A stretch of DNA of 64,000 nucleotides from contig NZ_CP085327.1 of assembly GCF_020614375.1 (NCBI RefSeq), positions 682,001 through 746,000 of the forward strand, written 5' to 3'. The first letter of the stretch is position 1, and each line of letters begins with the position of its first letter. This document shows positions 1 to 64,000 of the stretch, in pieces. The DNA is from Haladaptatus salinisoli. GTDB lineage: Archaea; Halobacteriota; Halobacteria; Halobacteriales; Haladaptataceae. Below the pieces are notes generated by a model. It was not told the DNA's origin and searched no databases. It saw only the letters and a list, made by a program, of their open reading frames with translations. A program made the translations under genes and the position numbers.

Positions 1-131
1 GTCGTCGCCGCGAGGATGGCGACGACGACGAGCAGAGACCCGGCGAGAAACAGGCCGACGCCGAGGTAGAGTCGCTTCGGGCGTTTTTTCACGCCGTCGC
101 GCCCTTCGTAGGTTTCCCCGAGGCTTGTCAT
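1..131 (-). CDS. Haloarchaeal membrane protein, N-terminal part only (DUF7139-like)
   Basis: The gene runs off the left edge, leaving about 43 codons. The N-terminus is charged (GETYEGRDGVKKRPKR) and is followed from about residue 23 by one hydrophobic segment, so the protein is probably anchored in the membrane. This N-terminus resembles haloarchaeal proteins labelled DUF7139, but that is from memory and only the first domain is visible. A TATA-like element lies 23-30 bases before the ATG, which supports this start and a leaderless transcript. The function is unknown. Confidence 0.7.
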   Translation of the reverse strand, partial: MTSLGETYEGRDGVKKRPKRLYLGVGLFLAGSLLVVVAILAAT

Positions 132-153
132 GTGTCCGTCATTGGAGGCCACC

Positions 154-161
154 TACTAAAC
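154..161 (-). promoter_or_regulatory. TATA box for the partial gene at the left edge
   Basis: On the minus strand this reads GTTTAGTA, 23-30 bases upstream of the ATG at 131. That spacing is typical of haloarchaeal leaderless promoters. Confidence 0.5.
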
Positions 162-291
162 TACTGCGTCAGACAAGTATCATAAACAGTACCTGTAGGG
201 GAGAAATCGGCCGGGAAAGGCGTGCAGTAGCGGCGTTTACTGAATGACAACTTCGCGACCGTATCGCGGGAAGGCGGGTCGACGAACACCG

Positions 292-786
292 TCACCTGTA
301 GGCGTACGCAACCGCGAAGAGGGAGACGAACGAACCCCCGAGCGCGATACCGAGGAGGAGACCGGGACCGGCCCGGAACCAAATCGCGGGAGCGAGCGGG
401 AGGACCAACGCCCCGCAGAGGATGGCCGCCCCGCCGAGTCGTCGCGCCGCGGCGCGGTCGACGTTCGGGGTGGTGAGCAGTTCCCGCCGGTCTCGGTAGC
501 GGATGAGCCACCCCAGAACGATACAGAGGCCGGCGCTGACGACGACCGTGACCGTCCCGACGAGACGCGTCGAGACGCCGAAACGGATCGCGGCGGCGAA
601 GGCGCACATCCCGATTCCACACAGCCCGACCACGGTTGCATTCGCTCGAACCGCGCTCTCGTCGGTCGCGTCGGCTCCGTATAAACGGCGAGTTCGACTC
701 CCGGACCGCAAGGAGAGAGCGGCAACGGCAACGAGGAGACATCCTATGAGGAGGGTGGTCGCTGCCGCGAGACCGTCCGCTTTCAT
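292..786 (-). CDS. Small polytopic membrane protein, unknown function
   Basis: This 164-residue protein has about five hydrophobic segments (roughly residues 7-26, 47-66, 75-93, 112-130 and 140-160) joined by short Arg-rich loops. I chose the start at MKADGLAAATT because an ATG 57 bases upstream would add a charged tail that does not look coded. I recognise no catalytic motif or family. It is divergent from the DUF5789 gene, and a strong inverted repeat lies between them. It may simply be a lineage-specific membrane protein. Confidence 0.7.
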   Translation of the reverse strand: MKADGLAAATTLLIGCLLVAVAALSLRSGSRTRRLYGADATDESAVRANATVVGLCGIGMCAFAAAIRFGVSTRLVGTVTVVVSAGLCIVLGWLIRYRDRRELLTTPNVDRAAARRLGGAAILCGALVLPLAPAIWFRAGPGLLLGIALGGSFVSLFAVAYAYR

Positions 787-900
787 AGCTGCCGTTCGAA
801 TTTCGGAATCATAACCGATACGATTGTTGTCCTCTCGACGCAACTCACCGCGAGCGAAGTTCCGACGGCGCTTTCGGTCGAGCTTTTGTCAAGGAGGCAG

Positions 901-934
901 GCCGAGACCGACGCCACGTAGCGCTGGTCTCGGC
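901..934. repeat. Inverted repeat with 9-bp perfect arms between divergent genes
   Basis: GCCGAGACC at 901-909 is the exact reverse complement of GGTCTCGGC at 926-934. The 16-base centre can form a further CGC/GCG pairing. It sits between two divergent genes, so it cannot be a terminator shared by converging transcripts. It could be an operator or a structured leader. Confidence 0.5.
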
Positions 935-996
935 ACCCGACCGCGGCAAAAGGTCGTGTCGAAAAGCCTAATCCCCGGGGTGTCAAACGGGCGAGT

Positions 997-1287
997 ATGG
1001 CTGACGACAACGAAGACGAGGGCCCCGCCGTCGAACTCGGCGAGCGCGAGCGCGTCGAGGGCGCGCCGGTCGCCCGCATCTCCTCTCGACTGTTCTGGCC
1101 GATTCAGAAGAGCGAAATCGTCCGGAAGGTCGGCGACCAGACGGTTCGAACGCCGGACGGACCGCGGAAACTCTCGGACGTGCTCGAAGACGTGGACGAG
1201 ACCTACTTCCAGAGCGAACACGAGTTCACGCGGAACGTCCGCGACGTCGTCGGTACGGGGCCGGTTCCGACTGCAGACGATTCGTGA
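997..1287 (+). CDS. DUF5789 family protein
   Basis: This 96-residue acidic protein is soluble and has no signal peptide. The core (about residues 28-70, SSRLFWPIQKSEIVRKVGD followed by TPDGPRKLSDVLE) matches my memory of DUF5789, a small family confined to haloarchaea and of unknown function. The next gene starts with GTG inside its stop codon (GTGA overlap), so the two are probably co-translated. The ATG start places no Shine-Dalgarno sequence in view; a weak TATA-like stretch lies about 30 bases upstream. Confidence 0.85.
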   Translation: MADDNEDEGPAVELGERERVEGAPVARISSRLFWPIQKSEIVRKVGDQTVRTPDGPRKLSDVLEDVDETYFQSEHEFTRNVRDVVGTGPVPTADDS

Positions 1288-1970
1288 GCCTCGTTCGGTC
1301 GGTGGAGGGGCGGACGTTCGGACTGACGTGGGTGCAGTTATCGCTGCTCGTCGGCGCGGCGCTGACGGTCGCGTGGTCGCTGTGGGAGGTTCCGCGCGAC
1401 AGTTTGAACGCGCGGGTCGTCCGCGACGTGACGCTGTACGTGGCGATTCCGGGCGCGCTGGCGGTGACCCACGGACGCCACCTCGGCTATCGAATCGACC
1501 GCAAGGCGATACGAAACACGCTCGTTCTCGCGGCGTTCGTGGTTCCGTTCTACGTCGTCGGGTCGTCGCTCCCGTCGATTCGGACGTACTATCCGATGTG
1601 GAGCACGACCGCCGACCTCGGGAGTTTCCTGCCGCACGCCGCGAAGCAGTTCGTCGTCGTCGTCGCCGCGGAGACGTACTACCGCGGATTGCTCTGCGTC
1701 GGCGTCCGGAAAATCGGATTCAAGAGCGTGTTCATCAGCCCGGTCGTGTACGCCTTCCACCACCTCGGTAAGCCGCCCATCGAACTCCTCCTCTCAGGGC
1801 CGACCGACGTGCTCTTCGGCGCGGTGGACTACGACTGCGATTCGCTGCTCCCCTCCGTCGTCGCGCACGGACTCGGTCTCGTCCTCCTCGATTGGCTGGT
1901 GCTTCACGACCCGCTCATCCGCACGGAGACGGTGGTCGATTGGCTCTCGTGGCTTCGAATACCGCTGTGA
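1284..1970 (+). CDS. CPBP/ABI family membrane protease homologue, first motif glutamate missing
   Basis: This 228-residue membrane protein has hydrophobic segments across most of its length. It carries the CPBP (Rce1/ABI) landmarks: motif 1 at residues 129-135 (AETYYRG), His159/His160 in motif 2 and His195 in a later motif. Active family members have Glu-Glu-x3-Arg in motif 1, and the first Glu is the general base in Rce1 structures. Here it is Ala129, so proteolysis is doubtful. The GTG start overlaps the upstream stop by four bases and is the only sensible start before Met105. The family typically processes or binds membrane substrates; the partner is unknown. Confidence 0.8.
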   Translation: MSLVRSVEGRTFGLTWVQLSLLVGAALTVAWSLWEVPRDSLNARVVRDVTLYVAIPGALAVTHGRHLGYRIDRKAIRNTLVLAAFVVPFYVVGSSLPSIRTYYPMWSTTADLGSFLPHAAKQFVVVVAAETYYRGLLCVGVRKIGFKSVFISPVVYAFHHLGKPPIELLLSGPTDVLFGAVDYDCDSLLPSVVAHGLGLVLLDWLVLHDPLIRTETVVDWLSWLRIPL

Positions 1971-2013
1971 CGGAGGAACGGAACCGGGGGTTCGTTACGA
2001 ACCCTACCCGGAA

Positions 2014-2021
2014 CTTTAAAT
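2014..2021 (+). promoter_or_regulatory. TATA box for the DMT transporter gene
   Basis: CTTTAAAT lies 30-37 bases before the ATG at 2051, a good haloarchaeal TATA element with a short leader. Confidence 0.5.
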
Positions 2022-2050
2022 CGGATGCCGGGACCACTCCCTGACGAGCG

Positions 2051-2956
2051 ATGTTTCACGTCGTCGAGCGGGTCGAAGACGAAGTGCCTCCGATGGTCGC
2101 CCTCGCCGTCGCCGTCGTCGCCGTGAGCACGAGCGCCATCCTCGTCGAACTGAGCTACGCGCCGAGCATCATCAAGGCGTTCTATCGCGTGCTCTTCACG
2201 ACGCTCCTGCTCGCCCCGCTCGCCGTCACGCGCTACCGCGCCGACCTCCGTACCTTCTCGCGCCGGGACTTGCTCGTCGCTATCGTCACCGGCGGCGCGC
2301 TCGCCTGTCACTTCGTCGCGTGGTTCGAGAGCCTGGAATGGACGACGGTCGCCGCCTCCGTGACGCTCGTGCAGTCGCAACCGCTGTTCGTCGCGTTCGG
2401 CGCGTGGGCACTGTTGGACGAGCGAGTTACCCGACGAACGGTGGCCGGGATCCTCGTCGCGCTCGTCGGGATGGTCGCGATGTCGCTCGGCGGCCTGCTT
2501 TCGGGGGCGGTAGTCGCCGGGCAGCGCCCGCTCTACGGAAACGCGCTCGCGGTCGTCGGGGCGATCGCCGCGGCGGGGTACGTCCTCGCGGGGCGGTCGC
2601 TCCGCCAGCGCGTCTCCCTCGTTCCGTACGTGACGGTCGTGTACGGCGTCTGCACGGTCGTCCTGTTCGGCGTCGCGCTGGCCGGCGATGCTCCCGTGGC
2701 GCTCACCGCCTATCGACCGACCGAGTGGCTTCTGTTCCTCGCCATGGCCGTCGGACCGGGCATCTTCGGCCACACGGTCATCAACTGGGCGCTGAAGTAC
2801 GTCGAATCGAGCGTCGTCAGCGTCTCGCTGCTCGGCGAACCCGTCGGGAGTACCCTGCTCGCCCTCGCCATCCTCGGCGAGGTGCCGGGGATCGCGACCG
2901 TCGCGGGTGGTCTCGTCGTTCTCGGCGGAATCTACGTCACGTCGACGGCGCGCTGA
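2051..2956 (+). CDS. DMT (EamA) family transporter, copy 1
   Basis: This 301-residue protein has about ten hydrophobic segments arranged as two EamA repeats, the usual layout of drug/metabolite exporters. The second repeat contains the typical glycine-rich segments (GPGIFGHTVINW, LGEPVGSTLLA). The substrate cannot be inferred; the family exports amino acids, nucleotides or other metabolites across the cytoplasmic membrane. It converges on queC, with stop codons almost touching. Two other EamA transporters lie at 32.9 and 52.9 kb, but they are clearly different in sequence. Confidence 0.93.
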   Translation: MFHVVERVEDEVPPMVALAVAVVAVSTSAILVELSYAPSIIKAFYRVLFTTLLLAPLAVTRYRADLRTFSRRDLLVAIVTGGALACHFVAWFESLEWTTVAASVTLVQSQPLFVAFGAWALLDERVTRRTVAGILVALVGMVAMSLGGLLSGAVVAGQRPLYGNALAVVGAIAAAGYVLAGRSLRQRVSLVPYVTVVYGVCTVVLFGVALAGDAPVALTAYRPTEWLLFLAMAVGPGIFGHTVINWALKYVESSVVSVSLLGEPVGSTLLALAILGEVPGIATVAGGLVVLGGIYVTSTAR

Positions 2957-2957
2957 G

Positions 2958-3698
2958 TCAGTAGTTCGGACGCTCCTCGTACTCGATGGGGTCCCGCACG
3001 CCGACGTTCTGGAACGCCTGCAGGCGATACGCGCAGGCGTCACAGGTTCCGCAGGCGGGTTCCGACGCGCGGTAGCAACTCCACGTGTGTTCGTAGGGAA
3101 CGTCGAGGTCGACCCCGCGGCGGGCGATGTCGGTCTTGCTCCACTCGACGAACGGCGCGACGAGTTCGACGGTCGTGTCGGGTTTCGTCCCGATGTCGAC
3201 GACCCGCTGGAACGCCTCGAAGAACGCGGGTCGGCAGTCTGGATACCCCGAGAAGTCCTCGCTGTGCGCGCCGATGAACACGGCGTCGCAGTCGTTCGCT
3301 TCCGCGCAGGAGACCGCCATCGAGAGCAGGTTCGCGTTCCGGAACGGAACGTAGGTGTCCGGCACCTCGTCGCTCTCCAGATCCGCGTCTTCGACCGCCA
3401 TCTCGTCGTCCGTGAGACTCGACCCGCCGATGGTGGCGAGGTGACTCGTCTCGACGCGGAGGAACTCGGCGTCGAGTTCGTCGGCCTGTCGTTTCGCGCA
3501 GTCGAACTCCTTGCCCTCGGTTCGCTGGCCGTAGGAGGTGTGCAGGAAGTACGGTTCGTACCCTCGATCGCGGGCCTCGTAGGCCGCGGTCGCGCTGTCC
3601 ATCCCGCCCGAAGCGAGGATGACGGCCCGGTTCTGCGTCGTCGATTCGTCCGTCGGTTCCGTCCTCTCTCGTGTCGCGGTCGTCTCGTTTCGTGTCAT
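2958..3698 (-). CDS. queC: 7-cyano-7-deazaguanine synthase QueC
   Basis: QueC converts 7-carboxy-7-deazaguanine to preQ0 with ATP and ammonia in the cytosol. In archaea preQ0 is the precursor of archaeosine in tRNA. The 246-residue protein has the PP-loop SGGMDS at residues 30-35 and a C-terminal zinc site formed by Cys208, Cys216, Cys219 and Cys222. The first 23 residues are an extra polar extension before the core. It is the last gene of the queD-queE-queC operon, separated from queE by four bases. Confidence 0.96.
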   Translation of the reverse strand: MTRNETTATRERTEPTDESTTQNRAVILASGGMDSATAAYEARDRGYEPYFLHTSYGQRTEGKEFDCAKRQADELDAEFLRVETSHLATIGGSSLTDDEMAVEDADLESDEVPDTYVPFRNANLLSMAVSCAEANDCDAVFIGAHSEDFSGYPDCRPAFFEAFQRVVDIGTKPDTTVELVAPFVEWSKTDIARRGVDLDVPYEHTWSCYRASEPACGTCDACAYRLQAFQNVGVRDPIEYEERPNY

Positions 3699-3702
3699 GC
3701 GT

Positions 3703-4479
3703 TCAGGTTCCGGGTGCGTCGTTCCAGAGGTCGACGTGCAGTCGCGGCGTGTACCTGTAGCCGCGCTCCATCGCCAATTCGGCGACTCGGTCGCGCGTCT
3801 CGTCCAGTCGGTCTCGGGTCGCGCCTTCCGGCATCAGGAGCACGTCCGCGTCTCGGACGGTCGCGTCGGCGGCGTCGCGAATCCGCGAAACGAGCCGGTC
3901 GACCTCCCTCAGGTCGGAGTCGTCCGTGACGACGAACTTCAACTGCGTTTCGTAGGCGTCCGCGAACTTCGCCAACGCCGCCGCGTCGATTCGCCGCGCT
4001 TCGTGGCGCGCCGCCCACTCGCCGTCTCCTTTCGGGTCCCTCTCGGCGGTCGGCGTCGAGGAGGCGAGTTTTGGGCTGACGCTCGCCAGGTCGATGGGCG
4101 CGTCCCTGAATATCGTGCCGTTCGTTTCGACCGTGGTGTGGTAGCCGGCCTCCGCGAGTCGGTCGAGGAGGGCGACGCACTCGTCGTGAACCAGGGGTTC
4201 GCCGCCCGTGACGACGACGTGGTTCGCGTCGTGCGATTCTATCTCCGCGAGGATTTCGGAGAGCGTCATCCTCGCGTGGGTCGGCTCCCACGAGGTGTGG
4301 TACGAGTCGCAGAACCAACACCGGAGGTTACAACCGCTGGTTCGGACGAAGACGCTCGGCGTGCCAACCAGTTTCCCCTCGCCTTGAAGCGAGTAGAACA
4401 GTTCGTTGACGGGGAGCGACGGTTCGCCGGAGTCCGTTTCCGTCCCCGTCCTCTCCTTCGCGTCGGCGTTCACCGGCAT
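3703..4479 (-). CDS. queE: 7-carboxy-7-deazaguanine synthase QueE
   Basis: QueE is the radical-SAM enzyme that contracts 6-carboxytetrahydropterin to 7-carboxy-7-deazaguanine. The 258-residue protein has the CxxxCxxC iron-sulfur motif at Cys50, Cys54 and Cys57, followed by the SAM-binding GGEPL about 45 residues later. I chose the start at MPVNADAKERT, which gives a two-base gap after queD; the longer open frame upstream is a shadow of queD. Order and spacing show co-transcription with queD and queC. Confidence 0.96.
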   Translation of the reverse strand: MPVNADAKERTGTETDSGEPSLPVNELFYSLQGEGKLVGTPSVFVRTSGCNLRCWFCDSYHTSWEPTHARMTLSEILAEIESHDANHVVVTGGEPLVHDECVALLDRLAEAGYHTTVETNGTIFRDAPIDLASVSPKLASSTPTAERDPKGDGEWAARHEARRIDAAALAKFADAYETQLKFVVTDDSDLREVDRLVSRIRDAADATVRDADVLLMPEGATRDRLDETRDRVAELAMERGYRYTPRLHVDLWNDAPGT

Positions 4480-4481
4480 GG

Positions 4482-4919
4482 TCAAATCGGGCCGCCGCAG
4501 AGTTCCGCGGTTTCGCTGACCCGCACCGCAACATCGGAGACGGTGTCCGGCAGTTCCGCGCGGAGTCGGCGTTCGAGTTCGATGCTCATCACTTCCGCCG
4601 TCGGCGGCGCGTCGAAGAGGACGACGGCGTCGGAATCGCCGCTTCGCTCGAACGCTTCGACGAGCGGGTCGCCCGCCTCCAGCAGGAACCGGTGGTCCCA
4701 CTCGGAGATGACTGCGGTAATATCTCCCTTGTCGACGACCCATCCCTCGTCCGTGAGTTCGCCGACGACCGTTACCTCGATTTCGTAGTTGTGGCCGTGC
4801 GGCCTGCTACATTTTCCGTCGTGGTGGAGCAACCGGTGGCCGGAACTGATGCGAATCGGTCGGTCGCGTCCGATGTGGAGGGTTCGTTCGTGCGGTGATT
4901 CCAGTATAGGCTCGGACAT
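4482..4919 (-). CDS. queD: 6-carboxytetrahydropterin synthase QueD
   Basis: QueD makes 6-carboxy-5,6,7,8-tetrahydropterin from dihydroneopterin triphosphate, the first committed step toward preQ0. The 145-residue protein is of the PTPS fold: zinc ligands His28, His41 and His43 (PHGHNYE) and the catalytic Cys37 are all present. The ATG is preceded at the right distance by a strong TATA box, so queD is the promoter-proximal gene of a leaderless queDEC operon. Confidence 0.95.
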   Translation of the reverse strand: MSEPILESPHERTLHIGRDRPIRISSGHRLLHHDGKCSRPHGHNYEIEVTVVGELTDEGWVVDKGDITAVISEWDHRFLLEAGDPLVEAFERSGDSDAVVLFDAPPTAEVMSIELERRLRAELPDTVSDVAVRVSETAELCGGPI

Positions 4920-4940
4920 ACCCGAAGCTTATCGAGAGAA

Positions 4941-4948
4941 TACTTAAA
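4941..4948 (-). promoter_or_regulatory. TATA box of the queDEC operon
   Basis: On the minus strand this reads TTTAAGTA, a near-consensus haloarchaeal TATA box, 22-29 bases before the queD ATG at 4919. A leaderless transcript is expected. Confidence 0.65.
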
Positions 4949-4964
4949 CGGTACCACTCCGAAC

Positions 4965-4987
4965 GCGCCGGCTACAGCAGCCGGCGC
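4965..4987. repeat. 9-bp perfect hairpin upstream of queD
   Basis: GCGCCGGCT and AGCCGGCGC form perfect arms around the loop ACAGC. It contains the stop codon of the possible 34-codon gene at 4972-5076 and lies just upstream of the queD promoter. It may end the short upstream transcript; no T-run follows on either strand. Confidence 0.5.
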
Positions 4988-5076
4988 AGGATTCGGAGCG
5001 GAAGCGTGATTATCGCGATGACGAGGTTGATGGCCGAGCGAAGCACCGACCGAATGGGTGCGAGCACCGAGAGCAT
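4972..5076 (-). CDS. Possible 34-residue amphipathic peptide
   Basis: A short open frame codes for a peptide of 34 residues that starts MLSVLAPIRSVLRSAINLV and ends in RILRRLL. It is rich in Leu and Ile with a regular spacing of Arg, as expected of an amphipathic or membrane-associating helix, and has almost no acidic residues, unusual for a haloarchaeon. It lies in the 375-base gap between queD and the Lrp regulator. The stop codon is inside a 9-bp hairpin. I recognise no family, and chance remains a real possibility. Confidence 0.35.
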   Translation of the reverse strand: MLSVLAPIRSVLRSAINLVIAIITLPLRILRRLL

Positions 5077-5265
5077 GGTTTAATTTTCGTCGGAAAGAAG
5101 GCTGTCGCTTGTGGCTGCAAATGCAAGCGTGGATTACCGTCGTCCGTCTTCGTCAGGGGAGTTCACGGACGATTTTCAGCGCGGTCGGAAGGTGTATCCC
5201 GTCCACGCTCCTCGACGACCGATCGTCCGCGGGGGAGTCGGTCGCGGAACCGGGGACGAAAAACG

Positions 5266-5271
5266 GTTTAG
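5266..5271 (+). promoter_or_regulatory. TATA-like element of the Lrp/TrkA-C gene
   Basis: GTTTAG lies 24-29 bases before the ATG at 5295, consistent with a leaderless start. Confidence 0.45.
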
Positions 5272-5294
5272 CGCGTCTCTGATTAAATCGAGCC

Positions 5295-6038
5295 ATGGGA
5301 TATCGGCTCGACGAAATCGACAAGCGGATTATCTACCGACTGATGCAGAACGCTCGGGACACCTCCGCGCCCCAGATAGCCGACGAAGTGAGCGTCTCGG
5401 CCGGGACGATACGGAATCGCGTGCAGAAGATGCGGGAACACGGAATCATCACCGGGTTCCACGCGAACATCGATTTCGAGCGCGTCGACGGGAGGTTGAC
5501 GAGTCTGTTCACCTGCACGGCGGAGGTTCCGAGTCGGGAGGGACTCGCGCAGAGTATCCTCGACATCCCCGGCGTCGTGAACGTCCGCGAACTCATGACC
5601 GGGCGGGGGAATCTACAGGTCAAGGCGGTGAGCGAGGACACGAGCGACCTCTCCCGCATCGCGAACGAGCTTTCGAATCGCGGACTCGAAATCGAGAACG
5701 AAAACCTCGTCCAGAACGAGCGGTTCCACCCCTATCACCAGTTCGGACCGGACGAACGACGGGGTCACGTCTCCATGGCCGACCTCGTAAGCCTCTCCGG
5801 CGAGGCGGACGTCGTCGAGTTGGTGATCGACTCCGACGCGCCGATCGCCAACAAGACGCTGAAGGAGGCGGGACGGGAAGGGCTCATCGGCGACGAACTC
5901 CTCATCATCGCCATCGAGCGCGACGATACGGTCCTCACTCCGAAGGGAAGCACGTGGATTCGCCCGGACGACGTCGTGACGGTGTTCTCCAGGGAGGGCG
6001 TTTCGGACGACGTTCTGCGGGAGTTCGTGGGGGAATAA
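5295..6038 (+). CDS. Lrp/AsnC-type regulator with C-terminal TrkA-C (RCK_C) domain
   Basis: The 247-residue protein has an AsnC winged helix-turn-helix at about residues 5-60, an Lrp-like middle region to about 150, and a TrkA-C/RCK_C domain at about 165-245 (LKEAGREGLIGDELLIIAI, then TWIRPDDVVTVFS). TrkA-C domains bind small ligands and occur with potassium channels and transporters, so this is probably a ligand-responsive transcription regulator. It stands alone, with its own promoter. Its target is not evident from neighbours. Confidence 0.92.
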   Translation: MGYRLDEIDKRIIYRLMQNARDTSAPQIADEVSVSAGTIRNRVQKMREHGIITGFHANIDFERVDGRLTSLFTCTAEVPSREGLAQSILDIPGVVNVRELMTGRGNLQVKAVSEDTSDLSRIANELSNRGLEIENENLVQNERFHPYHQFGPDERRGHVSMADLVSLSGEADVVELVIDSDAPIANKTLKEAGREGLIGDELLIIAIERDDTVLTPKGSTWIRPDDVVTVFSREGVSDDVLREFVGE

Positions 6039-6128
6039 CGCGCGGAACGAGGGAATCGGGCCGGTGGAAACGGCATCGCTCCCCCGTACCCGGTGAACCG
6101 CTCCGGAACGGTACCGAGTATCGCACCG

Positions 6129-6989
6129 CTATCGCCGATTCGCGGGTATTTCGAACGTGTAGGTGTCGCCGTGGTCGAGGTACGCAACTCGGTCTTCGAG
6201 CCCCGCTTCCGCGATCGCGTCCTCGAAGTCGGCGCGCGGCGACCGGAAGACCTCGTAATCGTTGTAGTGAATCGGAATCGAGGTGTCCGCGTCGAACAGT
6301 TTCACGGCCTCGACGCCCTGTTCCGCGTCCATCGTCAACAGGATGCCGAGGATCTTCGTCCCGCCCAGGTGTAAGAGCGCGATATCGATGTGCGGGTATC
6401 GCTCGGGAATCGCTTTCAGTTTATCGTACACGAGCGTATCGCCCGTGATGTAGAGCCGCAGAAGCGTTCGTTCCTCGTCCGCTCGAAACTCGAGCATGCT
6501 CCCCATCACCGGGGGGAGCGCCTTCGAGAGGATACCGGGCGCGTGAGTCCCCGGCATCGCCGTGATGGTGAGTTCCGTTTCTCCCTTCCGAACGCGCGTT
6601 TTCTCCCACGTGTCCATCGGATACGTTTCGTGGAATCCCTCGTCCGCGAGTTCGCCGGCAGCGTGGTGCGTCGTCACGATAGGAAGGCTCCGGTCGAGTT
6701 TCTCCTCGACGACGCGATCGAAGTGGTCCCCGTGATAGTGCGAGAGGAGCACGAAATCGATGTCCGGCGGTAACTCCTCGATATCGATGGCCGGGTCGGT
6801 TCTTCGCTTCGAGGTGATACCGTATCCGAGGTGGACGTGGTCGCCGCTGTGGAGGAAGTTCGGATCGGTCAGAATCGCGAATCCGGCGTAGCGAACGATC
6901 AGGGTGGCGGTTCCGACGAAGAATATCGAGCCGCTTTCGAGGTCCACGTCGTCCGTCCGCGGGGGCGAAAGCTCGAGCGTTCGGTCCAT
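6129..6989 (-). CDS. UlaG-like metallo-beta-lactamase-fold hydrolase
   Basis: The 286-residue protein has the metal-binding motif HYHGDHFD at residues 84-91 (His84, His86, Asp88, His89) and a later GTHAPG and ITGDT, as in the UlaG / YtnP group of metallo-beta-lactamase-fold proteins. UlaG itself opens L-ascorbate 6-phosphate lactone, but most archaeal relatives have no known substrate. No signal peptide is present, so it is cytoplasmic. The gene is convergent with the Lrp gene and stands as a single unit; 177 bases with no gene follow on its 5' side. Confidence 0.9.
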   Translation of the reverse strand: MDRTLELSPPRTDDVDLESGSIFFVGTATLIVRYAGFAILTDPNFLHSGDHVHLGYGITSKRRTDPAIDIEELPPDIDFVLLSHYHGDHFDRVVEEKLDRSLPIVTTHHAAGELADEGFHETYPMDTWEKTRVRKGETELTITAMPGTHAPGILSKALPPVMGSMLEFRADEERTLLRLYITGDTLVYDKLKAIPERYPHIDIALLHLGGTKILGILLTMDAEQGVEAVKLFDADTSIPIHYNDYEVFRSPRADFEDAIAEAGLEDRVAYLDHGDTYTFEIPANRR

Positions 6990-7166
6990 ATCGGACGCTT
7001 CGGTACGCCGTTTCTTAGCGTTGTGCTAGCCATCCAACTACTCCGCCCCGCGGTCGCTCGCAAACGTCGGAGCGACGTTGCACGGGTCGCGGATTTCGCC
7101 GCCGTCGACGAACCCGCGGACGCGACGAGAGCGCGGACGAGGAGACTCGCGGTTGGCGGCCGCCCT

Positions 7167-8177
7167 TCAGCCGAAGTGCGCGACGAGACGCTCCGCCCAC
7201 CGCCGGTTCGCGTCCTCGGTCCGCCCCGCGATGTGCGGCGTGTGAACGACGTTGTCCCGGCCGAGGAGCGGGTCGTCAAGCGCCAGCGGCTCCTCGTCCC
7301 ACACGTCCGCGGCCAAGAGGAGTTCGTCGGCGAGCACGCGCTCCCGAAGCGCCGCCGTGTCGCAGACGCCCGCCCTCGTGATGAGGACGACCAGACAGCC
7401 CTCCGGAAGGCGGTCGATGTGGTCGGCCGTGATCAGCCCCCGCGTCGCCTCGGTGAGCGGCACGGTCGGCGCGAATACCTCCGCGTCGCGGACGAGCGCG
7501 TCGAGGTCGTACACCCGCCGCGCGCCCGAGCGGTGGAAGCAGGGCTCGTCGGCGTACGGATCGTAGGCGGCGACGTCGGCGCCGAGGAAGTCGGCGACGC
7601 TCGCGTAGCGGCTGCCGATGTTGCCGACGCCCGCGACGCGAACGCGTTTGCCCGAGACCGTACCGTTCACGAACGCGGGGTCGTCGGCGAACTGGTGGCC
7701 CCTGGCCTCCGGAATCTCGTTGTCGAGTTGGTCGAGGTCCCACGGGTCGTGGCTCTCGATCATCCCCCGGTACTTCTGGGGGAGCTTTCGGAGCGCGTTT
7801 ATCGTCAGCGCGATGCCGAACTCGGACACGGACTCGCTCCAGAAGCCCTCGTTCGTGTGGTCGTGGACGGTCACCCCGCGGTCTTCGAGCGCGGCCGCGA
7901 CGGTCCCGTCCGCCGAGTACATCGACGTGGTCATCACGAACGCTTCGCGCAGGTTCGAGAAGGCGGACAGCCGCGTATCGTCCACCCTCGCGCCCAGCGA
8001 GACGAGTTGCGTGACGCCGCTCGGGTCGGCGACGGCGTCCGTCAGGGGCGTCTCCCGTTGGTCGTTCAAGCGGACGAACTCGACCGGCCCGTCGCGTTCC
8101 CAGAGCCGGCGGAGATGGTCCGCCGCGAGGGGCCAGACGTCTTCGAACAGCGGGTCGACGACGATGGTGCGTGACAT
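7167..8177 (-). CDS. D-isomer-specific 2-hydroxyacid dehydrogenase
   Basis: The 336-residue protein has the NAD-binding Rossmann motif GVGNIG at about residues 183-188 and the family catalytic residues in order: Arg in LITRAG (about 265), Glu in WDEEP and His in HTPHIAGR near the C-terminus. It should reduce a 2-oxoacid or oxidise a D-2-hydroxyacid in the cytosol. It is the last gene of the sugar-uptake cluster and may act on a sugar acid derived from the imported substrate; that role is inferred from position only. Confidence 0.92.
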   Translation of the reverse strand: MSRTIVVDPLFEDVWPLAADHLRRLWERDGPVEFVRLNDQRETPLTDAVADPSGVTQLVSLGARVDDTRLSAFSNLREAFVMTTSMYSADGTVAAALEDRGVTVHDHTNEGFWSESVSEFGIALTINALRKLPQKYRGMIESHDPWDLDQLDNEIPEARGHQFADDPAFVNGTVSGKRVRVAGVGNIGSRYASVADFLGADVAAYDPYADEPCFHRSGARRVYDLDALVRDAEVFAPTVPLTEATRGLITADHIDRLPEGCLVVLITRAGVCDTAALRERVLADELLLAADVWDEEPLALDDPLLGRDNVVHTPHIAGRTEDANRRWAERLVAHFG

Positions 8178-8213
8178 CGGTGTGTATCCTCCTGTGTCTC
8201 CTGTGATTCGAGT

Positions 8214-9026
8214 TTACGCTTCGGATTCTCCGCGGTCGAACAGATATCGCACGTTTTCGAGCACCTGAGGCGGCATCCGCTCCGGGTGCGAGGGGTACGG
8301 CGGCACCTCGGCGGTTATCCACCCGTCGTACCCGACGTCCGCGAGCGCGTCGACGACGCTCTCCCAGTCGATATCGCCCTGCAGCGGGTACGTCGGTCGG
8401 TGCGCGTCCGTGAGCCAGTCCTTGACGTGTACCTTGGAGATGCGCCCCCCGAGTTCGCGTATCCATCGGTCGGGGAGCCCCCACCGAAAGCCGTTGCCGA
8501 CGTCGAAGTACGCGGTCACCGGCCCGGCGTCGGCCGCGGCGTCCAGAAATCGGCTGAACTCCGACGGGGAGTAGAGGAAGTCGTTCTGGACGTTCTCGAC
8601 GGCGACGCGGACGTCCCGCTCGGCGGCGTACCGGACCAGTTCGCGCACGGCGTCGAGCGCCCGGTCGTAGCAGGCGTCGTAGTCGGCGGACGGTTCGACC
8701 ACCGCCGGGACGACGAGCACCTCGTCCGCGCCGAGGGTCGCCGCGGCGTCCACCATCTCCTTTCCGATTTCGATACCTCGCTCCCGCGCCTCGTCGTCGG
8801 CGCTCGACAGCGGGTACTCCCAGTGGCGCACGGTCGAGACCGCCGGGATGGCGAGGTCGTGCGCCGCCGCCGCCCGTTTCATCTTCCGGCGGCCGGCGTC
8901 GGTCGTGATTTCGCCGTCCGCGGTGTAGTTCGGTTCGACGCCGTCGTAGCCCGCGGCCGAGACGATGTCGCACGTTCGTTCGAAGTCGTCGGTCGGAAAG
9001 CCGGCTTGGTTCAGTCCGTAGTTCAT
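8214..9026 (-). CDS. Sugar phosphate isomerase/epimerase (AP-endonuclease-2-like TIM barrel)
   Basis: The 270-residue protein is of the xylose-isomerase-like TIM-barrel type. Typical metal-binding positions are visible: Glu in AVENVQ (about 125), Asp in YFDVGNG (about 160), His in KVHVKDW (about 190) and Glu in ITAEVPPYP (about 245). Family members isomerise or epimerise sugars, inosose or hydroxypyruvate. It lies between the dehydrogenase and the GH15-like gene, which suggests a step in catabolism of the imported sugar. Confidence 0.9.
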   Translation of the reverse strand: MNYGLNQAGFPTDDFERTCDIVSAAGYDGVEPNYTADGEITTDAGRRKMKRAAAAHDLAIPAVSTVRHWEYPLSSADDEARERGIEIGKEMVDAAATLGADEVLVVPAVVEPSADYDACYDRALDAVRELVRYAAERDVRVAVENVQNDFLYSPSEFSRFLDAAADAGPVTAYFDVGNGFRWGLPDRWIRELGGRISKVHVKDWLTDAHRPTYPLQGDIDWESVVDALADVGYDGWITAEVPPYPSHPERMPPQVLENVRYLFDRGESEA

Positions 9027-9060
9027 GAGTGGGTGATGTCGGGTGGGTTCGGTTCGCGTC

Positions 9061-10410
9061 TCACCGCGCGTCCGCTCGGCGGAGCAGGGCGGTCAGGAAC
9101 TCGGCGTGGCTCCACGCCAGCGGCAGCGCGAAGCTGACGACGTTCCGCTCGGCCGTCTGCTCCGCGAGGTCGCGGTACGCGTCCTTCATGTGCCCCAACT
9201 CCTCGACCACGAGGTCGAAGGGCACGTCCCGGAGCACTTCCTCGTCGAACTCCTTCTCGAAGTCCCGCCTCGTGTGCCACTCGTTCTCCATGAACGACTC
9301 GAAGCGGTCGCGCGTCGTCAGGTGTTCCGGGATGTGGCCCGAATCGTCGGCGTACCGGGCGATGGTTTCGAGGACGGCGTCCCCGCGCTCGACCTCGCCG
9401 CGGTCGAACCGATACTGCGCGTGCCACGCCGTGTACTGCATCCACGGTCCGTTCCCGCCGTGCTGTTGCACCTCGTAGTCGCGGTAGAACCCGAGAAACC
9501 GCTGGAGCCCCCCGAGTTCCGGGTCGTCGAGCGCGGCGACCGCCCGTTCGGCGGCCTCCTCGACGCTCGCGCCGAACAGGTCGTCGAGGCCGAAGTAGTA
9601 GGGTGCGAGCAGGGTGATATCCGGCCGCGCGTCGATATCGCCGGTCGGCGAGTACCGACGGGGGACGTGCCGCGTGCTCGTGAACGCCCGTCGCACGCCG
9701 CCTTCCAGTCGCGTTCGGAACTCCTCGACGGCGTCGACGACGGCGGGCGTCTCGCGGAGGGTGGACAGCGCGTCGACCGTCGATCGAAGCGCGGCGACGA
9801 AGGTGCAGTTCACCCACAGCGTGTAGCCGGACTCGATGCGGCCCTCGTGGATGCTCGTCGTGCTCTCGACCAACTGCGCGTTCGGGTCGAACAGTTCGTC
9901 CCGGACGAACGGGACGGCGCGCTCGACGGCGTCGACGGCGGTCGCGTAAAAGTCGTCGTCGACGGCCTCCGTCGAGTTGGTCGCGTCGAGGGCGAGGAGC
10001 GCGTGCGCGAGGACGCGCAGCCCGTGTCCGGTGTTGTCCTCCTGAACGTAGATGCTCTTGTCCGTCCCGTCGAGCGCGTATCGCTGCTGCCACGCGCCGG
10101 TCTCGTCTTGGACGGCGAGCACGAATCTGGCCGCGTCGAGGATGCGTCGCGTGCAGTCGTCAGGCCGAACGTCGGCTTCGACCGCGGTCAACCACGCCCG
10201 CGTTATCGAGGCGATGTCGCGCGGATAGGCGTACGGGTATCGGTTGTCGGGCGAACTGGCCAGCGGCACCGCGCCGCGACGCTCCGCCGGGTACACCAAC
10301 TCGTCCAACACGTCGAGGTGGAACTCCGGCGTCAGGATGTGGTCGGGGACTTGTTCGACGGCGCTCGCCTGCTGAACTGAATCGTCGGTCATGGATCGAT
10401 TATCGCTCAT
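9061..10410 (-). CDS. GH15-like (glucoamylase-type) alpha/alpha-barrel protein
   Basis: The 449-residue protein looks like the catalytic barrel of family-15 glycoside hydrolases: DNRYPYAYPRDIASI near residue 55, QEDNTGHGLRV near 120, GYTLWVN near 195 and the C-terminal PLAWSHAEFL typical of GH15. In glucoamylases the GYTLW-like segment usually reads DLWEE and supplies the acid catalyst; here it reads TLWVN, so the activity may be altered. There is no signal peptide, so it would act in the cytosol on imported oligosaccharide. The start overlaps the upstream ATPase gene by four bases. Confidence 0.85.
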   Translation of the reverse strand: MSDNRSMTDDSVQQASAVEQVPDHILTPEFHLDVLDELVYPAERRGAVPLASSPDNRYPYAYPRDIASITRAWLTAVEADVRPDDCTRRILDAARFVLAVQDETGAWQQRYALDGTDKSIYVQEDNTGHGLRVLAHALLALDATNSTEAVDDDFYATAVDAVERAVPFVRDELFDPNAQLVESTTSIHEGRIESGYTLWVNCTFVAALRSTVDALSTLRETPAVVDAVEEFRTRLEGGVRRAFTSTRHVPRRYSPTGDIDARPDITLLAPYYFGLDDLFGASVEEAAERAVAALDDPELGGLQRFLGFYRDYEVQQHGGNGPWMQYTAWHAQYRFDRGEVERGDAVLETIARYADDSGHIPEHLTTRDRFESFMENEWHTRRDFEKEFDEEVLRDVPFDLVVEELGHMKDAYRDLAEQTAERNVVSFALPLAWSHAEFLTALLRRADAR

Positions 10411-11558
10411 TCGGATCGCGTGAGGGGCCGTTCTTCGTGCGACTGTGCGGCGGTACCTCTGGTCTTCAGGGCTCGCTTCGACCCGGGGTCGAAGAGGTAG
10501 ACGTCGGCGGGGTCGACCGAAACGCCGACCGTCTCGCCCGGGTTCGGGTACACGTCCGGCGGTACCCGCGCGGTGAGATTTTGATCGGCGGCGGAGAGGT
10601 GGAGGAAGTTGTCGTTGCCTTGGTACTCGGCGACGGTCACGGTCGCCTCGAACGTCGCCGAGTCGGCGGCCGCGTCGACTCGGAGGTCCTCGGGTCGCAG
10701 CCCCACGCGCACCTCCGCCCCGTCGTCGCGGGGAACCGAGTCGGCGGGGAGCGTGGCGAACGCGACCCCCTCCCGTCGAAGCGCCGCCTCGCCGCCCGAC
10801 GCGTCGACGCGGGCGGCGAAGGTGTTCATCGACGGACTGCCGAGGAACGTCGCCACGAACTCGTTCACCGGGTGGTCGTACGCGGTCTCCGGCGGCGCCA
10901 CCTGCTGGAGTTTCCCGTCGTCCATGATGGCGATGCGGTCGGCCATCGTCATCGCCTCCGTCTGGTCGTGCGTGACGTACACCGTCGTCACGCCGAGGTC
11001 GTCCTGGATGTGCTGAAGCTCCGTCCGCATCCGCGCCCGCAGTTTCGCGTCGAGGTTCGACAGCGGTTCGTCGAGCAGGAACACGTCGGGGTCGCGGACG
11101 ATGGCGCGGCCGAGCGCCACGCGCTGTTTCTGCCCGCCGCTCATCTCGTCGGGGAGGTCGTCGAGCAGTTCGGTGATGTCGAGCAAGGACGCAACGTCCT
11201 CGACTTTCTCCTCCCGCGCCGTCGCGTCGAGGTCGGTCGAGTGTTTGAGGCCGTACTCGATGTTCTCCCGGGCGGTCATCTTGGTGTAGAGCGCGTAGCT
11301 CTGGAACACCATCGCGAGGGAACGTTCGCTCGGCGCTAGCTCCTGCACCTCCCGGTCGCCGATTTCTATCGTTCCCGACGTGACGGTTTCGAGTCCGGCG
11401 ATCATCCGGAGCGTCGTCGATTTCCCGCAGCCGGACGGACCGACGAAGACGACGAACTCGCCGTCCTCGGCGGCGAGTTCGAGGTCATCGACGGCGGTTT
11501 CCCGGCCCTGTGCGTCGTCGTAGATCTTCGTGAGACCGTTCATTTCAAGCGTCGCCAT
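10407..11558 (-). CDS. Sugar ABC transporter ATPase, MalK/UgpC type (second of two)
   Basis: The 383-residue ATPase has Walker A GPSGCGKST at residues 40-48, Q-loop in VFQSYALY, signature MSGGQKQRVALGRA, Walker B VFLLDEPLSNLDA and H-loop in YVTHDQ. The C-terminal 130 residues form the OB-type regulatory domain usual in MalK. I chose MATLEMNGLTKIY as the start; a codon three residues upstream is also possible. It drives uptake with the permeases upstream. Two MalK-type genes in one cluster could form a heterodimer or serve different permeases. Confidence 0.95.
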   Translation of the reverse strand: MATLEMNGLTKIYDDAQGRETAVDDLELAAEDGEFVVFVGPSGCGKSTTLRMIAGLETVTSGTIEIGDREVQELAPSERSLAMVFQSYALYTKMTARENIEYGLKHSTDLDATAREEKVEDVASLLDITELLDDLPDEMSGGQKQRVALGRAIVRDPDVFLLDEPLSNLDAKLRARMRTELQHIQDDLGVTTVYVTHDQTEAMTMADRIAIMDDGKLQQVAPPETAYDHPVNEFVATFLGSPSMNTFAARVDASGGEAALRREGVAFATLPADSVPRDDGAEVRVGLRPEDLRVDAAADSATFEATVTVAEYQGNDNFLHLSAADQNLTARVPPDVYPNPGETVGVSVDPADVYLFDPGSKRALKTRGTAAQSHEERPLTRSE

Positions 11559-11612
11559 CGGTATCACCTCGCGGGTTCGTCGTCTCGTCGTTCGACCGGC
11601 GTACGCGAGCGC

Positions 11613-12740
<1,128 letters not shown>

Positions 12741-12742
12741 CG

Positions 12743-13642
12743 TCACCCCTCCACCGAGCCGAAGGTCAAGCCCTCGACCATGTACTTTTCGAGGTAGACG
12801 AACATGACGATGATCGGGATGCTCGTCATCAGCGACGCGGCCATGATCTGCCCCCAGACCTGATGGAACCCAGTCGAGAGCGCTTCGAGCCCGATGGGGA
12901 GCGTGTAGTTGCTCTGGCTCCGGAGGAAGATGCTGGCGAAGAGGTACTCGTTCCAGGCGATCATGAACGTGTAGATGAACACCGCGACGATGGCCGGCGC
13001 CGAGAGCGGGAGCGTGATTCGGAATATCACTTCGAGCCGCGAGTAGCCGTCCATCATCGCGGCCTCCTCTATCTCCGGCGGGACGCTCCGGAAGTAGTTC
13101 CCGAGCATGTAGAGCGACACCGGGAGCGTCTGGACGAGGTACGTGATGATGAGGCTCCCCGGCTTGTCGACCAGCCCGAGCCAGACGACGATCTGGAAGA
13201 GCGGGACGACGAGCAGGATGCCGGAGAACATGTAGACGAGGAGCACCCCGCGGGAGAACAGTCCCCGGCCGCGGTACTCCAGCCGCGCGAAGCTGTACGC
13301 GCCGAACGTGGCGACGACGACCGACAGGCCGCCGGTGATCACCGAGATGATGAGGCTGTTCTTGAAGTAGGTCACGAACGGGAACGTCTGCGGACTGAAG
13401 ACGCTCTCGTAGTGTTTGAGCGTCAGGTCCCGCGGGACGAGCGTCGGCGGTAGCGAGTAGATGGCGCTCTCGTTCATGAAGCTCGTCATCACCATCCAGT
13501 AGAACGGGAACAGGGAGACGAACAGCGTCACCGCTATCGAGAGGTAGAACACCAGCCGTTCCCACCGACTCGTCTCGATGTGATTGCGTCCGAACGCGCT
13601 CTTGAATCCGTCGACCGTCGTCGTGTAAATCGTTTCTATCAT
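12743..13642 (-). CDS. Carbohydrate ABC permease, MalG type
   Basis: The 299-residue membrane protein has six predicted transmembrane helices and the conserved EAA loop EEAAMMDGYSRLEVIFRI at about residues 190-207, which docks on the ATPase. Length and motif fit the MalG/AraQ subfamily. It lies three bases after the MalF-type gene, so the two are co-translated and form the heterodimeric channel. Confidence 0.95.
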   Translation of the reverse strand: MIETIYTTTVDGFKSAFGRNHIETSRWERLVFYLSIAVTLFVSLFPFYWMVMTSFMNESAIYSLPPTLVPRDLTLKHYESVFSPQTFPFVTYFKNSLIISVITGGLSVVVATFGAYSFARLEYRGRGLFSRGVLLVYMFSGILLVVPLFQIVVWLGLVDKPGSLIITYLVQTLPVSLYMLGNYFRSVPPEIEEAAMMDGYSRLEVIFRITLPLSAPAIVAVFIYTFMIAWNEYLFASIFLRSQSNYTLPIGLEALSTGFHQVWGQIMAASLMTSIPIIVMFVYLEKYMVEGLTFGSVEG

Positions 13643-13645
13643 GTA

Positions 13646-14551
13646 TCACCACTCCAATATCCAGCTGACGTACACGAGGACGAACCCCATGAGGGCGAGG
13701 AACAGCACCATCGCGATGGCGGCGGCCTGCCCCTGGTTGTAGTTGGCGAACGCGGTCTGGTAGGCGTAGATCGGCAGCGTCTGCACCTGCCGCGTCAGCA
13801 GCCAGATGTCCGCGAACTTGTTGAAGTTCCATATCCAGCGCAGGAGGAACACGGTGCCGAGGACGTACTTCAGTTCGGGGAGCGTGATGTCCTTGAACTG
13901 CGCGAGCCGTCCGGCCCCGTCTATCTTCGCCGCCTCGTACATGTCCGACGGAATCGCCTGCAGTCGCGCGATTATCATGAGGAAGGCGAAGGGGAAGTAC
14001 CGCCACGCGTCGAACAGGACGACCATCGGCAGCGCGGTCTCCGCGTTGTTGAGCAGGTCGAGTTGCCCGCTCGACCAGCCGAGAACGTTGGTCAACAGGT
14101 ACGGGGCCAGCCCGTACAGCGGATCGAGCAGCCACTGCCAGATGTACGCCACCGCGATGAGCGGCGCGACGTAGGGGAGCAACATGAGCCCTCTGACGAC
14201 CCGTCGACCCCGGAACTGGCGGTTGAACAGGAGCGCGACGGCGAGTCCGCCGACGGTGGCGAGGCTGTCGCTGAAGAACGTGAAGACGACCGTGTTCTTC
14301 AGCGCCGACCAGAACGCGGCGCTCGAAAAGAGCGTCTCGTAGTGGCTCAGTCCGACCCACGTCGGCGATTCGGCGGGCGATATCGGAACCCGCGTGAAGC
14401 TCAGGTAGACGTTGTACGCCACCGGGTACAGGATGACCGCGGCGACGAGCACGATGGCCGGCGCGATGAGCAAGTAACCGAGAATGGCCTCTTTCTGCTC
14501 TATCGTGTACTCTCCGTCGGGTAACAGTTTCGACGTAGTTTTCGTTGACAT
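13646..14551 (-). CDS. Carbohydrate ABC permease, MalF type
   Basis: The 301-residue protein has six predicted transmembrane helices and an EAA loop (YEAAKIDGAGRLAQFKDITL) at about residues 205-224. The N-terminus begins with a polar stretch of about 25 residues before the first helix. It follows the binding-protein gene after 34 bases and is the partner of the MalG-type permease. Confidence 0.95.
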   Translation of the reverse strand: MSTKTTSKLLPDGEYTIEQKEAILGYLLIAPAIVLVAAVILYPVAYNVYLSFTRVPISPAESPTWVGLSHYETLFSSAAFWSALKNTVVFTFFSDSLATVGGLAVALLFNRQFRGRRVVRGLMLLPYVAPLIAVAYIWQWLLDPLYGLAPYLLTNVLGWSSGQLDLLNNAETALPMVVLFDAWRYFPFAFLMIIARLQAIPSDMYEAAKIDGAGRLAQFKDITLPELKYVLGTVFLLRWIWNFNKFADIWLLTRQVQTLPIYAYQTAFANYNQGQAAAIAMVLFLALMGFVLVYVSWILEW

Positions 14552-14585
14552 TGATGAAAGTCACCGCTGGCGGGCGGCGAATCGG

Positions 14586-15959
14586 CTACTGCCCGACCGC
14601 CTCGCGCATCTTCTTCGCCTGCTCCTTGGCGACGGTGGCGGCGTCGTCGCCGGAGGCGACGCGGGAGACGGCCTCGGCGATCAGATACTTGTTCGTGATC
14701 TGACCCAGTTTCGGGAACGATTTCCCCTCGACGTAGCCGAACCGCTCGATGTTCTCGAACGCGCCGGAGATGTCCTTGAGGGTCGACCCCCACGCTTTCA
14801 GCGTCTCGTCGTTTTTGAACCGCTCGCTCTGGGCGGTCGGTTTGAGCACGGGGTTCATCCCGCCGGGGGCCATGTGGAGCCACTTGACGTAGTGGTCGCC
14901 GGTCATGAGGTACTCGGCGTACTTCTTTCCGGCCTCGAGCTTCTGTTTCGACGCGGAGCTGAAGTGACTGAGCGTGACGACCTGTCCGAAGGAGCTTTTG
15001 CGCTTCTTCTCGACGTGCGGCGCGAATCCGGTGTCTTTCACCATCTTCGACCCCGCCTTCGCGGCGTCTCCCATGAGGTACGACGAGTACTCGACGAGGT
15101 GACACTGCTCGTTGAGGTACGTGTGGTTGGCGGTTTTCCACGTGTCCTTTCCCGGCGGCGTGTACTGGGCCAACTTGCCGTAGAACTCCAGCGCCTCGAT
15201 CATCTCCTTGCTGTCGAAGACGATTTTGCCCTGCTTGTCGAACACGCGCGCGCCGTTCGACCGCGCGAAGGGCGTGAAACACTGGCGAGCGAACGAGGTC
15301 TTTTTCGTCCCGACGACGACGCCGAACTGATTCTCGTTCGGCTTGTGGAGGGTCTTCGCGGCGTTCAACAGCGCGTCCCACGTCGTGGGTCGTTTCAGAC
15401 CGTTCTCCTCGAGGACGCTCTTGCGGTACCAGAAGCCCTGCACCCAGCCGTGCATCGGCACGGCGTAGTGGCCGCCGCCGGGGGCGCGGGTGAGTTCGAG
15501 AGCGCCGTCGTAGAACTTCTCCCTGCCGATGGAGTCGATGACGTCCTTCGCTGCGCTCTTCGAGAGCAGTCCGCCGCTACCCAACTTCTGCATCGGGGAG
15601 AGGCCGAACTCCGCGACGGTCGGAAGCGTGTTCGACGCCCGCGCGGAGGAGATGCGGGTCGGAAGTTCGTCCTCCTTCACGGTTCGCATCTGCACGTTCG
15701 TCCCGTGGCTCGATTCGTACCCCTTGATGAGCTCCTTGATGACCTGTTGCCGGTCGTTCTCGACCTGCGTCGTCCAGAACGTTATCGACGACCCTCCGTT
15801 ACCGCCCTTGTTGCCGCCCTTCTTCCCCTGCGTTCCGTCGTCGCCACCACCATAGAGGCTTCCGAGACACCCCGCGAGGGACGTCGCAACGGAGGCCCCG
15901 CCGACCGCCTTGAGAACGTTACGTCGGGATTTCGAGGCCGCGTCGATGTCGTCTGTCAT
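14586..15959 (-). CDS. Sugar-binding lipoprotein of the ABC transporter
   Basis: The 457-residue protein begins with a twin-arginine signal (KSRRNVLK, about residues 10-17) and lipobox LAGC near residue 33, followed by a Gly/Lys-rich linker. This is the usual haloarchaeal surface-anchored substrate-binding protein. The rest is a family-1 extracellular solute-binding domain (SITFWTTQV start, many Trp/Tyr residues). I chose the ATG at 15959 because the Tat motif lies at the normal depth. It is the first gene of the cluster and is likely made in excess over the permease. The sugar is unknown; the GH15-like gene hints at an alpha-glucan oligosaccharide. Confidence 0.95.
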   Translation of the reverse strand: MTDDIDAASKSRRNVLKAVGGASVATSLAGCLGSLYGGGDDGTQGKKGGNKGGNGGSSITFWTTQVENDRQQVIKELIKGYESSHGTNVQMRTVKEDELPTRISSARASNTLPTVAEFGLSPMQKLGSGGLLSKSAAKDVIDSIGREKFYDGALELTRAPGGGHYAVPMHGWVQGFWYRKSVLEENGLKRPTTWDALLNAAKTLHKPNENQFGVVVGTKKTSFARQCFTPFARSNGARVFDKQGKIVFDSKEMIEALEFYGKLAQYTPPGKDTWKTANHTYLNEQCHLVEYSSYLMGDAAKAGSKMVKDTGFAPHVEKKRKSSFGQVVTLSHFSSASKQKLEAGKKYAEYLMTGDHYVKWLHMAPGGMNPVLKPTAQSERFKNDETLKAWGSTLKDISGAFENIERFGYVEGKSFPKLGQITNKYLIAEAVSRVASGDDAATVAKEQAKKMREAVGQ

Positions 15960-15990
15960 GGTATGGCTTCGCACCAAGGTTCATAGACAA

Positions 15991-16001
15991 AATATATAAA
16001 A
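15991..16001 (-). promoter_or_regulatory. TATA region of the sugar ABC operon
   Basis: On the minus strand this reads TTTTATATATT, 32-42 bases before the binding-protein ATG. It is the strongest AT-rich element in the divergent region shared with the TrmB gene. Confidence 0.6.
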
Positions 16002-16084
16002 TTTGCCCTCTGAGTTGATACTGTAGTGAATATGGTTGTGTATGAACGAACGTTTATGATTCCGCCGCGCGATTTCTGGGAACC

Positions 16085-16090
16085 TTTATC
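16085..16090 (+). promoter_or_regulatory. TATA-like element of the TrmB gene
   Basis: TTTATC lies 25-30 bases before the ATG at 16115, and this spacing favours that ATG over the GTG nine bases upstream. Confidence 0.5.
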
Positions 16091-16114
16091 GGTGGAGACG
16101 CGAGGGTGCGACGA

Positions 16115-17203
16115 ATGAACGAAGCGGAGTTGCGCGACGGGCTCATGGAAGCGGGGTTGTCGGAGTACCAGGTGAAGGCGTACGTCACGCTCCTCGAACT
16201 CGGGAGCGCGGCGGCGACGGACTTGGCCGAGAAGGCCGACGTTCCGCGGTCGCGAATCTACGACATCCTCCGCGACCTCGAAGACGAGGGGTACGTCGAG
16301 ACGTACGAACAGGATTCGTTGCGCGCCCGCGCGCGGGACCCGACGGAGATATTCGAGGAACTGCAGGCGCGCGCGGAGGTGCTGAGCGACACGGCGGAGG
16401 AGATCAGGGAGCGGTGGCAGAAGACGGGCGTGGGCGGCCACCGAATCAGCGTCCTCAAGCGGGTCGAGACGGTGCTCGAACGGGCGGAGTTGGCGATACG
16501 GGACGCGGAAAATCAGGTACAACTCTCGATCCGACCCGGCCAGTTCGACCGTCTGAAGCCGGCGCTCCGTACCGCCGTCGAGAACGACGTGTTCGTCACG
16601 GTCTCGTTCAACACGTCGCCAGAACAGCCGTCCTCCCCGCCGACCGACGACGAGATGCGCGGCGTCGTGACCGAAGCCCGGCACAGGGACCTCCCGGCGC
16701 CGTTCCTCGTGCTGGTCGACCGGGAAGTGACGTGTTACGCCCCCCACATGCGGCCGGTCGGACAGTTCGGCGTCGTGTTCGAGGACACGACGCTGACGTA
16801 CGTCTTCCACTGGTACTTTCAGGCGGCGCTCTGGGAGTCGTGGCCGGTCTTCTACACGACCCGCGACGACGGCCTCCCGGCCGAGTACGTCGACATCCGG
16901 GAGTGCATCCGCGATATCGCCCCGCTCTTGGCCGACGGCGCGATCATCGACGCGTCCGTCCGCGGTAAGGACGCCGGGCGGAAGCGGACCCACGACCTCC
17001 GGGGGCGCGTGACCGACGTCCTCTACGCGAACCCGGAGGCCGACGAGGGTGCGACGCCGTCGCTCTCCAGTTTGGCCGGGCAGGCGACGCTCGTGCTGGA
17101 GACGGACGAGGGCGAGTACGGCATCGGCGGGTGGGGAGCGATCCTCGAGGATATCGAGGCCGAGCGGGTTGTCATCGAGTCTGTGCGGTTCGACGACGCC
17201 TGA
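16115..17203 (+). CDS. TrmB-family sugar-responsive transcription regulator
   Basis: The 362-residue protein has the TrmB winged helix-turn-helix (LSEYQVKAYVTLLELGSA, then VPRSRIYDILRDLEDEGY) at about residues 13-65, a short coiled coil at about 75-110 and a TrmB C-terminal sugar-binding domain ending in GIGGWGAILEDIE. TrmB proteins sense maltose, trehalose or glucose and repress or activate sugar genes. It is divergent from the sugar ABC operon and shares its promoter region, so it is probably that operon's regulator. I found no clear copy of the Halobacterium TrmB operator. Confidence 0.93.
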   Translation: MNEAELRDGLMEAGLSEYQVKAYVTLLELGSAAATDLAEKADVPRSRIYDILRDLEDEGYVETYEQDSLRARARDPTEIFEELQARAEVLSDTAEEIRERWQKTGVGGHRISVLKRVETVLERAELAIRDAENQVQLSIRPGQFDRLKPALRTAVENDVFVTVSFNTSPEQPSSPPTDDEMRGVVTEARHRDLPAPFLVLVDREVTCYAPHMRPVGQFGVVFEDTTLTYVFHWYFQAALWESWPVFYTTRDDGLPAEYVDIRECIRDIAPLLADGAIIDASVRGKDAGRKRTHDLRGRVTDVLYANPEADEGATPSLSSLAGQATLVLETDEGEYGIGGWGAILEDIEAERVVIESVRFDDA

Positions 17204-17224
17204 CGGCGCTCTGAGAACCGGTTT

Positions 17225-18532
17225 TCAGTCGGCGGTCTCCGTCGCCCTCGTCGGCGTTCGCCGGGCGATCCAGGCGTCGACCGGCGACTTGATCGCGTAG
17301 TATATCCCGCCGGCGATCGCGGCGCTCGAGAGCGCGGGAACGAGCCAGTCCGGGGCTTGGATCGCGTACGCCGCGCCGATGGTCCAGGCGATGACGGCCG
17401 CGGGATTCCACCCGCGGAGGTACCAGTACCGACCGCCTCGCTCGAACAGGTCGCTCGCGTCGAAGTCGCGTTCGAGCAAGTAGTAGTGAACGAGCAAAAT
17501 CCCCGTCGTCGGGACGAGCGTTACGGTGAGCGCCTCGAGGAAACCGAGGATTCCCCCGTAGCTGAAGATGCCCGCGATCGCCAGGATCGTTCCGATGAGA
17601 CCGGTGACCGTCGTCATGTACACTCGATTCCACCCCGTTATCTGTGAGAGCGCGATACCGCCGGCGTAGACGTTGGTGACGTTCGTCGTCCACGACCCGG
17701 CGATCAGCAGGACGAGTCCCAGCGAGCCGAGGCCGAGTTCGACCATGATGGTCACCGGGTTCCACGTCCCGGCGGCCGCGGCGGCGAGGATGCCGATACC
17801 GGCGAGAACGATGCCGAAGATGACCCACGCGAGCGCCGCTCCCCAGCCCGGACCTTCCGGTCGCCGAGGATTACCGTACCGTCCGTAGTCCATCGCGACG
17901 ATGAGGAACGCCGCGGTCGCGGCCGGAAAGATGTTCAGCGCCGCCCAGAAGCTGAGCCGTCCGCCGCCCGCGCCGCTCAGGGTGACGGAGTACTGGGTCA
18001 CGATTTGGTAGACGACGAGCGCGAGGAGAACCGTCATTATCGGTACGGCGAGCCGGTTCAACCACTCGATCCACCGGTAACCGAAGACGGCGACCGAAGC
18101 CATGAGGACGCCCAGTACGCCAGCGAGAAGCGCGAACGAGACGTCGACGCCGAAGTTCGCCAGTATCGCCTTCGAACTCTGCGCCACGATTCCGGTCTGG
18201 ACGCCGAACCACCCGACCGTCGCGATGACCATCGCGAGGGAGGGAATTACCCGTCCTCGCACGCCGAACGGCGCGCGCATCGCGGTCGTTCCGGCCGTGC
18301 CTTCCGCCGCGGCTATCTTCGTTCCGAAGTACACCAGCACCCCGATGAGGACGATGCTGATCACCGCTGCGGCGAGGCCGGCGAGCACTCCTGCGCCGAG
18401 GGTGAGCGATCCGAGCAGGAAATTCGTGATGACGATCGCGAACCCCGCCCATATCGTGAAGATCTTCCAGAACCCCCTCGTTCTGTTTTCCTCGGGGATG
18501 ACGTCGATCCCCTCCGTTTCGATAAACCCCAT
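17225..18532 (-). CDS. NCS1 family purine/cytosine permease
   Basis: The 435-residue membrane protein has about twelve hydrophobic segments. The start GFIETEGIDVIPEENRTRG followed by FWKIFTIWAGFAI, and the segment TAMRAPFGVRGRVIPSL, are typical of cytosine/purine/allantoin permeases of the NCS1 family (sodium- or proton-coupled). The ATG at 18532 gives the family's usual N-terminus; the ATG 57 bases upstream is less likely. It converges on the TrmB gene. No nucleobase-degrading enzyme is adjacent, so the substrate is open. Confidence 0.92.
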   Translation of the reverse strand: MGFIETEGIDVIPEENRTRGFWKIFTIWAGFAIVITNFLLGSLTLGAGVLAGLAAAVISIVLIGVLVYFGTKIAAAEGTAGTTAMRAPFGVRGRVIPSLAMVIATVGWFGVQTGIVAQSSKAILANFGVDVSFALLAGVLGVLMASVAVFGYRWIEWLNRLAVPIMTVLLALVVYQIVTQYSVTLSGAGGGRLSFWAALNIFPAATAAFLIVAMDYGRYGNPRRPEGPGWGAALAWVIFGIVLAGIGILAAAAAGTWNPVTIMVELGLGSLGLVLLIAGSWTTNVTNVYAGGIALSQITGWNRVYMTTVTGLIGTILAIAGIFSYGGILGFLEALTVTLVPTTGILLVHYYLLERDFDASDLFERGGRYWYLRGWNPAAVIAWTIGAAYAIQAPDWLVPALSSAAIAGGIYYAIKSPVDAWIARRTPTRATETAD

Positions 18533-18674
18533 AGTTTGTGATTGTCTGGCATGGTTGTAAGCATTTTGTTTATTTCGCCAATTTCCCAACCAATATCAAA
18601 AAATAATCCGGAGAGGGTGTGGAACCGAAGCAATTTTGAGTCATCCTTTAGGTTCTATCCCGCCTACTCCTCGC

Positions 18675-19649
18675 ATGGAATTCGGGATCTACCTCAACCA
18701 GTACGGCGACGAGCGCCACCCCTTCGCGTTCGAGGACGCCTTCGAACAGGCGGCGCTCATGGAAGAACTGGGATACGACACCGCCGCGGTGGGCGAGCGA
18801 CACTTCTACGAGGAGGGGTTCTACGAACCGCTGACCTTCCTCTCCGCGCTCGGCGCGCGAACCGACGACCTCGATCTCATGGCGAACATCCTCATCCTGC
18901 CCGTCTACCACCCGATTCACCTCGCCGAGCGAATCACGGCGCTCGACCACCTGATCGACGGACGAACGCGGTGGGGCGTCTCGTTGGGCTACCGGGAGAG
19001 CGAACTTCGCAACTTCGGCGTCGAGATGGACGACCGCGTTCCGCGATTCTTGGAGAGCATCGATATCGTGAAGCGGTTGCTGGAGGGGGAGCGATTCAGC
19101 CACGACGGGGCGTACTTCCGGTTCGACGACGCGTTCGTTCGACCCCGACCGGTTCAAAAGCCGCGACCGCGGCTCTGGGGCGGCGGCAGTTCGCCCGTCG
19201 CGATAAAGCGGGCGGCGTACCGGTGCGACGGCTTTACCGCCGCCGTCACCGTCCCGGAGACGCTCGCCGACGATATCGAGCGCTACCGCGAGGCGGTGGC
19301 GGAAGCGGGGAAAGACCCGGACGACGCGTCGGTCACGATCATGGTGGACGGGTACGTCGGCGAATCCACCGACGCCGCCCGGGAGGCGCTCGAACCGTAC
19401 ATGTTCGACCTCCACGAGAAGTACATCAAGTGGGGGAACCCCGAGTTCCGACGACGACCGACGTGGGAGGACGTCGAAGCGCAGGTTCTGGTCGGGACGG
19501 CGGACGAAGTCGCCGAGAAGGTCGCGCGCTACCGCGATATCGGCGTCGACCACCTCATCTTCCGAACGCAGTTCCCGGGGATGGAGCAGTCGGCGGCGCT
19601 CGAAAGTATCCGTCGGTTCGGGGAGGACGTGATGCCGCAGTTCCGGTAA
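18675..19649 (+). CDS. Luciferase-like (LLM class) flavin-dependent oxidoreductase
   Basis: The 324-residue protein is a bacterial-luciferase-like TIM barrel. The N-terminus MEFGIYLNQYGDE, the segment ERHFYEEGFYEPLTFLSALGARTDDL and the later RTRWGVSLGYRESEL fit FMN- or F420-dependent monooxygenases. I chose the ATG at 18675 since the upstream residues are not like any family member. It is convergent with the unrecognised gene at 19.7 kb and divergent from the NCS1 permease. Its substrate is unknown. Confidence 0.92.
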   Translation: MEFGIYLNQYGDERHPFAFEDAFEQAALMEELGYDTAAVGERHFYEEGFYEPLTFLSALGARTDDLDLMANILILPVYHPIHLAERITALDHLIDGRTRWGVSLGYRESELRNFGVEMDDRVPRFLESIDIVKRLLEGERFSHDGAYFRFDDAFVRPRPVQKPRPRLWGGGSSPVAIKRAAYRCDGFTAAVTVPETLADDIERYREAVAEAGKDPDDASVTIMVDGYVGESTDAAREALEPYMFDLHEKYIKWGNPEFRRRPTWEDVEAQVLVGTADEVAEKVARYRDIGVDHLIFRTQFPGMEQSAALESIRRFGEDVMPQFR

Positions 19650-19674
19650 CGAGGCTCGCCTCGGCCGCGCCGCG

Positions 19675-20829
19675 CTACGCGTATTCGCTGATCGCCTCCC
19701 GTATCCAGTCCAAGTTGCGCTCCGGTAGCAGCCCGTAGTTGTAGAACGAGACGCGCTCGGCCCCGGCGTCGACGACCGCGTCGACCAGTTCTCGGACGGT
19801 CGCGGCGTCGCGAACCGCTGGGTGGCCGGGTAGCAGTCCCGCGTGGAGCGGAACGTCGGGCGTCAGATCGTCGGCCACTCGAAGTCGGTCCGCGGCCGCG
19901 GTTCCCGACGACTCGTACGCGATAACGGTGTAGTAATCGAGCGAGTCGGCCAGTCGCGCCAAGTCGGCACCCTGCATCCACGCGTCTTCGACGTCGAGCA
20001 GGCCGACGTAGTAGCCCATCTTCGCGTCGACGACCGCCCGACAGTCCGAGAACAGCGTCGTCAGAACGTCCGTGCGCGCGTCGGCGTATCCCTCGACTTC
20101 GGGGTGCGCGGCGAGCCAGCCGTAGGGGTCGACGGTCGACGGGAGGCGGCCCTCGGCCAATCGCAGAATCGCCTCTCGGCACGCGCGGCGGGCGCGGTCG
20201 ACGTCCACACCGTCGTTCGCGGCGTTCTCCCGACAGTGGTCGCAAAAGCAGAGCCCGAACAGGAACTCCCCGAGGGTGCCGAGTCGGGCGTGGATTTTCT
20301 GGTGGTGCCAGCCGAACCCGGTTCCGTACATGTAATCGAACGACTCCAGTTCGATGCGGTCGAACGCGCCGAGCGCCGAGAGCTCTCCGAGAACGTCCAG
20401 GAGATACCGCCGAACCGTCGGATTCGCGGGACAGAGTCCGAACGCGAGCGAATCCCCGAACGGCGTTCGAATCGTCGCCTCCGGACGGCGCAGTCCCAGC
20501 CGCGAGTTGTGACAACCGACCGTCCACGAGTTGAGCGACACCTCCGACCCCTCCACGCCGTCGACTATCTCACGAACCCAATCGCCATCGCCCATCGTCT
20601 CGTTCGGAACCGGTTTCAGATCGGCGTACTCCGCGTCCGGCCGGAAGTAACTGCTCGCCCGCGCGAAGAACGTCTTCCGCGCGGGGTTGTGCGGGAGGAA
20701 CGCCTGAACGGCGTGGTAGTTCGTGGCGAGGTTGATCTCCGTGATGCCGATGTCGTCGAGTCGCTCGACGACGGCGTCGACGCCCTCGTCGAGCACGTCC
20801 CACGGGTACGCCCACAACGCGAAGTCCAT
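19675..20829 (-). CDS. Unrecognised protein, TIM-barrel-like, with a CxxC pair
   Basis: The 384-residue protein has no signal peptide. Alternating strand/helix pattern (DIGITEINLATNYHAV near residue 27, RIELESFDYMYG near 155, YYTVIAYESSG near 290) looks like a TIM barrel, and GLCFCDHCRE near residue 190 resembles the paired cysteines seen in some glycosidase-like barrels. I do not recognise the family. It is divergent from the epimerase gene with 113 bases between them. It may act on a glycoside or a sugar, but that rests on fold impression only. Confidence 0.8.
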   Translation of the reverse strand: MDFALWAYPWDVLDEGVDAVVERLDDIGITEINLATNYHAVQAFLPHNPARKTFFARASSYFRPDAEYADLKPVPNETMGDGDWVREIVDGVEGSEVSLNSWTVGCHNSRLGLRRPEATIRTPFGDSLAFGLCPANPTVRRYLLDVLGELSALGAFDRIELESFDYMYGTGFGWHHQKIHARLGTLGEFLFGLCFCDHCRENAANDGVDVDRARRACREAILRLAEGRLPSTVDPYGWLAAHPEVEGYADARTDVLTTLFSDCRAVVDAKMGYYVGLLDVEDAWMQGADLARLADSLDYYTVIAYESSGTAAADRLRVADDLTPDVPLHAGLLPGHPAVRDAATVRELVDAVVDAGAERVSFYNYGLLPERNLDWIREAISEYA

Positions 20830-20942
20830 GTTGGATGGACGCCAGCGCGTCGCTTATCGTTTTCTCGAATCGTTCCGATACGTCTCCGACGGAACGGCTC
20901 GGAGCGCGCCAAGTTGATGACCCACTCCGCCGTACCACGCGC

Positions 20943-22052
20943 ATGCAGATCACTCGCGTAGCGATCCACCGGTTCGAGATACCGCTGGAAGAGCCGTTCG
21001 TCACCGCGCTCCGGCCGATTCCCGCCCTCGAACGCGTGCTGGTCGAAGTCGAGACGGACGTCGGACTCACCGGCGTCGGCGAGGGCGCACCCGCGTACGA
21101 GGTGACCGGCGAGACGCAGGGCTCGACCGCCGCCGTCCTCGCGGACGTGCTGGCCCCCGCCGTTCTCGGCGAGGATCCGCTGGCGGTCGAACGCCTCGTT
21201 CGACGGATGCGGGCGCTCGTCGACGGTGCGCCGAGCGCGCACGCGGCGCTCGAAATCGCCTTTCAGGACCTCCGCGGAAAGGCGGCAGAGCAACCGCTGT
21301 ACCGATTGCTCGGCGGAAACGCCGAAGAGCCGACGCTCACCGTCCCGAAGGTTCTCAGCATCAAACCTCCCGACGAGATGGCGGCCGACGCCGCGGCCGC
21401 CGTCGACGAGGGTTACGACCAACTGAAGATAAAGCTCGGACGCGACCCGGAGACGGATATCGAACGCGTGACCGCTATCGCGGCGGCCGTTCCCGACGAA
21501 ACCAGCCTGAAAGCCGACGCGAATCAGGGATGGGGCGACGCGAAGACGGCCGTAGAGGCGCTCGCCGGAATGGCCCACCACCTCGACGTGATCGAACAAC
21601 CCGTCGCCAAGGAGAACGTGAGCGACCTCGCCTTCCTCCGCGACCGACTCGACGTCCCGGTCATGCCCGACGAGAGCGTCGAAACGGCGACCGACGCGTT
21701 GGACCTGATAAAGCGAGGGGCGGGCGACGTCTTCAACATCAAACTGATGAAGACCGGCGGCATCGCCGAGGCGGTCCGACTGAACGCGGTCGCCGAGGCG
21801 GACGACCGTCCGACGCAGTTGGGGTCGATGGTCGAGGGACACGTCGGAACCGCCGCGGGAATTCACTTCGCGTCGGCCTTCGAGAACGTGATCTGGAACG
21901 AGATGGTCGGCCCTTTCATGACGACCGAGGGAATCACCGACCTGCGCGCGGACGTTCCGCGAATCGAAACCTCCGGCCCCGGCCTCGGCGTGCGGGTCGA
22001 CCGAACGAAGCTGCGGTCGCTCCGCAGCGACGTTACCGAAATCGAACCATGA
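20943..22052 (+). CDS. Enolase-superfamily epimerase (dipeptide epimerase / N-acylamino acid racemase type)
   Basis: The 369-residue protein has the muconate-lactonising-enzyme set of residues: KxK at Lys162/Lys164, metal ligands Asp192, Glu218 (IEQP) and Asp243, and the second base Lys267. Two lysines facing each other define the 1,1-proton transfer group: L-Ala-D/L-Glu epimerases, N-succinylamino acid racemases and o-succinylbenzoate synthases. The following M20 gene overlaps its stop by four bases, so an acyl- or peptidyl-amino acid is the likely substrate. Confidence 0.93.
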   Translation: MQITRVAIHRFEIPLEEPFVTALRPIPALERVLVEVETDVGLTGVGEGAPAYEVTGETQGSTAAVLADVLAPAVLGEDPLAVERLVRRMRALVDGAPSAHAALEIAFQDLRGKAAEQPLYRLLGGNAEEPTLTVPKVLSIKPPDEMAADAAAAVDEGYDQLKIKLGRDPETDIERVTAIAAAVPDETSLKADANQGWGDAKTAVEALAGMAHHLDVIEQPVAKENVSDLAFLRDRLDVPVMPDESVETATDALDLIKRGAGDVFNIKLMKTGGIAEAVRLNAVAEADDRPTQLGSMVEGHVGTAAGIHFASAFENVIWNEMVGPFMTTEGITDLRADVPRIETSGPGLGVRVDRTKLRSLRSDVTEIEP

Positions 22053-23209
22053 GCGTCGACGAGGAACGACTGGTCGAGTTGACCGCGGAACTGGTCGAGC
22101 GGGCGAGCGAGAATCCCCCCGGAAACGAGCGCGCGGTCGCCGACTTCCTCGCGGAGCGACTTCGAGCGTCGCCGGTCGGGTTCGACGTCGAGCGGTACGA
22201 GGTCGAACCCGACCGTCCGAACGTCGTCGCTCGCGCCGGCGACGCCGACGGCGGAACGGTGCTCCTCGCCGGCCACACGGACGTGGTTCCCGCGACCCCC
22301 GACGAGTGGACCGGCGACCCGTACGCGCTCCGTCGGAACGCGGGGCGACTCGTCGGCCGGGGCGCGTCCGATATGAAAGCCGCCCTCGCCGCCAAGGTGC
22401 TCGCGGCCGAATCGGCGCTCGCCGACGGCGCGGTCGACGGGGAGGTCGTCCTCGCGTTCGTCGTCGACGAGGAGTGGAACGGCGCGGGGATGCGAGCGCT
22501 CGTCGATCGGGGAATCGCGGCCGACTACGCGATCATCGGCGAGCCGACGAATCTGAACGTGTGCGTCGCACAGAAGGGCGTCGCGCGGTACCGACTCACC
22601 GTCCGGGGGAAGAGCGCCCACTCCGGCCGACCGGATCGCGGCGTGAACGCCATCACCGGGATGCGTCGTGCGCTCGACCGAATCGAAGAACTCGACCCGG
22701 ACGTCCGCCGGACGACGTCGCATTCGCTGTTGGCGCCCGAAACGATAACCGTCACCGAGATCGACGGCGGAATCGGGCCGAACGTCGTTCCCGACCGCGT
22801 CGTCGCCACGGTCGACTGGCGGACGCTCCCCGGACGCGACGGGTCGGTCGACGCGTTCGATCGCAGAATCGAGAGCGCGCTCGACGGCCTGTCGGTCGAC
22901 GGGACGGAAGTGGACGTTTCCTCCGAGCGTCTCGTGTTCGCTCGCGCGGCGGAGATCCCGTCCGACCATCCCCTCGCCGCGACCGTCGTCGAGGCTGCGC
23001 GGGATTCGGACGCGGACGCCGACGCGGTCGGGTTCGACGCGGCGACCGACGCGCGATTTCTGATCCGCGACGCGGGGATTCCGACGGTGCTGTTCGGTCC
23101 CGGGAGCATCGAGGAGGACGCCCACACGGTCGACGAATCGGTCGCCGTCGACGACGTGGTCACGACGGCCCGCGTTTACGAGTCGGCGATCCGCCGCTTG
23201 CTCGCCTGA
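22049..23209 (+). CDS. M20 family metallopeptidase / acylase (ArgE/DapE type)
   Basis: The 386-residue protein has the M20 zinc-binding residues in order: His76 and Asp78 (GHTDVV), Asp108 (GRGASDMK), Glu141/Glu142 (DEEWNGAG), Glu165-Pro and a C-terminal His in EDAHTVDE. The dimerisation segment GKSAHSGRPDRG is present. The family removes acyl groups or cuts dipeptides. The ATGA overlap with the epimerase gene indicates coupled translation, so it likely takes the epimerase's product. Confidence 0.93.
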   Translation: MSVDEERLVELTAELVERASENPPGNERAVADFLAERLRASPVGFDVERYEVEPDRPNVVARAGDADGGTVLLAGHTDVVPATPDEWTGDPYALRRNAGRLVGRGASDMKAALAAKVLAAESALADGAVDGEVVLAFVVDEEWNGAGMRALVDRGIAADYAIIGEPTNLNVCVAQKGVARYRLTVRGKSAHSGRPDRGVNAITGMRRALDRIEELDPDVRRTTSHSLLAPETITVTEIDGGIGPNVVPDRVVATVDWRTLPGRDGSVDAFDRRIESALDGLSVDGTEVDVSSERLVFARAAEIPSDHPLAATVVEAARDSDADADAVGFDAATDARFLIRDAGIPTVLFGPGSIEEDAHTVDESVAVDDVVTTARVYESAIRRLLA

Positions 23210-23336
23210 AACGGGATTTCGAGCGTTTTCCGAGTCCATGTCGCCGTTCGACCTCGAACGGTCGGTCTCGGCGGGGCGTCGGTTCGGACCGGCGGCACCA
23301 ACGTACTTGCTTTCGAACGACGAACGCACGACCACG

Positions 23337-24536
23337 ATGAACGGGGAGCAGCCACACTCGCGCTCCGATTCGCGCCTTTCGGAGCGAGTAAGCGCCATCG
23401 ACCGCTCGAAGATCCGCGTGATGTACGACCTGGCGCTGGAGGTCGCCGACGAGGATCTCGTCCACTTCGAGATAGGGGAACCCGACTTCGATACGCCGAC
23501 GCACATCGTGGAAGCGGCGGCGGACGCCGCGAACGCCGGCGCTACGCACTACACCTCGAACGCGGGTCTTCCGGAGCTTCGGGAGGCGGTGGCGGCGAAG
23601 ACGGCCACGGAAAACGGGGTCGAGTTCGACCCCCGTCGGGAGATCACGATCACCAACGGCGCGATGGAGGCCCTGTACCTCGCGCTCCAAACCGTCGTCT
23701 CGCCCGGCGACGAGGTGGTCGTCCCGACTCCCGCGTGGCCGAACTATCGAAATCAGATTCGTCTCGCGGGGGGAGTACCGGTGTACGTGCCGCTGCCAGC
23801 GGAGCGGGGATTCGATTTGGACGCCGACGCCGTCGCCGACGCCATCTCCGACGAGACCGCGGCGGTGATCGTCTGCAGGCCGTCGAATCCCACCGGTCGC
23901 GTGTACGACCGCGACCGACTCGAAACCGTCGTCGAGGCGGCGGCCGCACACGACGCGTACGTCATCGCCGACGAGGTCTACGAGGGACTCATCTTCGACG
24001 GTTCGCCCCGGAGCGTCGCCGCGGACACCGCGCACTCGGACGCCGTCGTGAGCGTGAATTCGTGTTCGAAGAAGTACGCGATGACGGGTTGGCGATTGGG
24101 TTGGTTGGCCGGACCGGAGCACGTCGTTCGGGCCGCCACGGTCACGCACGAGAGCACGACGGCGTGCGCGCCGAGCGTTTCGCAGCACGCGGCGATCGCG
24201 GCGCTCACGGGACCGCAGGAGCCGATCCGCGCGATGAAAGACGCGTACGAGACGCGCCGCGACTACGTCGTCGACCGGATCGCCGACATCCCCGATATTT
24301 CGTGCCCCCGTCCGAAGGGGGCGTTTTACGCCTTCGTCGACGTGAGCGCGCTCGACGGGTCGAGCTTCGAGATCGCAAAACGGTTGCTCTACGATTACGG
24401 CGTCGTGACGGCGCCGGGGGACGGATTCGGGGACGCGGGCGAAGGGTACCTGCGACTCAGCTTCGCGACCGGTTTGGAACGCATCGAACTCGGCCTCGAT
24501 CGCATCGAGGCGATGGTGACGGCGGAGCGAGGATAG
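23337..24536 (+). CDS. Class I/II pyridoxal-phosphate aminotransferase
   Basis: The 399-residue protein has the fold-type I landmarks: TNGAMEAL near residue 107, the PLP contact Asn in RPSNPTGR near 184, Asp in IADEVYEGL near 212, the Schiff-base Lys245 in SKKYAMTGWRLGW and the C-terminal Arg in LRLSFAT. The substrate is not clear from sequence; aspartate, aromatic or branched-chain amino acids are possible. It follows the epimerase-M20 pair by 127 bases in the same direction, which suggests an amino acid salvage role. Confidence 0.93.
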   Translation: MNGEQPHSRSDSRLSERVSAIDRSKIRVMYDLALEVADEDLVHFEIGEPDFDTPTHIVEAAADAANAGATHYTSNAGLPELREAVAAKTATENGVEFDPRREITITNGAMEALYLALQTVVSPGDEVVVPTPAWPNYRNQIRLAGGVPVYVPLPAERGFDLDADAVADAISDETAAVIVCRPSNPTGRVYDRDRLETVVEAAAAHDAYVIADEVYEGLIFDGSPRSVAADTAHSDAVVSVNSCSKKYAMTGWRLGWLAGPEHVVRAATVTHESTTACAPSVSQHAAIAALTGPQEPIRAMKDAYETRRDYVVDRIADIPDISCPRPKGAFYAFVDVSALDGSSFEIAKRLLYDYGVVTAPGDGFGDAGEGYLRLSFATGLERIELGLDRIEAMVTAERG

Positions 24537-24576
24537 CGGCGAAACGCTCGGTACAGAGCACCGCGTTCGTATTCGT

Positions 24577-25029
24577 ATGTACTCCGAACGAGAACGCCGA
24601 TTCGTATCGAACGCGCGCGTCGCCCGCCTCGCGACCGTCGACCGTGATGGACGGCCGCACGTCGTCCCGATCTGTTTCGCGCTCGTCGGCGACCGACTCG
24701 TCTCCCCGATCGACGAAAAACCGAAATCCGTCGACGCGGACGCGCTGACGCGGGTACGAAACGTCCGGCACGACCCGCGCGCCGCGGTCGTAGTCGATCG
24801 TTACTCCGACGACTGGTCGCGGTTGGGGTGGGTGCAGATTCGCGGCGAAGCCTCGATTCGAGAGCCCCGCGATTCGACGTTCGCTTCGGCCGTTTCCTCG
24901 CTCCGAACGAAGTACCCCCAGTACGACGACCACCGATTGGAGGACCGACCACTCGTCGTTCTCGACCCGCGAACGGTCGTCTCGTGGGGGAATCTCCGAC
25001 CGTCGTCGAACGACCGGAATCGGAGGTGA
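24577..25029 (+). CDS. PPOX-class F420-dependent oxidoreductase (Rv0121-like)
   Basis: The 150-residue protein is a split beta-barrel of the pyridoxamine-phosphate-oxidase type. VARLATVDRDGRPHVVPICF at the start and KYPQYDDHRLEDRP near residue 115 fit the group called Rv0121 family (TIGR03668), which binds F420 and not FMN. Its substrate is unknown. It is the last of the four-gene run beginning with the epimerase, but 40 bases separate it from the aminotransferase. Confidence 0.87.
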   Translation: MYSERERRFVSNARVARLATVDRDGRPHVVPICFALVGDRLVSPIDEKPKSVDADALTRVRNVRHDPRAAVVVDRYSDDWSRLGWVQIRGEASIREPRDSTFASAVSSLRTKYPQYDDHRLEDRPLVVLDPRTVVSWGNLRPSSNDRNRR

Positions 25030-25124
25030 CCCCCCGACGTCGAAGCGTGATTGCCCTCGGGAGGCTTCGAGATTCGTCTCTTGCCACCGCTCAAAACCGG
25101 GAGAAATCGGAGGGAAAGAAGGAG

Positions 25125-25145
25125 TGCTCCGTCAGGGATTTGAAC
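25125..25145 (-). repeat. Partial copy of the tRNA-Glu 3' end (att-like)
   Basis: The 21 bases are identical to 25237-25257, the T-arm and acceptor 3' part of the tRNA-Glu gene, 112 bases away in the same orientation. A duplicated tRNA 3' end is the usual scar of integrase-mediated insertion at a tRNA gene. Confidence 0.65.
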
Positions 25146-25148
25146 AAC

Positions 25149-25189
25149 CGGAAGACGCTTCCTCGCCTCCGGCGAGACTGCCTCTTCCG
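25149..25189. repeat. Nested hairpin between the tRNA and its partial copy
   Basis: Outer arms CGGAAGA (25149-25155) and TCTTCCG (25183-25189) enclose an inner perfect stem CTCGCC/GGCGAG (25162-25167 and 25171-25176) with loop TCC. This accounts for most of the 91 bases between the two repeats. Confidence 0.55.
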
Positions 25190-25236
25190 TAATTCGAACC
25201 CCTGAGCGTCCGCTTTTCCTCGTTACACTCGGAAAA

Positions 25237-25311
25237 TGCTCCGTCAGGGATTTGAACCCTGGTCCTTGCCGTGAGAGGGCAAGATGATTGGCCGGACTAC
25301 ACCAACGGAGC
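25237..25311 (-). tRNA. tRNA-Glu (anticodon CUC)
   Basis: The minus strand folds as a 75-base tRNA. Acceptor arms GCTCCGT and ACGGAGC pair perfectly, the anticodon stem TTGCC/GGCAA encloses the loop CTCTCAC with anticodon CTC, and the T-arm is CAGGG/CCCTG with loop TTCAAAT. The discriminator base is A; CCA is not encoded. A run of four T follows, which may end transcription. No intron is present. Confidence 0.95.
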
Positions 25312-25417
25312 GCGTTTTTCGATAGTCGTAGGGACCGTTTAACAGTTGCGTTTTCGCCGCGCCGTGGCCCAAATTGACACGTGCTGGCAGGGGTTCGCGC
25401 TCGGAGGGAAGAAACGG

Positions 25418-26599
25418 TCACTCCCGGTCGAGCGGCGAGCCGGCGGCGTCGGGCTCGTGACCGTCGAGGCTGATGATGTTCTCGCGGCCGACCCGGAGTT
25501 TGCTGATGTCGCCGTCGTCTTCCATCTCCGAGAGGAGCATGCTCACCTTGGATTTCGACCAGCCCGTCGCCTCCACGATGTTCACCTGCTTCATCCGTCC
25601 GCCGTTTTCGCGGAGCAGTTTCTTCACGCGCGCCTCGTCGGTCAACAACTCCTCGTCGCTCACCGCGGGTTCGGCGGAGTTGCTACTCGCCGTCGCCGGC
25701 GCGGAACCACCGCCGCCGCCACCGCCGCCGGGAGTGCTCGGCGGAGACGAGAGCGAGCCGAAACCCCCCTGTCGCCACGCGAACACCGCGGCCAAGCCGA
25801 TGAGAACGACCACGGCGGCGACGAACAGCATCATCGGCGATTCGGAGGGCTGTTCGCCGCCGCTTCCCGGCGGATTCTCTCCGCCGTTCGGCGGGGATGT
25901 AGTCGTGGTCGTTCCGTCGTCCGGCGGCGGCGTGAACTGAACCATCGGTCGCTGGTCGTTGAACTCACGCGGCCCCGACCACGAGACGGTGTCGCTCCCC
26001 GCGAGCGTTTCCCCCGTCATGTGGAACTTCTTCCCCTGCGGTTCCGCGGACTTGAACTTCATCCCGTCCGCTGGTTCGATGACGAGCGTCTGCCGTTCTC
26101 CGAGATAAAGTCCTCCCTTGAACACGTCGCCGATGGTGCGGTACCCCTTGTTGTTGTCCGCGAACGAAGTCCACCTGAACGACATCTCGACGACGCCTCG
26201 CCGCGCGTCTTCGTTCAGGCCGCCGCCGCCGATGTAGGCCCGTTTCGAAAAGTTCTCCGCGACCATTCCCCGGCCCGTTCGATTGGCCGCCGTTTTGGTG
26301 AGATTTCTCGCATTGTTCTTGAAGTCCGTGTAGAGTTCCGTCTCTCCGTTGTTGAACTGCTCTTTGAACTGTTGGAACTGTCGTCGCTCGGTGTCGTTGT
26401 TCAGCGTCTTCTCGTACCGAAACGTCCAGCGCGCGGAGTAGTTTCCGTAGACGGTGATGTGAAACTCGACGTCGTCGAACTCCTGAGGAGTGGTGAACGT
26501 CTGCGGAGTTTCCTGGCTGCTACTCTGAGTCGTACCGAGAGCGGGAAACGACCCGACGAGTAGCACCACGACGAGGCCGACAGCCAGGAGCCGTCTCAT
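25418..26599 (-). CDS. Membrane-anchored protein with extracellular domain and cytoplasmic winged helix
   Basis: The 393-residue protein has a signal peptide (residues 1-22), an exported domain (about 30-225) with several NxS/T sites, a Thr/Pro/Gly linker, one transmembrane helix (about 256-275), a run of eight Gly (291-298) and a C-terminal winged helix-turn-helix (about 320-380; MKQVNIVEATGWSKSKVSML). The layout matches haloarchaeal proteins labelled DUF7345 plus DUF7343, as far as I recall. It may pass an outside signal to DNA directly, without a kinase. Only tRNA-Glu lies downstream. Confidence 0.88.
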   Translation of the reverse strand: MRRLLAVGLVVVLLVGSFPALGTTQSSSQETPQTFTTPQEFDDVEFHITVYGNYSARWTFRYEKTLNNDTERRQFQQFKEQFNNGETELYTDFKNNARNLTKTAANRTGRGMVAENFSKRAYIGGGGLNEDARRGVVEMSFRWTSFADNNKGYRTIGDVFKGGLYLGERQTLVIEPADGMKFKSAEPQGKKFHMTGETLAGSDTVSWSGPREFNDQRPMVQFTPPPDDGTTTTTSPPNGGENPPGSGGEQPSESPMMLFVAAVVVLIGLAAVFAWRQGGFGSLSSPPSTPGGGGGGGGSAPATASSNSAEPAVSDEELLTDEARVKKLLRENGGRMKQVNIVEATGWSKSKVSMLLSEMEDDGDISKLRVGRENIISLDGHEPDAAGSPLDRE

Positions 26600-26650
26600 G
26601 TACCTAATTCGTCCATGCCCGGATATAAAAGACCTTGTGACGTGCGGTCG

Positions 26651-27802
26651 TCAGCGCGCTATGCTCCCAGACGACACGACACGTGTTGGCGATTGCCACG
26701 CGGTAACGTCCTCGCGTGGGTCGGAATCGAGCACCACGAGGTCGGCCCGATAGCCGTCCTCGACCAATCCAACGTCCGACAGACCGAGCAAGTCGGCGGC
26801 GTTGACGGTCGCCGCTTCCAGCGCATCGTCGGGCGAGAGACCGTACTCCACCATCAGTTCGAGTTCCTCCGGAATGTCGCCGTGGAAGTTGAAGGGCGTC
26901 CCGGCGTCGGTTCCCATCGCCACCGACACCCCGGCGTCGACGGCGTGCTCGAACGCTTCCGCGAACGCCTCGGCGGTTTCTTCGGCCTTCTCGACCGCGT
27001 ACTCGGGGATTCCGGCGTCCGTTCCGGCGTCGACGATTCCGTGGAGCGCCTTCGCGGTCGGCACCCAGTACGTCCCTCGTTCGGCCATGAGCTCCGCCGC
27101 TTCCCGATCCATGAACGTTCCGTGTTCGACGCTCGAAACTCCGGCGCGCACGGCGTTCTTGATGCCCGCCGTCCCGTGGGCGTGGGCCGCCGTCGGCACG
27201 CGTTTCGCGCCGGCGGTCTCGACGAGCGCGGTCAGTTCCTCCTCGTCCAACTCCGGCGCGCCGGTGATTGCGCCCTCGGTGAGGACGCCGCCGGTCGCCA
27301 TGCACTTTATCACGTCGGCCCCGCGCTTGAGCTGCTCCCGAACCGCCTTCTTGACCTCCGCGCGCCCGTCGGCCTCCCGCCCGAACCAGTGACCGTGTCC
27401 GCCGGTCATCACGACGTTCTCCCCGCAGGCGAGCACTCGCGGGCCGTCGACGACGCCTTCCTCGACCGCTCGCGCCGCGTCGAGGGCGAGCGTCGCGGGC
27501 GCGCCGAGGTCGCGGACGGTCGTCACGCCCGATTCGAGCGCCGCCGCGAGGTTCGCCGTCGCTCGATAGGCGAGCATCGTCTCGGTCTCACCGACCGTCG
27601 ACGCCGGGTCCGGTCGGCCGTCCAACATCAGGTGAACGTGCGAGTCGACGAGTCCCGGCGCGACGAACCGCCCGTTCGCGTCTATCTCTTCGTCGGCGTC
27701 GGGAACGTCGCCGACGGCGACGATTCTCCCGTCTTCGACCGCCACGTCCGCCTCCCGGATTCCGGCGGCGTCCACCACGTCGCCACCACGGAGTACGAGC
27801 AT
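26651..27802 (-). CDS. Amidohydrolase family protein (imidazolonepropionase/prolidase-like)
   Basis: The 383-residue protein has the binuclear metal motif VDSHVHL (His55, His57), a Lys in DVIKCMATGG near residue 150, further His in AAHAHG and SVEHGT, and the final Asp in GTDAGTP. It belongs to the cytosolic group of Xaa-Pro or imidazolone-type amidohydrolases; the exact substrate cannot be read from motifs. The ATG at 27802 gives a normal N-terminal beta-sandwich. It is divergent from the SDR gene with 100 bases between the starts. Confidence 0.92.
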   Translation of the reverse strand: MLVLRGGDVVDAAGIREADVAVEDGRIVAVGDVPDADEEIDANGRFVAPGLVDSHVHLMLDGRPDPASTVGETETMLAYRATANLAAALESGVTTVRDLGAPATLALDAARAVEEGVVDGPRVLACGENVVMTGGHGHWFGREADGRAEVKKAVREQLKRGADVIKCMATGGVLTEGAITGAPELDEEELTALVETAGAKRVPTAAHAHGTAGIKNAVRAGVSSVEHGTFMDREAAELMAERGTYWVPTAKALHGIVDAGTDAGIPEYAVEKAEETAEAFAEAFEHAVDAGVSVAMGTDAGTPFNFHGDIPEELELMVEYGLSPDDALEAATVNAADLLGLSDVGLVEDGYRADLVVLDSDPREDVTAWQSPTRVVSSGSIAR

Positions 27803-27902
27803 GGCTGGCGTGAGACGCGCCGGGGAGATAACTGTCGGGGTCGCGGCAGACGGGGAAATCGCGGGCAAAAGAGCGAACACGCCCGAGGGCGAACGCGGGC
27901 GT

Positions 27903-28643
27903 ATGGCAGAGACACCGCTCTCCGGAAAGTGCGCGTTGGTTACCGGCGCGAGTTCGGGTATCGGACGGGCGACGGCGCACGCGCTCGCCCGCGACGGCGC
28001 GGGGGTCGCGCTGGCGGCGCGCCGCGAATCGAAACTGTCCGACCTCGCGGAGTCGCTCGAATCGGAGTACGACGCGGAGACGCTCGTCGTCCCGACCGAC
28101 GTGCGCGACGAGGACGACGTGGCGTCGATGGTCGAGGAGACGGTCGCCGCGTTCGACGGCCTCGACGTGCTGGTGAACAACGCGGGGTTGGCGCGCGGCG
28201 ACGCGGTCGAAGAGCTCTCGACCGACGAGTTCCGGACGATGCAGGAGACGAACGTGGACGGGGTCTTCTTCGCCGCGCGGGCGGCGCTCCCGCACCTCCG
28301 CGAATCGTCGGGCAACCTCGTCTTTCTCGGGAGCTTCGCGGGTCAGTATCCCCGACCGTTCAACCCCGTCTACGCAGCGACGAAGTGGTGGGTCCGCGGG
28401 TTCGCCCACAGCCTCGAGGGGCAGGTTGGCGAGGACGGCGTGGCGATAACGGTCGTGAACCCGTCCGAAGTCCGCACCGAATTCGGGTCGGAGTACGGCG
28501 AGTCGTTCGCCGAGCGGTTCGACCCCGGCAGCGTGACCGAACCGGAGGAAGTCGCCGCCGCCATCGCGTTCGCGGCGCGACAGGAGGTGTCGACGGTCAG
28601 CGAACTCGACGTCTATCGGCGCGATAAGTTCGCCCACTTCTGA
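27903..28643 (+). CDS. SDR family oxidoreductase, copy 1
   Basis: The 246-residue short-chain dehydrogenase has the cofactor motif TGASSGIG (residues 14-21), NNAG near residue 92, and catalytic Ser144, Tyr157 and Lys161. The sequence near the end of the second strand (AARRES) suggests NADP. Substrate unknown; length is typical of the classical SDR group. The start is the ATG after the upstream coding shadow. Confidence 0.93.
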   Translation: MAETPLSGKCALVTGASSGIGRATAHALARDGAGVALAARRESKLSDLAESLESEYDAETLVVPTDVRDEDDVASMVEETVAAFDGLDVLVNNAGLARGDAVEELSTDEFRTMQETNVDGVFFAARAALPHLRESSGNLVFLGSFAGQYPRPFNPVYAATKWWVRGFAHSLEGQVGEDGVAITVVNPSEVRTEFGSEYGESFAERFDPGSVTEPEEVAAAIAFAARQEVSTVSELDVYRRDKFAHF

Positions 28644-28700
28644 CCGTCCCCGCTCTCCGGCGCCTCGCCTCTCCGGTGGTCTCCGCGCCCGCCGCGCCGC

Positions 28701-29747
28701 CTATCCGTACCCCTCGTACTGGATGTGTTCGTCCGGGACGCCGAGCAGTCGCGCGGTTCCGGCGAGTCGGGAGACCATCGCGTTGACCCCGCAGGCGTAC
28801 ACCTCCAGTTCGTCGGGGTGGATTCGCGCGTCGATGTCGTACGCCGGGTCGTCCGCGAACCGGGCGATTCCCTCCGGGAGGTCGCTCGCCGAGGACGCGG
28901 CGAGGTACTTCACGAGCGTCTGCTGGACGTAGTCGGTCTCGCCCTCCCAGTCGGTGAGGTACTCCTCGCGCGAGCAGGTGGGTACGAAGTGGAAGTTCTC
29001 GTGTTCGTCGTCCAGTTCGCGGAACTCCTCGCGGTACGGTAGGTCGTCTTTCCACGTCGCGCCGAGGAACAGCCACAGATCGCGTCGGTCGCCGCCGACC
29101 TCGTCCCGTCCCTCCTCCAGCGTGTATCGAATCATGCTCCGGAGCGGTGCGACGCCGGTTCCGGTGGCGAGAAACGCCATGTCGCGCCCGGACGGTTCTT
29201 CGAGGACGAACTCGCCGTTCGGCCCGCGGACCGTCACCTCGTCGCCCTCCGAGAGGTCGTCGAACAGCTTCGTCGTGAGTCGCCCCCGCGGGACGCGCCG
29301 CACGCAGAACTCGAGCGCGTCCTCGTTCGGCGAACTGGCGACTGAGTACGGTCGCGGCGTTCGCCGGTACCGAAGCGTGACGTACTGGCCGGGGGAGAAA
29401 CCGAACTCGTCCTCGACGTCGATTCGCGCCGTGAGCAGGGCCGGGTAGGCGCGGTCGTACCGCTCTTTGAGCGTCGAGAGCACGGCGTAGAGGCGTTCGT
29501 GACTCCCCTCCTCGTTCTCCAGCAGGGTACTCAGTCGGTCCCAATCGACGTCGTTCGCTCCGGGGCGTTCGACCTCCTCGACCCACTCGTCGTACCCGCG
29601 TCCCGCGAGCAGGTCGGTGACGCGCTCGACGACCTCCTCGGTGCGGTTGTGGCCCATGTGTCCGACGCCAGCGACCGTCGCCGAATCCGTTATCAGCGGC
29701 AACTCCTCGGCTCGTTCGTGTTCGGTGTGCTGAGGTGGAACCTTCAT
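28701..29747 (-). CDS. FAD/NAD-binding oxidoreductase of the ferredoxin reductase type
   Basis: The 348-residue protein has a unique N-terminal region of about 100 residues, then an FNR-like FAD domain (RPYSVASSP near residue 155) and NAD(P) domain (GTGVAPLRSMI near 220, then CGVNAMV near 320). It should transfer electrons between NAD(P)H and a protein or quinone partner. It lies just downstream of a hydroxyacid dehydrogenase on the other side of a 61-base gap and is in the same direction, so the two may share a transcript. The start at MKVPPQHTEH is preferred over an upstream ATG. Confidence 0.9.
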   Translation of the reverse strand: MKVPPQHTEHERAEELPLITDSATVAGVGHMGHNRTEEVVERVTDLLAGRGYDEWVEEVERPGANDVDWDRLSTLLENEEGSHERLYAVLSTLKERYDRAYPALLTARIDVEDEFGFSPGQYVTLRYRRTPRPYSVASSPNEDALEFCVRRVPRGRLTTKLFDDLSEGDEVTVRGPNGEFVLEEPSGRDMAFLATGTGVAPLRSMIRYTLEEGRDEVGGDRRDLWLFLGATWKDDLPYREEFRELDDEHENFHFVPTCSREEYLTDWEGETDYVQQTLVKYLAASSASDLPEGIARFADDPAYDIDARIHPDELEVYACGVNAMVSRLAGTARLLGVPDEHIQYEGYG

Positions 29748-29808
29748 GGCCGATCCGCTTACAGTGACGGACACGACCGACAAAACGCTTCCCGCCCCTC
29801 GAAGCGCG

Positions 29809-32800
29809 CTACCGAAGCGCCTCCGCGACCTTCTCGATGGGGTGGGGCGGTTCTTCCCCCTGCCAGTCGCCGAGTTGCGTTCGACAGGACGCGCCGGGGG
29901 CGACGACTTCAGCCCCTGCGCTCGCGTCGACCTGCTCGAAGAGGATGCGGCCGACCGCCTGCGACATCGAGTAGTGCTCGGCCTCGTAGCCGAAACTCCC
30001 CGCCATGCCGCAACAGCCCGAATCGAGGGGGTCGACCTCGTAGCCCGCGCGCCGGAGGACGCTCACCGCGTGGTGGTCTTTCTTCGTCGCTTTCTGGTGG
30101 CAGTGGCCGTGGTAGGTCAGCGACCCGCTCCCGCCGAACGCGAGGTCGAAGTCGAAGGTGTCCAGGTACTCGCAGACGCCGTACGTGTTCGCCGCGAGGC
30201 GTTCGGCTTCGGTTCGGATACCGCCCGCCTCCGGGTCGGCGGAGCGAGGTTCGGCGTACTGGCCGCTCGACGAACCGGACGCCTCGCTCGCGGGGAGCAG
30301 ATCGAGGTAGTCCGACTGGAACATCACGGCGTCGGAGGGTTCGACCACGACCACGTCCCACCCGTCCCGGACGAAGGGTGCCAGCGCCGCGACGTTCCGC
30401 TCTGCTTGCTCGCGCGATTTGTCGAGAAAGCCCTTCGAATGGGCGGGGCGACCGCTCGCGGTCACCCCGCTCGGCAGTCGGACGTGAACGCCCGCGGCTT
30501 CGAGCACCCGAACGGCCGCCTTGCCGGCCTCGGGGTGGTTGTAGTTCGTGTAGGTGTCCGGAAAGAGGACGACGCGCCGGTCGGCGTCGGCCTCCGCGAC
30601 GCGGGTGCCCCGCTTCTCGAACCAGTCTTCGAGGCTCTCGCGGTGGAACGTCGGCAGGCTTCGCTCGCTGGCGATGCCGACGGTCTTCTCGGCGAGGATC
30701 CGCGACCCCGGAATTTTCGTCGCCCAGTTCGAAAGCGGCGCGAGGGCGCTTCCGAGCGCCGACAGTCGCCCGATGTTCGCGAAGAGTCGGTCGCGCAGGC
30801 TCGCCCCGTGTCGCCGGTGGTACTCGTGTTCGATTTCGGCTTTCAGCTTCGCCATGTCGACCTCCGAGGGGCAATCGCGGGCGCAGCCCTTGCAGCCGAT
30901 GCAGAGTTCCATCACCTCGTGCATGAACTCCACGTCGAACTGCTCGTCGTCCGGCAGACTCCCGCTCATCGCCTGCCGGAGCATGTTCGCCCGGCCGCGG
31001 GTGCTCGTTATCTCCTCGTCGGCGGCCCGGTAGGTCGGGCACATCACGCCGCCGGTGGTCTCCTGCCCGCCGCGACAGCCGCCGCAGCCGTGACAGAGTT
31101 CGACCATCCCCTGGAAGCCGTTGTCGTTCTCCCAGTTCAGCGCCGGGTCGAACCCCGCGTCGAACCCGTAATCGGGCGAAAAGCGGAGGTTCTCGGTCGT
31201 GCTCACGTCCCCGCACACCTGCCCCGGATTCAGCAGCCAGTCGGGGTCGAACGCGGTCTTGAGGTCGCGGAAGACGTTCCAGACGCGCTCGCCGTACAGC
31301 TTTCGATTCCACTGCGTTCTGGCGCGCCCGTCGCCGTGCTCGCCCGAGACGCTCCCGCCGTACTCCACCACGAGGTCGGTCACGCCGTCCGCGATGGCCG
31401 CCATCTGGTTCACACCCGCCGGGCTCTTGGTGTCGATGAGCGGGCGGATGTGCAGACAGCCCGGCCCGGCGTGGGCGTAGACGCTGGCGAACGTGTCGTT
31501 CTCCTCGAGCACGCGCTGGAACTCGGCGACGTACTCCGGCAGGTGCTCGGGCGGCACCGCGGCGTCCTCGATGAACGAGATGTGTTTCGCGTCGGTCGTC
31601 CGCGAGAGCAGGATGGGGAGGCCTGACTTCCGGAGCTTCCAGAAGCGGGCGCGCTCGGCCTCGTCGTGGGCTTCCATCGCGGCGAGCGCCCGGTCGCCCT
31701 CGCGGTCGCCTCGGAGGCGGGCGACCTTCTCGCGCCCGTCCGCGTCGTCCTCGGCGTAGAACTCCACGAGGAGGACCGAGTCGGTTCCCTCGGGCAGCAT
31801 CTCCACCACGTCGCGGAACTCCTCGGTGTCGCGGGCGAGTTCGACGAGCACGTCGTCCAGCACCTCGACGGCGGCGGGGTCGTGGTCGAGGATGGGCGCG
31901 ACGTCCTCCATCGCGTCGTTCAGGCTCCCGTAGGTCAGGAGCGCCATCGACTTCGTCTCGGGGACGGGTTCGAGACTCACCGTGGCCTCCGTGACGATGG
32001 CGAGCGTCCCCTCGCTTCCGGCGAGGAGGCGCGCCAGATTGACCGCGCCGTCTTCGGCCTCCTCGACCAATCTGTCGAGGTTGTACCCCGAGACGTTGCG
32101 TTTGAGTCGCGGGAACGCGTCGCGGACCGCCTCGGCCTCCTCGTCGAGGATTCGAAGGACTTCCGCGTAAATACGCGCCTTCAGGGAGTCCCCGTCGGCC
32201 CCCTCGCGCAGTTCGTCCATCGTCACCTCGCCGAACCGCGTCACGGTCCCGTCCGCGAGCACCACCTCGCACTCCTCGACGTAGGCGTCGGTCTTGCCGT
32301 ACTTAAGCGAGTGCGCCCCCGTGGAGTTGTTGCCGATAGCGCCGCCGAGGGCGCTCTTGTCGCCCCACGCGGGGTCGGGCGCGAACTTCAGGTCGCTGTC
32401 GGCGAGCGCCCGGTTCAGGTCGCCGAGGACGATGCCCGGTTGTGCGCGCGCGGTCCGGCCCTCGGGGTCGAAATCCAGCAGCGCGTCCATGTGATGGGTG
32501 AAGTCGAGCACCACCGCCTCGTTGACGGACTGCCCCGCCAGACTCGTGCCGCCGCCGCGCGGGAGCACCGGTATCTCGCGCTCGGCGCAGTACGTCATCA
32601 CCGCGGCCACGTCCTCGGTCGAGCGCGGGAAGACGACGCCGATGGGCGTCACCTCGTAGGCGCTCGCGTCGGTCGCGTAGAGTTGGCGGGAGTACTCGTC
32701 GAAGCGCACCTCGCCCTCGACCCGCTTCCGGAGGTCGGCGACGAGCCCGGGGCGCGTCACGTCGTCGGAGCGGTAGTCGTAGTTCGCCCGGTCGTCGCGG

Positions 32801-32838
32801 GCCGGGTCGTCCGTCTCGCCCGCGTCACGTGTTGCCAT
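29809..32838 (-). CDS. FAD-linked and Fe-S 2-hydroxyacid (D-lactate type) dehydrogenase
   Basis: This 1009-residue protein fuses an FAD-binding PCMH domain (PRGGGTSLAGQS near 95, GGAIGNNSTGAHS near 165) and FAD-oxidase C domain with a C-terminal iron-sulfur part: CHGCGGC and later CP near 570, then CIGCKGCARDCP near 640, and the CCG motif SGCCGMAGSFG near 950. This layout is known from D-lactate dehydrogenase and 2-hydroxyglutarate-type enzymes that pass electrons to quinone. No transmembrane segment is seen, so it should be peripheral. It precedes the FNR-like gene. Confidence 0.93.
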   Translation of the reverse strand: MATRDAGETDDPARDDRANYDYRSDDVTRPGLVADLRKRVEGEVRFDEYSRQLYATDASAYEVTPIGVVFPRSTEDVAAVMTYCAEREIPVLPRGGGTSLAGQSVNEAVVLDFTHHMDALLDFDPEGRTARAQPGIVLGDLNRALADSDLKFAPDPAWGDKSALGGAIGNNSTGAHSLKYGKTDAYVEECEVVLADGTVTRFGEVTMDELREGADGDSLKARIYAEVLRILDEEAEAVRDAFPRLKRNVSGYNLDRLVEEAEDGAVNLARLLAGSEGTLAIVTEATVSLEPVPETKSMALLTYGSLNDAMEDVAPILDHDPAAVEVLDDVLVELARDTEEFRDVVEMLPEGTDSVLLVEFYAEDDADGREKVARLRGDREGDRALAAMEAHDEAERARFWKLRKSGLPILLSRTTDAKHISFIEDAAVPPEHLPEYVAEFQRVLEENDTFASVYAHAGPGCLHIRPLIDTKSPAGVNQMAAIADGVTDLVVEYGGSVSGEHGDGRARTQWNRKLYGERVWNVFRDLKTAFDPDWLLNPGQVCGDVSTTENLRFSPDYGFDAGFDPALNWENDNGFQGMVELCHGCGGCRGGQETTGGVMCPTYRAADEEITSTRGRANMLRQAMSGSLPDDEQFDVEFMHEVMELCIGCKGCARDCPSEVDMAKLKAEIEHEYHRRHGASLRDRLFANIGRLSALGSALAPLSNWATKIPGSRILAEKTVGIASERSLPTFHRESLEDWFEKRGTRVAEADADRRVVLFPDTYTNYNHPEAGKAAVRVLEAAGVHVRLPSGVTASGRPAHSKGFLDKSREQAERNVAALAPFVRDGWDVVVVEPSDAVMFQSDYLDLLPASEASGSSSGQYAEPRSADPEAGGIRTEAERLAANTYGVCEYLDTFDFDLAFGGSGSLTYHGHCHQKATKKDHHAVSVLRRAGYEVDPLDSGCCGMAGSFGYEAEHYSMSQAVGRILFEQVDASAGAEVVAPGASCRTQLGDWQGEEPPHPIEKVAEALR

Positions 32839-32878
32839 GCGGGGGCGTAGGGAGGGGAACCCGAAAAGTGATGCGGGG

Positions 32879-33823
32879 TCAGATTCGCCGCGCGGTCGGT
32901 GAGACCGATCGCGCGAACGCGAACAGGGCGTCCCGCTTCAGCAGGGCGAAACCGACGAAGATGGCGGCGAAGCCAAGGACGGTCGTTTCGGCCACCAGTT
33001 CGTCGAGCAGGAGCCAGCTGAGGAGCGTGGCGACGACCGGTTCGAGGTAGCCGACGAGGTTGAGTTCGGTCGGACCGATGCGGTCCAGCAGGTGGAAGTA
33101 GAGCAGGAACGCGACCACGCCGGAGACGAGGGCGAGGTAGGTGAGCGACGCGACCGCGGGGAGCGACCAGCGTATCGCGGCGACGGACTCGCCGCGGGCG
33201 ACGCTGGCGACGTGGAGGAGTCCCGACCCGAACACCATCGCCCAGCCCTGCAGTCCGGGGACGGAGAGGTCGGTTCGGAGGGGCCGGGCGAGCACCGAAC
33301 CGAGGGCGAAACTCGCAGCGCCGAGGAAGACGAGTCCGATGCCGAGCACGTCGGCCGAGAGGACGTCCGCGGGGTTCGGGTCGGCGACGATGGCGACGCC
33401 GACGACGCCGCAGGCGAGTCCGACGACGCCGAGGGGCGTGACGTGCTCGTCCGCGAGAAGCCCGCTGGCGAAGACGGCGGTGAGCACCGGCGAGAGGCTG
33501 ACGACGACCGCCGCGAGCGCGCCGGGGACGTGCTGCTGACCGAGGTAGAGCAGGCTGTGGTGACCCGCGATGACGAACGCGCCGACGGTCGCCACCGCCA
33601 GCGCGTCGGCCCGACTTCGGGGACGCCAGCGGTCGGTCGCGGCCGCGGCGTATCCGAGGATAACCAACCCGGCAACGTCGTACCGGATGGCCGCGAACAG
33701 GAGGGGCGGGAAGTAGCGGAGCCCGACGTCGATGGAGACGAACGAGGCGCCCCAGAAGCTGGCGAGCAGTACGAACATCACCCCGTTCCGTGGGAGCAAT
33801 CTGCTAGATTTAGACGATAGCAT
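32879..33823 (-). CDS. DMT (EamA) family transporter, copy 2
   Basis: The 314-residue protein has about ten hydrophobic segments in two EamA repeats (VLLASFWGASFVSIDVGL, then SLSPVLTAVFASGLLADE). It resembles the 52.9-kb copy more than the 2.1-kb copy (both share the pattern WG(A/S)SFV near the start). It is divergent from the Lrp gene at 34.0 kb, which may regulate it. Confidence 0.92.
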   Translation of the reverse strand: MLSSKSSRLLPRNGVMFVLLASFWGASFVSIDVGLRYFPPLLFAAIRYDVAGLVILGYAAAATDRWRPRSRADALAVATVGAFVIAGHHSLLYLGQQHVPGALAAVVVSLSPVLTAVFASGLLADEHVTPLGVVGLACGVVGVAIVADPNPADVLSADVLGIGLVFLGAASFALGSVLARPLRTDLSVPGLQGWAMVFGSGLLHVASVARGESVAAIRWSLPAVASLTYLALVSGVVAFLLYFHLLDRIGPTELNLVGYLEPVVATLLSWLLLDELVAETTVLGFAAIFVGFALLKRDALFAFARSVSPTARRI

Positions 33824-33994
33824 GGATTTCTATCCAAGTCTACTTGACGCCGGTTGTTAAACCCTTCTACAACGGATTCGTTTGCCACCGTCTCTCAGTC
33901 GGATTTCGAGCGTAGAATGGAATTCCTCTCCAAAATCGGCGGTTCGAGGAATCCGCGCGCTTCTATCGTCTCGCCGTCCTGACCGAAATCCAGA

Positions 33995-34005
33995 GATTAA
34001 GTATC
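33995..34005 (+). promoter_or_regulatory. TATA region of the Lrp gene
   Basis: GATTAAGTATC ends 22 bases before the ATG at 34028, close to the haloarchaeal consensus and fitting a leaderless transcript. Confidence 0.55.
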
Positions 34006-34027
34006 GGGACTCCCCAACGTCGGGCCG

Positions 34028-34513
34028 ATGGACGAACGCGACGTCACCCTGCTCAAGGCAATCTCCGACCTGGAAACCGGCAGTCCCGAGAAACTGCACG
34101 AGGAGACCGGGATACCGGTCTCCACCATCCACTACCGCCTCAACAACCTCCGGGACGCGGGCATCATCGAGAACGACCTCTACGACATCGACCTCGAAGC
34201 GTTCGGACTCGGCGTCACGGTCGTCGTGGAGGTGTTCGCCGACTACACGGGATCGTACGCGGACTTCGGCGAGAAGATTCTCGACATCGAGGGCGTCACG
34301 CAGGCGTACTTCACGATGGGCGAGACCGATTTCATCGTGGTCGCCCACCTCACCGGACGCGAGATGGTCGAACGACTCATCAGCGACTTCGAGAGCATCG
34401 AGGAGGTCGAGCGGACGAACTCCACGTTCGTCATCTCCACGCTTCGGGACTCCCACCGCGTGCTCCAGAGCTACAGCCTCGAGACGCTCGTGGACGAACT
34501 CGCCGAGGAGTAA
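34028..34513 (+). CDS. Lrp/AsnC family transcription regulator
   Basis: The 161-residue protein has an AsnC-type helix-turn-helix at about residues 3-55 (TGIPVSTIHYRLNNLRDAGI) and an Lrp ligand-binding (RAM) domain at about 60-145. The first helix differs from most because it starts EKLHEETGIP. Family members sense amino acids. It lies beside the EamA gene at 32.9 kb and has its own TATA box. The end overlaps by position with the tail of the next lipoprotein gene, which is convergent. Confidence 0.92.
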   Translation: MDERDVTLLKAISDLETGSPEKLHEETGIPVSTIHYRLNNLRDAGIIENDLYDIDLEAFGLGVTVVVEVFADYTGSYADFGEKILDIEGVTQAYFTMGETDFIVVAHLTGREMVERLISDFESIEEVERTNSTFVISTLRDSHRVLQSYSLETLVDELAEE

Positions 34514-35011
34514 CTAGATCGGCGCGCCGTCCTTGTTCCCGGTCGAACACCGCACCGAGAGCGATTCGCGGTCGGGTGCGATACAGGAGACGGAGCTGAT
34601 GACGTCGGTGTTCGTCGGCTCCGGCTGGAAGGTCACGCTGTCGCCGACCCGTATCCGGTTGAACAGCGACCGGTAGGTGGTGTACCGCTTTCGCCCGCCT
34701 TCCTCCGCGTCGTTCGGCCACGCCACTCGATAGTGGTCGATGGTCACCTCGTAGGTCGGATTTCCGTACGTCCGCCGGAGTTCCTTCGCCGTCTCGCCGC
34801 TCACGGAGACGTTTCCCGCGCTGGCGTTGCTCGGATAGTCGTCGCGGGTAGTCACTCCCTCGGGCCCGGCGGAGACCAGCGTCTCGCCGCCGCCGCGGAC
34901 CGCCTTCGCGACGACCTTGCCCCGGTTCGTGCCGAGGACCGCTTTCGTACACCCGGCGGTCGCGGCGAGCGCGCCGACCGCTCCGACCTCCAGGAACCGA
35001 CGACGGTTCAC
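34514..35011 (-). CDS. Tat lipoprotein, unknown
   Basis: The 165-residue protein has a twin-arginine signal (NRRRFLEVG, residues 2-10) and lipobox AATAGC near residue 20, so it is anchored outside the membrane. The mature part has no motif that I recognise; two Cys (in SVSCIAP and SVRCSTG near the end) could form a disulfide. It is immediately downstream of, and convergent with, the Lrp gene. Confidence 0.85.
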   Translation of the reverse strand: MNRRRFLEVGAVGALAATAGCTKAVLGTNRGKVVAKAVRGGGETLVSAGPEGVTTRDDYPSNASAGNVSVSGETAKELRRTYGNPTYEVTIDHYRVAWPNDAEEGGRKRYTTYRSLFNRIRVGDSVTFQPEPTNTDVISSVSCIAPDRESLSVRCSTGNKDGAPI

Positions 35012-35097
35012 GCGTCGGCGTTCGGGGGTGTCCGGGATAGTTCTGTCTACTCGGCGCGAACGAAAACCGGAAGCCCCACCCGCCCCTACGCCGAGCC

Positions 35098-35676
35098 ATG
35101 ATTCGCAACATCGCGGCCGGCGTCCAGTCGTTCACCAGCAACGCCTTTCTCGTGGTCGGGGAGCGAACCGTCCTCGTGGACGCGGGGTCGAACTTCGACG
35201 CCGCGGGTCGAATCGAGGAACTGGCGGGCGGTTTGGACGCGGTGGTTCTCACGCACACCCACCCGGACCACGTCGGCAACGTCGAGGCGGTGAAAGACGC
35301 ATTCGGCGTCGAAGCGTTCGGGTTCGACGCGAGTCAGCACGGCGTCGACGTCGAAATCGAGGACGACGAGACGGTCGCGCTCGGCGACGACGACTACCGC
35401 GCGCTCCACACGCCGGGGCACAAGAACGACCACCTCTGTTTTTACTCCGAGTCGGCGGGCGTGCTCTTCGCCGGCGACCTCGTCTTCCAGAACGGGAGTT
35501 TCGGGCGAACCGACCTCGAGGAGGGCGACCGCGAGGCCCTCGTCCGGAGCATCGACCGCGTGCTCGCCGCGGCGGACGAGGAGTTGCGCGAGATGCACAC
35601 GGGCCACGGCCCGAGCGTGACGACGAACCCCTACCACGACCTCGAACTCGCGTCGCAGGCCGCGCGGATGTACTGA
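35098..35676 (+). CDS. Metallo-beta-lactamase-fold hydrolase (glyoxalase II-like)
   Basis: The 192-residue protein has THTHPDHVGN at about residues 52-61 (His53, His55, Asp57, His58) and later His in TPGHKNDH and Asp in FAGDLVF, the complete binuclear zinc set of glyoxalase II-like hydrolases. It is shorter than classical glyoxalase II, lacking the helical C-terminal domain, so its substrate is open; thioesters are typical. No signal peptide. Confidence 0.92.
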   Translation: MIRNIAAGVQSFTSNAFLVVGERTVLVDAGSNFDAAGRIEELAGGLDAVVLTHTHPDHVGNVEAVKDAFGVEAFGFDASQHGVDVEIEDDETVALGDDDYRALHTPGHKNDHLCFYSESAGVLFAGDLVFQNGSFGRTDLEEGDREALVRSIDRVLAAADEELREMHTGHGPSVTTNPYHDLELASQAARMY

Positions 35677-35703
35677 CGCGGTTCGACCACCGGCGAAATC
35701 CGA

Positions 35704-36492
35704 CTACCGAAGCGCCTCGTAGGCGCTCTCGTAGACCGCCGCGATCTTCTCGGGGTCGTTTCGCTCGGCCTTCGTCAGCGGTTCGAGCGCGTGGGTCGTG
35801 CGCGGTTCGAGCAGGCCCACGACGTCCTCCGCGCGCTTTTCCATCGTTCCGTCTCGAACGCTGCTGTCGGCGATTTCGCAGGCTTTCAGGTAGCGCGCCC
35901 CGTCGTACACCCTGACGCGTCGGGGTTCGACGACCGCCACCGTCTCGAACTCGACGCCCCGAATCGGGCGGGCGATGTCCCCGTAGGACTCCACGACCGC
36001 CCGCTCTTCGCTCCGGATTCGCTCCGCCAGCGCCCGGAAGTGGGGGAGGTAGCGTCGCTCGGTCTGGTCGTTCAGTTCGGGAAGCGACTCGACCGTCACG
36101 GCGTCGCCCAAAGGGAGGTGCTCCCGCACGAGGTCGGGGAGGGAGACGGTACCGTTCACGACGAACCCCTCGCCGACGCGGTCGACGAGGAACTCCCGAC
36201 GTTTCTGACCGAGCAGTCCTTGCCCGTTCCCCGGTGCCGGTCGCCAGAGCCGGTGAACCGGATTCACGTCCTCGGGCGCGAGGTCGCCCGCGCTCGCGTC
36301 CGCGAGGCGACTCGCGTCCTTACCGTACAGTCCCCCCGCGGAGACGGCGGTCGCGGCGTCGTCGTGGTCGAACCAGAAGTCGTTGCCCGCGCGAGGTTTG
36401 AACCCGACGGCGTCGAGGTGCGAGAGGAGACCGACCGTGAACGTCGTCTTCCCCGCGTCGACCCGGTCGCTTCCGGCGACGAGAGTCGTCAT
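35704..36492 (-). CDS. P-loop ATPase/GTPase of unknown role
   Basis: The 262-residue protein begins with a P-loop (VAGSDRVDAGKTTFT, residues 5-19), followed by a region that resembles dethiobiotin-synthase-type or GTPase folds. I recall a haloarchaeal family of predicted P-loop ATPase/GTPase with this length, without assigned function. The next upstream gene (DUF5827) overlaps it by four bases, so the pair is translationally coupled. Its start is fixed by that overlap and by the P-loop at the N-terminus. Confidence 0.85.
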   Translation of the reverse strand: MTTLVAGSDRVDAGKTTFTVGLLSHLDAVGFKPRAGNDFWFDHDDAATAVSAGGLYGKDASRLADASAGDLAPEDVNPVHRLWRPAPGNGQGLLGQKRREFLVDRVGEGFVVNGTVSLPDLVREHLPLGDAVTVESLPELNDQTERRYLPHFRALAERIRSEERAVVESYGDIARPIRGVEFETVAVVEPRRVRVYDGARYLKACEIADSSVRDGTMEKRAEDVVGLLEPRTTHALEPLTKAERNDPEKIAAVYESAYEALR

Positions 36493-36755
36493 GTCTTCAG
36501 TCCGTAGTAGCCGGGTTCCTCCTCGCTCGGAGGCTCCGCGACGACGAGGTCGTCGGCGTTGACCATTATCCACGGAATCGCCCAGTCGAGCAGGATGTCC
36601 TCGGTCTCGACGTCGATCTCCGCGTCCGGGTCGAGCCCCTGCAGGAGCCGCGCGATCTCGTAGACGCTGTACATCGAGTCCGAGTCGAGCAGTTCGTCGG
36701 GTTCGTAGAAGTCGCACGGATACAGTTCCTCGAACTCCGATTTCGGTCTCGGCAT
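36489..36755 (-). CDS. DUF5827 family protein
   Basis: This 88-residue acidic protein begins MPRPKSEFEELYPCDFYEP and contains VYEIARLLQGLDPDAEIDVE, which I recognise as the haloarchaeal DUF5827 family. It has no membrane segment. It overlaps the P-loop ATPase gene by four bases (ATGA), suggesting that the two act together. Function is unknown. An upstream ATG 36 bases before would add a non-conserved tail. Confidence 0.85.
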   Translation of the reverse strand: MPRPKSEFEELYPCDFYEPDELLDSDSMYSVYEIARLLQGLDPDAEIDVETEDILLDWAIPWIMVNADDLVVAEPPSEEEPGYYGLKT

Positions 36756-36870
36756 ACCCGGTGGTACGCGCGAACGAGCGTAAAACCTCACGAATCGAGT
36801 CGTCGCACTGCCGGCGAGAAATACTCGACCCGCCGACGCGTAACCGGAGTTCGCGATACTTGTAACCGAG

Positions 36871-36878
36871 TTTTTATG
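36871..36878 (+). promoter_or_regulatory. TATA box of the DUF7522-like gene
   Basis: TTTTTATG ends 25 bases before the ATG at 36904. The GTG at 36895 would then lie before the expected transcription start, so the ATG is the better choice. Confidence 0.5.
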
Positions 36879-36903
36879 TGACTGCTTCTAAATAGTGGAC
36901 GAC

Positions 36904-37332
36904 ATGCGCGAGGAACAGGGCAGTGAGACGAAGGATGCACTCGTGTCGGCGTTCGCCGAGTTCGGCGGCGAGGAGCTTCGAGATATCTGGCTGTTCGACC
37001 AAACCGATTTCGAGATGCTGTACCTCCGGGACGACGTCGCCGCCAAACTCGAAGAGATAGACGTCGGGAAGTTCGTCGACAACGAGCGGTTCGGGTTCAT
37101 CACTCGGGACACGTACGACCAGTTGTACTACGCCTCCTACCAGTACACGGTCCGAGGGTTCGACGACTTCGAACAGTTTCGAACGTTCTTCGCGGACGAC
37201 GAGCGAAACGTCGGCGTGTTCGCCAGTCTCGACCAACGGCCCGGCGGGCACGACTACGAATCGCTCTATCGACACGTGAACGACATCGCCTCCGGATACG
37301 ACGTTCCGTCGGTGACGCCGGCGGAGGACTGA
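36904..37332 (+). CDS. Haloarchaeal DUF7522-like protein
   Basis: The 142-residue acidic cytosolic protein has DIWLFDQTDFEMLYLRDDVA near residue 25 and a Tyr-rich middle (DQLYYASYQYTVRGF). It fits my memory of the haloarchaeal family DUF7522, often found near regulators. No catalytic residues are evident. It stands alone between DUF5827 and the superoxide dismutases, converging on the latter. Confidence 0.8.
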   Translation: MREEQGSETKDALVSAFAEFGGEELRDIWLFDQTDFEMLYLRDDVAAKLEEIDVGKFVDNERFGFITRDTYDQLYYASYQYTVRGFDDFEQFRTFFADDERNVGVFASLDQRPGGHDYESLYRHVNDIASGYDVPSVTPAED

Positions 37333-37401
37333 CCGCGCGGAAACGAGGATGGCGGTCGCTCACCTTCGAACTCCGTCCGAAAAATATCGGTAGTTTGGGC
37401 T

Positions 37402-38013
37402 CTACTCGACCCGCGACGAGACGTTCTCGAACTGGTCGGCAACCTCGTCCCAATCGACGACCTCGAAGAAGTTGTCGATGAAGTCGCCGCGGTCCGGACC
37501 GTAGTCGTAGTAGTAGGAGTGCTCCCAGACGTCGAGCGCGAGGATGGGATGGCTCCCCCAGAGCGCGCCCTGGTCGTGCTTGTCGACGACGAGGTTTCGG
37601 AGCTGCTTGGCGACCGGGTCGTAGACCAGGAGCGCCCAGCCCGAGGCGTTCTTCGCGGCGGCCTCGAACTCGCCCTTCCAGCCCTCGTAGGAGCCGAAGT
37701 CCTCCTCGATGCGGTCGGCCAGTTCGCCCTCGGGTTCGCCGCCGCCGTTCGGGTCCATGTTCTCCCAGAACAGGGTGTGGAGGTAGTGTCCACAGCCGTT
37801 GTGGGTGACGTTTCGGATGGCCGACCCCGAGGAGCCGAACTCGCCGTTCTCGCGGTTTTCAGCGAGCGTCTCCTCGGCCTTGTTCAGGCCGTTGACGTAG
37901 CCCTGGTGGTGCGTGTCGTGGTGCCACGTGAGCACCTGGTCGGAGATGTGCGGTTCCAGCGCGTCGTAGTCGTACGGAAGCGGTGGTAGTTCCGCGTTGG
38001 ATTGTTCTGGCAT
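37402..38013 (-). CDS. sod: Superoxide dismutase (Fe/Mn), copy 1
   Basis: The 203-residue enzyme disproportionates superoxide in the cytosol. Metal ligands His31, His79, Asp162 and His166 are present, and the sequence TWHHDTHHQGYVNG and KHDQGALWGSHPILALDVW is that of the common haloarchaeal SOD. A purine-rich GGTGGAGGAG lies about 7 bases before the ATG, so it is not leaderless, in contrast to many neighbours. The TATA-like GTTTAACA lies about 40 bases upstream. A second, different SOD gene is 116 bases upstream in the same direction. Confidence 0.95.
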   Translation of the reverse strand: MPEQSNAELPPLPYDYDALEPHISDQVLTWHHDTHHQGYVNGLNKAEETLAENRENGEFGSSGSAIRNVTHNGCGHYLHTLFWENMDPNGGGEPEGELADRIEEDFGSYEGWKGEFEAAAKNASGWALLVYDPVAKQLRNLVVDKHDQGALWGSHPILALDVWEHSYYYDYGPDRGDFIDNFFEVVDWDEVADQFENVSSRVE

Positions 38014-38129
38014 AGTTTGCTCCTCCACCTCACCTATCTCACTTAGTGCTGTTAAACTTTGAGGAGATGGTTGATAGCATACGGCACGACGTTGCGGCAA
38101 AATAGTCCGATTGTGGGCGTCCGTCAGAC

Positions 38130-38750
38130 TCACTCGGTTCCGGAGAGCGTCCACGTGCTCGCCCGGTCGTAGCGCTCCGCCACGTCGTCCCAGTTCACCA
38201 CGTCCCAGAAGTTGTCCACGTACTCGCCGCGGTTGTTCTCGTACTGGAGGTAGTAGGCGTGCTCCCACACGTCCAGCACGAGGAGCGGCGTCGCCCCCTG
38301 CGGCGACTGGTTCTGGTGGTTCTCGGCCATGCTCACGATGGGCTTTCCGGCGGCGTGGTCGTACAGCAACAGCCCCCACCCGGAGCCCTCGACGCCCTTG
38401 GCGGCCTCGGAGAAGTGCGACTTGAACTGGTCGAACCCGCCGAAGTGCTCGTCCAAGGCGTCGGCCAGTTCGCCGCCGGGTTCGCCGCCGCCGTCCGGCG
38501 ACATGTTCTCCCAGAACACGGAGTGGTTGACGTGGCCCGAGAGGTTGAACGCGAGGTTTCGCTCGACCCCCTTCACGTCGCCCCACTCGTCGTTCTCCCG
38601 CATCGTTTCCAGTTTATCGAGCGCGGCGTTCGCACCGTCGACGTACCCCTGGTGGTGCTTGTCGTGGTGCAGCTCCATGATGCGCGCGTCGATGCTCGGT
38701 TCCAGTGCGTCGTAGTCGTACGGTAGGTCTGGTAGTTCGTACGTCGCCAT
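38130..38750 (-). CDS. Superoxide dismutase (Fe/Mn), divergent copy 2
   Basis: The 206-residue enzyme has metal ligands His28, His76, Asp160 and His164 and all the usual Trp residues. It differs from copy 1 in the middle (KGVERNLAFNLSGHVNHSVFW) and lacks the KHDQGALWGSHP block, having NHQNQSPQGATPLLVLDVW instead. It looks more like bacterial FeSOD in this region. Both copies have a GTTTAACA element upstream, which suggests similar regulation. Metal preference (Mn or Fe) cannot be told. Confidence 0.95.
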   Translation of the reverse strand: MATYELPDLPYDYDALEPSIDARIMELHHDKHHQGYVDGANAALDKLETMRENDEWGDVKGVERNLAFNLSGHVNHSVFWENMSPDGGGEPGGELADALDEHFGGFDQFKSHFSEAAKGVEGSGWGLLLYDHAAGKPIVSMAENHQNQSPQGATPLLVLDVWEHAYYLQYENNRGEYVDNFWDVVNWDDVAERYDRASTWTLSGTE

Positions 38751-38909
38751 TCGAAATCCCCCGTGTGCTGGTCAACGGTGGTTGTGTTAAACGTTTAGGC
38801 GAACGACGAACCGCGACCGAGAGGGGACGCACCGGGAGACGGCGTCGACCCGCACCACGGGGTTACCGCGTCGAAACTGCTCGACGGTTGAGGAACGACC
38901 GTCGTTCGA

Positions 38910-39797
38910 TCACGCGTTTTTCGTCTTCCGTATCTTCCTCTCGAACAGCGGATACGGCTGCGCGCCGATGAGCTTCCGCGCCTCGTCCGAGTCGCGGTCG
39001 TAGAAGATGAACCCCGGCGTCCCTCGGATGCCGTGCGACTTGGCGGCGGAGACGTCGTCGGCGACGCTCGACCGGACGGCGTTCGCGCGATTTCGCAGGC
39101 ACGAGTCGACTGCGTCGGCGTCGACGCCCTCCACGTCTTCGGTGATGTCGAGCAGGTTCTTCTTCGACGCCCATCCGGAGTTCTCCTCGCCCTGCGCGTC
39201 GAACACCGCCTCGTGCCAGCGTTTGAACGCGTTCGGATTCTCGCGTCGGACCTGTCGCCAGACGCATTTGGCCATCCGGGCCGCCGTCTTCGAACTGGCA
39301 CCGAGGTACGGGAAATCGAGAACGACGATACGCACCGTTCCCGGACGGGCGTAGTCGTCGACGAGTTTCGGGAGCGTTTCCCGCGCGAACTTCCTGCAGA
39401 AGGGACACTGGTAATCGCTCCAGTAGTACGCGTCCACCGGCGCGTCGGGAGCGCCGATAACGGGGTTGCCCCGGAGGTCGATGCCGTAGCCCGTCGTCTC
39501 GTCGGTCGCGTACAGGAGCGACGATTCGTCGGTGGCGGTCGTTCCCTCGGTCCGGGAGCGGGCGGTTTCCGTCTCGGTCTCCGTCTCCGTCTCCGTCTCC
39601 GTCTTCGTCTCCGTTTTCGTCATCGTCTCCGCGGTCGTCTCCGTTCCCGTCGTCGTTCCGCCGGACGAACCGTTCTGCTTCGTCGTTTTACCGTCTAGCC
39701 TGTCGGTGATGCTCGTGCAACCGGACAGTCCGAGGAGTCCGCCGGCGGTCGTTCCGAGGAACGCCCGCCGAGCGATTTCGGAGTCGCTGTCGAACAT
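38910..39797 (-). CDS. DsbA-like thioredoxin-fold lipoprotein with Thr-Glu repeat linker
   Basis: The 295-residue protein has a twin-arginine signal (ARRAFLG), lipobox LSGC at Cys27, a low-complexity linker (about residues 46-80) dominated by Thr-Glu repeats and a DsbA/DSBA-like domain with the active site CPFC (Cys129, Cys132) and cis-Pro in RGTPGF near 260. It likely forms or reshuffles disulfides at the cell surface. The linker is encoded by tandem CCGTCT repeats on the plus strand, so its length may vary between strains. Confidence 0.92.
   Translation of the reverse strand: MFDSDSEIARRAFLGTTAGGLLGLSGCTSITDRLDGKTTKQNGSSGGTTTGTETTAETMTKTETKTETETETETETETARSRTEGTTATDESSLLYATDETTGYGIDLRGNPVIGAPDAPVDAYYWSDYQCPFCRKFARETLPKLVDDYARPGTVRIVVLDFPYLGASSKTAARMAKCVWRQVRRENPNAFKRWHEAVFDAQGEENSGWASKKNLLDITEDVEGVDADAVDSCLRNRANAVRSSVADDVSAAKSHGIRGTPGFIFYDRDSDEARKLIGAQPYPLFERKIRKTKNA
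39561..39636. repeat. Tandem hexanucleotide tract coding the Thr-Glu linker
   Basis: The stretch consists of near-perfect units of GTCTCC/GTTTTC type, coding alternating Thr and Glu on the minus strand. It lies in frame inside the DsbA-like gene, so changes by a whole unit would keep the frame. Confidence 0.65.
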
Positions 39798-39937
39798 TGT
39801 CGCTCGTGTCGAGGGAGACGCGCCAAGGACAAAGCTTCACTGCCCGATTTCGGAGTTTGAAGTCGGTCGGTGCGTTTTACTTACCGCGATTCGGTCGGCA
39901 ACGGGTTTCGCCCGGCCGCGCACGTCCGGTCGTCGCC

Positions 39938-40474
39938 CTAGGCGTCGAGTCGACACTCCCGGGGGTCGCCGGCCCGAGCGAGAAATCCGAGCAGGAGCAC
40001 GAGACCGCCCGCTCTGAGCAGGTCGCCGTGGAACGGCAGCGCCGCCAGCGCCCCGGCGAAGCCGAGAAAACCGAGCAGTCCCGCCCCGCAACTCGCGCAC
40101 CCCGAGGCGAGCAGTCCGGGCAGCACGCCGGTCAACTCCGAGAGGTTCGACGCGCCGGTCGCGCTCACCCGCGCGGCGGTGTTGGTGACGGCGACCCCCG
40201 TCAGCAGCGCGTAGGCGACGATGAGTCCGAGACCGAGCCAACCGTTGGTCGCCAGCACGTTCTCCATCAACAGGACGAGGGTTTCGTCCAGCCAGTGAAG
40301 CCCCGCGCCGAGCATCTGCATCGACATCTCCGGAAACGTCGAGAGGACGAGCAGGAGGTAGGTGAGGACCGCGACGACGGCGGTGCCGACGATTCGGGGT
40401 GCGGAGGTCGTCGGGTACGTCAACGCGGCTTTCAGCTTCGTGCTCCGTCGGCGGAGTCGCTCGTGTCCGGTCAT
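39938..40474 (-). CDS. Membrane protein with a GCASCGAGLLG motif
   Basis: The 178-residue protein has about four hydrophobic segments. The loop between the third and fourth contains ASGCASCGAGLLGFLGF near residue 125, which is a paired cysteine followed by glycines, seen in a set of haloarchaeal membrane proteins of unknown role. The C-terminus ends DPRECRLDA. It lies next to the DsbA-like lipoprotein in the same direction, so its cysteines could be a redox partner, but this is speculative. Start chosen at MTGHERLRRR. Confidence 0.8.
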   Translation of the reverse strand: MTGHERLRRRSTKLKAALTYPTTSAPRIVGTAVVAVLTYLLLVLSTFPEMSMQMLGAGLHWLDETLVLLMENVLATNGWLGLGLIVAYALLTGVAVTNTAARVSATGASNLSELTGVLPGLLASGCASCGAGLLGFLGFAGALAALPFHGDLLRAGGLVLLLGFLARAGDPRECRLDA

Positions 40475-40696
40475 GCGCTCTCGATTGCTCCGGGTTCGTC
40501 GAAGGCGCTTCGGATCGGCGGCGTACGGCCGTGCGCCTCCGTTCGAACGCCGTCGGTTTCGTTTCGACCCCGGTGCCGGATACACTTGGCGATTCGGGCC
40601 GCGGTTCGATGGTCCGGCGTTCGGATTCGAGGACGAACCGAATCCCGCCGGGTCTCGCGGGGGACGGAGAACGGAATCGACGACCGCACCAACCCG

Positions 40697-41386
40697 CTAG
40701 TCGTCGTAGATTTCGCCCCTCACGTGGTGCATCCCCGGCCAGAACGTGATGGCCAGCAGTCCGGCGTAGAACAGGGCGACTGCGGCCGTGACGGCGGTTC
40801 CGGGAATCGCTCCTATCGCCGCGGTTCGAGACCACGGCTGGTTCGGCTCGAACGTCGAGACGCGGATGACCCACGCGACGAGGAGGAGACCCAGGAGGGG
40901 GAGGTACACCCGCCGGAGGCGGTGGGCGAGCGCCGCCACGGTGGAGATGTTCGGCGTCGGGCGGCGAACGTCGTCGCTCAGCGTGGCGCGCCAGTCGACG
41001 GACTCGACGTCCTCGGCCGGGTTCAGGGCGGTGGAGAACACGTTCTCCTGCAGCACGCGGATGCGGGAGCGCCAGATGTCGTAGCCGCGATAGCGTCGGG
41101 CCTCGATTCCGAGGAACGCGGCCACGACGAGCATCCCGATGAGCAGCAGGTAGTGCGGGTTCCCTCGACTCGAAAACGCCCACGTCAGGATGGCCGCCAT
41201 GAGCGTTATCGCCCAGTACGTCGTCTGGTCGAGGCGCTGTCGCCACGTGTTCGTCCTGTCCATCTCGCCCCGGTAGAAGTGCGCGAGCGCCGTGCCGAAC
41301 TCGGTGTCCTCCGTCGCCACCCCGCGCCCGATTCCTCGGTGTTCCGGTGCTTCGGGGTCGTAGTCCCCCTTTTCGCTGTCGCTCAT
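40697..41386 (-). CDS. DUF2270 domain membrane protein
   Basis: The 229-residue protein has an acidic N-terminus of about 50 residues, then four hydrophobic segments with the conserved Arg-rich loop EARRYRGYDIWRSRIRVL near residue 98, which identifies DUF2270. These proteins are cytoplasmic-membrane proteins of unknown role. The start is the ATG of MSDSEKGDYD. The 222 bases downstream hold no gene. Confidence 0.9.
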   Translation of the reverse strand: MSDSEKGDYDPEAPEHRGIGRGVATEDTEFGTALAHFYRGEMDRTNTWRQRLDQTTYWAITLMAAILTWAFSSRGNPHYLLLIGMLVVAAFLGIEARRYRGYDIWRSRIRVLQENVFSTALNPAEDVESVDWRATLSDDVRRPTPNISTVAALAHRLRRVYLPLLGLLLVAWVIRVSTFEPNQPWSRTAAIGAIPGTAVTAAVALFYAGLLAITFWPGMHHVRGEIYDD

Positions 41387-41532
41387 GGTCGGGAGGACAG
41401 CGCCCTCGAACTTTGCGGTGACGGCGACTCGAACGGTTCGACCGTTCCCCTCCGGTCTTCCCATCGCGTCGCCGCGCGGCGACGATTCGCGCACCCGCGG
41501 GACGGACGTTCCGTGCTGCTTCGTGGCAAACA

Positions 41533-41538
41533 CTTTAG
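41533..41538 (+). promoter_or_regulatory. TATA-like element of the acyl-CoA ligase gene
   Basis: CTTTAG lies 26-31 bases before the ATG at 41564. Confidence 0.45.
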
Positions 41539-41563
41539 ACCGGGCTCTTCGTTATCATCAGTC

Positions 41564-43108
41564 ATGGCGAATCTCGTCAACGCCGTGAGGGAGACGGTAC
41601 GCGAACATCCGGACGACCCGGCCATCGTCACCGACGACGGAACGCTGACGTATCAGGAACTTTGGGAACGCATCGGCGGCTTCGCCGCGGGGCTGACGGA
41701 GCGCGGGGTCGGCGTCGACGACCGAGTCGCGCTGTACCTGCCGAACGTCCCGCAGTTCGTCGTCGCGTTCCACGGGACGCTCAGGGCCGGCGGCGTCGTC
41801 GTCCCGATGAACCCCCAGTACCGAGCGCGGGAGATCAGCCACCTGCTCGCGGACAGCGGCGCGCGGGTCGTCGTGACGCTTCCGGATCTCGTCCCGTTCG
41901 TGGACGAAGTCCGCGAGGACACGGACGTGGAGCACGTCGCGTCCGTGGGCGACGGCGGGTTCGAGGAGTTCCTCGGGGAGGGCGACCCCGAAATCGCCGA
42001 GCGCGCGGACGACGACCTCGCGGTGCAGCCGTACACCAGCGGAACGACCGGCACGCCGAAGGGCGTGCGACTCACCCACCACAACCTCGCCTCGAACGCC
42101 GCCGCGGCGGCCGACCTCATTCCGGGGGGAATCGGCCCCGACGACTCGCAGTTGGGCGTCCTCCCTCTCTTTCACATCTACGGCATGACGGTCTGTATGA
42201 ACGCCACGCTGTTCCGCGGCGGGACGTTCTACCCGCTCCCCTCCTGGGACGCCCAGCGGGCCCTCTCGCTCGTCGAGGACGCGGAACTGACGCTGATGCA
42301 CGGCGTGCCCGCGATGTACAACGACGTCATCAACCAGCCGAACGCGGAGGAGTTCGACCTCTCCTCGATTCGGCTCGCGGGAGTGGGCGGCGGCGGAATT
42401 CCAATCGAGGTGCTCCGACGATTCGAGGAGCTGTACGACGCGAAGATCTACGAGGGCTACGGCCTGACCGAGACGAGCCCCGTCACGCACTTCAACACGC
42501 CCGACGACGGGCGGCGCGTCGGGAGCATCGGAAGGACCGTACCGGGCGTCAGTTCCCGCGTGGTCGACGACGACTTCGAGGAGCTTCCGCCGGTCGAGGA
42601 AGGGCCGCTCGCCGAGGACGACGCTGAGTTGGACGACGTGACCGGCGAGATAGTCGTCGCCGGGGCGAACGTGATGCTCGGCTACGCCGGACTGCCCGAG
42701 GCGACCGAGGAGGCGTTCACCGAGGCGGACGGCGAACGCTGGTTCCACACGGGCGACATCGGCTACTGGGACGAGGACGGCTTCTTCTACGTGGTCGACC
42801 GGAAGAAACACATGATCAACACCGCGGGCTACAACGTCTACCCCCGCGAGGTCGAGGAACTGCTCTTCGAGCACGAGGCGGTCGCTGACGCGGCGGTCAT
42901 CGGGGTTCCGGACGAGCGCCGGAACGAGACGGTGAAAGCCGTCATCGTGCCGGTTCCGGACGCCGACGTGACGGCCGACGAGATTCGAGAGTACTGCCTC
43001 GACAACCTCGCCGCGTACAAACACCCCCGCGAAGTCGCGTTCGTGGAGGAACTGCCCCGCACGACCACCGGGAAGGTGCAGAAGTTCGAACTTCGAGAGC
43101 AGTCGTAG
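41564..43108 (+). CDS. AMP-forming acyl-CoA synthetase (long-chain fatty acid-CoA ligase type)
   Basis: The 514-residue enzyme has the P-loop YTSGTTGTPKGV near residue 158, the A5 motif YEGYGLTETSPV near 298, the GDIGYWDEDGFFYVVDRKK segment near 398 and the final Lys in TGKVQKFEL. The family activates a carboxylic acid with ATP to an acyl-AMP, then an acyl-CoA. The absence of an ER or peroxisome-type signal is normal for a cytosolic archaeal protein. The upstream open frame is a fused shadow; the ATG at 41564 is the sensible start. Confidence 0.95.
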   Translation: MANLVNAVRETVREHPDDPAIVTDDGTLTYQELWERIGGFAAGLTERGVGVDDRVALYLPNVPQFVVAFHGTLRAGGVVVPMNPQYRAREISHLLADSGARVVVTLPDLVPFVDEVREDTDVEHVASVGDGGFEEFLGEGDPEIAERADDDLAVQPYTSGTTGTPKGVRLTHHNLASNAAAAADLIPGGIGPDDSQLGVLPLFHIYGMTVCMNATLFRGGTFYPLPSWDAQRALSLVEDAELTLMHGVPAMYNDVINQPNAEEFDLSSIRLAGVGGGGIPIEVLRRFEELYDAKIYEGYGLTETSPVTHFNTPDDGRRVGSIGRTVPGVSSRVVDDDFEELPPVEEGPLAEDDAELDDVTGEIVVAGANVMLGYAGLPEATEEAFTEADGERWFHTGDIGYWDEDGFFYVVDRKKHMINTAGYNVYPREVEELLFEHEAVADAAVIGVPDERRNETVKAVIVPVPDADVTADEIREYCLDNLAAYKHPREVAFVEELPRTTTGKVQKFELREQS

Positions 43109-43140
43109 TCGGGACGGCCGGCGTCTTTTCGCGGTTTCGT

Positions 43141-43551
43141 TTACTGCCGAGACGAGTGTTCCTCGACGTTCGCCGCGAGTTCCACGAACAGTTCGAACGC
43201 CTCGGACTGCACGTCGTACTCCACGAACTCCCCCGTCCGTTCGAAGCGCACGACGCCGGCGCTGGCGAGTTTCGGGAGGTGGGTGTGGAGCAATTCGACG
43301 CGGAGTCGCTGCTGTTTGGACGGCGACGGCGCGATGGCCGCCTCCTCTTCCATCGTTCGCACGTGCTCGACGAGGGATTCGACGACCGCCGTCTCGTGCT
43401 CGCGGAGATGGTAGAGAACGTATCGACGGCGACGGTTGGCGAGTACGTCCAGAATCACCTCCAGCGGAACGTCGGCACCGACGAGAACGTCGTCGAGCGG
43501 TTTAACCGAGTCGTGTTCTCGAACCAGCAACTCGAACGCGTCGTTCGCCAT
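43141..43551 (-). CDS. Winged-helix regulator, DUF7344 type
   Basis: The 136-residue protein has ILDVLANRRRRYVLYHLREH near residue 32, a linker with EEEAAIAPSPSK, then LLHTHLPKLASAGVVRFER near residue 88. This is the winged-helix DUF7344 layout often found in haloarchaeal regulators. It is convergent with the acyl-CoA ligase gene, ending just after it, and could regulate lipid or the adjoining CHAT module genes. No ligand-binding domain is present. Confidence 0.88.
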   Translation of the reverse strand: MANDAFELLVREHDSVKPLDDVLVGADVPLEVILDVLANRRRRYVLYHLREHETAVVESLVEHVRTMEEEAAIAPSPSKQQRLRVELLHTHLPKLASAGVVRFERTGEFVEYDVQSEAFELFVELAANVEEHSSRQ

Positions 43552-43847
43552 GGTCACCGGTTCTAGGTCGGTCGACGAATAAAACCACACGATAATTTCA
43601 TCAGAGAGCAGTTGGTGAAAATGTATGCGCGGAACGGGCCGTACGAACGGAAACGGACCCGTTACTCGGCGGAAATTTGTCGTTTACCCGATCGGAACGG
43701 GGAAAGAGGCGATTACCGCGAAGTAATCGGAGTGTACCGTCGAGCTAGAAATTTATTATCTCCGGCTGGAAGTGGCAAGCGGTAATTGCTTCCGGATATT
43801 AAACCTTAAGTTAACTATATGCCCTCCGGGGGCCCTCGTAAGCCTGC
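43552..43847. other. AT-richer region upstream of the DUF7503 peptide gene
   Basis: This 296-base gap between two divergent genes is AT-rich relative to its surroundings. It holds a perfect dyad (CGATTAC and GTAATCG, six bases apart, at 43710-43729), a TATA-like AATTTATTAT around 43749-43758 and another TTAAACC around 43799. These are likely the promoter and operator of the DUF7503 gene. I see no gene in it. Confidence 0.55.
43710..43729. promoter_or_regulatory. Perfect 7-bp dyad, possible operator of the DUF7503 gene
   Basis: CGATTAC (43710-43716) and GTAATCG (43723-43729) are exact reverse complements across CGCGAA. The site lies about 20 bases upstream of an AATTTATTAT TATA-like stretch and about 120 before the peptide's ATG. 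Confidence 0.45.
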
Positions 43848-43988
43848 ATGTCGCAGAGAAACCAAGCGTTACGAAACTACCTCGCCGAGAATCCGCGAAT
43901 GATGGGCGTCGCCTTCGCCATCCTGCTCGCGCTGACGCAAGCGGGTAACACCGCCGCCGCGCACGGCGGCGGCATCTCCGGACCCTAG
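43848..43988 (+). CDS. DUF7503 family small hydrophobic peptide
   Basis: The 46-residue peptide begins MSQRNQALRNYLAENPRMM, followed by one hydrophobic segment (about residues 19-34) and a tail AAHGGGISGP. The ENPRM-GV-F-LL-QAG-AAA pattern is how I remember the haloarchaeal DUF7503 family. A single hydrophobic segment without a clear signal-peptide cleavage site suggests a small membrane peptide. It converges on the CHAT gene and their stop codons share the palindrome CTAG. It could be a substrate, a toxin or a regulator of the CHAT protein; none is shown. Confidence 0.75.
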   Translation: MSQRNQALRNYLAENPRMMGVAFAILLALTQAGNTAAAHGGGISGP

Positions 43989-46108
43989 GACAGGAGGTCG
44001 AAGGAGAGTTCCGTCGACCAGCGGAGTTCCCCGTCGACGGAGACCGGCAGCTGTTCCAGTTGGAAGATGTAGACGAGTTCGGCGGTCGAAACGGAGAGCT
44101 CCGGAATCGAACCGCCGGCGAGGAAGTAGGAGTCGACGTCGTCGAGGTACGGGATATAGAGGGAACCGATTCCCCTGTTCGCCGTCGGATACGTCGTTAT
44201 TTTCACGCGGTACTCGTCGTCCGCCTCCCCGGTGCGGAGTCGATACAGCGCCGGAAAGCTACTCTCGCACTGCGCGACCTCGACGCTCCCGTCGCCGATG
44301 ACGACGTACTGGTTCGCCACGAGTCGGTGCTCGCCGACGACCGCCAGCGCCGAGCGGAGCGAGAAGCCCGCGTTGAGCAGGCGCGCGACCTGCCGACCGA
44401 CGGCGATGGCTCCGTCGTTGCCGACGTCGCCGTGCGTGACGATACCGCCGACGCTCCCGTTCTCGACGAGGCCGAGCCCCTGTCGATAGGAGTTACAGCC
44501 GTTCAGGAAGAACGTCTCGACGCCGGTTCCGTCGAGCGATCGCGCGTCGAGCGTCCCGTCCGCGCAGACGAACCCCCGCTCGTCGATGTGACCGATGTAG
44601 TGGAGGAAGTCCGTCTCCGACGCGAGCAGTCGCTCCAGCGCCTCGGTGGAGAGGTTCTCGTGGACGGTGACGTCGAACGGAAGCTCGTCCCGCTGGCCGT
44701 ACAGCGCGCTGTCGTCGTTGTCGTACTCGGCGCGCATCCGGTCGTCGTTACAGACGATGTCGATGTCGATATCGCCGTCGGACGCGGTTCGCTCCCAGCG
44801 GTGGTCGAACGCGCTCCGGAGCAGTTTGTTCGCGCCGAACGGTCGGCCGGTTCCGAGCCACGCCTGCTCCAGCGCGTCCGTCGCCGGCGGTACGACGTAC
44901 GGTTCGTCGGTCCCCTCCCGTCCGCGACGAGCGTCCGTCGACCGACCGAACTCCGCAGAGCGGGCGAACTCCGCCGAACGAGCGGGCGCCGACCGGACGA
45001 ACTCGTCCACGTACGACGGTGCCGCGGCCCGCGTTCGCGCGGCCGCTCCCGCCGTCGCTCGCCGCACGACGGCGAGTTCGTCGACGAGGTACGGGAGCAA
45101 CGCGACGTTATCGGCTTCCGGGGTCACCGACACCGTGAGCCGCCACGTCGGAATCGCGTCCCGAACGGCGTCGAACGGTACGGAGAGATACGTCTCCAGT
45201 CGCTCCCCGAGCGACGCGTCGTACAGGTCGGCGAGCGGGAGGTCGAGGGTCCCCTCGACGGCGCGACGCTCGTGGAGTTCGACCGGGTACAGCCCCTCGG
45301 TCCTGACCAGACAGTCGAAGAACAACGCCTGCTTGAGGACCCGTTCGACCTCCGCGTCGAATCCGCGGTCGGCGTCCAAGGGATGTTCGAACCCGCTATC
45401 GGTGACGATGCGCGACCGCTCCCCCGGAACGAGCGTCGCACCGAGGTAGTACGCGAGCGGCGCGGCGACGTACGCCCGCTCGCGCTCGGCGGGAACTTCG
45501 ATTCGAATGCCGGTGTCTGAGGGCGAGACTCCGTCGGGGATTTCGAGGCGGTCGCCGAGTTCGATCGTCGGCGGGTGGCCGCGCAGCGTTGGAAACGACC
45601 GCTCGGGGCTGGTGGTCTTGAGCGCCGACCCGAACGTCGAAATCGCCGCCATCACGTCGACCGGGTCGGCCGTCGTCCGCACCGTCTCCGCCGGGCGTTC
45701 GTGATACGACCGCGCGCCGACTCGCACGGTCGTCTCGTCCTCGAAATCGAACGCGACGTGTTCGAGCGCGGACGTGACCGTCACCCCGCTCTCGACGAAG
45801 ACGAAGAGCTTGATCGGCGCGTGCAGTTCGATGCAGTACTCCGCCGCCGGCAGTCGCTCCCGGGTGTCCCGTTCGATTTCGCGGACGAGGGTGCCGTCTC
45901 CCCGGCGGACGTGGGCTTCGACGAAGTACGGAAGCACCAGTCGAGCGGTGTCGATTTCGACCGCGCTGTCGGTCGGAACGGAGAACCGGTCGGTGTCGAC
46001 CGGCTCCGGACGAACCGGCGAGGACGTTCTGAATTCGAACCGCCGGTCGTGGATGGGGTCGAATATCGACAGTCGAGGGCCGGCGGCCGGCGAGAACGTC
46101 GGTTTCAC
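43985..46108 (-). CDS. CHAT-domain (caspase-like) protein, copy 1
   Basis: The 707-residue protein has a conserved N-terminal region (FGSALKTTSPERSFPTLRG near residue 165, LAYYLGATLVPG near 230), a variable Arg/Ala/Ser-rich middle (about 355-410) and a C-terminal CHAT domain. The dyad is His507 in HYIGH and Cys538 in LNGCNSY, with an NxVxG-like continuation. CHAT proteins are caspase-fold proteases related to separase. The start is GTG (no ATG lies in frame before it); a purine-rich GGGGGGTG precedes it. It follows the HalOD1/DUF7504 gene by 81 bases, in the same frame. Confidence 0.87.
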   Translation of the reverse strand: MKPTFSPAAGPRLSIFDPIHDRRFEFRTSSPVRPEPVDTDRFSVPTDSAVEIDTARLVLPYFVEAHVRRGDGTLVREIERDTRERLPAAEYCIELHAPIKLFVFVESGVTVTSALEHVAFDFEDETTVRVGARSYHERPAETVRTTADPVDVMAAISTFGSALKTTSPERSFPTLRGHPPTIELGDRLEIPDGVSPSDTGIRIEVPAERERAYVAAPLAYYLGATLVPGERSRIVTDSGFEHPLDADRGFDAEVERVLKQALFFDCLVRTEGLYPVELHERRAVEGTLDLPLADLYDASLGERLETYLSVPFDAVRDAIPTWRLTVSVTPEADNVALLPYLVDELAVVRRATAGAAARTRAAAPSYVDEFVRSAPARSAEFARSAEFGRSTDARRGREGTDEPYVVPPATDALEQAWLGTGRPFGANKLLRSAFDHRWERTASDGDIDIDIVCNDDRMRAEYDNDDSALYGQRDELPFDVTVHENLSTEALERLLASETDFLHYIGHIDERGFVCADGTLDARSLDGTGVETFFLNGCNSYRQGLGLVENGSVGGIVTHGDVGNDGAIAVGRQVARLLNAGFSLRSALAVVGEHRLVANQYVVIGDGSVEVAQCESSFPALYRLRTGEADDEYRVKITTYPTANRGIGSLYIPYLDDVDSYFLAGGSIPELSVSTAELVYIFQLEQLPVSVDGELRWSTELSFDLLS

Positions 46109-46147
46109 GCGCGCACCCCCCGCCCCCGTTCCACTCCCGTCCCGCGA

Positions 46148-46173
46148 CCGCTCGCCGATACGTCGGCGAGCGG
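46148..46173. repeat. 11-bp perfect hairpin between the DUF7504 and CHAT genes
   Basis: Bases 46148-46158 (CCGCTCGCCGA) pair perfectly with 46163-46173 (TCGGCGAGCGG) across TACG. It begins 16 bases after the stop codon of the upstream gene in transcription order and ends 39 bases before the CHAT GTG. No T-run follows on the coding strand, so it may be an attenuator or RNA-processing site and not a plain terminator. Confidence 0.7.
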
Positions 46174-46189
46174 GCGAATCCTGTCCATT

Positions 46190-47146
46190 CTATTCGAGTT
46201 CCAGACCGAACCAGTCGGTCGTAAACTCCGTGTCGGGGAGGTGCCAGCGTTGTTCGGGGCCGATTTCGCCGACGCGGAGTTCGACCGTGGCGTCGAACAG
46301 GGGTTCGATGGCGGCCACCTCGGGCGTGTTCCGTTCCGCCGGAAGAACGTAGTGGGCCACTCCGGAGAGGTCTTCGACGGTGTCGAAACAGTCCTCGAGG
46401 AACTGCTTCGCGTCGCCCTCTCCGTGCTCGTCGACGACCGGCCGGAGGGAGTCGAAACAGAAGCGAAGTTCGGCGGGGTCCATTCCGCGGCGTTCGTAGT
46501 CTATCTTCCGCAGCGTTCGGTCGATCTCTCGTTGGAAGTCGAAGAGGTCGCCGACGACCTCCGTCACTCGACGGTCGGTCGAAGCGGACGCGTCGGGCGT
46601 ACCGGAGACCGCCGACCGGGCTTCGGCGCTGAAGTTGAGGACGTAACCCCCGTTCGAGGCCGTCCCGACCCCCGAAAGCCTCCTGTTAGCCGTGGTCACG
46701 TTTCGGTCGTGGAGCGCGACGACCTGCGTCCTATCCGGGTCGTCGCGTCCGAGCAGTTGGACGCTGACCGCGTCCACGACCCGATCGGGCACCAGCCCCG
46801 TGAGCAGGAGGTTTCCGCCCGTCTGCTTGATCCGGGCGAGTTCGGATTCGACTTCCACGACGCCGTCCGCGGAAACCGTAACGTAGTGCCCGTGGAGCGC
46901 GAACGAGACCGTTCCGGCGGTTCGGTCCCTCCCGTCCGGCCTCGGGGCGAACAGGGCGTCGAGCGCGTCCGGATCGATGACGTCGTACAACGGTACCTCG
47001 ATATCGGCAGGGGTCACGCCGGCCGCTTCGGCGACTGTCTCGACCACCGTCGTGCCGAGCATTCGGTCGCTTCGCCATGCATTCGGCTCGTGTACCTTCG
47101 TGACGCCGGATTCCGATGACCGGCCACTACCGTCCTCTCCATCCAT
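46190..47146 (-). CDS. HalOD1 domain fused to DUF7504 (RecA/KaiC-like, no P-loop)
   Basis: The 318-residue protein has a haloarchaeal output domain 1 (HalOD1) at about residues 15-100 (TTVVETVAEAAGVTPADIEV near 32, then VSADGVVEVE) and a DUF7504-type domain from about 105 (GGNLLLTG, then AELRFCFDSLRPVVDEHG, GVAHYVLP and QRWHLPDTEFTTDW). The RecA/KaiC-like core is visible but GGNLLLTG has no GKT, so ATP binding is doubtful. HalOD1 is known as an output domain of haloarchaeal two-component proteins. It is upstream of and co-directional with the CHAT gene. Confidence 0.88.
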   Translation of the reverse strand: MDGEDGSGRSSESGVTKVHEPNAWRSDRMLGTTVVETVAEAAGVTPADIEVPLYDVIDPDALDALFAPRPDGRDRTAGTVSFALHGHYVTVSADGVVEVESELARIKQTGGNLLLTGLVPDRVVDAVSVQLLGRDDPDRTQVVALHDRNVTTANRRLSGVGTASNGGYVLNFSAEARSAVSGTPDASASTDRRVTEVVGDLFDFQREIDRTLRKIDYERRGMDPAELRFCFDSLRPVVDEHGEGDAKQFLEDCFDTVEDLSGVAHYVLPAERNTPEVAAIEPLFDATVELRVGEIGPEQRWHLPDTEFTTDWFGLELE

Positions 47147-47172
47147 GGTTCTTCTGCCGAGTAGCACCGTGA

Positions 47173-47182
47173 TACTTATAAA
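47173..47182 (-). promoter_or_regulatory. TATA box of the HalOD1/CHAT operon
   Basis: On the minus strand this reads TTTATAAGTA, 27-36 bases before the ATG at 47146, near the haloarchaeal consensus. Confidence 0.65.
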
Positions 47183-47299
47183 TTCTCTTAATCCTTTGAA
47201 TCGTAGCGCGCCGTTCTGAAGCTTATCCGAACCGTTCACCACGGTTCGTCGCCCGGGTCTGCGGACGTTCGATTCGCGGCCGCCGCCGGTCGCGCCGGC

Positions 47300-48514
47300 T
47301 CACCGACCGACCCGCCTCTCGCCCGTCTCCACCAGCACCGACCGGTCCACCTCCGCTAACGAGACGTGGCCCGACAGCGCGAGGGTGAGGTCGAGGTCGG
47401 CGAGGAAGTTCCGGAGCACCTCTCTGACGCCGTCGGCGCCGTCGATTCCCAGCCCGTAGACGTACGGACGTCCGAGCATGACCGCGTCAGCGCCGAGCGC
47501 GATGGCCCGGACGACGTCCGCCCCGCGGCGGATTCCGCTGTCGAAGAGCACGGGAACCTCGTCGCCGACTTCGTCCACGACGCCGGGGAGGGCGTCGAGC
47601 GCGCCGATGGCGCCGTCGACCTGTCGGCCGCCGTGGTTCGAGACGACGAGTCCGTCGACGCCGCGCTCGACCGCCTCGCGGGCGTCGTCCGGATGGAGGA
47701 TGCCCTTCAGCACGACGGGGAGGTCGGTGCGTTCGCGCAGGAAATCGAGGTCGTCCCACGTCAGCGATGGATCGCCGAATATCTCCGTGAACCGCCAGAG
47801 AGCGCCCGTTTCGTCCTCCTCAGGCGGGGCGTCGAGCGAGTCGCGGAACGCGGGGTCGCTCAGGTAGTTCGCCACGCCCTCCCCGTCGAGGAAGGGGAGG
47901 TAGGCGTGGTCCACGTCGCGCTCCCGCCAGCCCATCATCGGGGTGTCGAGCGTGACGACGACGGCCTCGTAGCCCGCCTCCTCCGCCCGACGGAGGAAGC
48001 TGGCGCTCACGTCGCGGTCGGCGCTCCAGTAGAGTTGGAACCAGCCGAGGGTGTCGCCGAGTTCGTCGGCCACGTCCTCCATCGTCTCCGAGGACGCGGA
48101 ACTGAGGACGAGCGGCACGTCGATGTCGGCGGCGGCGCGCGCGGTGGCGAGTTCGCCGTCCTCGTGGATGATGGACTGGACGCCGACGGGCGCGAGCACC
48201 ACCGGCACCGGGAGTTCTCGTCCGAAGAGTTCGACCGAGAGGTCGCGCTCTTCCACGTCGCGGAGCATCCGAGGGACGATTCGCCAGCGGTCGAACGCGC
48301 GGCGATTTTCGTCCTCGGTGCTCTCCTCGCCCGCCGACCCCGCGACGTAGGCGTGGGCCTCGGGCGGAAGTTCCTCGCGGGCGAGTTCGGCGAGGTCTTC
48401 GGGCGACGCGGGCAGGTCGGGCGTTCGGTCGGCGAGCATCCCGGCGGCGTACACTTCTCGCTGGCGGTTCGGGCCGAACGGTTCCGAGGAATCGTCCTCC
48501 GAGGAGTCGTCCAT
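47300..48514 (-). CDS. FMN-dependent alpha-hydroxyacid oxidase / lactate 2-monooxygenase type
   Basis: The 404-residue protein has the family's FMN barrel: VPVVLAPVGVQSI near residue 105, LYWSADRDVS near 165, VVLKGILHPDDA near 270, the catalytic His-Arg pair in SNHGGRQVDG near 293 and DSGIRRGADVVRA near 325. The length and central insertion fit lactate 2-monooxygenase/lactate oxidase more than glycolate oxidase. It would oxidise L-lactate or a relative in the cytosol. It follows the MOT1-like transporter gene in the same direction, with a 25-base gap. Confidence 0.92.
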   Translation of the reverse strand: MDDSSEDDSSEPFGPNRQREVYAAGMLADRTPDLPASPEDLAELAREELPPEAHAYVAGSAGEESTEDENRRAFDRWRIVPRMLRDVEERDLSVELFGRELPVPVVLAPVGVQSIIHEDGELATARAAADIDVPLVLSSASSETMEDVADELGDTLGWFQLYWSADRDVSASFLRRAEEAGYEAVVVTLDTPMMGWRERDVDHAYLPFLDGEGVANYLSDPAFRDSLDAPPEEDETGALWRFTEIFGDPSLTWDDLDFLRERTDLPVVLKGILHPDDAREAVERGVDGLVVSNHGGRQVDGAIGALDALPGVVDEVGDEVPVLFDSGIRRGADVVRAIALGADAVMLGRPYVYGLGIDGADGVREVLRNFLADLDLTLALSGHVSLAEVDRSVLVETGERRVGR

Positions 48515-48539
48515 GGTTCGTGAGAGATTCTCAGTCGGA

Positions 48540-49616
48540 TTATATCTTGTTCCGGAGCCGCCTCGCGCCGACCCCGACGACGAAGGCGACGCCGACGTTC
48601 GTCAGCAGGCCGAGCAGGCCGATTCCGACCGCGAGCCACGGATGGTCGGTGTCGAGCCCCGACTTCCCGAGTTCGACCGCGACCAGCACGAGCACGACGC
48701 CGAGCACGGGGAGGGGGAACGCCGCGACGAGCGACGCCGCGAACACGGCGGCCAGCGCGTACAGCACGCCCAAGACGAGATTGGCGCCGGCGGTTCGCGC
48801 GCCGAAGGCGTACTTCCCCGCGACGCCCCCGCTTCCGTGGCACATCGGCATCGCGCCGAACGGCAGCGCGAGCAGGTTCATCGCGCCCATGCTGGTCGCC
48901 AGTTCGTCCGGCGACACGTCGGCGTCGAGCAGGTCGGAGAGCAGGAGCGAGGTGGCGACGGCCGCGTTGCCGACCGTCATCGCCAACTGTCCGGCGGCCG
49001 CGGAGAGCATCCCCGACGTAAGTACCGGCGTGAAACCGATCGAGACGGCGGGGAGGCTGGGCGGGGAAACGCCGACGTCGAACCCCGCGAGGACGAGTCC
49101 GAGCGCGAGCACCGCGAGCGCGCTCACCCGTCGGTACCCGAGCGCGGCGACGACCGCCGTGACCGCGGCGGCGAGCAGCGCGGTCGTCGGAGCGGCGACA
49201 CCGAGTTCGAGGCCGGTTCGCGCGAGGAGGAGCGCGACGGCCACCTGCACGCCCCGAACGACGGGGTCGCCGACGTGCGCCGCGAGGCGGCCGAGCGACC
49301 CCGTCGCCCCGAGGACGAGGAGGACGCCCCCGGCGAGCAGTCCGGCGGTGACGAACTCGCCGGTCGTGAGGGTGTCCGCGACGACGAGGGCCGCGAGCGC
49401 CTTCATCGGTTCGACCGAGACGGGGACGCCGTAGCGGAGCCCCCAGACGACCTGAAAGACGGCGAAGCCGAGGAGCAAAACCGGTAGTTCGAGGTCGGTG
49501 AGCGCGGCGACCGCGACCGCGACGGGGAGGACGGTGATGGAATCGCCGACCGCTCCGGTCGCCTCGGAGAGCGAGAAGTCGAGTCGCCGCCCGCTCTCGA
49601 ACGTGTTCTCGGCCAT
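48540..49616 (-). CDS. MOT1-like molybdate/sulfate transporter
   Basis: The 358-residue membrane protein has about ten hydrophobic segments in two repeats with PVSVEPMKALAA near residue 70 and LPFGAMPMCHGSGGVAG near 255. These are the two signature regions of MOT1 (SulP-related) proteins, which carry molybdate in plants and fungi. Bacterial and archaeal relatives are labelled putative sulfate/molybdate transporters. The start is at MAENTFESGR. Confidence 0.9.
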   Translation of the reverse strand: MAENTFESGRRLDFSLSEATGAVGDSITVLPVAVAVAALTDLELPVLLLGFAVFQVVWGLRYGVPVSVEPMKALAALVVADTLTTGEFVTAGLLAGGVLLVLGATGSLGRLAAHVGDPVVRGVQVAVALLLARTGLELGVAAPTTALLAAAVTAVVAALGYRRVSALAVLALGLVLAGFDVGVSPPSLPAVSIGFTPVLTSGMLSAAAGQLAMTVGNAAVATSLLLSDLLDADVSPDELATSMGAMNLLALPFGAMPMCHGSGGVAGKYAFGARTAGANLVLGVLYALAAVFAASLVAAFPLPVLGVVLVLVAVELGKSGLDTDHPWLAVGIGLLGLLTNVGVAFVVGVGARRLRNKI

Positions 49617-49828
49617 CGGAGGTTGTGACGGACGCAACCGGTATAGATTTACTGAGAAACGGAATTCGGCGACATACGGCCGAACTGGAAACCGATTTCG
49701 GTTGCTCTCCGCGACCCTCCACCGTCGAGGGTACTTCGGATGACCGCGACAAGAACTATCCTTCGAGTTCGAGTATCGCCGGGCATGGACGGCGTTACCG
49801 AGCGGAACGCGACGGAAAACGGCGTGAC

Positions 49829-49840
49829 GGGAGGAGAAGG
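49829..49840 (+). promoter_or_regulatory. Shine-Dalgarno sequence that fixes a GTG start
   Basis: GGGAGGAGAAGG ends three bases before the GTG at 49844. It supports GTG as the start of the SDR gene and argues against the longer frame upstream, which codes unlikely residues. Confidence 0.55.
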
Positions 49841-49843
49841 AAC

Positions 49844-50602
49844 GTGAGAGAGCAGTTCGGCGTTTCGGGGAAGACGGCCATCGTGACGGGCGCGTCGAGC
49901 GGTATCGGGAAGGTGATCGCGGAGCGGTTCGCGGACGACGGGGCGAACGTCGTCGTCTGCTCGCGCGAGCAGGGGAACGTCGACCCGGTGGCCGAGGGGA
50001 TCGGCGAGAACGCCCTCGCGGTCGAGTGCGACGTGACCGAGAGGGACGCGGTCGAGGCGCTCGTCGAGGCCACCGTCGAGGAGTTCGGCGGACTGGACGT
50101 GCTGGTGAACAACGCCGGGGCGAGTTTCATGGCGGGCTTCGACGACATCACCCCCAACGGCTGGGCGAAGATAGTGGACATCAACCTCGCCGGAACCTAC
50201 CACTGCACGCAGGTCGCCGGAGAGCGCCTGAAAGACGGCGGCGGGTCGGTCATCAACGTGGCCAGCGTGGCGGGTCAGCAGGGCTCGCCGTACATGAGCC
50301 ACTACGGCGCGGCGAAGGCCGGTATCATCAACCTCACGCGGACGCTCGCGTTCGAGTGGGCGGGCGACGACGTGCGCGTGAACTGCATCGCACCCGGCTT
50401 CGTCGCCACGCCGGGACTCGAATCGCAGATGGGCGTCTCCGCCGAGGACGTCGACCGCGAGGACGTGGAGCGCCGGGTCGGGCTGAGCGAGGAGATAGCC
50501 GACGTGACGCAGTTCCTCGCCAGCCCGGCGTCGTCGTTCGTCGTCGGCGAGACGATCACCGCGGCCGGCGTCCCCGACATCGTGGAGACGCCCGAGGTCT
50601 GA
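49844..50602 (+). CDS. SDR family oxidoreductase, copy 2
   Basis: The 252-residue enzyme has TGASSGIG near residue 15, NNAGA near 88, and the catalytic Ser (about 137), Tyr (in SHYGAAKAG near 153) and Lys. The C-terminus SFVVGETITAAGVP fits the 3-oxoacyl reductase / glucose dehydrogenase-like classical group. The start codon is GTG, read from a clear purine-rich site upstream. The following flavin gene begins 50 bases downstream. Confidence 0.92.
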   Translation: MREQFGVSGKTAIVTGASSGIGKVIAERFADDGANVVVCSREQGNVDPVAEGIGENALAVECDVTERDAVEALVEATVEEFGGLDVLVNNAGASFMAGFDDITPNGWAKIVDINLAGTYHCTQVAGERLKDGGGSVINVASVAGQQGSPYMSHYGAAKAGIINLTRTLAFEWAGDDVRVNCIAPGFVATPGLESQMGVSAEDVDREDVERRVGLSEEIADVTQFLASPASSFVVGETITAAGVPDIVETPEV

Positions 50603-50651
50603 ACCGCGAACATCGGTACTGATAGGTGACCACACGAACCATTCGAAGCAA

Positions 50652-51653
50652 ATGCCCGCAGACAGAACGGTTCACCTCCCGGTCGCGGCACAGCCGAGCG
50701 TCGACACGCTGGTCGAACTCACGCAGAGAGCGGAAGACTTGGGCTACGAACACGCGTGGCTCCCCGAGACGTGGGGCCGCGACGCGGTGACGAGCCTGAC
50801 CGCGATGGCGCTCGGCACCGAGGACATCGGTCTCGGCCCGTCCATCTGGAACGTCTACTCGCGGTCGCCCGCGCTCATCGGCCAGACCGCGGCGACGCTG
50901 CAGGAGGTCTCGGACGGTCGCTTCCGGGTCGGCCTCGGGCCGAGCGGCCCGGCGGTCATTCAGGGGTGGCACGGCGAGTCGTTCGACCGCCCGCTCCGGC
51001 GCACCCGCGAGACCATCGACATCGTCCGGAAGGTGCTGTCGGGCGAGACGGTGAACTACGACGGCGACTGCTTCACGGTCGGCGGCTTCCGACTGCGCTG
51101 CGACCCGCCGGAGACGCCGCCGCCCATCGACGCCGCGGCGATGGGACCGAAGTCGGTGGAACTCGCCGGGCGCTTCGCGGACGGCTGGCACGCCATCGTC
51201 TTCACGCCGGACGGTCTGCGCGACCGACTCGACGACCTGCGCCGCGGGGCGGAACTCGGCGACCGCGACCCCGACGACGTGCGGGTGACGCTCTCGCTGA
51301 CCTGCTGCGCGCTGGAGGACGGCGAGCGCGCCCGGCGACTCGCCCGCGAGCACGCCGCCTTCTACGTCGGCGGGATGGGAACCTACTACCGCGATTCGCT
51401 GGCCAGACAGGGGTACGAGGAACTCGCGCACGACATCGCCTCGGCGTGGGGAAGCGGCGACAAGGAGCGGGCGACCGAACTCGTCGGCGACGACCTGCTC
51501 GACGACCTCGGGGCCGCGGGGACGCCCGCACACGCGCGCGAGAAACTGGAGAGGTTCGCCGCCATCGACGGCGTCGACGCGGTCGCGGTCGGCTTCCCCC
51601 GCGGCGCGACGGTCGAGGAGGCCCGCGAGACGATGGCCGCGTTAGCTCCCTGA
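50652..51653 (+). CDS. F420-dependent LLM class oxidoreductase (TIGR04024-like)
   Basis: The 333-residue protein is a luciferase-fold TIM barrel with HAWLPETWGRD near residue 35, VGLGPSGPAVIQGWHG near 98 and AAMGPKSVELAGRFADGWH near 160. These fit the F420-dependent, methylene-tetrahydromethanopterin-reductase-like group that I recall as TIGR04024 in haloarchaea. Substrate unknown. It follows the SDR gene and precedes the ferredoxin, all co-directional. Confidence 0.9.
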   Translation: MPADRTVHLPVAAQPSVDTLVELTQRAEDLGYEHAWLPETWGRDAVTSLTAMALGTEDIGLGPSIWNVYSRSPALIGQTAATLQEVSDGRFRVGLGPSGPAVIQGWHGESFDRPLRRTRETIDIVRKVLSGETVNYDGDCFTVGGFRLRCDPPETPPPIDAAAMGPKSVELAGRFADGWHAIVFTPDGLRDRLDDLRRGAELGDRDPDDVRVTLSLTCCALEDGERARRLAREHAAFYVGGMGTYYRDSLARQGYEELAHDIASAWGSGDKERATELVGDDLLDDLGAAGTPAHAREKLERFAAIDGVDAVAVGFPRGATVEEARETMAALAP

Positions 51654-51728
51654 GCCGAAGCCGGACGTCCGCCGAACCCTCGTCGTGCCGTGGAAAGACG
51701 TAACTCGGTCGCGGGCGACCCTCCTCCC

Positions 51729-52043
51729 ATGCCGACCGTCAGATTCCGCGGCCGAGAGTTCGAGTGCGAGGAGGGCGCGATACTCCGCGACGTGCTCCTC
51801 GACGCCGACGAGACGCCGTACAACGGCGCGGCGCGCTACCTGAACTGTCGGGGGAAGGCGGCCTGCGGTACCTGCGCCGTCGAAGTCGACGGGGCTGTGA
51901 GCGACCCGGAACCGAAGGAGACGCGCCGCCTCTCGAAACCGCCCCACGAACCCGACTCCGACCTTCGACTCGCGTGCCGGACGCGCGTGCTCGGCGACGT
52001 GGAGGTGCGAAAGCGCGCGGGGTTCTGGGGGCGGAAGGCGTGA
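51729..52043 (+). CDS. 2Fe-2S ferredoxin
   Basis: The 104-residue protein is a plant-type ferredoxin with the cluster ligands in CRGKAACGTC (Cys38, Cys43, Cys46) and a fourth Cys in LACRTR near residue 84. It is shorter than the canonical haloarchaeal ferredoxin of about 128 residues and lacks its acidic N-terminal insertion. It transfers one electron, perhaps to the upstream oxidoreductases. The next gene begins with GTG inside its stop codon (GTGA overlap). Confidence 0.9.
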   Translation: MPTVRFRGREFECEEGAILRDVLLDADETPYNGAARYLNCRGKAACGTCAVEVDGAVSDPEPKETRRLSKPPHEPDSDLRLACRTRVLGDVEVRKRAGFWGRKA

Positions 52044-52450
52044 CCGAAGCTATCGACCGAATCGTCGCGGAGGTGTCGACGTGGGACGGCGTCGAAGCGG
52101 GCGACCACCGGTTCGGCGGCGCCGAGTTTCGCCTCGGCCCGCGGGAAGTGGGTCACGTCCACCGCTGGGGCATCGTCGACGTCGCGTTTCCGCGCCGGGT
52201 GCGCGACCGACTCGTCGAGGAAGGGCGCGCGGAACCGCACCACGTCTACCCCGAGTCGGGGTGGACGACGTTCCGCGTCGAGGAGGAGGACGACGCGGAC
52301 GGCGCGCTCTGGCTGTTGCGCCTCTCGTACCTGAGCCACGCGAAGGCGGTGCGGAGAACCGACGCGGGCCGGGACGCCCTCTCGGGAGTCGACGTCGACG
52401 CGGAACTCGCCGCGCTCGAACCGAGCGACGAGCTTCGGGAGCTGCTCTAA
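52040..52450 (+). CDS. DUF5519 (luciferase-family) protein
   Basis: The 136-residue protein contains DHRFGGAEFRLGPREVGHVH near residue 18, which I recognise as DUF5519, often annotated as luciferase family although it does not share the TIM-barrel fold. The GTG start overlaps the ferredoxin stop by four bases. It may be a partner of the ferredoxin; no active-site assignment is possible. Confidence 0.87.
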   Translation: MTEAIDRIVAEVSTWDGVEAGDHRFGGAEFRLGPREVGHVHRWGIVDVAFPRRVRDRLVEEGRAEPHHVYPESGWTTFRVEEEDDADGALWLLRLSYLSHAKAVRRTDAGRDALSGVDVDAELAALEPSDELRELL

Positions 52451-52677
52451 CGCTCGGCCCACTCGGTCGCGCGCTCGACGGCGTCGGCCCTCGAGTCGGT
52501 CTCTGCGACCGTCTCCCACTCGTCGCGCTCCACGTCGTACACGGAGACCGCGTACCCCTCGTCGCGGTAGGTCAGGTTCTCGACGTACAGTTCTTCGCTA
52601 TCGTCCTCGCGGAGCCAGACGCGAATCTGCTTGCCGCCTTCCAGATCCTCGCGGCGTCGCCACCCGGAAATCGACAT
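52447..52677 (-). CDS. Small acidic protein, unknown
   Basis: The 76-residue protein has SISGWRRREDLEGGKQIRVW and then NLTYRDEGYAVSVYDVERDE, with many aromatic residues, suggesting a small beta-rich fold. It has no Cys. Its ATG overlaps the stop of the zinc-ribbon peptide upstream (ATGA), so the two are one translational unit. It ends four bases inside the DUF5519 gene's end. I do not recognise the family. Confidence 0.75.
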   Translation of the reverse strand: MSISGWRRREDLEGGKQIRVWLREDDSEELYVENLTYRDEGYAVSVYDVERDEWETVAETDSRADAVERATEWAER

Positions 52678-52820
52678 CACCGGGACCCCCAATCCGAGAT
52701 ACCGAGCACGCGGTCGCACTCCGGACACGTCCAGACCTTCGGCGTGCTCGCGGCCGACGCGCGTTCGAGTCGCTGCGCCCACTCGGTGATGTCGGACTCG
52801 CAGTACGGACAGATGGCCAT
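52677..52820 (-). CDS. 47-residue double-CxxC zinc-ribbon protein
   Basis: The peptide starts MAICPYCESDITEW and ends CPECDRVLGISDWGSR, with two CPxC pairs (about residues 4-7 and 32-35) that form a classical zinc ribbon. It is short enough to be missed by length-filtered gene finding. Small zinc-ribbon proteins of haloarchaea often regulate transcription or RNA; a partner role for the 76-residue protein that follows with ATGA overlap is likely. Confidence 0.8.
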   Translation of the reverse strand: MAICPYCESDITEWAQRLERASAASTPKVWTCPECDRVLGISDWGSR

Positions 52821-52875
52821 GGAGTCCGTGACGACGGAACTTCACTTGTACGTTCGGGCGAGCTATCGAAAATCG

Positions 52876-53868
52876 CTACCGGTAGTAGACGTTCCCCGAG
52901 ACGACCACCGTCTCCGAGGAGGACGCCCCCGGAAGCGAGCGCGAGGGCCTGCGGGCCGCGACGACCCCGCGCTTCAGCGCCGCCCACTTCAGCAGGACGA
53001 ATCCGGCGAGGATGACGAGGAAGCCGAGCACCGTGTTTCCGGTGATGGGTTCGCCGAGGAGGAGCCACCCGAAGAGGGTGGCGACGGCCGGGACGACGTA
53101 GTTCACGAGGTTGACCTCGTTCGCGCCGACGCGCCCCAGCAGGTCGAAGTAGATGAAGTAGCCCGCGAGGCTGGCGACGATCGCGAGGTAGGCGAGCGAG
53201 GCCAGCGCCATCGGCGACGGCGACACCGTCGGCCAGCCGCGAAGCGCGGCGCTCGTGACGTGGAGGAAGAGCGCGCCGACCAACATCATCCACGCTTGCT
53301 GCGTGAGCGTCGGAAGCGTCGTCCGCATCCGCTGGGTCAGCACCGAGGCGAGCGCGAAGACGACCGCCGCGGCGAACAGCAGGCCGACGCCGACGGCGGT
53401 GCCGCCGAGCGCCGACGGGTTCGGATTCGCCACCACGACGACGCCGACCAGCGCCACGAGGACGCCAGCGATTTCGAGCGCGTCCAACCGTTCGTCCGGC
53501 AGGAGCGCGAGCGCGAACAGCGGCGTGACGACCGGTTTTAAACTCAGGATGACCGCGCCGACCCCGCTCGTGACGTACTGCTGGCCGGTGAAGACGAGCG
53601 CGAGGTAGAGACCGAAGAGGAAGACGCCCCCGACGGCGACGTTCGCCCAGTCGGTTCGCGTCGCCGGTCGCCACCGGAAGTCGTCCCGACGAAGGCCGAG
53701 TCCGGCGACGATGACCAACAGCACCGCGCTCGCCGCGTCGTACCGGAGCGCGGCGAACAGCACGGGCGGGAAGGCGCGGAGACCGGTCTCGATGGCGACG
53801 AACGACGACCCCCAGATGACCGCGAGCAGGAGGAACGACGCTGCGTTTCGATACCGTGATAGATTCAT
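52876..53868 (-). CDS. DMT (EamA) family transporter, copy 3
   Basis: The 330-residue protein has about ten hydrophobic segments in two EamA repeats (LLLAVIWGSSFVAIETGL near the start, then LSLKPVVTPLFALALLPDE). It is longer than the other two copies because of a C-terminal tail (RGVVAARRPSRSLPGASSS) that is polar and likely cytoplasmic. The chosen start MNLSRYRNAASF places the first helix normally. The substrate is unknown. Confidence 0.92.
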   Translation of the reverse strand: MNLSRYRNAASFLLLAVIWGSSFVAIETGLRAFPPVLFAALRYDAASAVLLVIVAGLGLRRDDFRWRPATRTDWANVAVGGVFLFGLYLALVFTGQQYVTSGVGAVILSLKPVVTPLFALALLPDERLDALEIAGVLVALVGVVVVANPNPSALGGTAVGVGLLFAAAVVFALASVLTQRMRTTLPTLTQQAWMMLVGALFLHVTSAALRGWPTVSPSPMALASLAYLAIVASLAGYFIYFDLLGRVGANEVNLVNYVVPAVATLFGWLLLGEPITGNTVLGFLVILAGFVLLKWAALKRGVVAARRPSRSLPGASSSETVVVSGNVYYR

Positions 53869-53996
53869 GCGTTTCGAACACCTCGGAGAGCGGGTATTAC
53901 CGTTAACAGCCCCCGACACTTCAAAATTGTCGGGGCTGAGATACCAATTCACAGAGTCGCACGCCCCGGCCGGTAGGTCCGCGAATCCCGGAAATT

Positions 53997-54002
53997 GTTT
54001 AG
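53997..54002 (+). promoter_or_regulatory. TATA-like element of the TPP enzyme gene
   Basis: GTTTAG lies 23-28 bases before the ATG at 54025. Confidence 0.45.
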
Positions 54003-54024
54003 TCCCTCGCGTTCAGTCACCGCC

Positions 54025-55710
54025 ATGGTAGATTCACGCACGGGGGCGGCGCTGTTCACCGACGCCCTCGAAACGTACGGCGTCGAGCACGTCTTCGGCA
54101 ACCCCGGAACGACCGAACTGCCCGTCATGCGCGCGCTGGGGGACAGCGAGTTGGAGTACGTTCTCGCGCCGCACGAGGACATCGCGGTCGGGATGGCCGC
54201 GGGCTACGCCAGCACCCGCCGGTACGACGCGCGGGACGGGAGTCCGGTCGGCGTCGTCAACCTCCACGTCGCGCCGGGCGTCGCGCACGGACTCGGCAAC
54301 CTCTACGGCGCGTCGGTGGCGGGTGCCCCGCTCGTCGTGACCGCGGGGGCGCACAGCCTCGACTTCCGCCACGAGGAACCGATACTCTCCGGCGACCTGC
54401 TCGCCATGACCGACCAGTTCACGAAGTGGAGCGCGGAGGTGACCGACGTCACCGCGCTCCCGACGATGCTCCGGCGAGCGTTCCGCGTGGCCCTGACGCC
54501 GCCGACCGGTCCGGTCTTCCTCGCCCTCCCGCTGGACGTGATGATGGCCGAGACGGACGTCGAGCCCCAGCGATTGGGGCGCATCCAGAACCCCGGCGCG
54601 GGCGACCCCGAGGCGATAGCGCGGGCCGCCGACGCGCTTCGGGAGGCCGACGACCCCGTGCTCGTCGTCGGCGACCACGTCCCGCGTCACGGCGCGCGGT
54701 CGCGGACCGACCCCGTCGACGCGGCGGTCCGCCTCGCGGAGGCGACCGGCGCGCGCGTCCACGCCGAAATTCTCTCCTGCGAGGTGGCCTTCCCCACCGA
54801 CCACGAGCAGTGGGTCTCCCACATCCCGCCGGACGAAAATCTGGCCGCCACCGTGATGAACGCCGACGCGCTCGTCTTCGCGGGCTGTTCGACCAACACG
54901 ACGCTCACCCGCCACGACCGCGACCTCGTTCCCGACGACGCGACCATCGTCGACCTGAACGACGAGCCGTGGCAGGTCGGGAAGAACGCGCCCGCCGACG
55001 TCGCCGCGGTGGGCGACCTCGGCCTCGTCATGGACGCCGTCGCGGAGCGGGTCGAACTCCCGGACGACGAACTGGCGGGGCGGTTGGAGCGCGTCCGACA
55101 GTTCAAGTCCTTCGCGCAACAGAAGATGGCGTCGATGGGCGAAGACGAGTCGGACGACCCCCGCGCCTCGAAAGCCGAGCTCGTGGACGCCCTGCGCTCG
55201 GTCGTTCCGGACGCCTACATCGTGGACGAGGGCGTCACCTCGAAGTACGCCCTGCTCACGCGCTGGGACTTCGAGCGCGAATCGTACATCTCGAACAAGG
55301 GCGGCGGACTGGGCTACGGCCTCCCCGCCGCGGTCGGCGCCGCGATGGCCGAGGCGGAGCGCGACGACCCCAGACCGGTCGTCGGCTTCGTCGGCGACGG
55401 GTCGTACCTCTACTACCCCCACGCGCTCTACCCGGCGGCCCGGTACGACGTCGACCTGACCGTCGTCGTTCCGGACAACCGCAACTACCGCATCCTCAAG
55501 GACAACACGATAAAGCTGTTCGGCGGGACGGACGACGACCACGAGTTCGTCGGGATGGACTTCGACCCGCCCGTCGACATCCCGAAGAACGCGGAGAGCC
55601 ACGGCGCGACCGGACACCTCGTGGAGTCGCCCGACGACATCGAGGCGACGGTGGAAACCGCGCTCGCCGAGGACGGCCCGAGCGTCGTCGACGTGCTGAT
55701 TCACGATTGA
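54025..55710 (+). CDS. Thiamine-pyrophosphate-dependent decarboxylase/synthase (acetolactate-synthase-like)
   Basis: The 561-residue enzyme has the three TPP-enzyme domains: an N-terminal PYR domain with the catalytic Glu in APHEDIAVGMAAGYA near residue 52, a central FAD/regulatory-type domain (about 190-330) and a C-terminal PP domain with GDGSYLYYPHAL near 450 and NRNYRIL near 480. The order fits acetolactate synthase, benzoylformate decarboxylase or oxalyl-CoA decarboxylase. The substrate cannot be decided. It lacks a neighbouring small subunit. Confidence 0.92.
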   Translation: MVDSRTGAALFTDALETYGVEHVFGNPGTTELPVMRALGDSELEYVLAPHEDIAVGMAAGYASTRRYDARDGSPVGVVNLHVAPGVAHGLGNLYGASVAGAPLVVTAGAHSLDFRHEEPILSGDLLAMTDQFTKWSAEVTDVTALPTMLRRAFRVALTPPTGPVFLALPLDVMMAETDVEPQRLGRIQNPGAGDPEAIARAADALREADDPVLVVGDHVPRHGARSRTDPVDAAVRLAEATGARVHAEILSCEVAFPTDHEQWVSHIPPDENLAATVMNADALVFAGCSTNTTLTRHDRDLVPDDATIVDLNDEPWQVGKNAPADVAAVGDLGLVMDAVAERVELPDDELAGRLERVRQFKSFAQQKMASMGEDESDDPRASKAELVDALRSVVPDAYIVDEGVTSKYALLTRWDFERESYISNKGGGLGYGLPAAVGAAMAEAERDDPRPVVGFVGDGSYLYYPHALYPAARYDVDLTVVVPDNRNYRILKDNTIKLFGGTDDDHEFVGMDFDPPVDIPKNAESHGATGHLVESPDDIEATVETALAEDGPSVVDVLIHD

Positions 55711-55758
55711 CGTCGCGTCCGCCGACTCGGCGCGAGCCGCGGTTCGCCGGCGAGTTCC

Positions 55759-57108
55759 TCACCCGGCGGGGACGATGCGGTGGAGTCCGCCGCCGTCGGC
55801 TCCGGTGCCGAGCACGTACATCTCCCCGCTATCGTCGCGGCCGAACGAGAAGATTCGCTCCACCTTGCTTCCGGCGTTTCCGGCCACCGCGACGACCCGC
55901 GTCGGCCACAGACCGCCGTCGTCGGGGCGCGTCGCGACGAACAGTCGGCCCTCGGCCTGCAGGTCGCCGAAGACGTACGTCCCCCGCATCGCCGGAAGCG
56001 CCGACCCGCGATAGACGTACCCGCCGATGACGGAGATTCCGCTGACGGGACCGCCCGAGTGGGGGTATTCGATGATGGGCGAGGCGAGCGGTTCGCCGCC
56101 ACGGACGCTCCCGGGCGTCCGACCCGGGCAGTCGTCCGCCTCGTAGCAGTGGGTTCCCTCCTTGACGTTCCACCCGTAGTTGCCGCCCTTCTCGACGAGG
56201 CTCACTTCCTCGTACCGGCTCTGCCCGACGTCGCTGACGAAGAAGTCTCCCCGGTCGAAGGACATCCGCCACGGGTTCCGGAACCCCCACGCGTAGTGTT
56301 CGTCGAGACCGTCGGCATCGACCAGCGGGTTGTCGTCGGGCACGGCGTAGCCCTTTCCGTTCGCTCGGTTATCGACGTCGATGCGGAGGATGCTCCCGAG
56401 GAGGTTCTCGGTCACGTCCTGTCCGTTGCCCCCGTCGACGGCGTCGTACCAATCGGGGACGTGACCCGTCCCCTGGTCGCCGCCCCCGCCGCCGTCGCCC
56501 ACCGCCACGTAGAGGTAGCCGTCCGCCCCGAACTTGATGTCCCCGGCGTTGTGGTTGCTCTGTGGCTCCGGAATCTCCAAGACGACGCGTTCGGAGTCGC
56601 GCTTCGCTCGCCCGCCGTCTTCGGTCGCCGCGAACTCCGAGAGGACGAACGTGTGGCTGTAGTTCGGCGGCGTTCCGGGTCGCGGCGGGGAGGTGTAGCG
56701 GACGAACAGTCGGCGGTTCTCGGCGAAATCGGGGTGGAGCGCCATCCCCAGCAGTCCCTTTTCGCCGCCGGCCTCGACGGCGTCGCGCAGGTCGAGGAAC
56801 GGTTCGTCGCGGAGGCCGTTCGAGTCGTGGAGATGGACGAGACCGACCTGGTCGGCGATGTAGCGACGGTCGGCGTCGGGCGCGAAGGCCACGTCCAGCG
56901 GTGCCTCCATGCCGGTCGCCAGCGTTCGAAGACCGACCGAGTCGGGCGGGTTACCCCCCGTCGCGTCCGTTCCCGACGTGCCGGTCGTCCCGGTCGCTTC
57001 CGCGCCGGTCGTGTTCGGTCGAGCGTTCCGGCCGGCCGGTCGCCCGCAACCGGCCAGTCCCGTCAGCGAACCTGCGAGCGTCGCTTCGAGAAAGCGTCGC
57101 CGCTTCAT
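55759..57108 (-). CDS. PQQ-type soluble aldose/sugar dehydrogenase lipoprotein
   Basis: The 449-residue protein has a twin-arginine signal (KRRRFLE) and lipobox LAGC near residue 21, then a six-bladed beta-propeller of the glucose/sorbosone dehydrogenase family (PLDVAFAPDADRRYIADQVG near 70, GLLGMALHPDFAENRRLFV near 115, YAWGFRNPWRMSFDRG near 265). The family oxidises sugars at the cell surface with PQQ, though many archaeal members have unknown cofactors. The chosen start is the Met directly before the Tat motif; the longer frame upstream is a shadow of the next gene. Confidence 0.93.
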   Translation of the reverse strand: MKRRRFLEATLAGSLTGLAGCGRPAGRNARPNTTGAEATGTTGTSGTDATGGNPPDSVGLRTLATGMEAPLDVAFAPDADRRYIADQVGLVHLHDSNGLRDEPFLDLRDAVEAGGEKGLLGMALHPDFAENRRLFVRYTSPPRPGTPPNYSHTFVLSEFAATEDGGRAKRDSERVVLEIPEPQSNHNAGDIKFGADGYLYVAVGDGGGGGDQGTGHVPDWYDAVDGGNGQDVTENLLGSILRIDVDNRANGKGYAVPDDNPLVDADGLDEHYAWGFRNPWRMSFDRGDFFVSDVGQSRYEEVSLVEKGGNYGWNVKEGTHCYEADDCPGRTPGSVRGGEPLASPIIEYPHSGGPVSGISVIGGYVYRGSALPAMRGTYVFGDLQAEGRLFVATRPDDGGLWPTRVVAVAGNAGSKVERIFSFGRDDSGEMYVLGTGADGGGLHRIVPAG

Positions 57109-57230
57109 GTCCGCCGATACGCGTCCGGGCGGCAAAAGGGAGGGGTGCGAAGGGAGGTTCGCGCCGCGATTCGGGGCGGAGCCGCGAAGCGGCGGTTCCG
57201 TTCCCGCGTCGCGCTCGTCGGGGACGACGC

Positions 57231-58637
57231 TCACCGCATCCGCCCCCCGTTCCTCGTCTCGGGGAATATCTTCCCGGGATTCAGCGTGTCGTTCGGGTCG
57301 AGGGCGCGTTTCACCCGGCGCATCGCTTCGACGCTCGCCTCGCCGTGTTCGAGTTCGAGGTACTCGCGCTTCCCGCGGCCGACGCCGTGCTCGCCGGTGC
57401 AGGTGCCGCCCACTTCGATGGCCCGCTCGACGATTTCGGTCTGCACCCGCCGGGCGCGTTCGACGTGGTCGTCGTCGGACTCGTCCACCAGCACCGAGTA
57501 GTGGAGGTTGCCGTCCCCGGCGTGACCGAAGCAGGGAATCAACAGGTCGTGTTCCTCGGCGAGTCGGCGCACGAGTCGAACGATGTTCGGGTACTCGCTG
57601 ATGGGCACCGTCACGTCGCCGGGGTGGAGCGGCGAGAGTTCCGGGTCGTAGGCCTGCACCGCGTACGCGAGTTCCCGCCGGGCCTGCCACAGTTCGTCCA
57701 TCTCGTCGCCATCGGCCACGTCGAACCGCGCCGCGTCGTGCGCGTCGAACACCGAGCGACAGAACTCGATCTCGTTCTCGACGCCGTGGTTCGCGTGGAA
57801 CTCGACGAACACCATCGGGGAGTCCGGCAGGGACGACCCGGTGTAGGCGTTGGCCATCGCGGCGCTCGTCTCGTCCACGAGTTCGATGGTCGCCACGTCC
57901 ACGCCGGAGCGAACCGCGTCGGAGACGGCCTCGACGGCGTCCGACAGCGTGTCGAAGAGGGCGCGCCCGCCGCGAATCTGCTCGGGTCGCCCGGCGAGTT
58001 CGAGCGTCGCCCGCGTGACCACCGCGAGGGTGCCCTCGCTCCCGACGACGAGGTCCTTCAGGTTGTAGCCGCTGGAGGTCTTGACCGCCTTGCTCCCCGC
58101 CGTGACGACCGACCCGTCCGCCAGCACGGCCTCCAGTTCGAGCACCCAGTCGCCCACCTCGCCGTACTTCACGGTCTTCATCCCGCTGGCGTCGTTGGCT
58201 ATCATCCCGCCGATGGTCGAGATGTCGCCCGACGAGGGCAGGGGCGGGAAGAAGAGGCCGTGGTCGGCGACGGTCTCGTCCACGACCGAGCCGAAGACGC
58301 CCGGCTCCACGTCCACCTGAAAATCGTCCGGACGCACGTCGAGCACCGCGTTCATCCGGCTCGTATCCATGCTGATTCCGCCGCGGGAGGGGGTCGCGTT
58401 CCCCTCGAGGCTCGTCCCCGCCGCGTAGGGCGTGACCGGTACTCCCCGGTCGTCCGCCGCGGCGAGCACGCTCGCCACGTCGCCCGTCGATTCGGGCCAC
58501 ACCACCGCGTCCGGGCGCACCCGCTCCGACTCCGGCGTTCCGAAGTCCCCCGCGTGTCCGTCGCGCTGGGAGTCGCCGAACGATAGCTGGTCGTCGGCGA
58601 GCGGGAGGTCGCGGAGAAACGAACAGTCGAATGGCAT
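57231..58637 (-). CDS. FAD-linked glycolate/D-lactate oxidase (GlcD-like)
   Basis: The 468-residue protein has an FAD-binding PCMH domain (PYAAGTSLEGN near residue 70, SGDISTIGGMIANDASGMK near 135) and an FAD-oxidase C domain that ends GTCTGEHGVGRGKREYL and LDPNDTLNPGKIFP. Length and motifs fit GlcD-type enzymes that oxidise glycolate or D-lactate. It lies beside a sugar dehydrogenase lipoprotein in the same direction. It differs from the 1009-residue enzyme at 29.8 kb, which carries Fe-S clusters. Confidence 0.93.
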   Translation of the reverse strand: MPFDCSFLRDLPLADDQLSFGDSQRDGHAGDFGTPESERVRPDAVVWPESTGDVASVLAAADDRGVPVTPYAAGTSLEGNATPSRGGISMDTSRMNAVLDVRPDDFQVDVEPGVFGSVVDETVADHGLFFPPLPSSGDISTIGGMIANDASGMKTVKYGEVGDWVLELEAVLADGSVVTAGSKAVKTSSGYNLKDLVVGSEGTLAVVTRATLELAGRPEQIRGGRALFDTLSDAVEAVSDAVRSGVDVATIELVDETSAAMANAYTGSSLPDSPMVFVEFHANHGVENEIEFCRSVFDAHDAARFDVADGDEMDELWQARRELAYAVQAYDPELSPLHPGDVTVPISEYPNIVRLVRRLAEEHDLLIPCFGHAGDGNLHYSVLVDESDDDHVERARRVQTEIVERAIEVGGTCTGEHGVGRGKREYLELEHGEASVEAMRRVKRALDPNDTLNPGKIFPETRNGGRMR

Positions 58638-58661
58638 ACGCTGGCAATGGTCAACGCGGAC

Positions 58662-58669
58662 GATAAAAA
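58662..58669 (-). promoter_or_regulatory. TATA box of the glycolate/D-lactate oxidase gene
   Basis: On the minus strand this reads TTTTTATC, 25-32 bases before the ATG at 58637. Confidence 0.55.
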
Positions 58670-58709
58670 CTCCCCCGTGCAAACGAAGGACGAAACGAGG
58701 CGACGCGGT

Positions 58710-59399
58710 TCACGACGGGAGCGCGCTCGTATCGATCCCATCGCGCCGCCCGTCGAGCGCCGAAAATCGCTCGTCGCGCCGCAGTTCCAGCCAGCGGAGC
58801 AGGCGCTCCGCCCAGTCGAGTTTTTTGCGCTTCGCCGCGCCGACGGCGGGGTCGTCGAAGTCCCAGCCGAGGAAGACGAGCCTCCCCGCCCCGAAGTGGT
58901 CGGCGAGGAAGGCCGCCCGGTCGCCGTCGGTGAACCCGCCGAAGTTGCGGACGGGGCCGCGGGGTTCGGCCTGCGTCGTCGCCAGCACGTGTTCCGCGTC
59001 GAACGTCGGAACGTGCTCCCGAATCGCCGGAACGTTGTCGCCGTGCGCGTGCGCCGCGACCGGAACCCCCCGCTCGGTCAACTCGCGGGCCGTCTCGGGG
59101 TTCTTGTCGAGGTCCGTCACCATGCAGTCCACGGCGACTCCCGCGTCGAGGAGGGCGTCCGCGGCGGTTGACGCCGCCAGCACGAAGTCGGCCTCGCGCG
59201 CCCGGTCGACCTCGTCGTCGAGCGACGGCCCCGCCCCGGCGACGGCGATCGTCCGCCCGGCGAAGTCGTCGAATCGAGCGCGGTCGAAGGGGACGGCGAG
59301 CGCCGCGAGCGCGTCGCGGGCGCGCTCGTCGCCCGCGCGGGAGAAACCGAAATCCTCGAGGATGGCCGCGTACGCCGGTTCCCAGTCGTCGAAGTTCAT
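58710..59399 (-). CDS. mptE: 6-hydroxymethylpterin pyrophosphokinase MptE (DUF115)
   Basis: MptE transfers diphosphate from ATP to 6-hydroxymethyl-7,8-dihydropterin, a step of archaeal tetrahydromethanopterin or folate synthesis. The 229-residue protein has the DUF115 core VAGAGPSLDDEVDRAREA near residue 50, a conserved DLDKNPET near 95 and HAHGDNVPAI near 118. The start MNFDDWEPAY matches the family; a longer frame upstream is unlikely. It is followed upstream by folP, in the same pathway. Confidence 0.92.
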   Translation of the reverse strand: MNFDDWEPAYAAILEDFGFSRAGDERARDALAALAVPFDRARFDDFAGRTIAVAGAGPSLDDEVDRAREADFVLAASTAADALLDAGVAVDCMVTDLDKNPETARELTERGVPVAAHAHGDNVPAIREHVPTFDAEHVLATTQAEPRGPVRNFGGFTDGDRAAFLADHFGAGRLVFLGWDFDDPAVGAAKRKKLDWAERLLRWLELRRDERFSALDGRRDGIDTSALPS

Positions 59400-59517
59400 G
59401 CGTCGCTCCGAGAAAGTCGAGTGTCCGCGCCAGAAGTGCGTCCGATGCGTACCCCTACCCATCGAAGCACTTCCGGCTTACCTCCCGTTGGAATGTCGTC
59501 CGGTATAAGTTTTCCCG

Positions 59518-60336
59518 TCATTCGCTATCCCGTCCGAAGACGTGCCCGATGGTGGCTGCGTCCACCGTCTCCGCCACGTCGTGCGTCCGAATCACGTCCG
59601 CCCCGCGCTCGACCGCCAGCGCCGTCGCCGCGAGGCTCGCCGGGAGTCGTTCGTCGGTGTCCCTGCCGACCACGTCGCCGAGGAAGTTCTTCCGATTGAC
59701 GGAGACGAGGACGGGCCGGCCCAGTTCGCGCAGTTCCGCGAGTCGGCGGAACGTCTCCCGGTCGTCGGCCAGCGTCTTCTCCTCGCTCCACCCGCCGAAG
59801 GCGGGGTCGAGGATGGTCTTGTCGGTCAGCGGCTCGCTCGCCAGCGCGTCGAAGATGTCGTCCGGGCGCTCTATCGCGCCGGGTCGGTGGACGTCCGGCG
59901 GACTCGCCATCTTCACCACGGCGGCGTCGTGGCGCTCGCAGACCGACGCCATCTCCGGGTCGGCGAAGCCGCAGATGTCGTTCACCATGTCGAATCCGCG
60001 CGAAAGCGCCTCGTCCGCCACCTCGGCGTACCGCGTCTCGATGGAGAAGACGGCGTCGCCGGAGACCCGTTCGACCGTCTCGACCGCCGCGTCGAGGCGG
60101 TCGAGTTCCTCCTCTGCGGTCAGCACTTCGAACCGCTTGTTCGCCGATTCGAGGCCCACGTCCACGATGTTCGCGCCTTCGGCGAGGAGTTCGGATTCGA
60201 CGTACTCGGCGGCGTCTTCGGGGTCGTCGTAGACGCTCGGGTCGTACGGCGATTCCTCGCTGACGTTCAACACGCCCATGATTCGGGGCGGGTGCGCCGG
60301 CCCGATTCCGAGCCCCGCGGCGGAGACGTTCTGCAT
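59518..60336 (-). CDS. folP: Dihydropteroate synthase (archaeal pterin-binding type)
   Basis: The 272-residue protein begins with MGVLNVSEES near residue 20, then GANIVDVGLESA near 53, FDMVNDICGFADP near 110, KMASPPDV near 142 and SVNRKNFLG near 210. These are the pterin-binding residues of dihydropteroate synthases, which join the pterin to p-aminobenzoate or a related amine. Haloarchaea use such an enzyme for folate. Adjacent mptE, which makes the pterin diphosphate substrate, supports the assignment. Confidence 0.92.
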   Translation of the reverse strand: MQNVSAAGLGIGPAHPPRIMGVLNVSEESPYDPSVYDDPEDAAEYVESELLAEGANIVDVGLESANKRFEVLTAEEELDRLDAAVETVERVSGDAVFSIETRYAEVADEALSRGFDMVNDICGFADPEMASVCERHDAAVVKMASPPDVHRPGAIERPDDIFDALASEPLTDKTILDPAFGGWSEEKTLADDRETFRRLAELRELGRPVLVSVNRKNFLGDVVGRDTDERLPASLAATALAVERGADVIRTHDVAETVDAATIGHVFGRDSE

Positions 60337-60358
60337 ACTCGGACGAGGGGAGCGGAGG

Positions 60359-60366
60359 GATAAAAA
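60359..60366 (-). promoter_or_regulatory. TATA box of folP
   Basis: On the minus strand this reads TTTTTATC, 23-30 bases before the ATG at 60336, in the 39-base gap between the CHAT copy 2 and folP genes. folP therefore has its own promoter and is not just read through from the CHAT operon. Confidence 0.55.
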
Positions 60367-60375
60367 GCGGCCCTT

Positions 60376-62478
60376 TCAGTCGAGGTCGGCGGCGGAGATG
60401 TCGTCGCTCCAGTAGAGGTCGCCCTCGTACTCTACCGGAGCCGCTTCTAGGTCGAAATACGCGTCGAGCTCGTCCTCCGTCAGTTCGAACGATTCGATGG
60501 TCCCGGGACCGAGATACTGCTTCGTCACGCTATCGACGTTTATTCCGATGGTACTACCCATACCCAAGTGGTGGTCGACGTACCACTCCTGTCTTACGCG
60601 GAACGTCTCCTCGTCGACTCGACGGAGGCGGAAGTAGGAACACCCGCCCGAGCGTGACTGACAGAGCGTCGTTCCCCCGTCGCCGATGGTGATGTACTGG
60701 TATCCGGCGAGCGTCTGTCCGCGCGCGATGGACAGCGCGACTCGAAACGGAAATCCGGTGTTAAGGAGGCGAGCAAGCGTTCGTCCGACTCTCGTGGCAA
60801 CCTGATTGGACACCTCCGAGAGGGTGACGACGCCCGTGTGACTTCCCTTCTCGACCAACGCCGCACCCTGTTCGTACGAGCGACAGGCGTTGAGGAGGAA
60901 CGTTTGCACGTTCACCGCGTCGAGACGCCGCGCGTCGAGAACGCCATCGGCGCACCGGATTCCCCGATGGTCGACGTGACCGACGTAGTGGAGGAAATCG
61001 GTGGGAGTTGCGAGCTGCTCGCGAAGCTCGTCGGTGGTGAGGTCGTACGCCAGTTCGACGTCGTAGTCGATCATGTCACGGAAACCGTACAGCTCCTCGA
61101 CCCTCCCTTCCTCGCGCATGCTCGCGTCGTTACAGATGACTCGAATTCGAACGGTGGGATCGTCGGTCGGGTCGAACTCGACTCGACGCCGTAGCGACTC
61201 GACGGTCACCTTGTTGCTCCCCATCGGATACCCGTCACCGATCCACGCGTGTTCGGCGCTCTCGACCGGTTCCGGTTCGACTATCGGCGGTTTCGACTCG
61301 TCATCGCCGGACTCCGCGACCGCGTCTCGACAGAACTCGGTCAGAGTCCGCGGGGGTGCGTCGATGGTGGCGTCGTTCACCCGTGACGGACACCGTATCA
61401 GGGCGAGGTCGTTCGCCACGAACGGGAGGACGTCGACGTTCGTGCTCGTCGGCACGACGTCGGTCGTCAAGTGCCACTCGGGTACGTGCGGTTCGAGCGT
61501 TTCGAACGGGACGTCGAGATACGTCCCGAGACGTTCGGATAACGGTGCGTCGTAGAGTGCGGCGAAGTCGAGATCGACCGACGGTTCGATCGCGTCGCGC
61601 TCGTGCAGGGTGATCGGATAATAACCCTCGGTTCGCACCACGCAATCGAGGAACCACACCTGTCGAAGTACGCGACCGACGGTCGATTCGTAGCCGTTCG
61701 AACCCGTTAGCGAGTACTCGAATCCGTCCCCCACGAGGGCGGGTTCGGTTCCCGGAACGAGCGTCGCCCCGAGGTAGTGCGCGAGCGACGCGGCCGGATA
61801 CACGTACTCTCGCTTCGGCGGGAGCGCAAGGTGGACGTTCGTGTTCGGCGGTTCGAGTTCTTTCGGAGCCGAAAACTCCTCACCGCGTTCGATAGCCGGC
61901 GGATGTCCCCTGAGCGTGGGATACGCGCGCTCGGGGCTGGTGGTCTTGAGCGCCGACCCGAACAGCGACACCGCCCGCATCGCGTCCTCGACATCACCCG
62001 TTACAGTGATCGTTCCCGCCGGGCGCGTGTGTAGCGATCGAGCGCCCAAACGCACCGTCTGCTCGTCGTCGAATTCGATGACGGTAGTTTCGTCGTCGCG
62101 GTTCACCCGAACCGCGGATTCGACGCCGAGATAGAGGTTGATCGGTGTCGGTGAGACCTGCAGGTAGTACTCGTTCGGAGCAACGGACAGTTCGTCCGCG
62201 TTCAGGTCGAACCGTTCCACGACTGTTTGCGCTCCGTTCCAGAAATCAACCGTGAAAATGCCCGGTAGAACAATCCGTCGCGTCGATAACGCCACCGCCG
62301 AGTCCATCGGAAACGGAAAGTCGTCCGTATCGACCGACCGCAGCGATACGGGGTCGGACGTGTGTAGTTCGAATCGAACGTTCTCGATCGGATCGAATAT
62401 CGCTACGCCCGACGGATTCGAAATCCGGTCGAATCTCGGAGCGACTGACGACTCGTCGTCCGAATCAAATCGATTCAT
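60376..62478 (-). CDS. CHAT-domain (caspase-like) protein, copy 2
   Basis: The 700-residue protein matches copy 1 along its length: FGSALKTTSPERAYPTLRG near residue 165, LAHYLGATLVPG near 230 and the C-terminal CHAT domain with His501 in HYVGH and Cys532 in LNACRSY. The His-Cys spacing (31 residues) is the same in both copies. The middle linker lacks the Arg/Ala/Ser-rich insertion of copy 1. The ATG overlaps the DUF7504 stop by three of four bases (ATGA), so the two proteins are made together. Confidence 0.9.
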   Translation of the reverse strand: MNRFDSDDESSVAPRFDRISNPSGVAIFDPIENVRFELHTSDPVSLRSVDTDDFPFPMDSAVALSTRRIVLPGIFTVDFWNGAQTVVERFDLNADELSVAPNEYYLQVSPTPINLYLGVESAVRVNRDDETTVIEFDDEQTVRLGARSLHTRPAGTITVTGDVEDAMRAVSLFGSALKTTSPERAYPTLRGHPPAIERGEEFSAPKELEPPNTNVHLALPPKREYVYPAASLAHYLGATLVPGTEPALVGDGFEYSLTGSNGYESTVGRVLRQVWFLDCVVRTEGYYPITLHERDAIEPSVDLDFAALYDAPLSERLGTYLDVPFETLEPHVPEWHLTTDVVPTSTNVDVLPFVANDLALIRCPSRVNDATIDAPPRTLTEFCRDAVAESGDDESKPPIVEPEPVESAEHAWIGDGYPMGSNKVTVESLRRRVEFDPTDDPTVRIRVICNDASMREEGRVEELYGFRDMIDYDVELAYDLTTDELREQLATPTDFLHYVGHVDHRGIRCADGVLDARRLDAVNVQTFLLNACRSYEQGAALVEKGSHTGVVTLSEVSNQVATRVGRTLARLLNTGFPFRVALSIARGQTLAGYQYITIGDGGTTLCQSRSGGCSYFRLRRVDEETFRVRQEWYVDHHLGMGSTIGINVDSVTKQYLGPGTIESFELTEDELDAYFDLEAAPVEYEGDLYWSDDISAADLD

Positions 62479-63173
62479 ATCTGAACCCAGTTCGTCGTCC
62501 GGTCGTACTCCGGAACGTGCCAGCGCTGTTTCGGCACCAATCCGTCGCCCTGCTTCACTTCGATGCGCGCGTCGAACAGCGGCGACAGTTCCCGCACCAG
62601 CGCGTCGTCGTCCGGAAGCGGCAGGTGGTAGTGCGCCATGCCGCGAACGCCGCGGACGAGCGCCGTGACGATTCGAAGGAACTGTTCGACGGTGTCGCGG
62701 TCGTACCGTTCGAGCGGTTTGACGAGCGAATCGAACGACAGTCGAAGTTCCGAGGGGGCGAGACCGTCGGCCCACTCGTCGAAGAAGCTGACGGCGGTGA
62801 CGATGTCCGACCGGAGGTCGCGGAGACCGACCTCGGCGGAGGCGTTCGGTCCCGGGACGGTCGGGGTCGGCCTCGAACTGGCGGCGCGCTCGTCGTTCCC
62901 CCAGTCGATTATCCACACGTCGGCGTCGTCCGTCCTCGTGCCCGCGGGGAGTTTCGCCCCGGCGTACCGGGCGGTCGCGTCCGCGAGAACGAGGACGCGC
63001 TTTCGCTCCTCCGTGCTCGCGCCGAGCAGTTGTATCGTCGTTCGGTTCGTGGTCGTCTCGGAGACTCGTCCGGTGACGAGGATGTTACACCCTCGCCGTT
63101 TGAAGTCGGCGAGAACCTCGCGAAACTCGACCGAGTCGTTCCCGCCGCGGAACGAGATCTCTGCGGGACGCAT
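62475..63173 (-). CDS. DUF7504 protein (RecA/KaiC-like, no P-loop), partner of CHAT copy 2
   Basis: The 232-residue protein has only the DUF7504 domain and no HalOD1. GCNILVTG near residue 32 corresponds to the degenerate P-loop strand, and SELRLSFDSLVKPLERYDRD, GMAHYHLPLPDDD and QRWHVPEYDRTTNW match the HalOD1-fused copy at 46-47 kb position for position. It has its own TATA box and overlaps the CHAT gene by ATGA. Both copies thus pair a DUF7504 protein with a CHAT protein. Confidence 0.88.
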   Translation of the reverse strand: MRPAEISFRGGNDSVEFREVLADFKRRGCNILVTGRVSETTTNRTTIQLLGASTEERKRVLVLADATARYAGAKLPAGTRTDDADVWIIDWGNDERAASSRPTPTVPGPNASAEVGLRDLRSDIVTAVSFFDEWADGLAPSELRLSFDSLVKPLERYDRDTVEQFLRIVTALVRGVRGMAHYHLPLPDDDALVRELSPLFDARIEVKQGDGLVPKQRWHVPEYDRTTNWVQI

Positions 63174-63201
63174 CGATGAGAAACCGATGGAAGCGGCCGG
63201 T

Positions 63202-63209
63202 GATAAAAA
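63202..63209 (-). promoter_or_regulatory. TATA box of the DUF7504/CHAT copy 2 operon
   Basis: On the minus strand this reads TTTTTATC, 29-36 bases before the ATG at 63173. Confidence 0.55.
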
Positions 63210-63233
63210 TTCGGTTCGTTCCGCTCGCCGGTT

Positions 63234-63811
63234 TCAGTCCACCGCGTCGTTCATCGCGTCGTTCCCGCCCCGAATCGCCGTCGTCCGTTCCTCGACGGCG
63301 GCGAATTCGGCCGTCTCGTCCCTGATATCGCTCGCGTTTTGCGCGGTCCGGTCTATCACCGACGCGACCTCCTCCGCGCCCGCGGCCTGCTCGTCCGTCG
63401 CGTCCGCGACCTCCTCGATGCCGAGCGTCGCCTCCTCGACCGCGTCGCTCATCTCGTCGAGGCTCTCCATCGCCGCACCGACGTCCTCGGCGGACGACTG
63501 TCCGTCCTCCGCTCGCTCGCGGCGGACACCTGCTCCGCCGACGCCGCGACCCGCTGAATCGCCGCGCTCAGTTCCGACACCTCCGTCGCGACGGTTCGCA
63601 TCCCGGTGGACTGGTCGGTCGAGAGCGCGGCGATTTCGCCGACGCTCTCGGCGATCTCCTCCGAGGACTCGTACAGTTCGAGCGGTCCGCCGCGCGCTCC
63701 GTTCGCGTCGTCGCCGTACTCCGCATCGAGGAGTTCGTCTTCGACCGTTTCGTCCAGTTCTATTTCGACCCCCGTCTCGGGACGCCGGTTGTGCCACGCT
63801 CTAACAGCCAT
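63234..63811 (-). pseudogene. Frameshifted chemotaxis-transducer (MCP signalling domain) remnant
   Basis: Two frames each carry part of one coiled coil. The 5' part (from 63811) reads SVGEIAALSTDQSTGM then AIQRVAASAEQVSAASE; the 3' part reads AEDGQSSAEDVGAAMESLDE and EVADATDEQAAGAEEV. They join across a GCGA tetranucleotide repeat near 63515-63525; one more repeat unit would restore the frame. The highly conserved hairpin tip of MCPs and all transmembrane, HAMP and sensor domains are missing, so the remnant is unlikely to signal. A TATA box lies just upstream. A sequencing error cannot be excluded. Confidence 0.7.
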
Positions 63812-63828
63812 CGAACACATAATTCCCC

Positions 63829-63837
63829 ATATATATT
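63829..63837 (-). promoter_or_regulatory. TATA box before the chemotaxis-transducer remnant
   Basis: On the minus strand this reads AATATATAT, 18-26 bases before the ATG at 63811, so the remnant may still be transcribed. Confidence 0.5.
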
Positions 63838-63966
63838 CCCGGGAGCGACGGGGGGAACGGAAGCCGCGGAGAGCGGTACGGGGATGGATTCGTCGCGAGA
63901 AGCGCCGTATCGATGTCGGCGGCGCAGACACGCACTTTTTGGTCCTCCGGTCGTTACGGGAACGTG

Positions 63967-64000
63967 ATGGGTAAAGTGAGCATCGGGCTTCGCGGCTGGC
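63967..64000 (+). CDS. Conserved haloarchaeal protein, first 11 codons only
   Basis: The gene runs off the right edge. The visible start MGKVSIGLRGW resembles conserved haloarchaeal proteins of unknown role that I recall with this N-terminus. A GTG directly before the ATG is an alternative start. Nothing more can be said from 34 bases. Confidence 0.55.
   Translation, partial: MGKVSIGLRGW

Follow-up and report, generated by a model that had tools for sequence, protein, structure and literature searches.

What is the conserved unit at a haloarchaeal locus where a gene for a caspase-like protein and a gene for a very small peptide run into each other tail to tail? The question is raised by a stretch of Haladaptatus salinisoli DNA (contig NZ_CP085327.1, forward strand, 682,001-746,000), whose whole length of 64,000 nucleotides is referred to as the window and within which all positions are counted. 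Three genes are involved: the DUF7503 peptide gene, the CHAT gene and a HalOD1-DUF7504 gene. A preliminary description had given this gene set and order, with peptide and CHAT gene converging on one CTAG, and both points are confirmed (Table 1). It had further read the three genes as one module, with HalOD1-DUF7504 as sensor and the peptide as effector, roles which are kept here as putative.

Table 1. Features of the locus, in positions within the window
Feature	Position	Strand	Basis or remark
Likely own promoter of the DUF7503 gene	43758..43827	+	A+T pattern; label set by eye
DUF7503 peptide gene, 46 aa	43848..43988	+	PF24335, E 2.7e-17
Layout of the DUF7503 peptide			N-part, NPRM, short hydrophobic stretch, TAAA, 8-residue tail with GP end
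Variable tail codons, HGGGISGP	43962..43985	+	DUF7503 family alignment
CTAG common to both convergent stop codons (DUF7503, CHAT)	43985..43988	.	Sequence
CHAT/clan CD cysteine-protease-like gene, 707 aa	43985..46108	-	Structure model, VIA-align, Foldseek
Cys538 codon of CHAT, motif FFLNGC	44495..44497	-	Invariant in 65/65
His507 codon of CHAT, motif HYIGH	44588..44590	-	Invariant in 65/65
HalOD1-DUF7504 gene, 318 aa	46190..47146	-	Upstream of CHAT, same direction; model mean pLDDT 87
DUF7504 domain, residues 110-290	46277..46819	-	PF24336, E 5.4e-40, 138.2 bits
HalOD1 domain, residues 30-100	46847..47059	-	PF18545, E 3.9e-23, 81.8 bits

The predicted protease and its neighbours

Profile searches of Pfam, NCBIfam, PADLOC and the PDB with the CHAT sequence gave nothing useful. 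No Pfam family matches the protein at E<=1, including the CHAT model PF12770, against which the preliminary description had proposed a search and whose score cut-off is not reached; the same model has 0 matches across the whole H. salinisoli genome, and no PDB chain matches the CHAT family profile at E<=0.7. As the sequence searches were uninformative on its identity, the fold was used instead. The structure prediction, likewise proposed in the preliminary description, shows the caspase-like alpha/beta fold of CHAT and clan CD peptidases at about residues 322-612 (mean pLDDT 88; VIA-align; Foldseek), and the expected dyad, His followed by Cys, is found at H507 and C538, invariant in the alignment (65/65) and set in the motifs HYIGH and LNGC. 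We model the gene product as a putatively active cysteine protease that shares its fold with caspases, gingipains and separase and retains both dyad residues. The closest named relative found for the window CHAT is that of Haladaptatus halobius, with 86% identity over residues 1-707.

The two other proteins are recognized by their profiles: the window DUF7503 scores 62.5 bits against a PF24335 cut-off of 27, and both Pfam matches in the HalOD1-DUF7504 protein exceed their cut-offs. DUF7504 contains no recognisable Walker A motif and Foldseek relates it to KaiC (E 3e-7), in agreement with the P-loop-less RecA/KaiC-like domain described before.

Pairing of CHAT with a convergent peptide

Pairing was surveyed in 118 CHAT copies (eight from H. 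salinisoli, 29 from other sampled genomes and 81 from named genomes), corresponding to 108 distinct proteins, 10 being common to both sources. DUF7503 lies within 1,500 bases of CHAT in 110 of the 118, and is convergent with it in 109 of these 110. The gaps are mostly -4 to 13 nt, most commonly -4 and 0 nt, and extend up to 253 and twice to 822; in Haloarcula and others the pair is kept despite gaps of 50-250 nt. The remaining copies are eight without a DUF7503 match and one (L134) with a gene that is not convergent. Direct reading of the slot revealed, in seven of these nine, a small protein with a Gly-Pro (GP) end that is either of another kind or partly masked: a partly masked peptide with a DUF7503-like tail ending in AGP (L123), a divergent DUF7503-like protein (L140), tandem-repeat proteins (L035, L093, L124) and proteins with a YSGP end and no hydrophobic stretch (L107, L110). 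No comparable small protein occurs in the CHAT-facing slot of L005 and L134. In the reverse direction, starting from DUF7503, all 30 fetched loci carry a convergent CHAT sequence, which in L142 is broken over several frames.

The H. salinisoli genome harbours 11 CHAT copies. All eight DUF7503 genes found there sit tail to tail with a CHAT copy, and a ninth copy (L225) faces a convergent peptide with an ATTGP end that the DUF7503 Pfam search does not report; for the other two, one of them the second CHAT of the 64-kb window, no convergent peptide was found. The test was extended to 24 CHAT loci, of which 22 come from genomes that lack DUF7503. A GP peptide was defined as a convergent ORF that starts with ATG, spans 25-150 aa, ends in GP and lies at most 150 nt from CHAT. 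Ten loci contain such a peptide, unreported by the DUF7503 Pfam search, against a chance expectation of about 0.0013 per locus (from 16 ORFs of this kind across 927 kb of named loci); the CHAT proteins of these ten are 32-44% identical to that of the window. No GP peptide lies within 150 nt of CHAT in the other 14 loci, in two of which (L202, L216) a convergent ORF encodes a small hydrophobic peptide with GP close to, though not at, its end.

The upstream side is far less constant. DUF7504 is found directly upstream in 67 of the 118 CHAT copies, a HalOD1-alignable part is present in 32 of the 118 (by an approximate rule), and no single upstream gene recurs in all 20 of the DUF7504-less loci that were read. 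The fixed three-gene module is therefore rejected. Of the conserved linkage of three families that had been proposed, the CHAT-DUF7503 pair stands and the obligatory third member does not: the conserved unit is CHAT with its convergent peptide, and HalOD1-DUF7504 is a common but optional partner. The CHAT-DUF7503 link fits a role of the peptide as substrate or partner of CHAT, although shared descent can also keep neighbouring genes together without any contact of their proteins.

Among 391 genomes sampled from the class to which the window belongs, 366 have at least one CHAT copy and 335 have DUF7503. Hand comparison of the genome lists yields 31 genomes with CHAT and no DUF7503; hence all 335 DUF7503 genomes also have CHAT, and DUF7503 is absent from the 25 genomes without CHAT. 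Among the 31 are six Haloplanus genomes of the repeat type described below; in the other 25 the best CHAT match (E 1e-152 to 8e-4) is weaker than in most sampled genomes. A phylum-wide search with the A2 profile matched 50 of 294 genomes, all in the order of the window except four of one family. In these four, GH and Cys motifs could be picked by eye, least clearly in L238, and no convergent GP peptide lies beside the CHAT relative in any of them. As a control, the H. volcanii genome gives DUF7503 profile matches, and other Haloferax species possess the CHAT/DUF7503 pair (e.g., L106, L113, L121). A plasmid search returned 24 records, all haloarchaeal by genus name. A viral or phage origin was rejected, since there is no match in 50,697 phage records and no confirmed match in viral contigs. 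The literature searched contains no paper naming DUF7503, DUF7504 or DUF7344, and none combining "CHAT domain" with "haloarchaea".

Leader and tail of the peptide

The DUF7503 alignment comprises 123 distinct proteins from 140 copies. The N-terminal part is slightly acidic (mean charge figure -0.46). A short hydrophobic stretch is preceded by an invariant Pro (123) and by Arg/Lys in 122/123, and is followed by a conserved Gln-Ala-Gly and then, by a strict count, a small/Val-x-Ala site in 114/123. The tail is variable in sequence and 7-10 residues long, with 12 in one protein; 92/123 end in Gly-Pro and 100/123 tails are without charged residues. Judged by sequence, the whole resembles a signal peptide whose mature portion is very short. 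In independent pairs of close relatives the pooled pN/pS is 0.22, with 0.22 for the leader and 0.25 for the tail minus its last two residues; such low values indicate that the gene is translated and that the tail is under selection. A+T content peaks between positions -40 and -26 relative to the ATG, with bin values of 0.79-0.87 across 126 distinct members, as would be expected of a promoter belonging to the gene itself, which is likely. A promoter motif common to the peptide gene and the CHAT operon was also sought with nhmmer; few of its 25 matches lie away from the DUF7503 side, and no claim is made for it.

The genus Haloplanus, to which Haloplanus ruber belongs, offers a view of the tail on its own. 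Eight genomes were read. Two of them have an ordinary DUF7503, ending in ISGP and TSGP; in six, the protein begins with acidic or polar residues, lacks the hydrophobic stretch and repeats the tail 4-13 times in tandem, with YTADGNSGGISGP as an example of the unit. The 13 units of L172 are all distinct in DNA (mean pS 0.58), and pN is 0.000, the 11 compared residues being identical; in L174, 10 units comprise six distinct DNA forms (pS 0.39, pN 0.000). One of seven units in L173 has a changed residue. The pN of 0.049 in L176 is an artefact of counting serine codon changes, as its five units are identical in protein. Two units occur in L093, a Haloplanus metagenome genome. The DNA pattern of the repeat is matched exactly in only three of the six repeat-type genomes; single matches in G190 and G031 (L180, L184) were dropped, as they lie inside large unrelated proteins.

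Identity in protein, difference in DNA and absence of a leader imply that the tail is the selected part, that in Haloplanus it is kept without the leader, and that several copies are retained. The missing leader suggests that tail and CHAT can meet in the cytosol, and its presence in other genera hints at secretion or a step at the membrane. It is difficult to accommodate both a soluble repeat protein and a leader of secretory appearance in a single mechanism; Halococcus forms of the peptide also lack the hydrophobic leader.

The Gly-Pro end has its own exceptions. In a FastTree phylogeny of 123 CHAT sequences, one group with support 1.0 unites 27 distinct CHAT copies whose peptides have non-GP tails (e.g., TIR, TIS, TW, TY), the window CHAT, its H. 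halobius orthologue and two copies with no nearby peptide detected. Two further non-GP ends (L004, L127) fall elsewhere in the tree. The upstream gene in the non-GP group is usually HalOD1-DUF7504 (25/29, approximate labels). The window peptide retains GP, and the position of its CHAT outside the rest of the group has weak support (0.33). The occurrence of 27 non-GP copies in one part of the tree indicates that GP is not an absolute need. When 79 GP and 27 non-GP pairs were compared by CHAT column, the differing columns showed no clustering at the active site: the top 32 comprise 13 in residues 1-320, six in 321-441, seven in 442-612 and six in 613-707. Within the conserved motif ERS(Y/F)PTLRGHPP, differences at positions 172 and 174 are suggestive only of a link to the GP/non-GP difference, as non-GP copies fall together in the tree and the comparison includes too few events for a test.

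A proposed protease-peptide pair and its alternatives

On balance, the locus is somewhat better read than not as a two-gene protease-peptide pair, in which the tail is read by the paired CHAT as ligand or substrate. The convergent gene would give a small precursor, with a leader to or through the membrane and then a short tail, usually with a Gly-Pro end and differing between paralogues. For the paired CHAT this tail would be a substrate to cut or else a regulatory ligand in the manner of securin or a pheromone, acting as inhibitor or activator inside or outside the cell. Each CHAT/tail pair would be its own channel, so that several would be possible in one genome. HalOD1-DUF7504, where present, would relay the outcome or determine which state the protease is in. 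We infer that tail and CHAT touch and that CHAT is proteolytic, and likewise which partner controls the other and what HalOD1-DUF7504 does. A broader version, rather unlikely as a whole, is an archaeal peptide-processing system in which CHAT would mature or answer to short, mostly Gly-Pro-ended tails, single and with a leader in most haloarchaea and in multi-copy precursors (up to 13 protein-identical units) in Haloplanus, each genome holding several insulated channels and the CHAT family being a possible source of the caspase-like activity of Haloferax volcanii.

A secreted peptide signal is a conceivable, if doubtful, alternative: signal peptidase would cut DUF7503 after small-x-Ala, the tail would be a pheromone, and CHAT would be its intracellular receptor or maturing protease. 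This would account for the short hydrophobic core with its downstream site, for a conserved leader joined to a variable, mostly uncharged tail, and for the multi-copy tails of Haloplanus; the leaderless Haloplanus and Halococcus forms and the acidic average of the N-terminal part argue against it. Nor is it supported by a study on H. volcanii (PMC12240190), where the disk-forming quorum signal is a proteinase-K-resistant small molecule; hence no claim is made that DUF7503 is that signal. The same study states that few archaeal signal molecules are known, that the quorum response requires the HalOD1 protein DdfA together with CirA, and that disks were not induced by the synthetic proline diketopiperazines that were assayed. 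The idea that Gly-Pro ends give rise to diketopiperazines was dropped in view of this inactivity, and nothing links such compounds to the DUF7503 gene.

A catalytically idle CHAT, to which membrane-anchored tails would dock or which would act as their scaffold, is very unlikely given its invariant His and Cys. A death or defence module has equally little to commend it. By analogy with bacterial gasdermins, a CHAT otherwise held inactive would, once triggered, cut or release the hydrophobic peptide, and this would then damage the membrane, as the CHAT fold and the small hydrophobic partner might suggest; yet none of the three proteins matches PADLOC models at E<=1, the phage and viral searches were negative, CHAT is nearly universal and multi-copy, and Haloplanus lost the hydrophobic part while amplifying the tail. 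Least probable is that the convergent layout is itself functional, read-through antisense RNA keeping peptide and CHAT from joint production without any need for the proteins to meet, since the near-constant convergence at gaps around 0 nt and the AT-rich region upstream of the peptide gene are offset by pairs kept at 50-250 nt and by selection on the tail as protein.

The protease-peptide pair may be set beside several known systems. In Craspase of type III-E CRISPR, TPR-CHAT/Csx29 acts with the substrate Csx30, whereas the partner here is a 46-aa peptide and the layout convergent. With SAVED-CHAT (activated filament 8tl0) only residues 442-613 of the window CHAT align. Separase and securin differ in that the partner here is tiny and carries a leader. 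The gingipains RgpB and Kgp are secreted proteases, and no secretion signal was spotted by eye in the window CHAT. In heterocyst-forming cyanobacteria, the CHAT-type protein HetF and the C-terminal peptide signals of PatS/PatX act in one process; the likeness, drawn by description only, is that of a CHAT-type protein and a short peptide, and to our knowledge these genes are not convergent neighbours. Rgg-SHP and other RRNPP systems also have a tiny precursor gene adjoining its reader, but in Pfam no TPR or HTH family matches the window CHAT at E<=1. The HalOD1 domain is shared with DdfA of H. volcanii (PMC10869688). Here it is fused to DUF7504, and the match to NCBIfam DdfA (NF053557; 71.4 bits, cut-off 70) is limited to residues 32-97 of 318.

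According to PMC3615174, H. volcanii extracts display very high caspase-like activity, with LEVD preferred and inhibition by zVAD-fmk, and accounts of caspases have omitted archaea "due to a lack of gene homologues". CHAT may be the cause of this activity. Present in 366 of the 391 genomes of its class, and missed with its intact dyad by the Pfam model in H. salinisoli, this divergent family is a concrete candidate for archaeal caspase-like activity, and its near-obligate peptide partner provides a ready ligand or substrate test. The findings point to an undescribed protease-and-peptide pair in haloarchaea; if the tails are released, DUF7503 would be an archaeal peptide-signal family.

Features around the two CHAT genes of the window

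The window carries a second gene for a CHAT protein, the caspase-like putative cysteine protease, and its position is listed below together with those of two further genes. The upstream DUF7504 gene of this second copy is too short to include a HalOD1 domain. A convergent peptide was looked for alongside the second CHAT gene and none was seen, and the adjacent gene on the same strand, from its translation, reads like a dihydropteroate synthase.

Additional features of the window
Feature	Position	Strand	Remark
Second CHAT paralogue	about 60394-62439	-	45% identical to the first CHAT
DUF7504 gene	about 62475-63173	-	directly upstream of the second CHAT paralogue
DUF7344 gene	43141-43590	-	Pfam match; immediately past the DUF7503 upstream region

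Sequences upstream of DUF7503 and peptides beside CHAT

A TATCAGA...CGAAAA block precedes a number of DUF7503 genes (for example at loci L106 and L143), the 7-mer TATCAGA being found upstream of 21 of the 126 distinct family members, and this block may be a regulator site. Genome G368 has a second DUF7503 copy (L142) of identical score, whose adjoining CHAT gene is split across several frames. In two genomes of one genus, divergent CHAT genes (L198 and L213) each adjoin a 29-aa ORF devoid of a hydrophobic stretch; the two ORFs share the end LDGSSSPYTGP and are not alike in the remainder.

HalOD1 and DUF7504 paralogues of the genome

HalOD1 has undergone a large expansion in the genome of Haladaptatus salinisoli, where the domain search gave 56 matches, most commonly set in open frames of fewer than 180 codons. 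Since one DUF7504 paralogue of this genome (L056, C1:225466-225984) contains the P-loop-like motif GPPMTGK, descent of DUF7504 from a KaiC-like ATPase is suggested.
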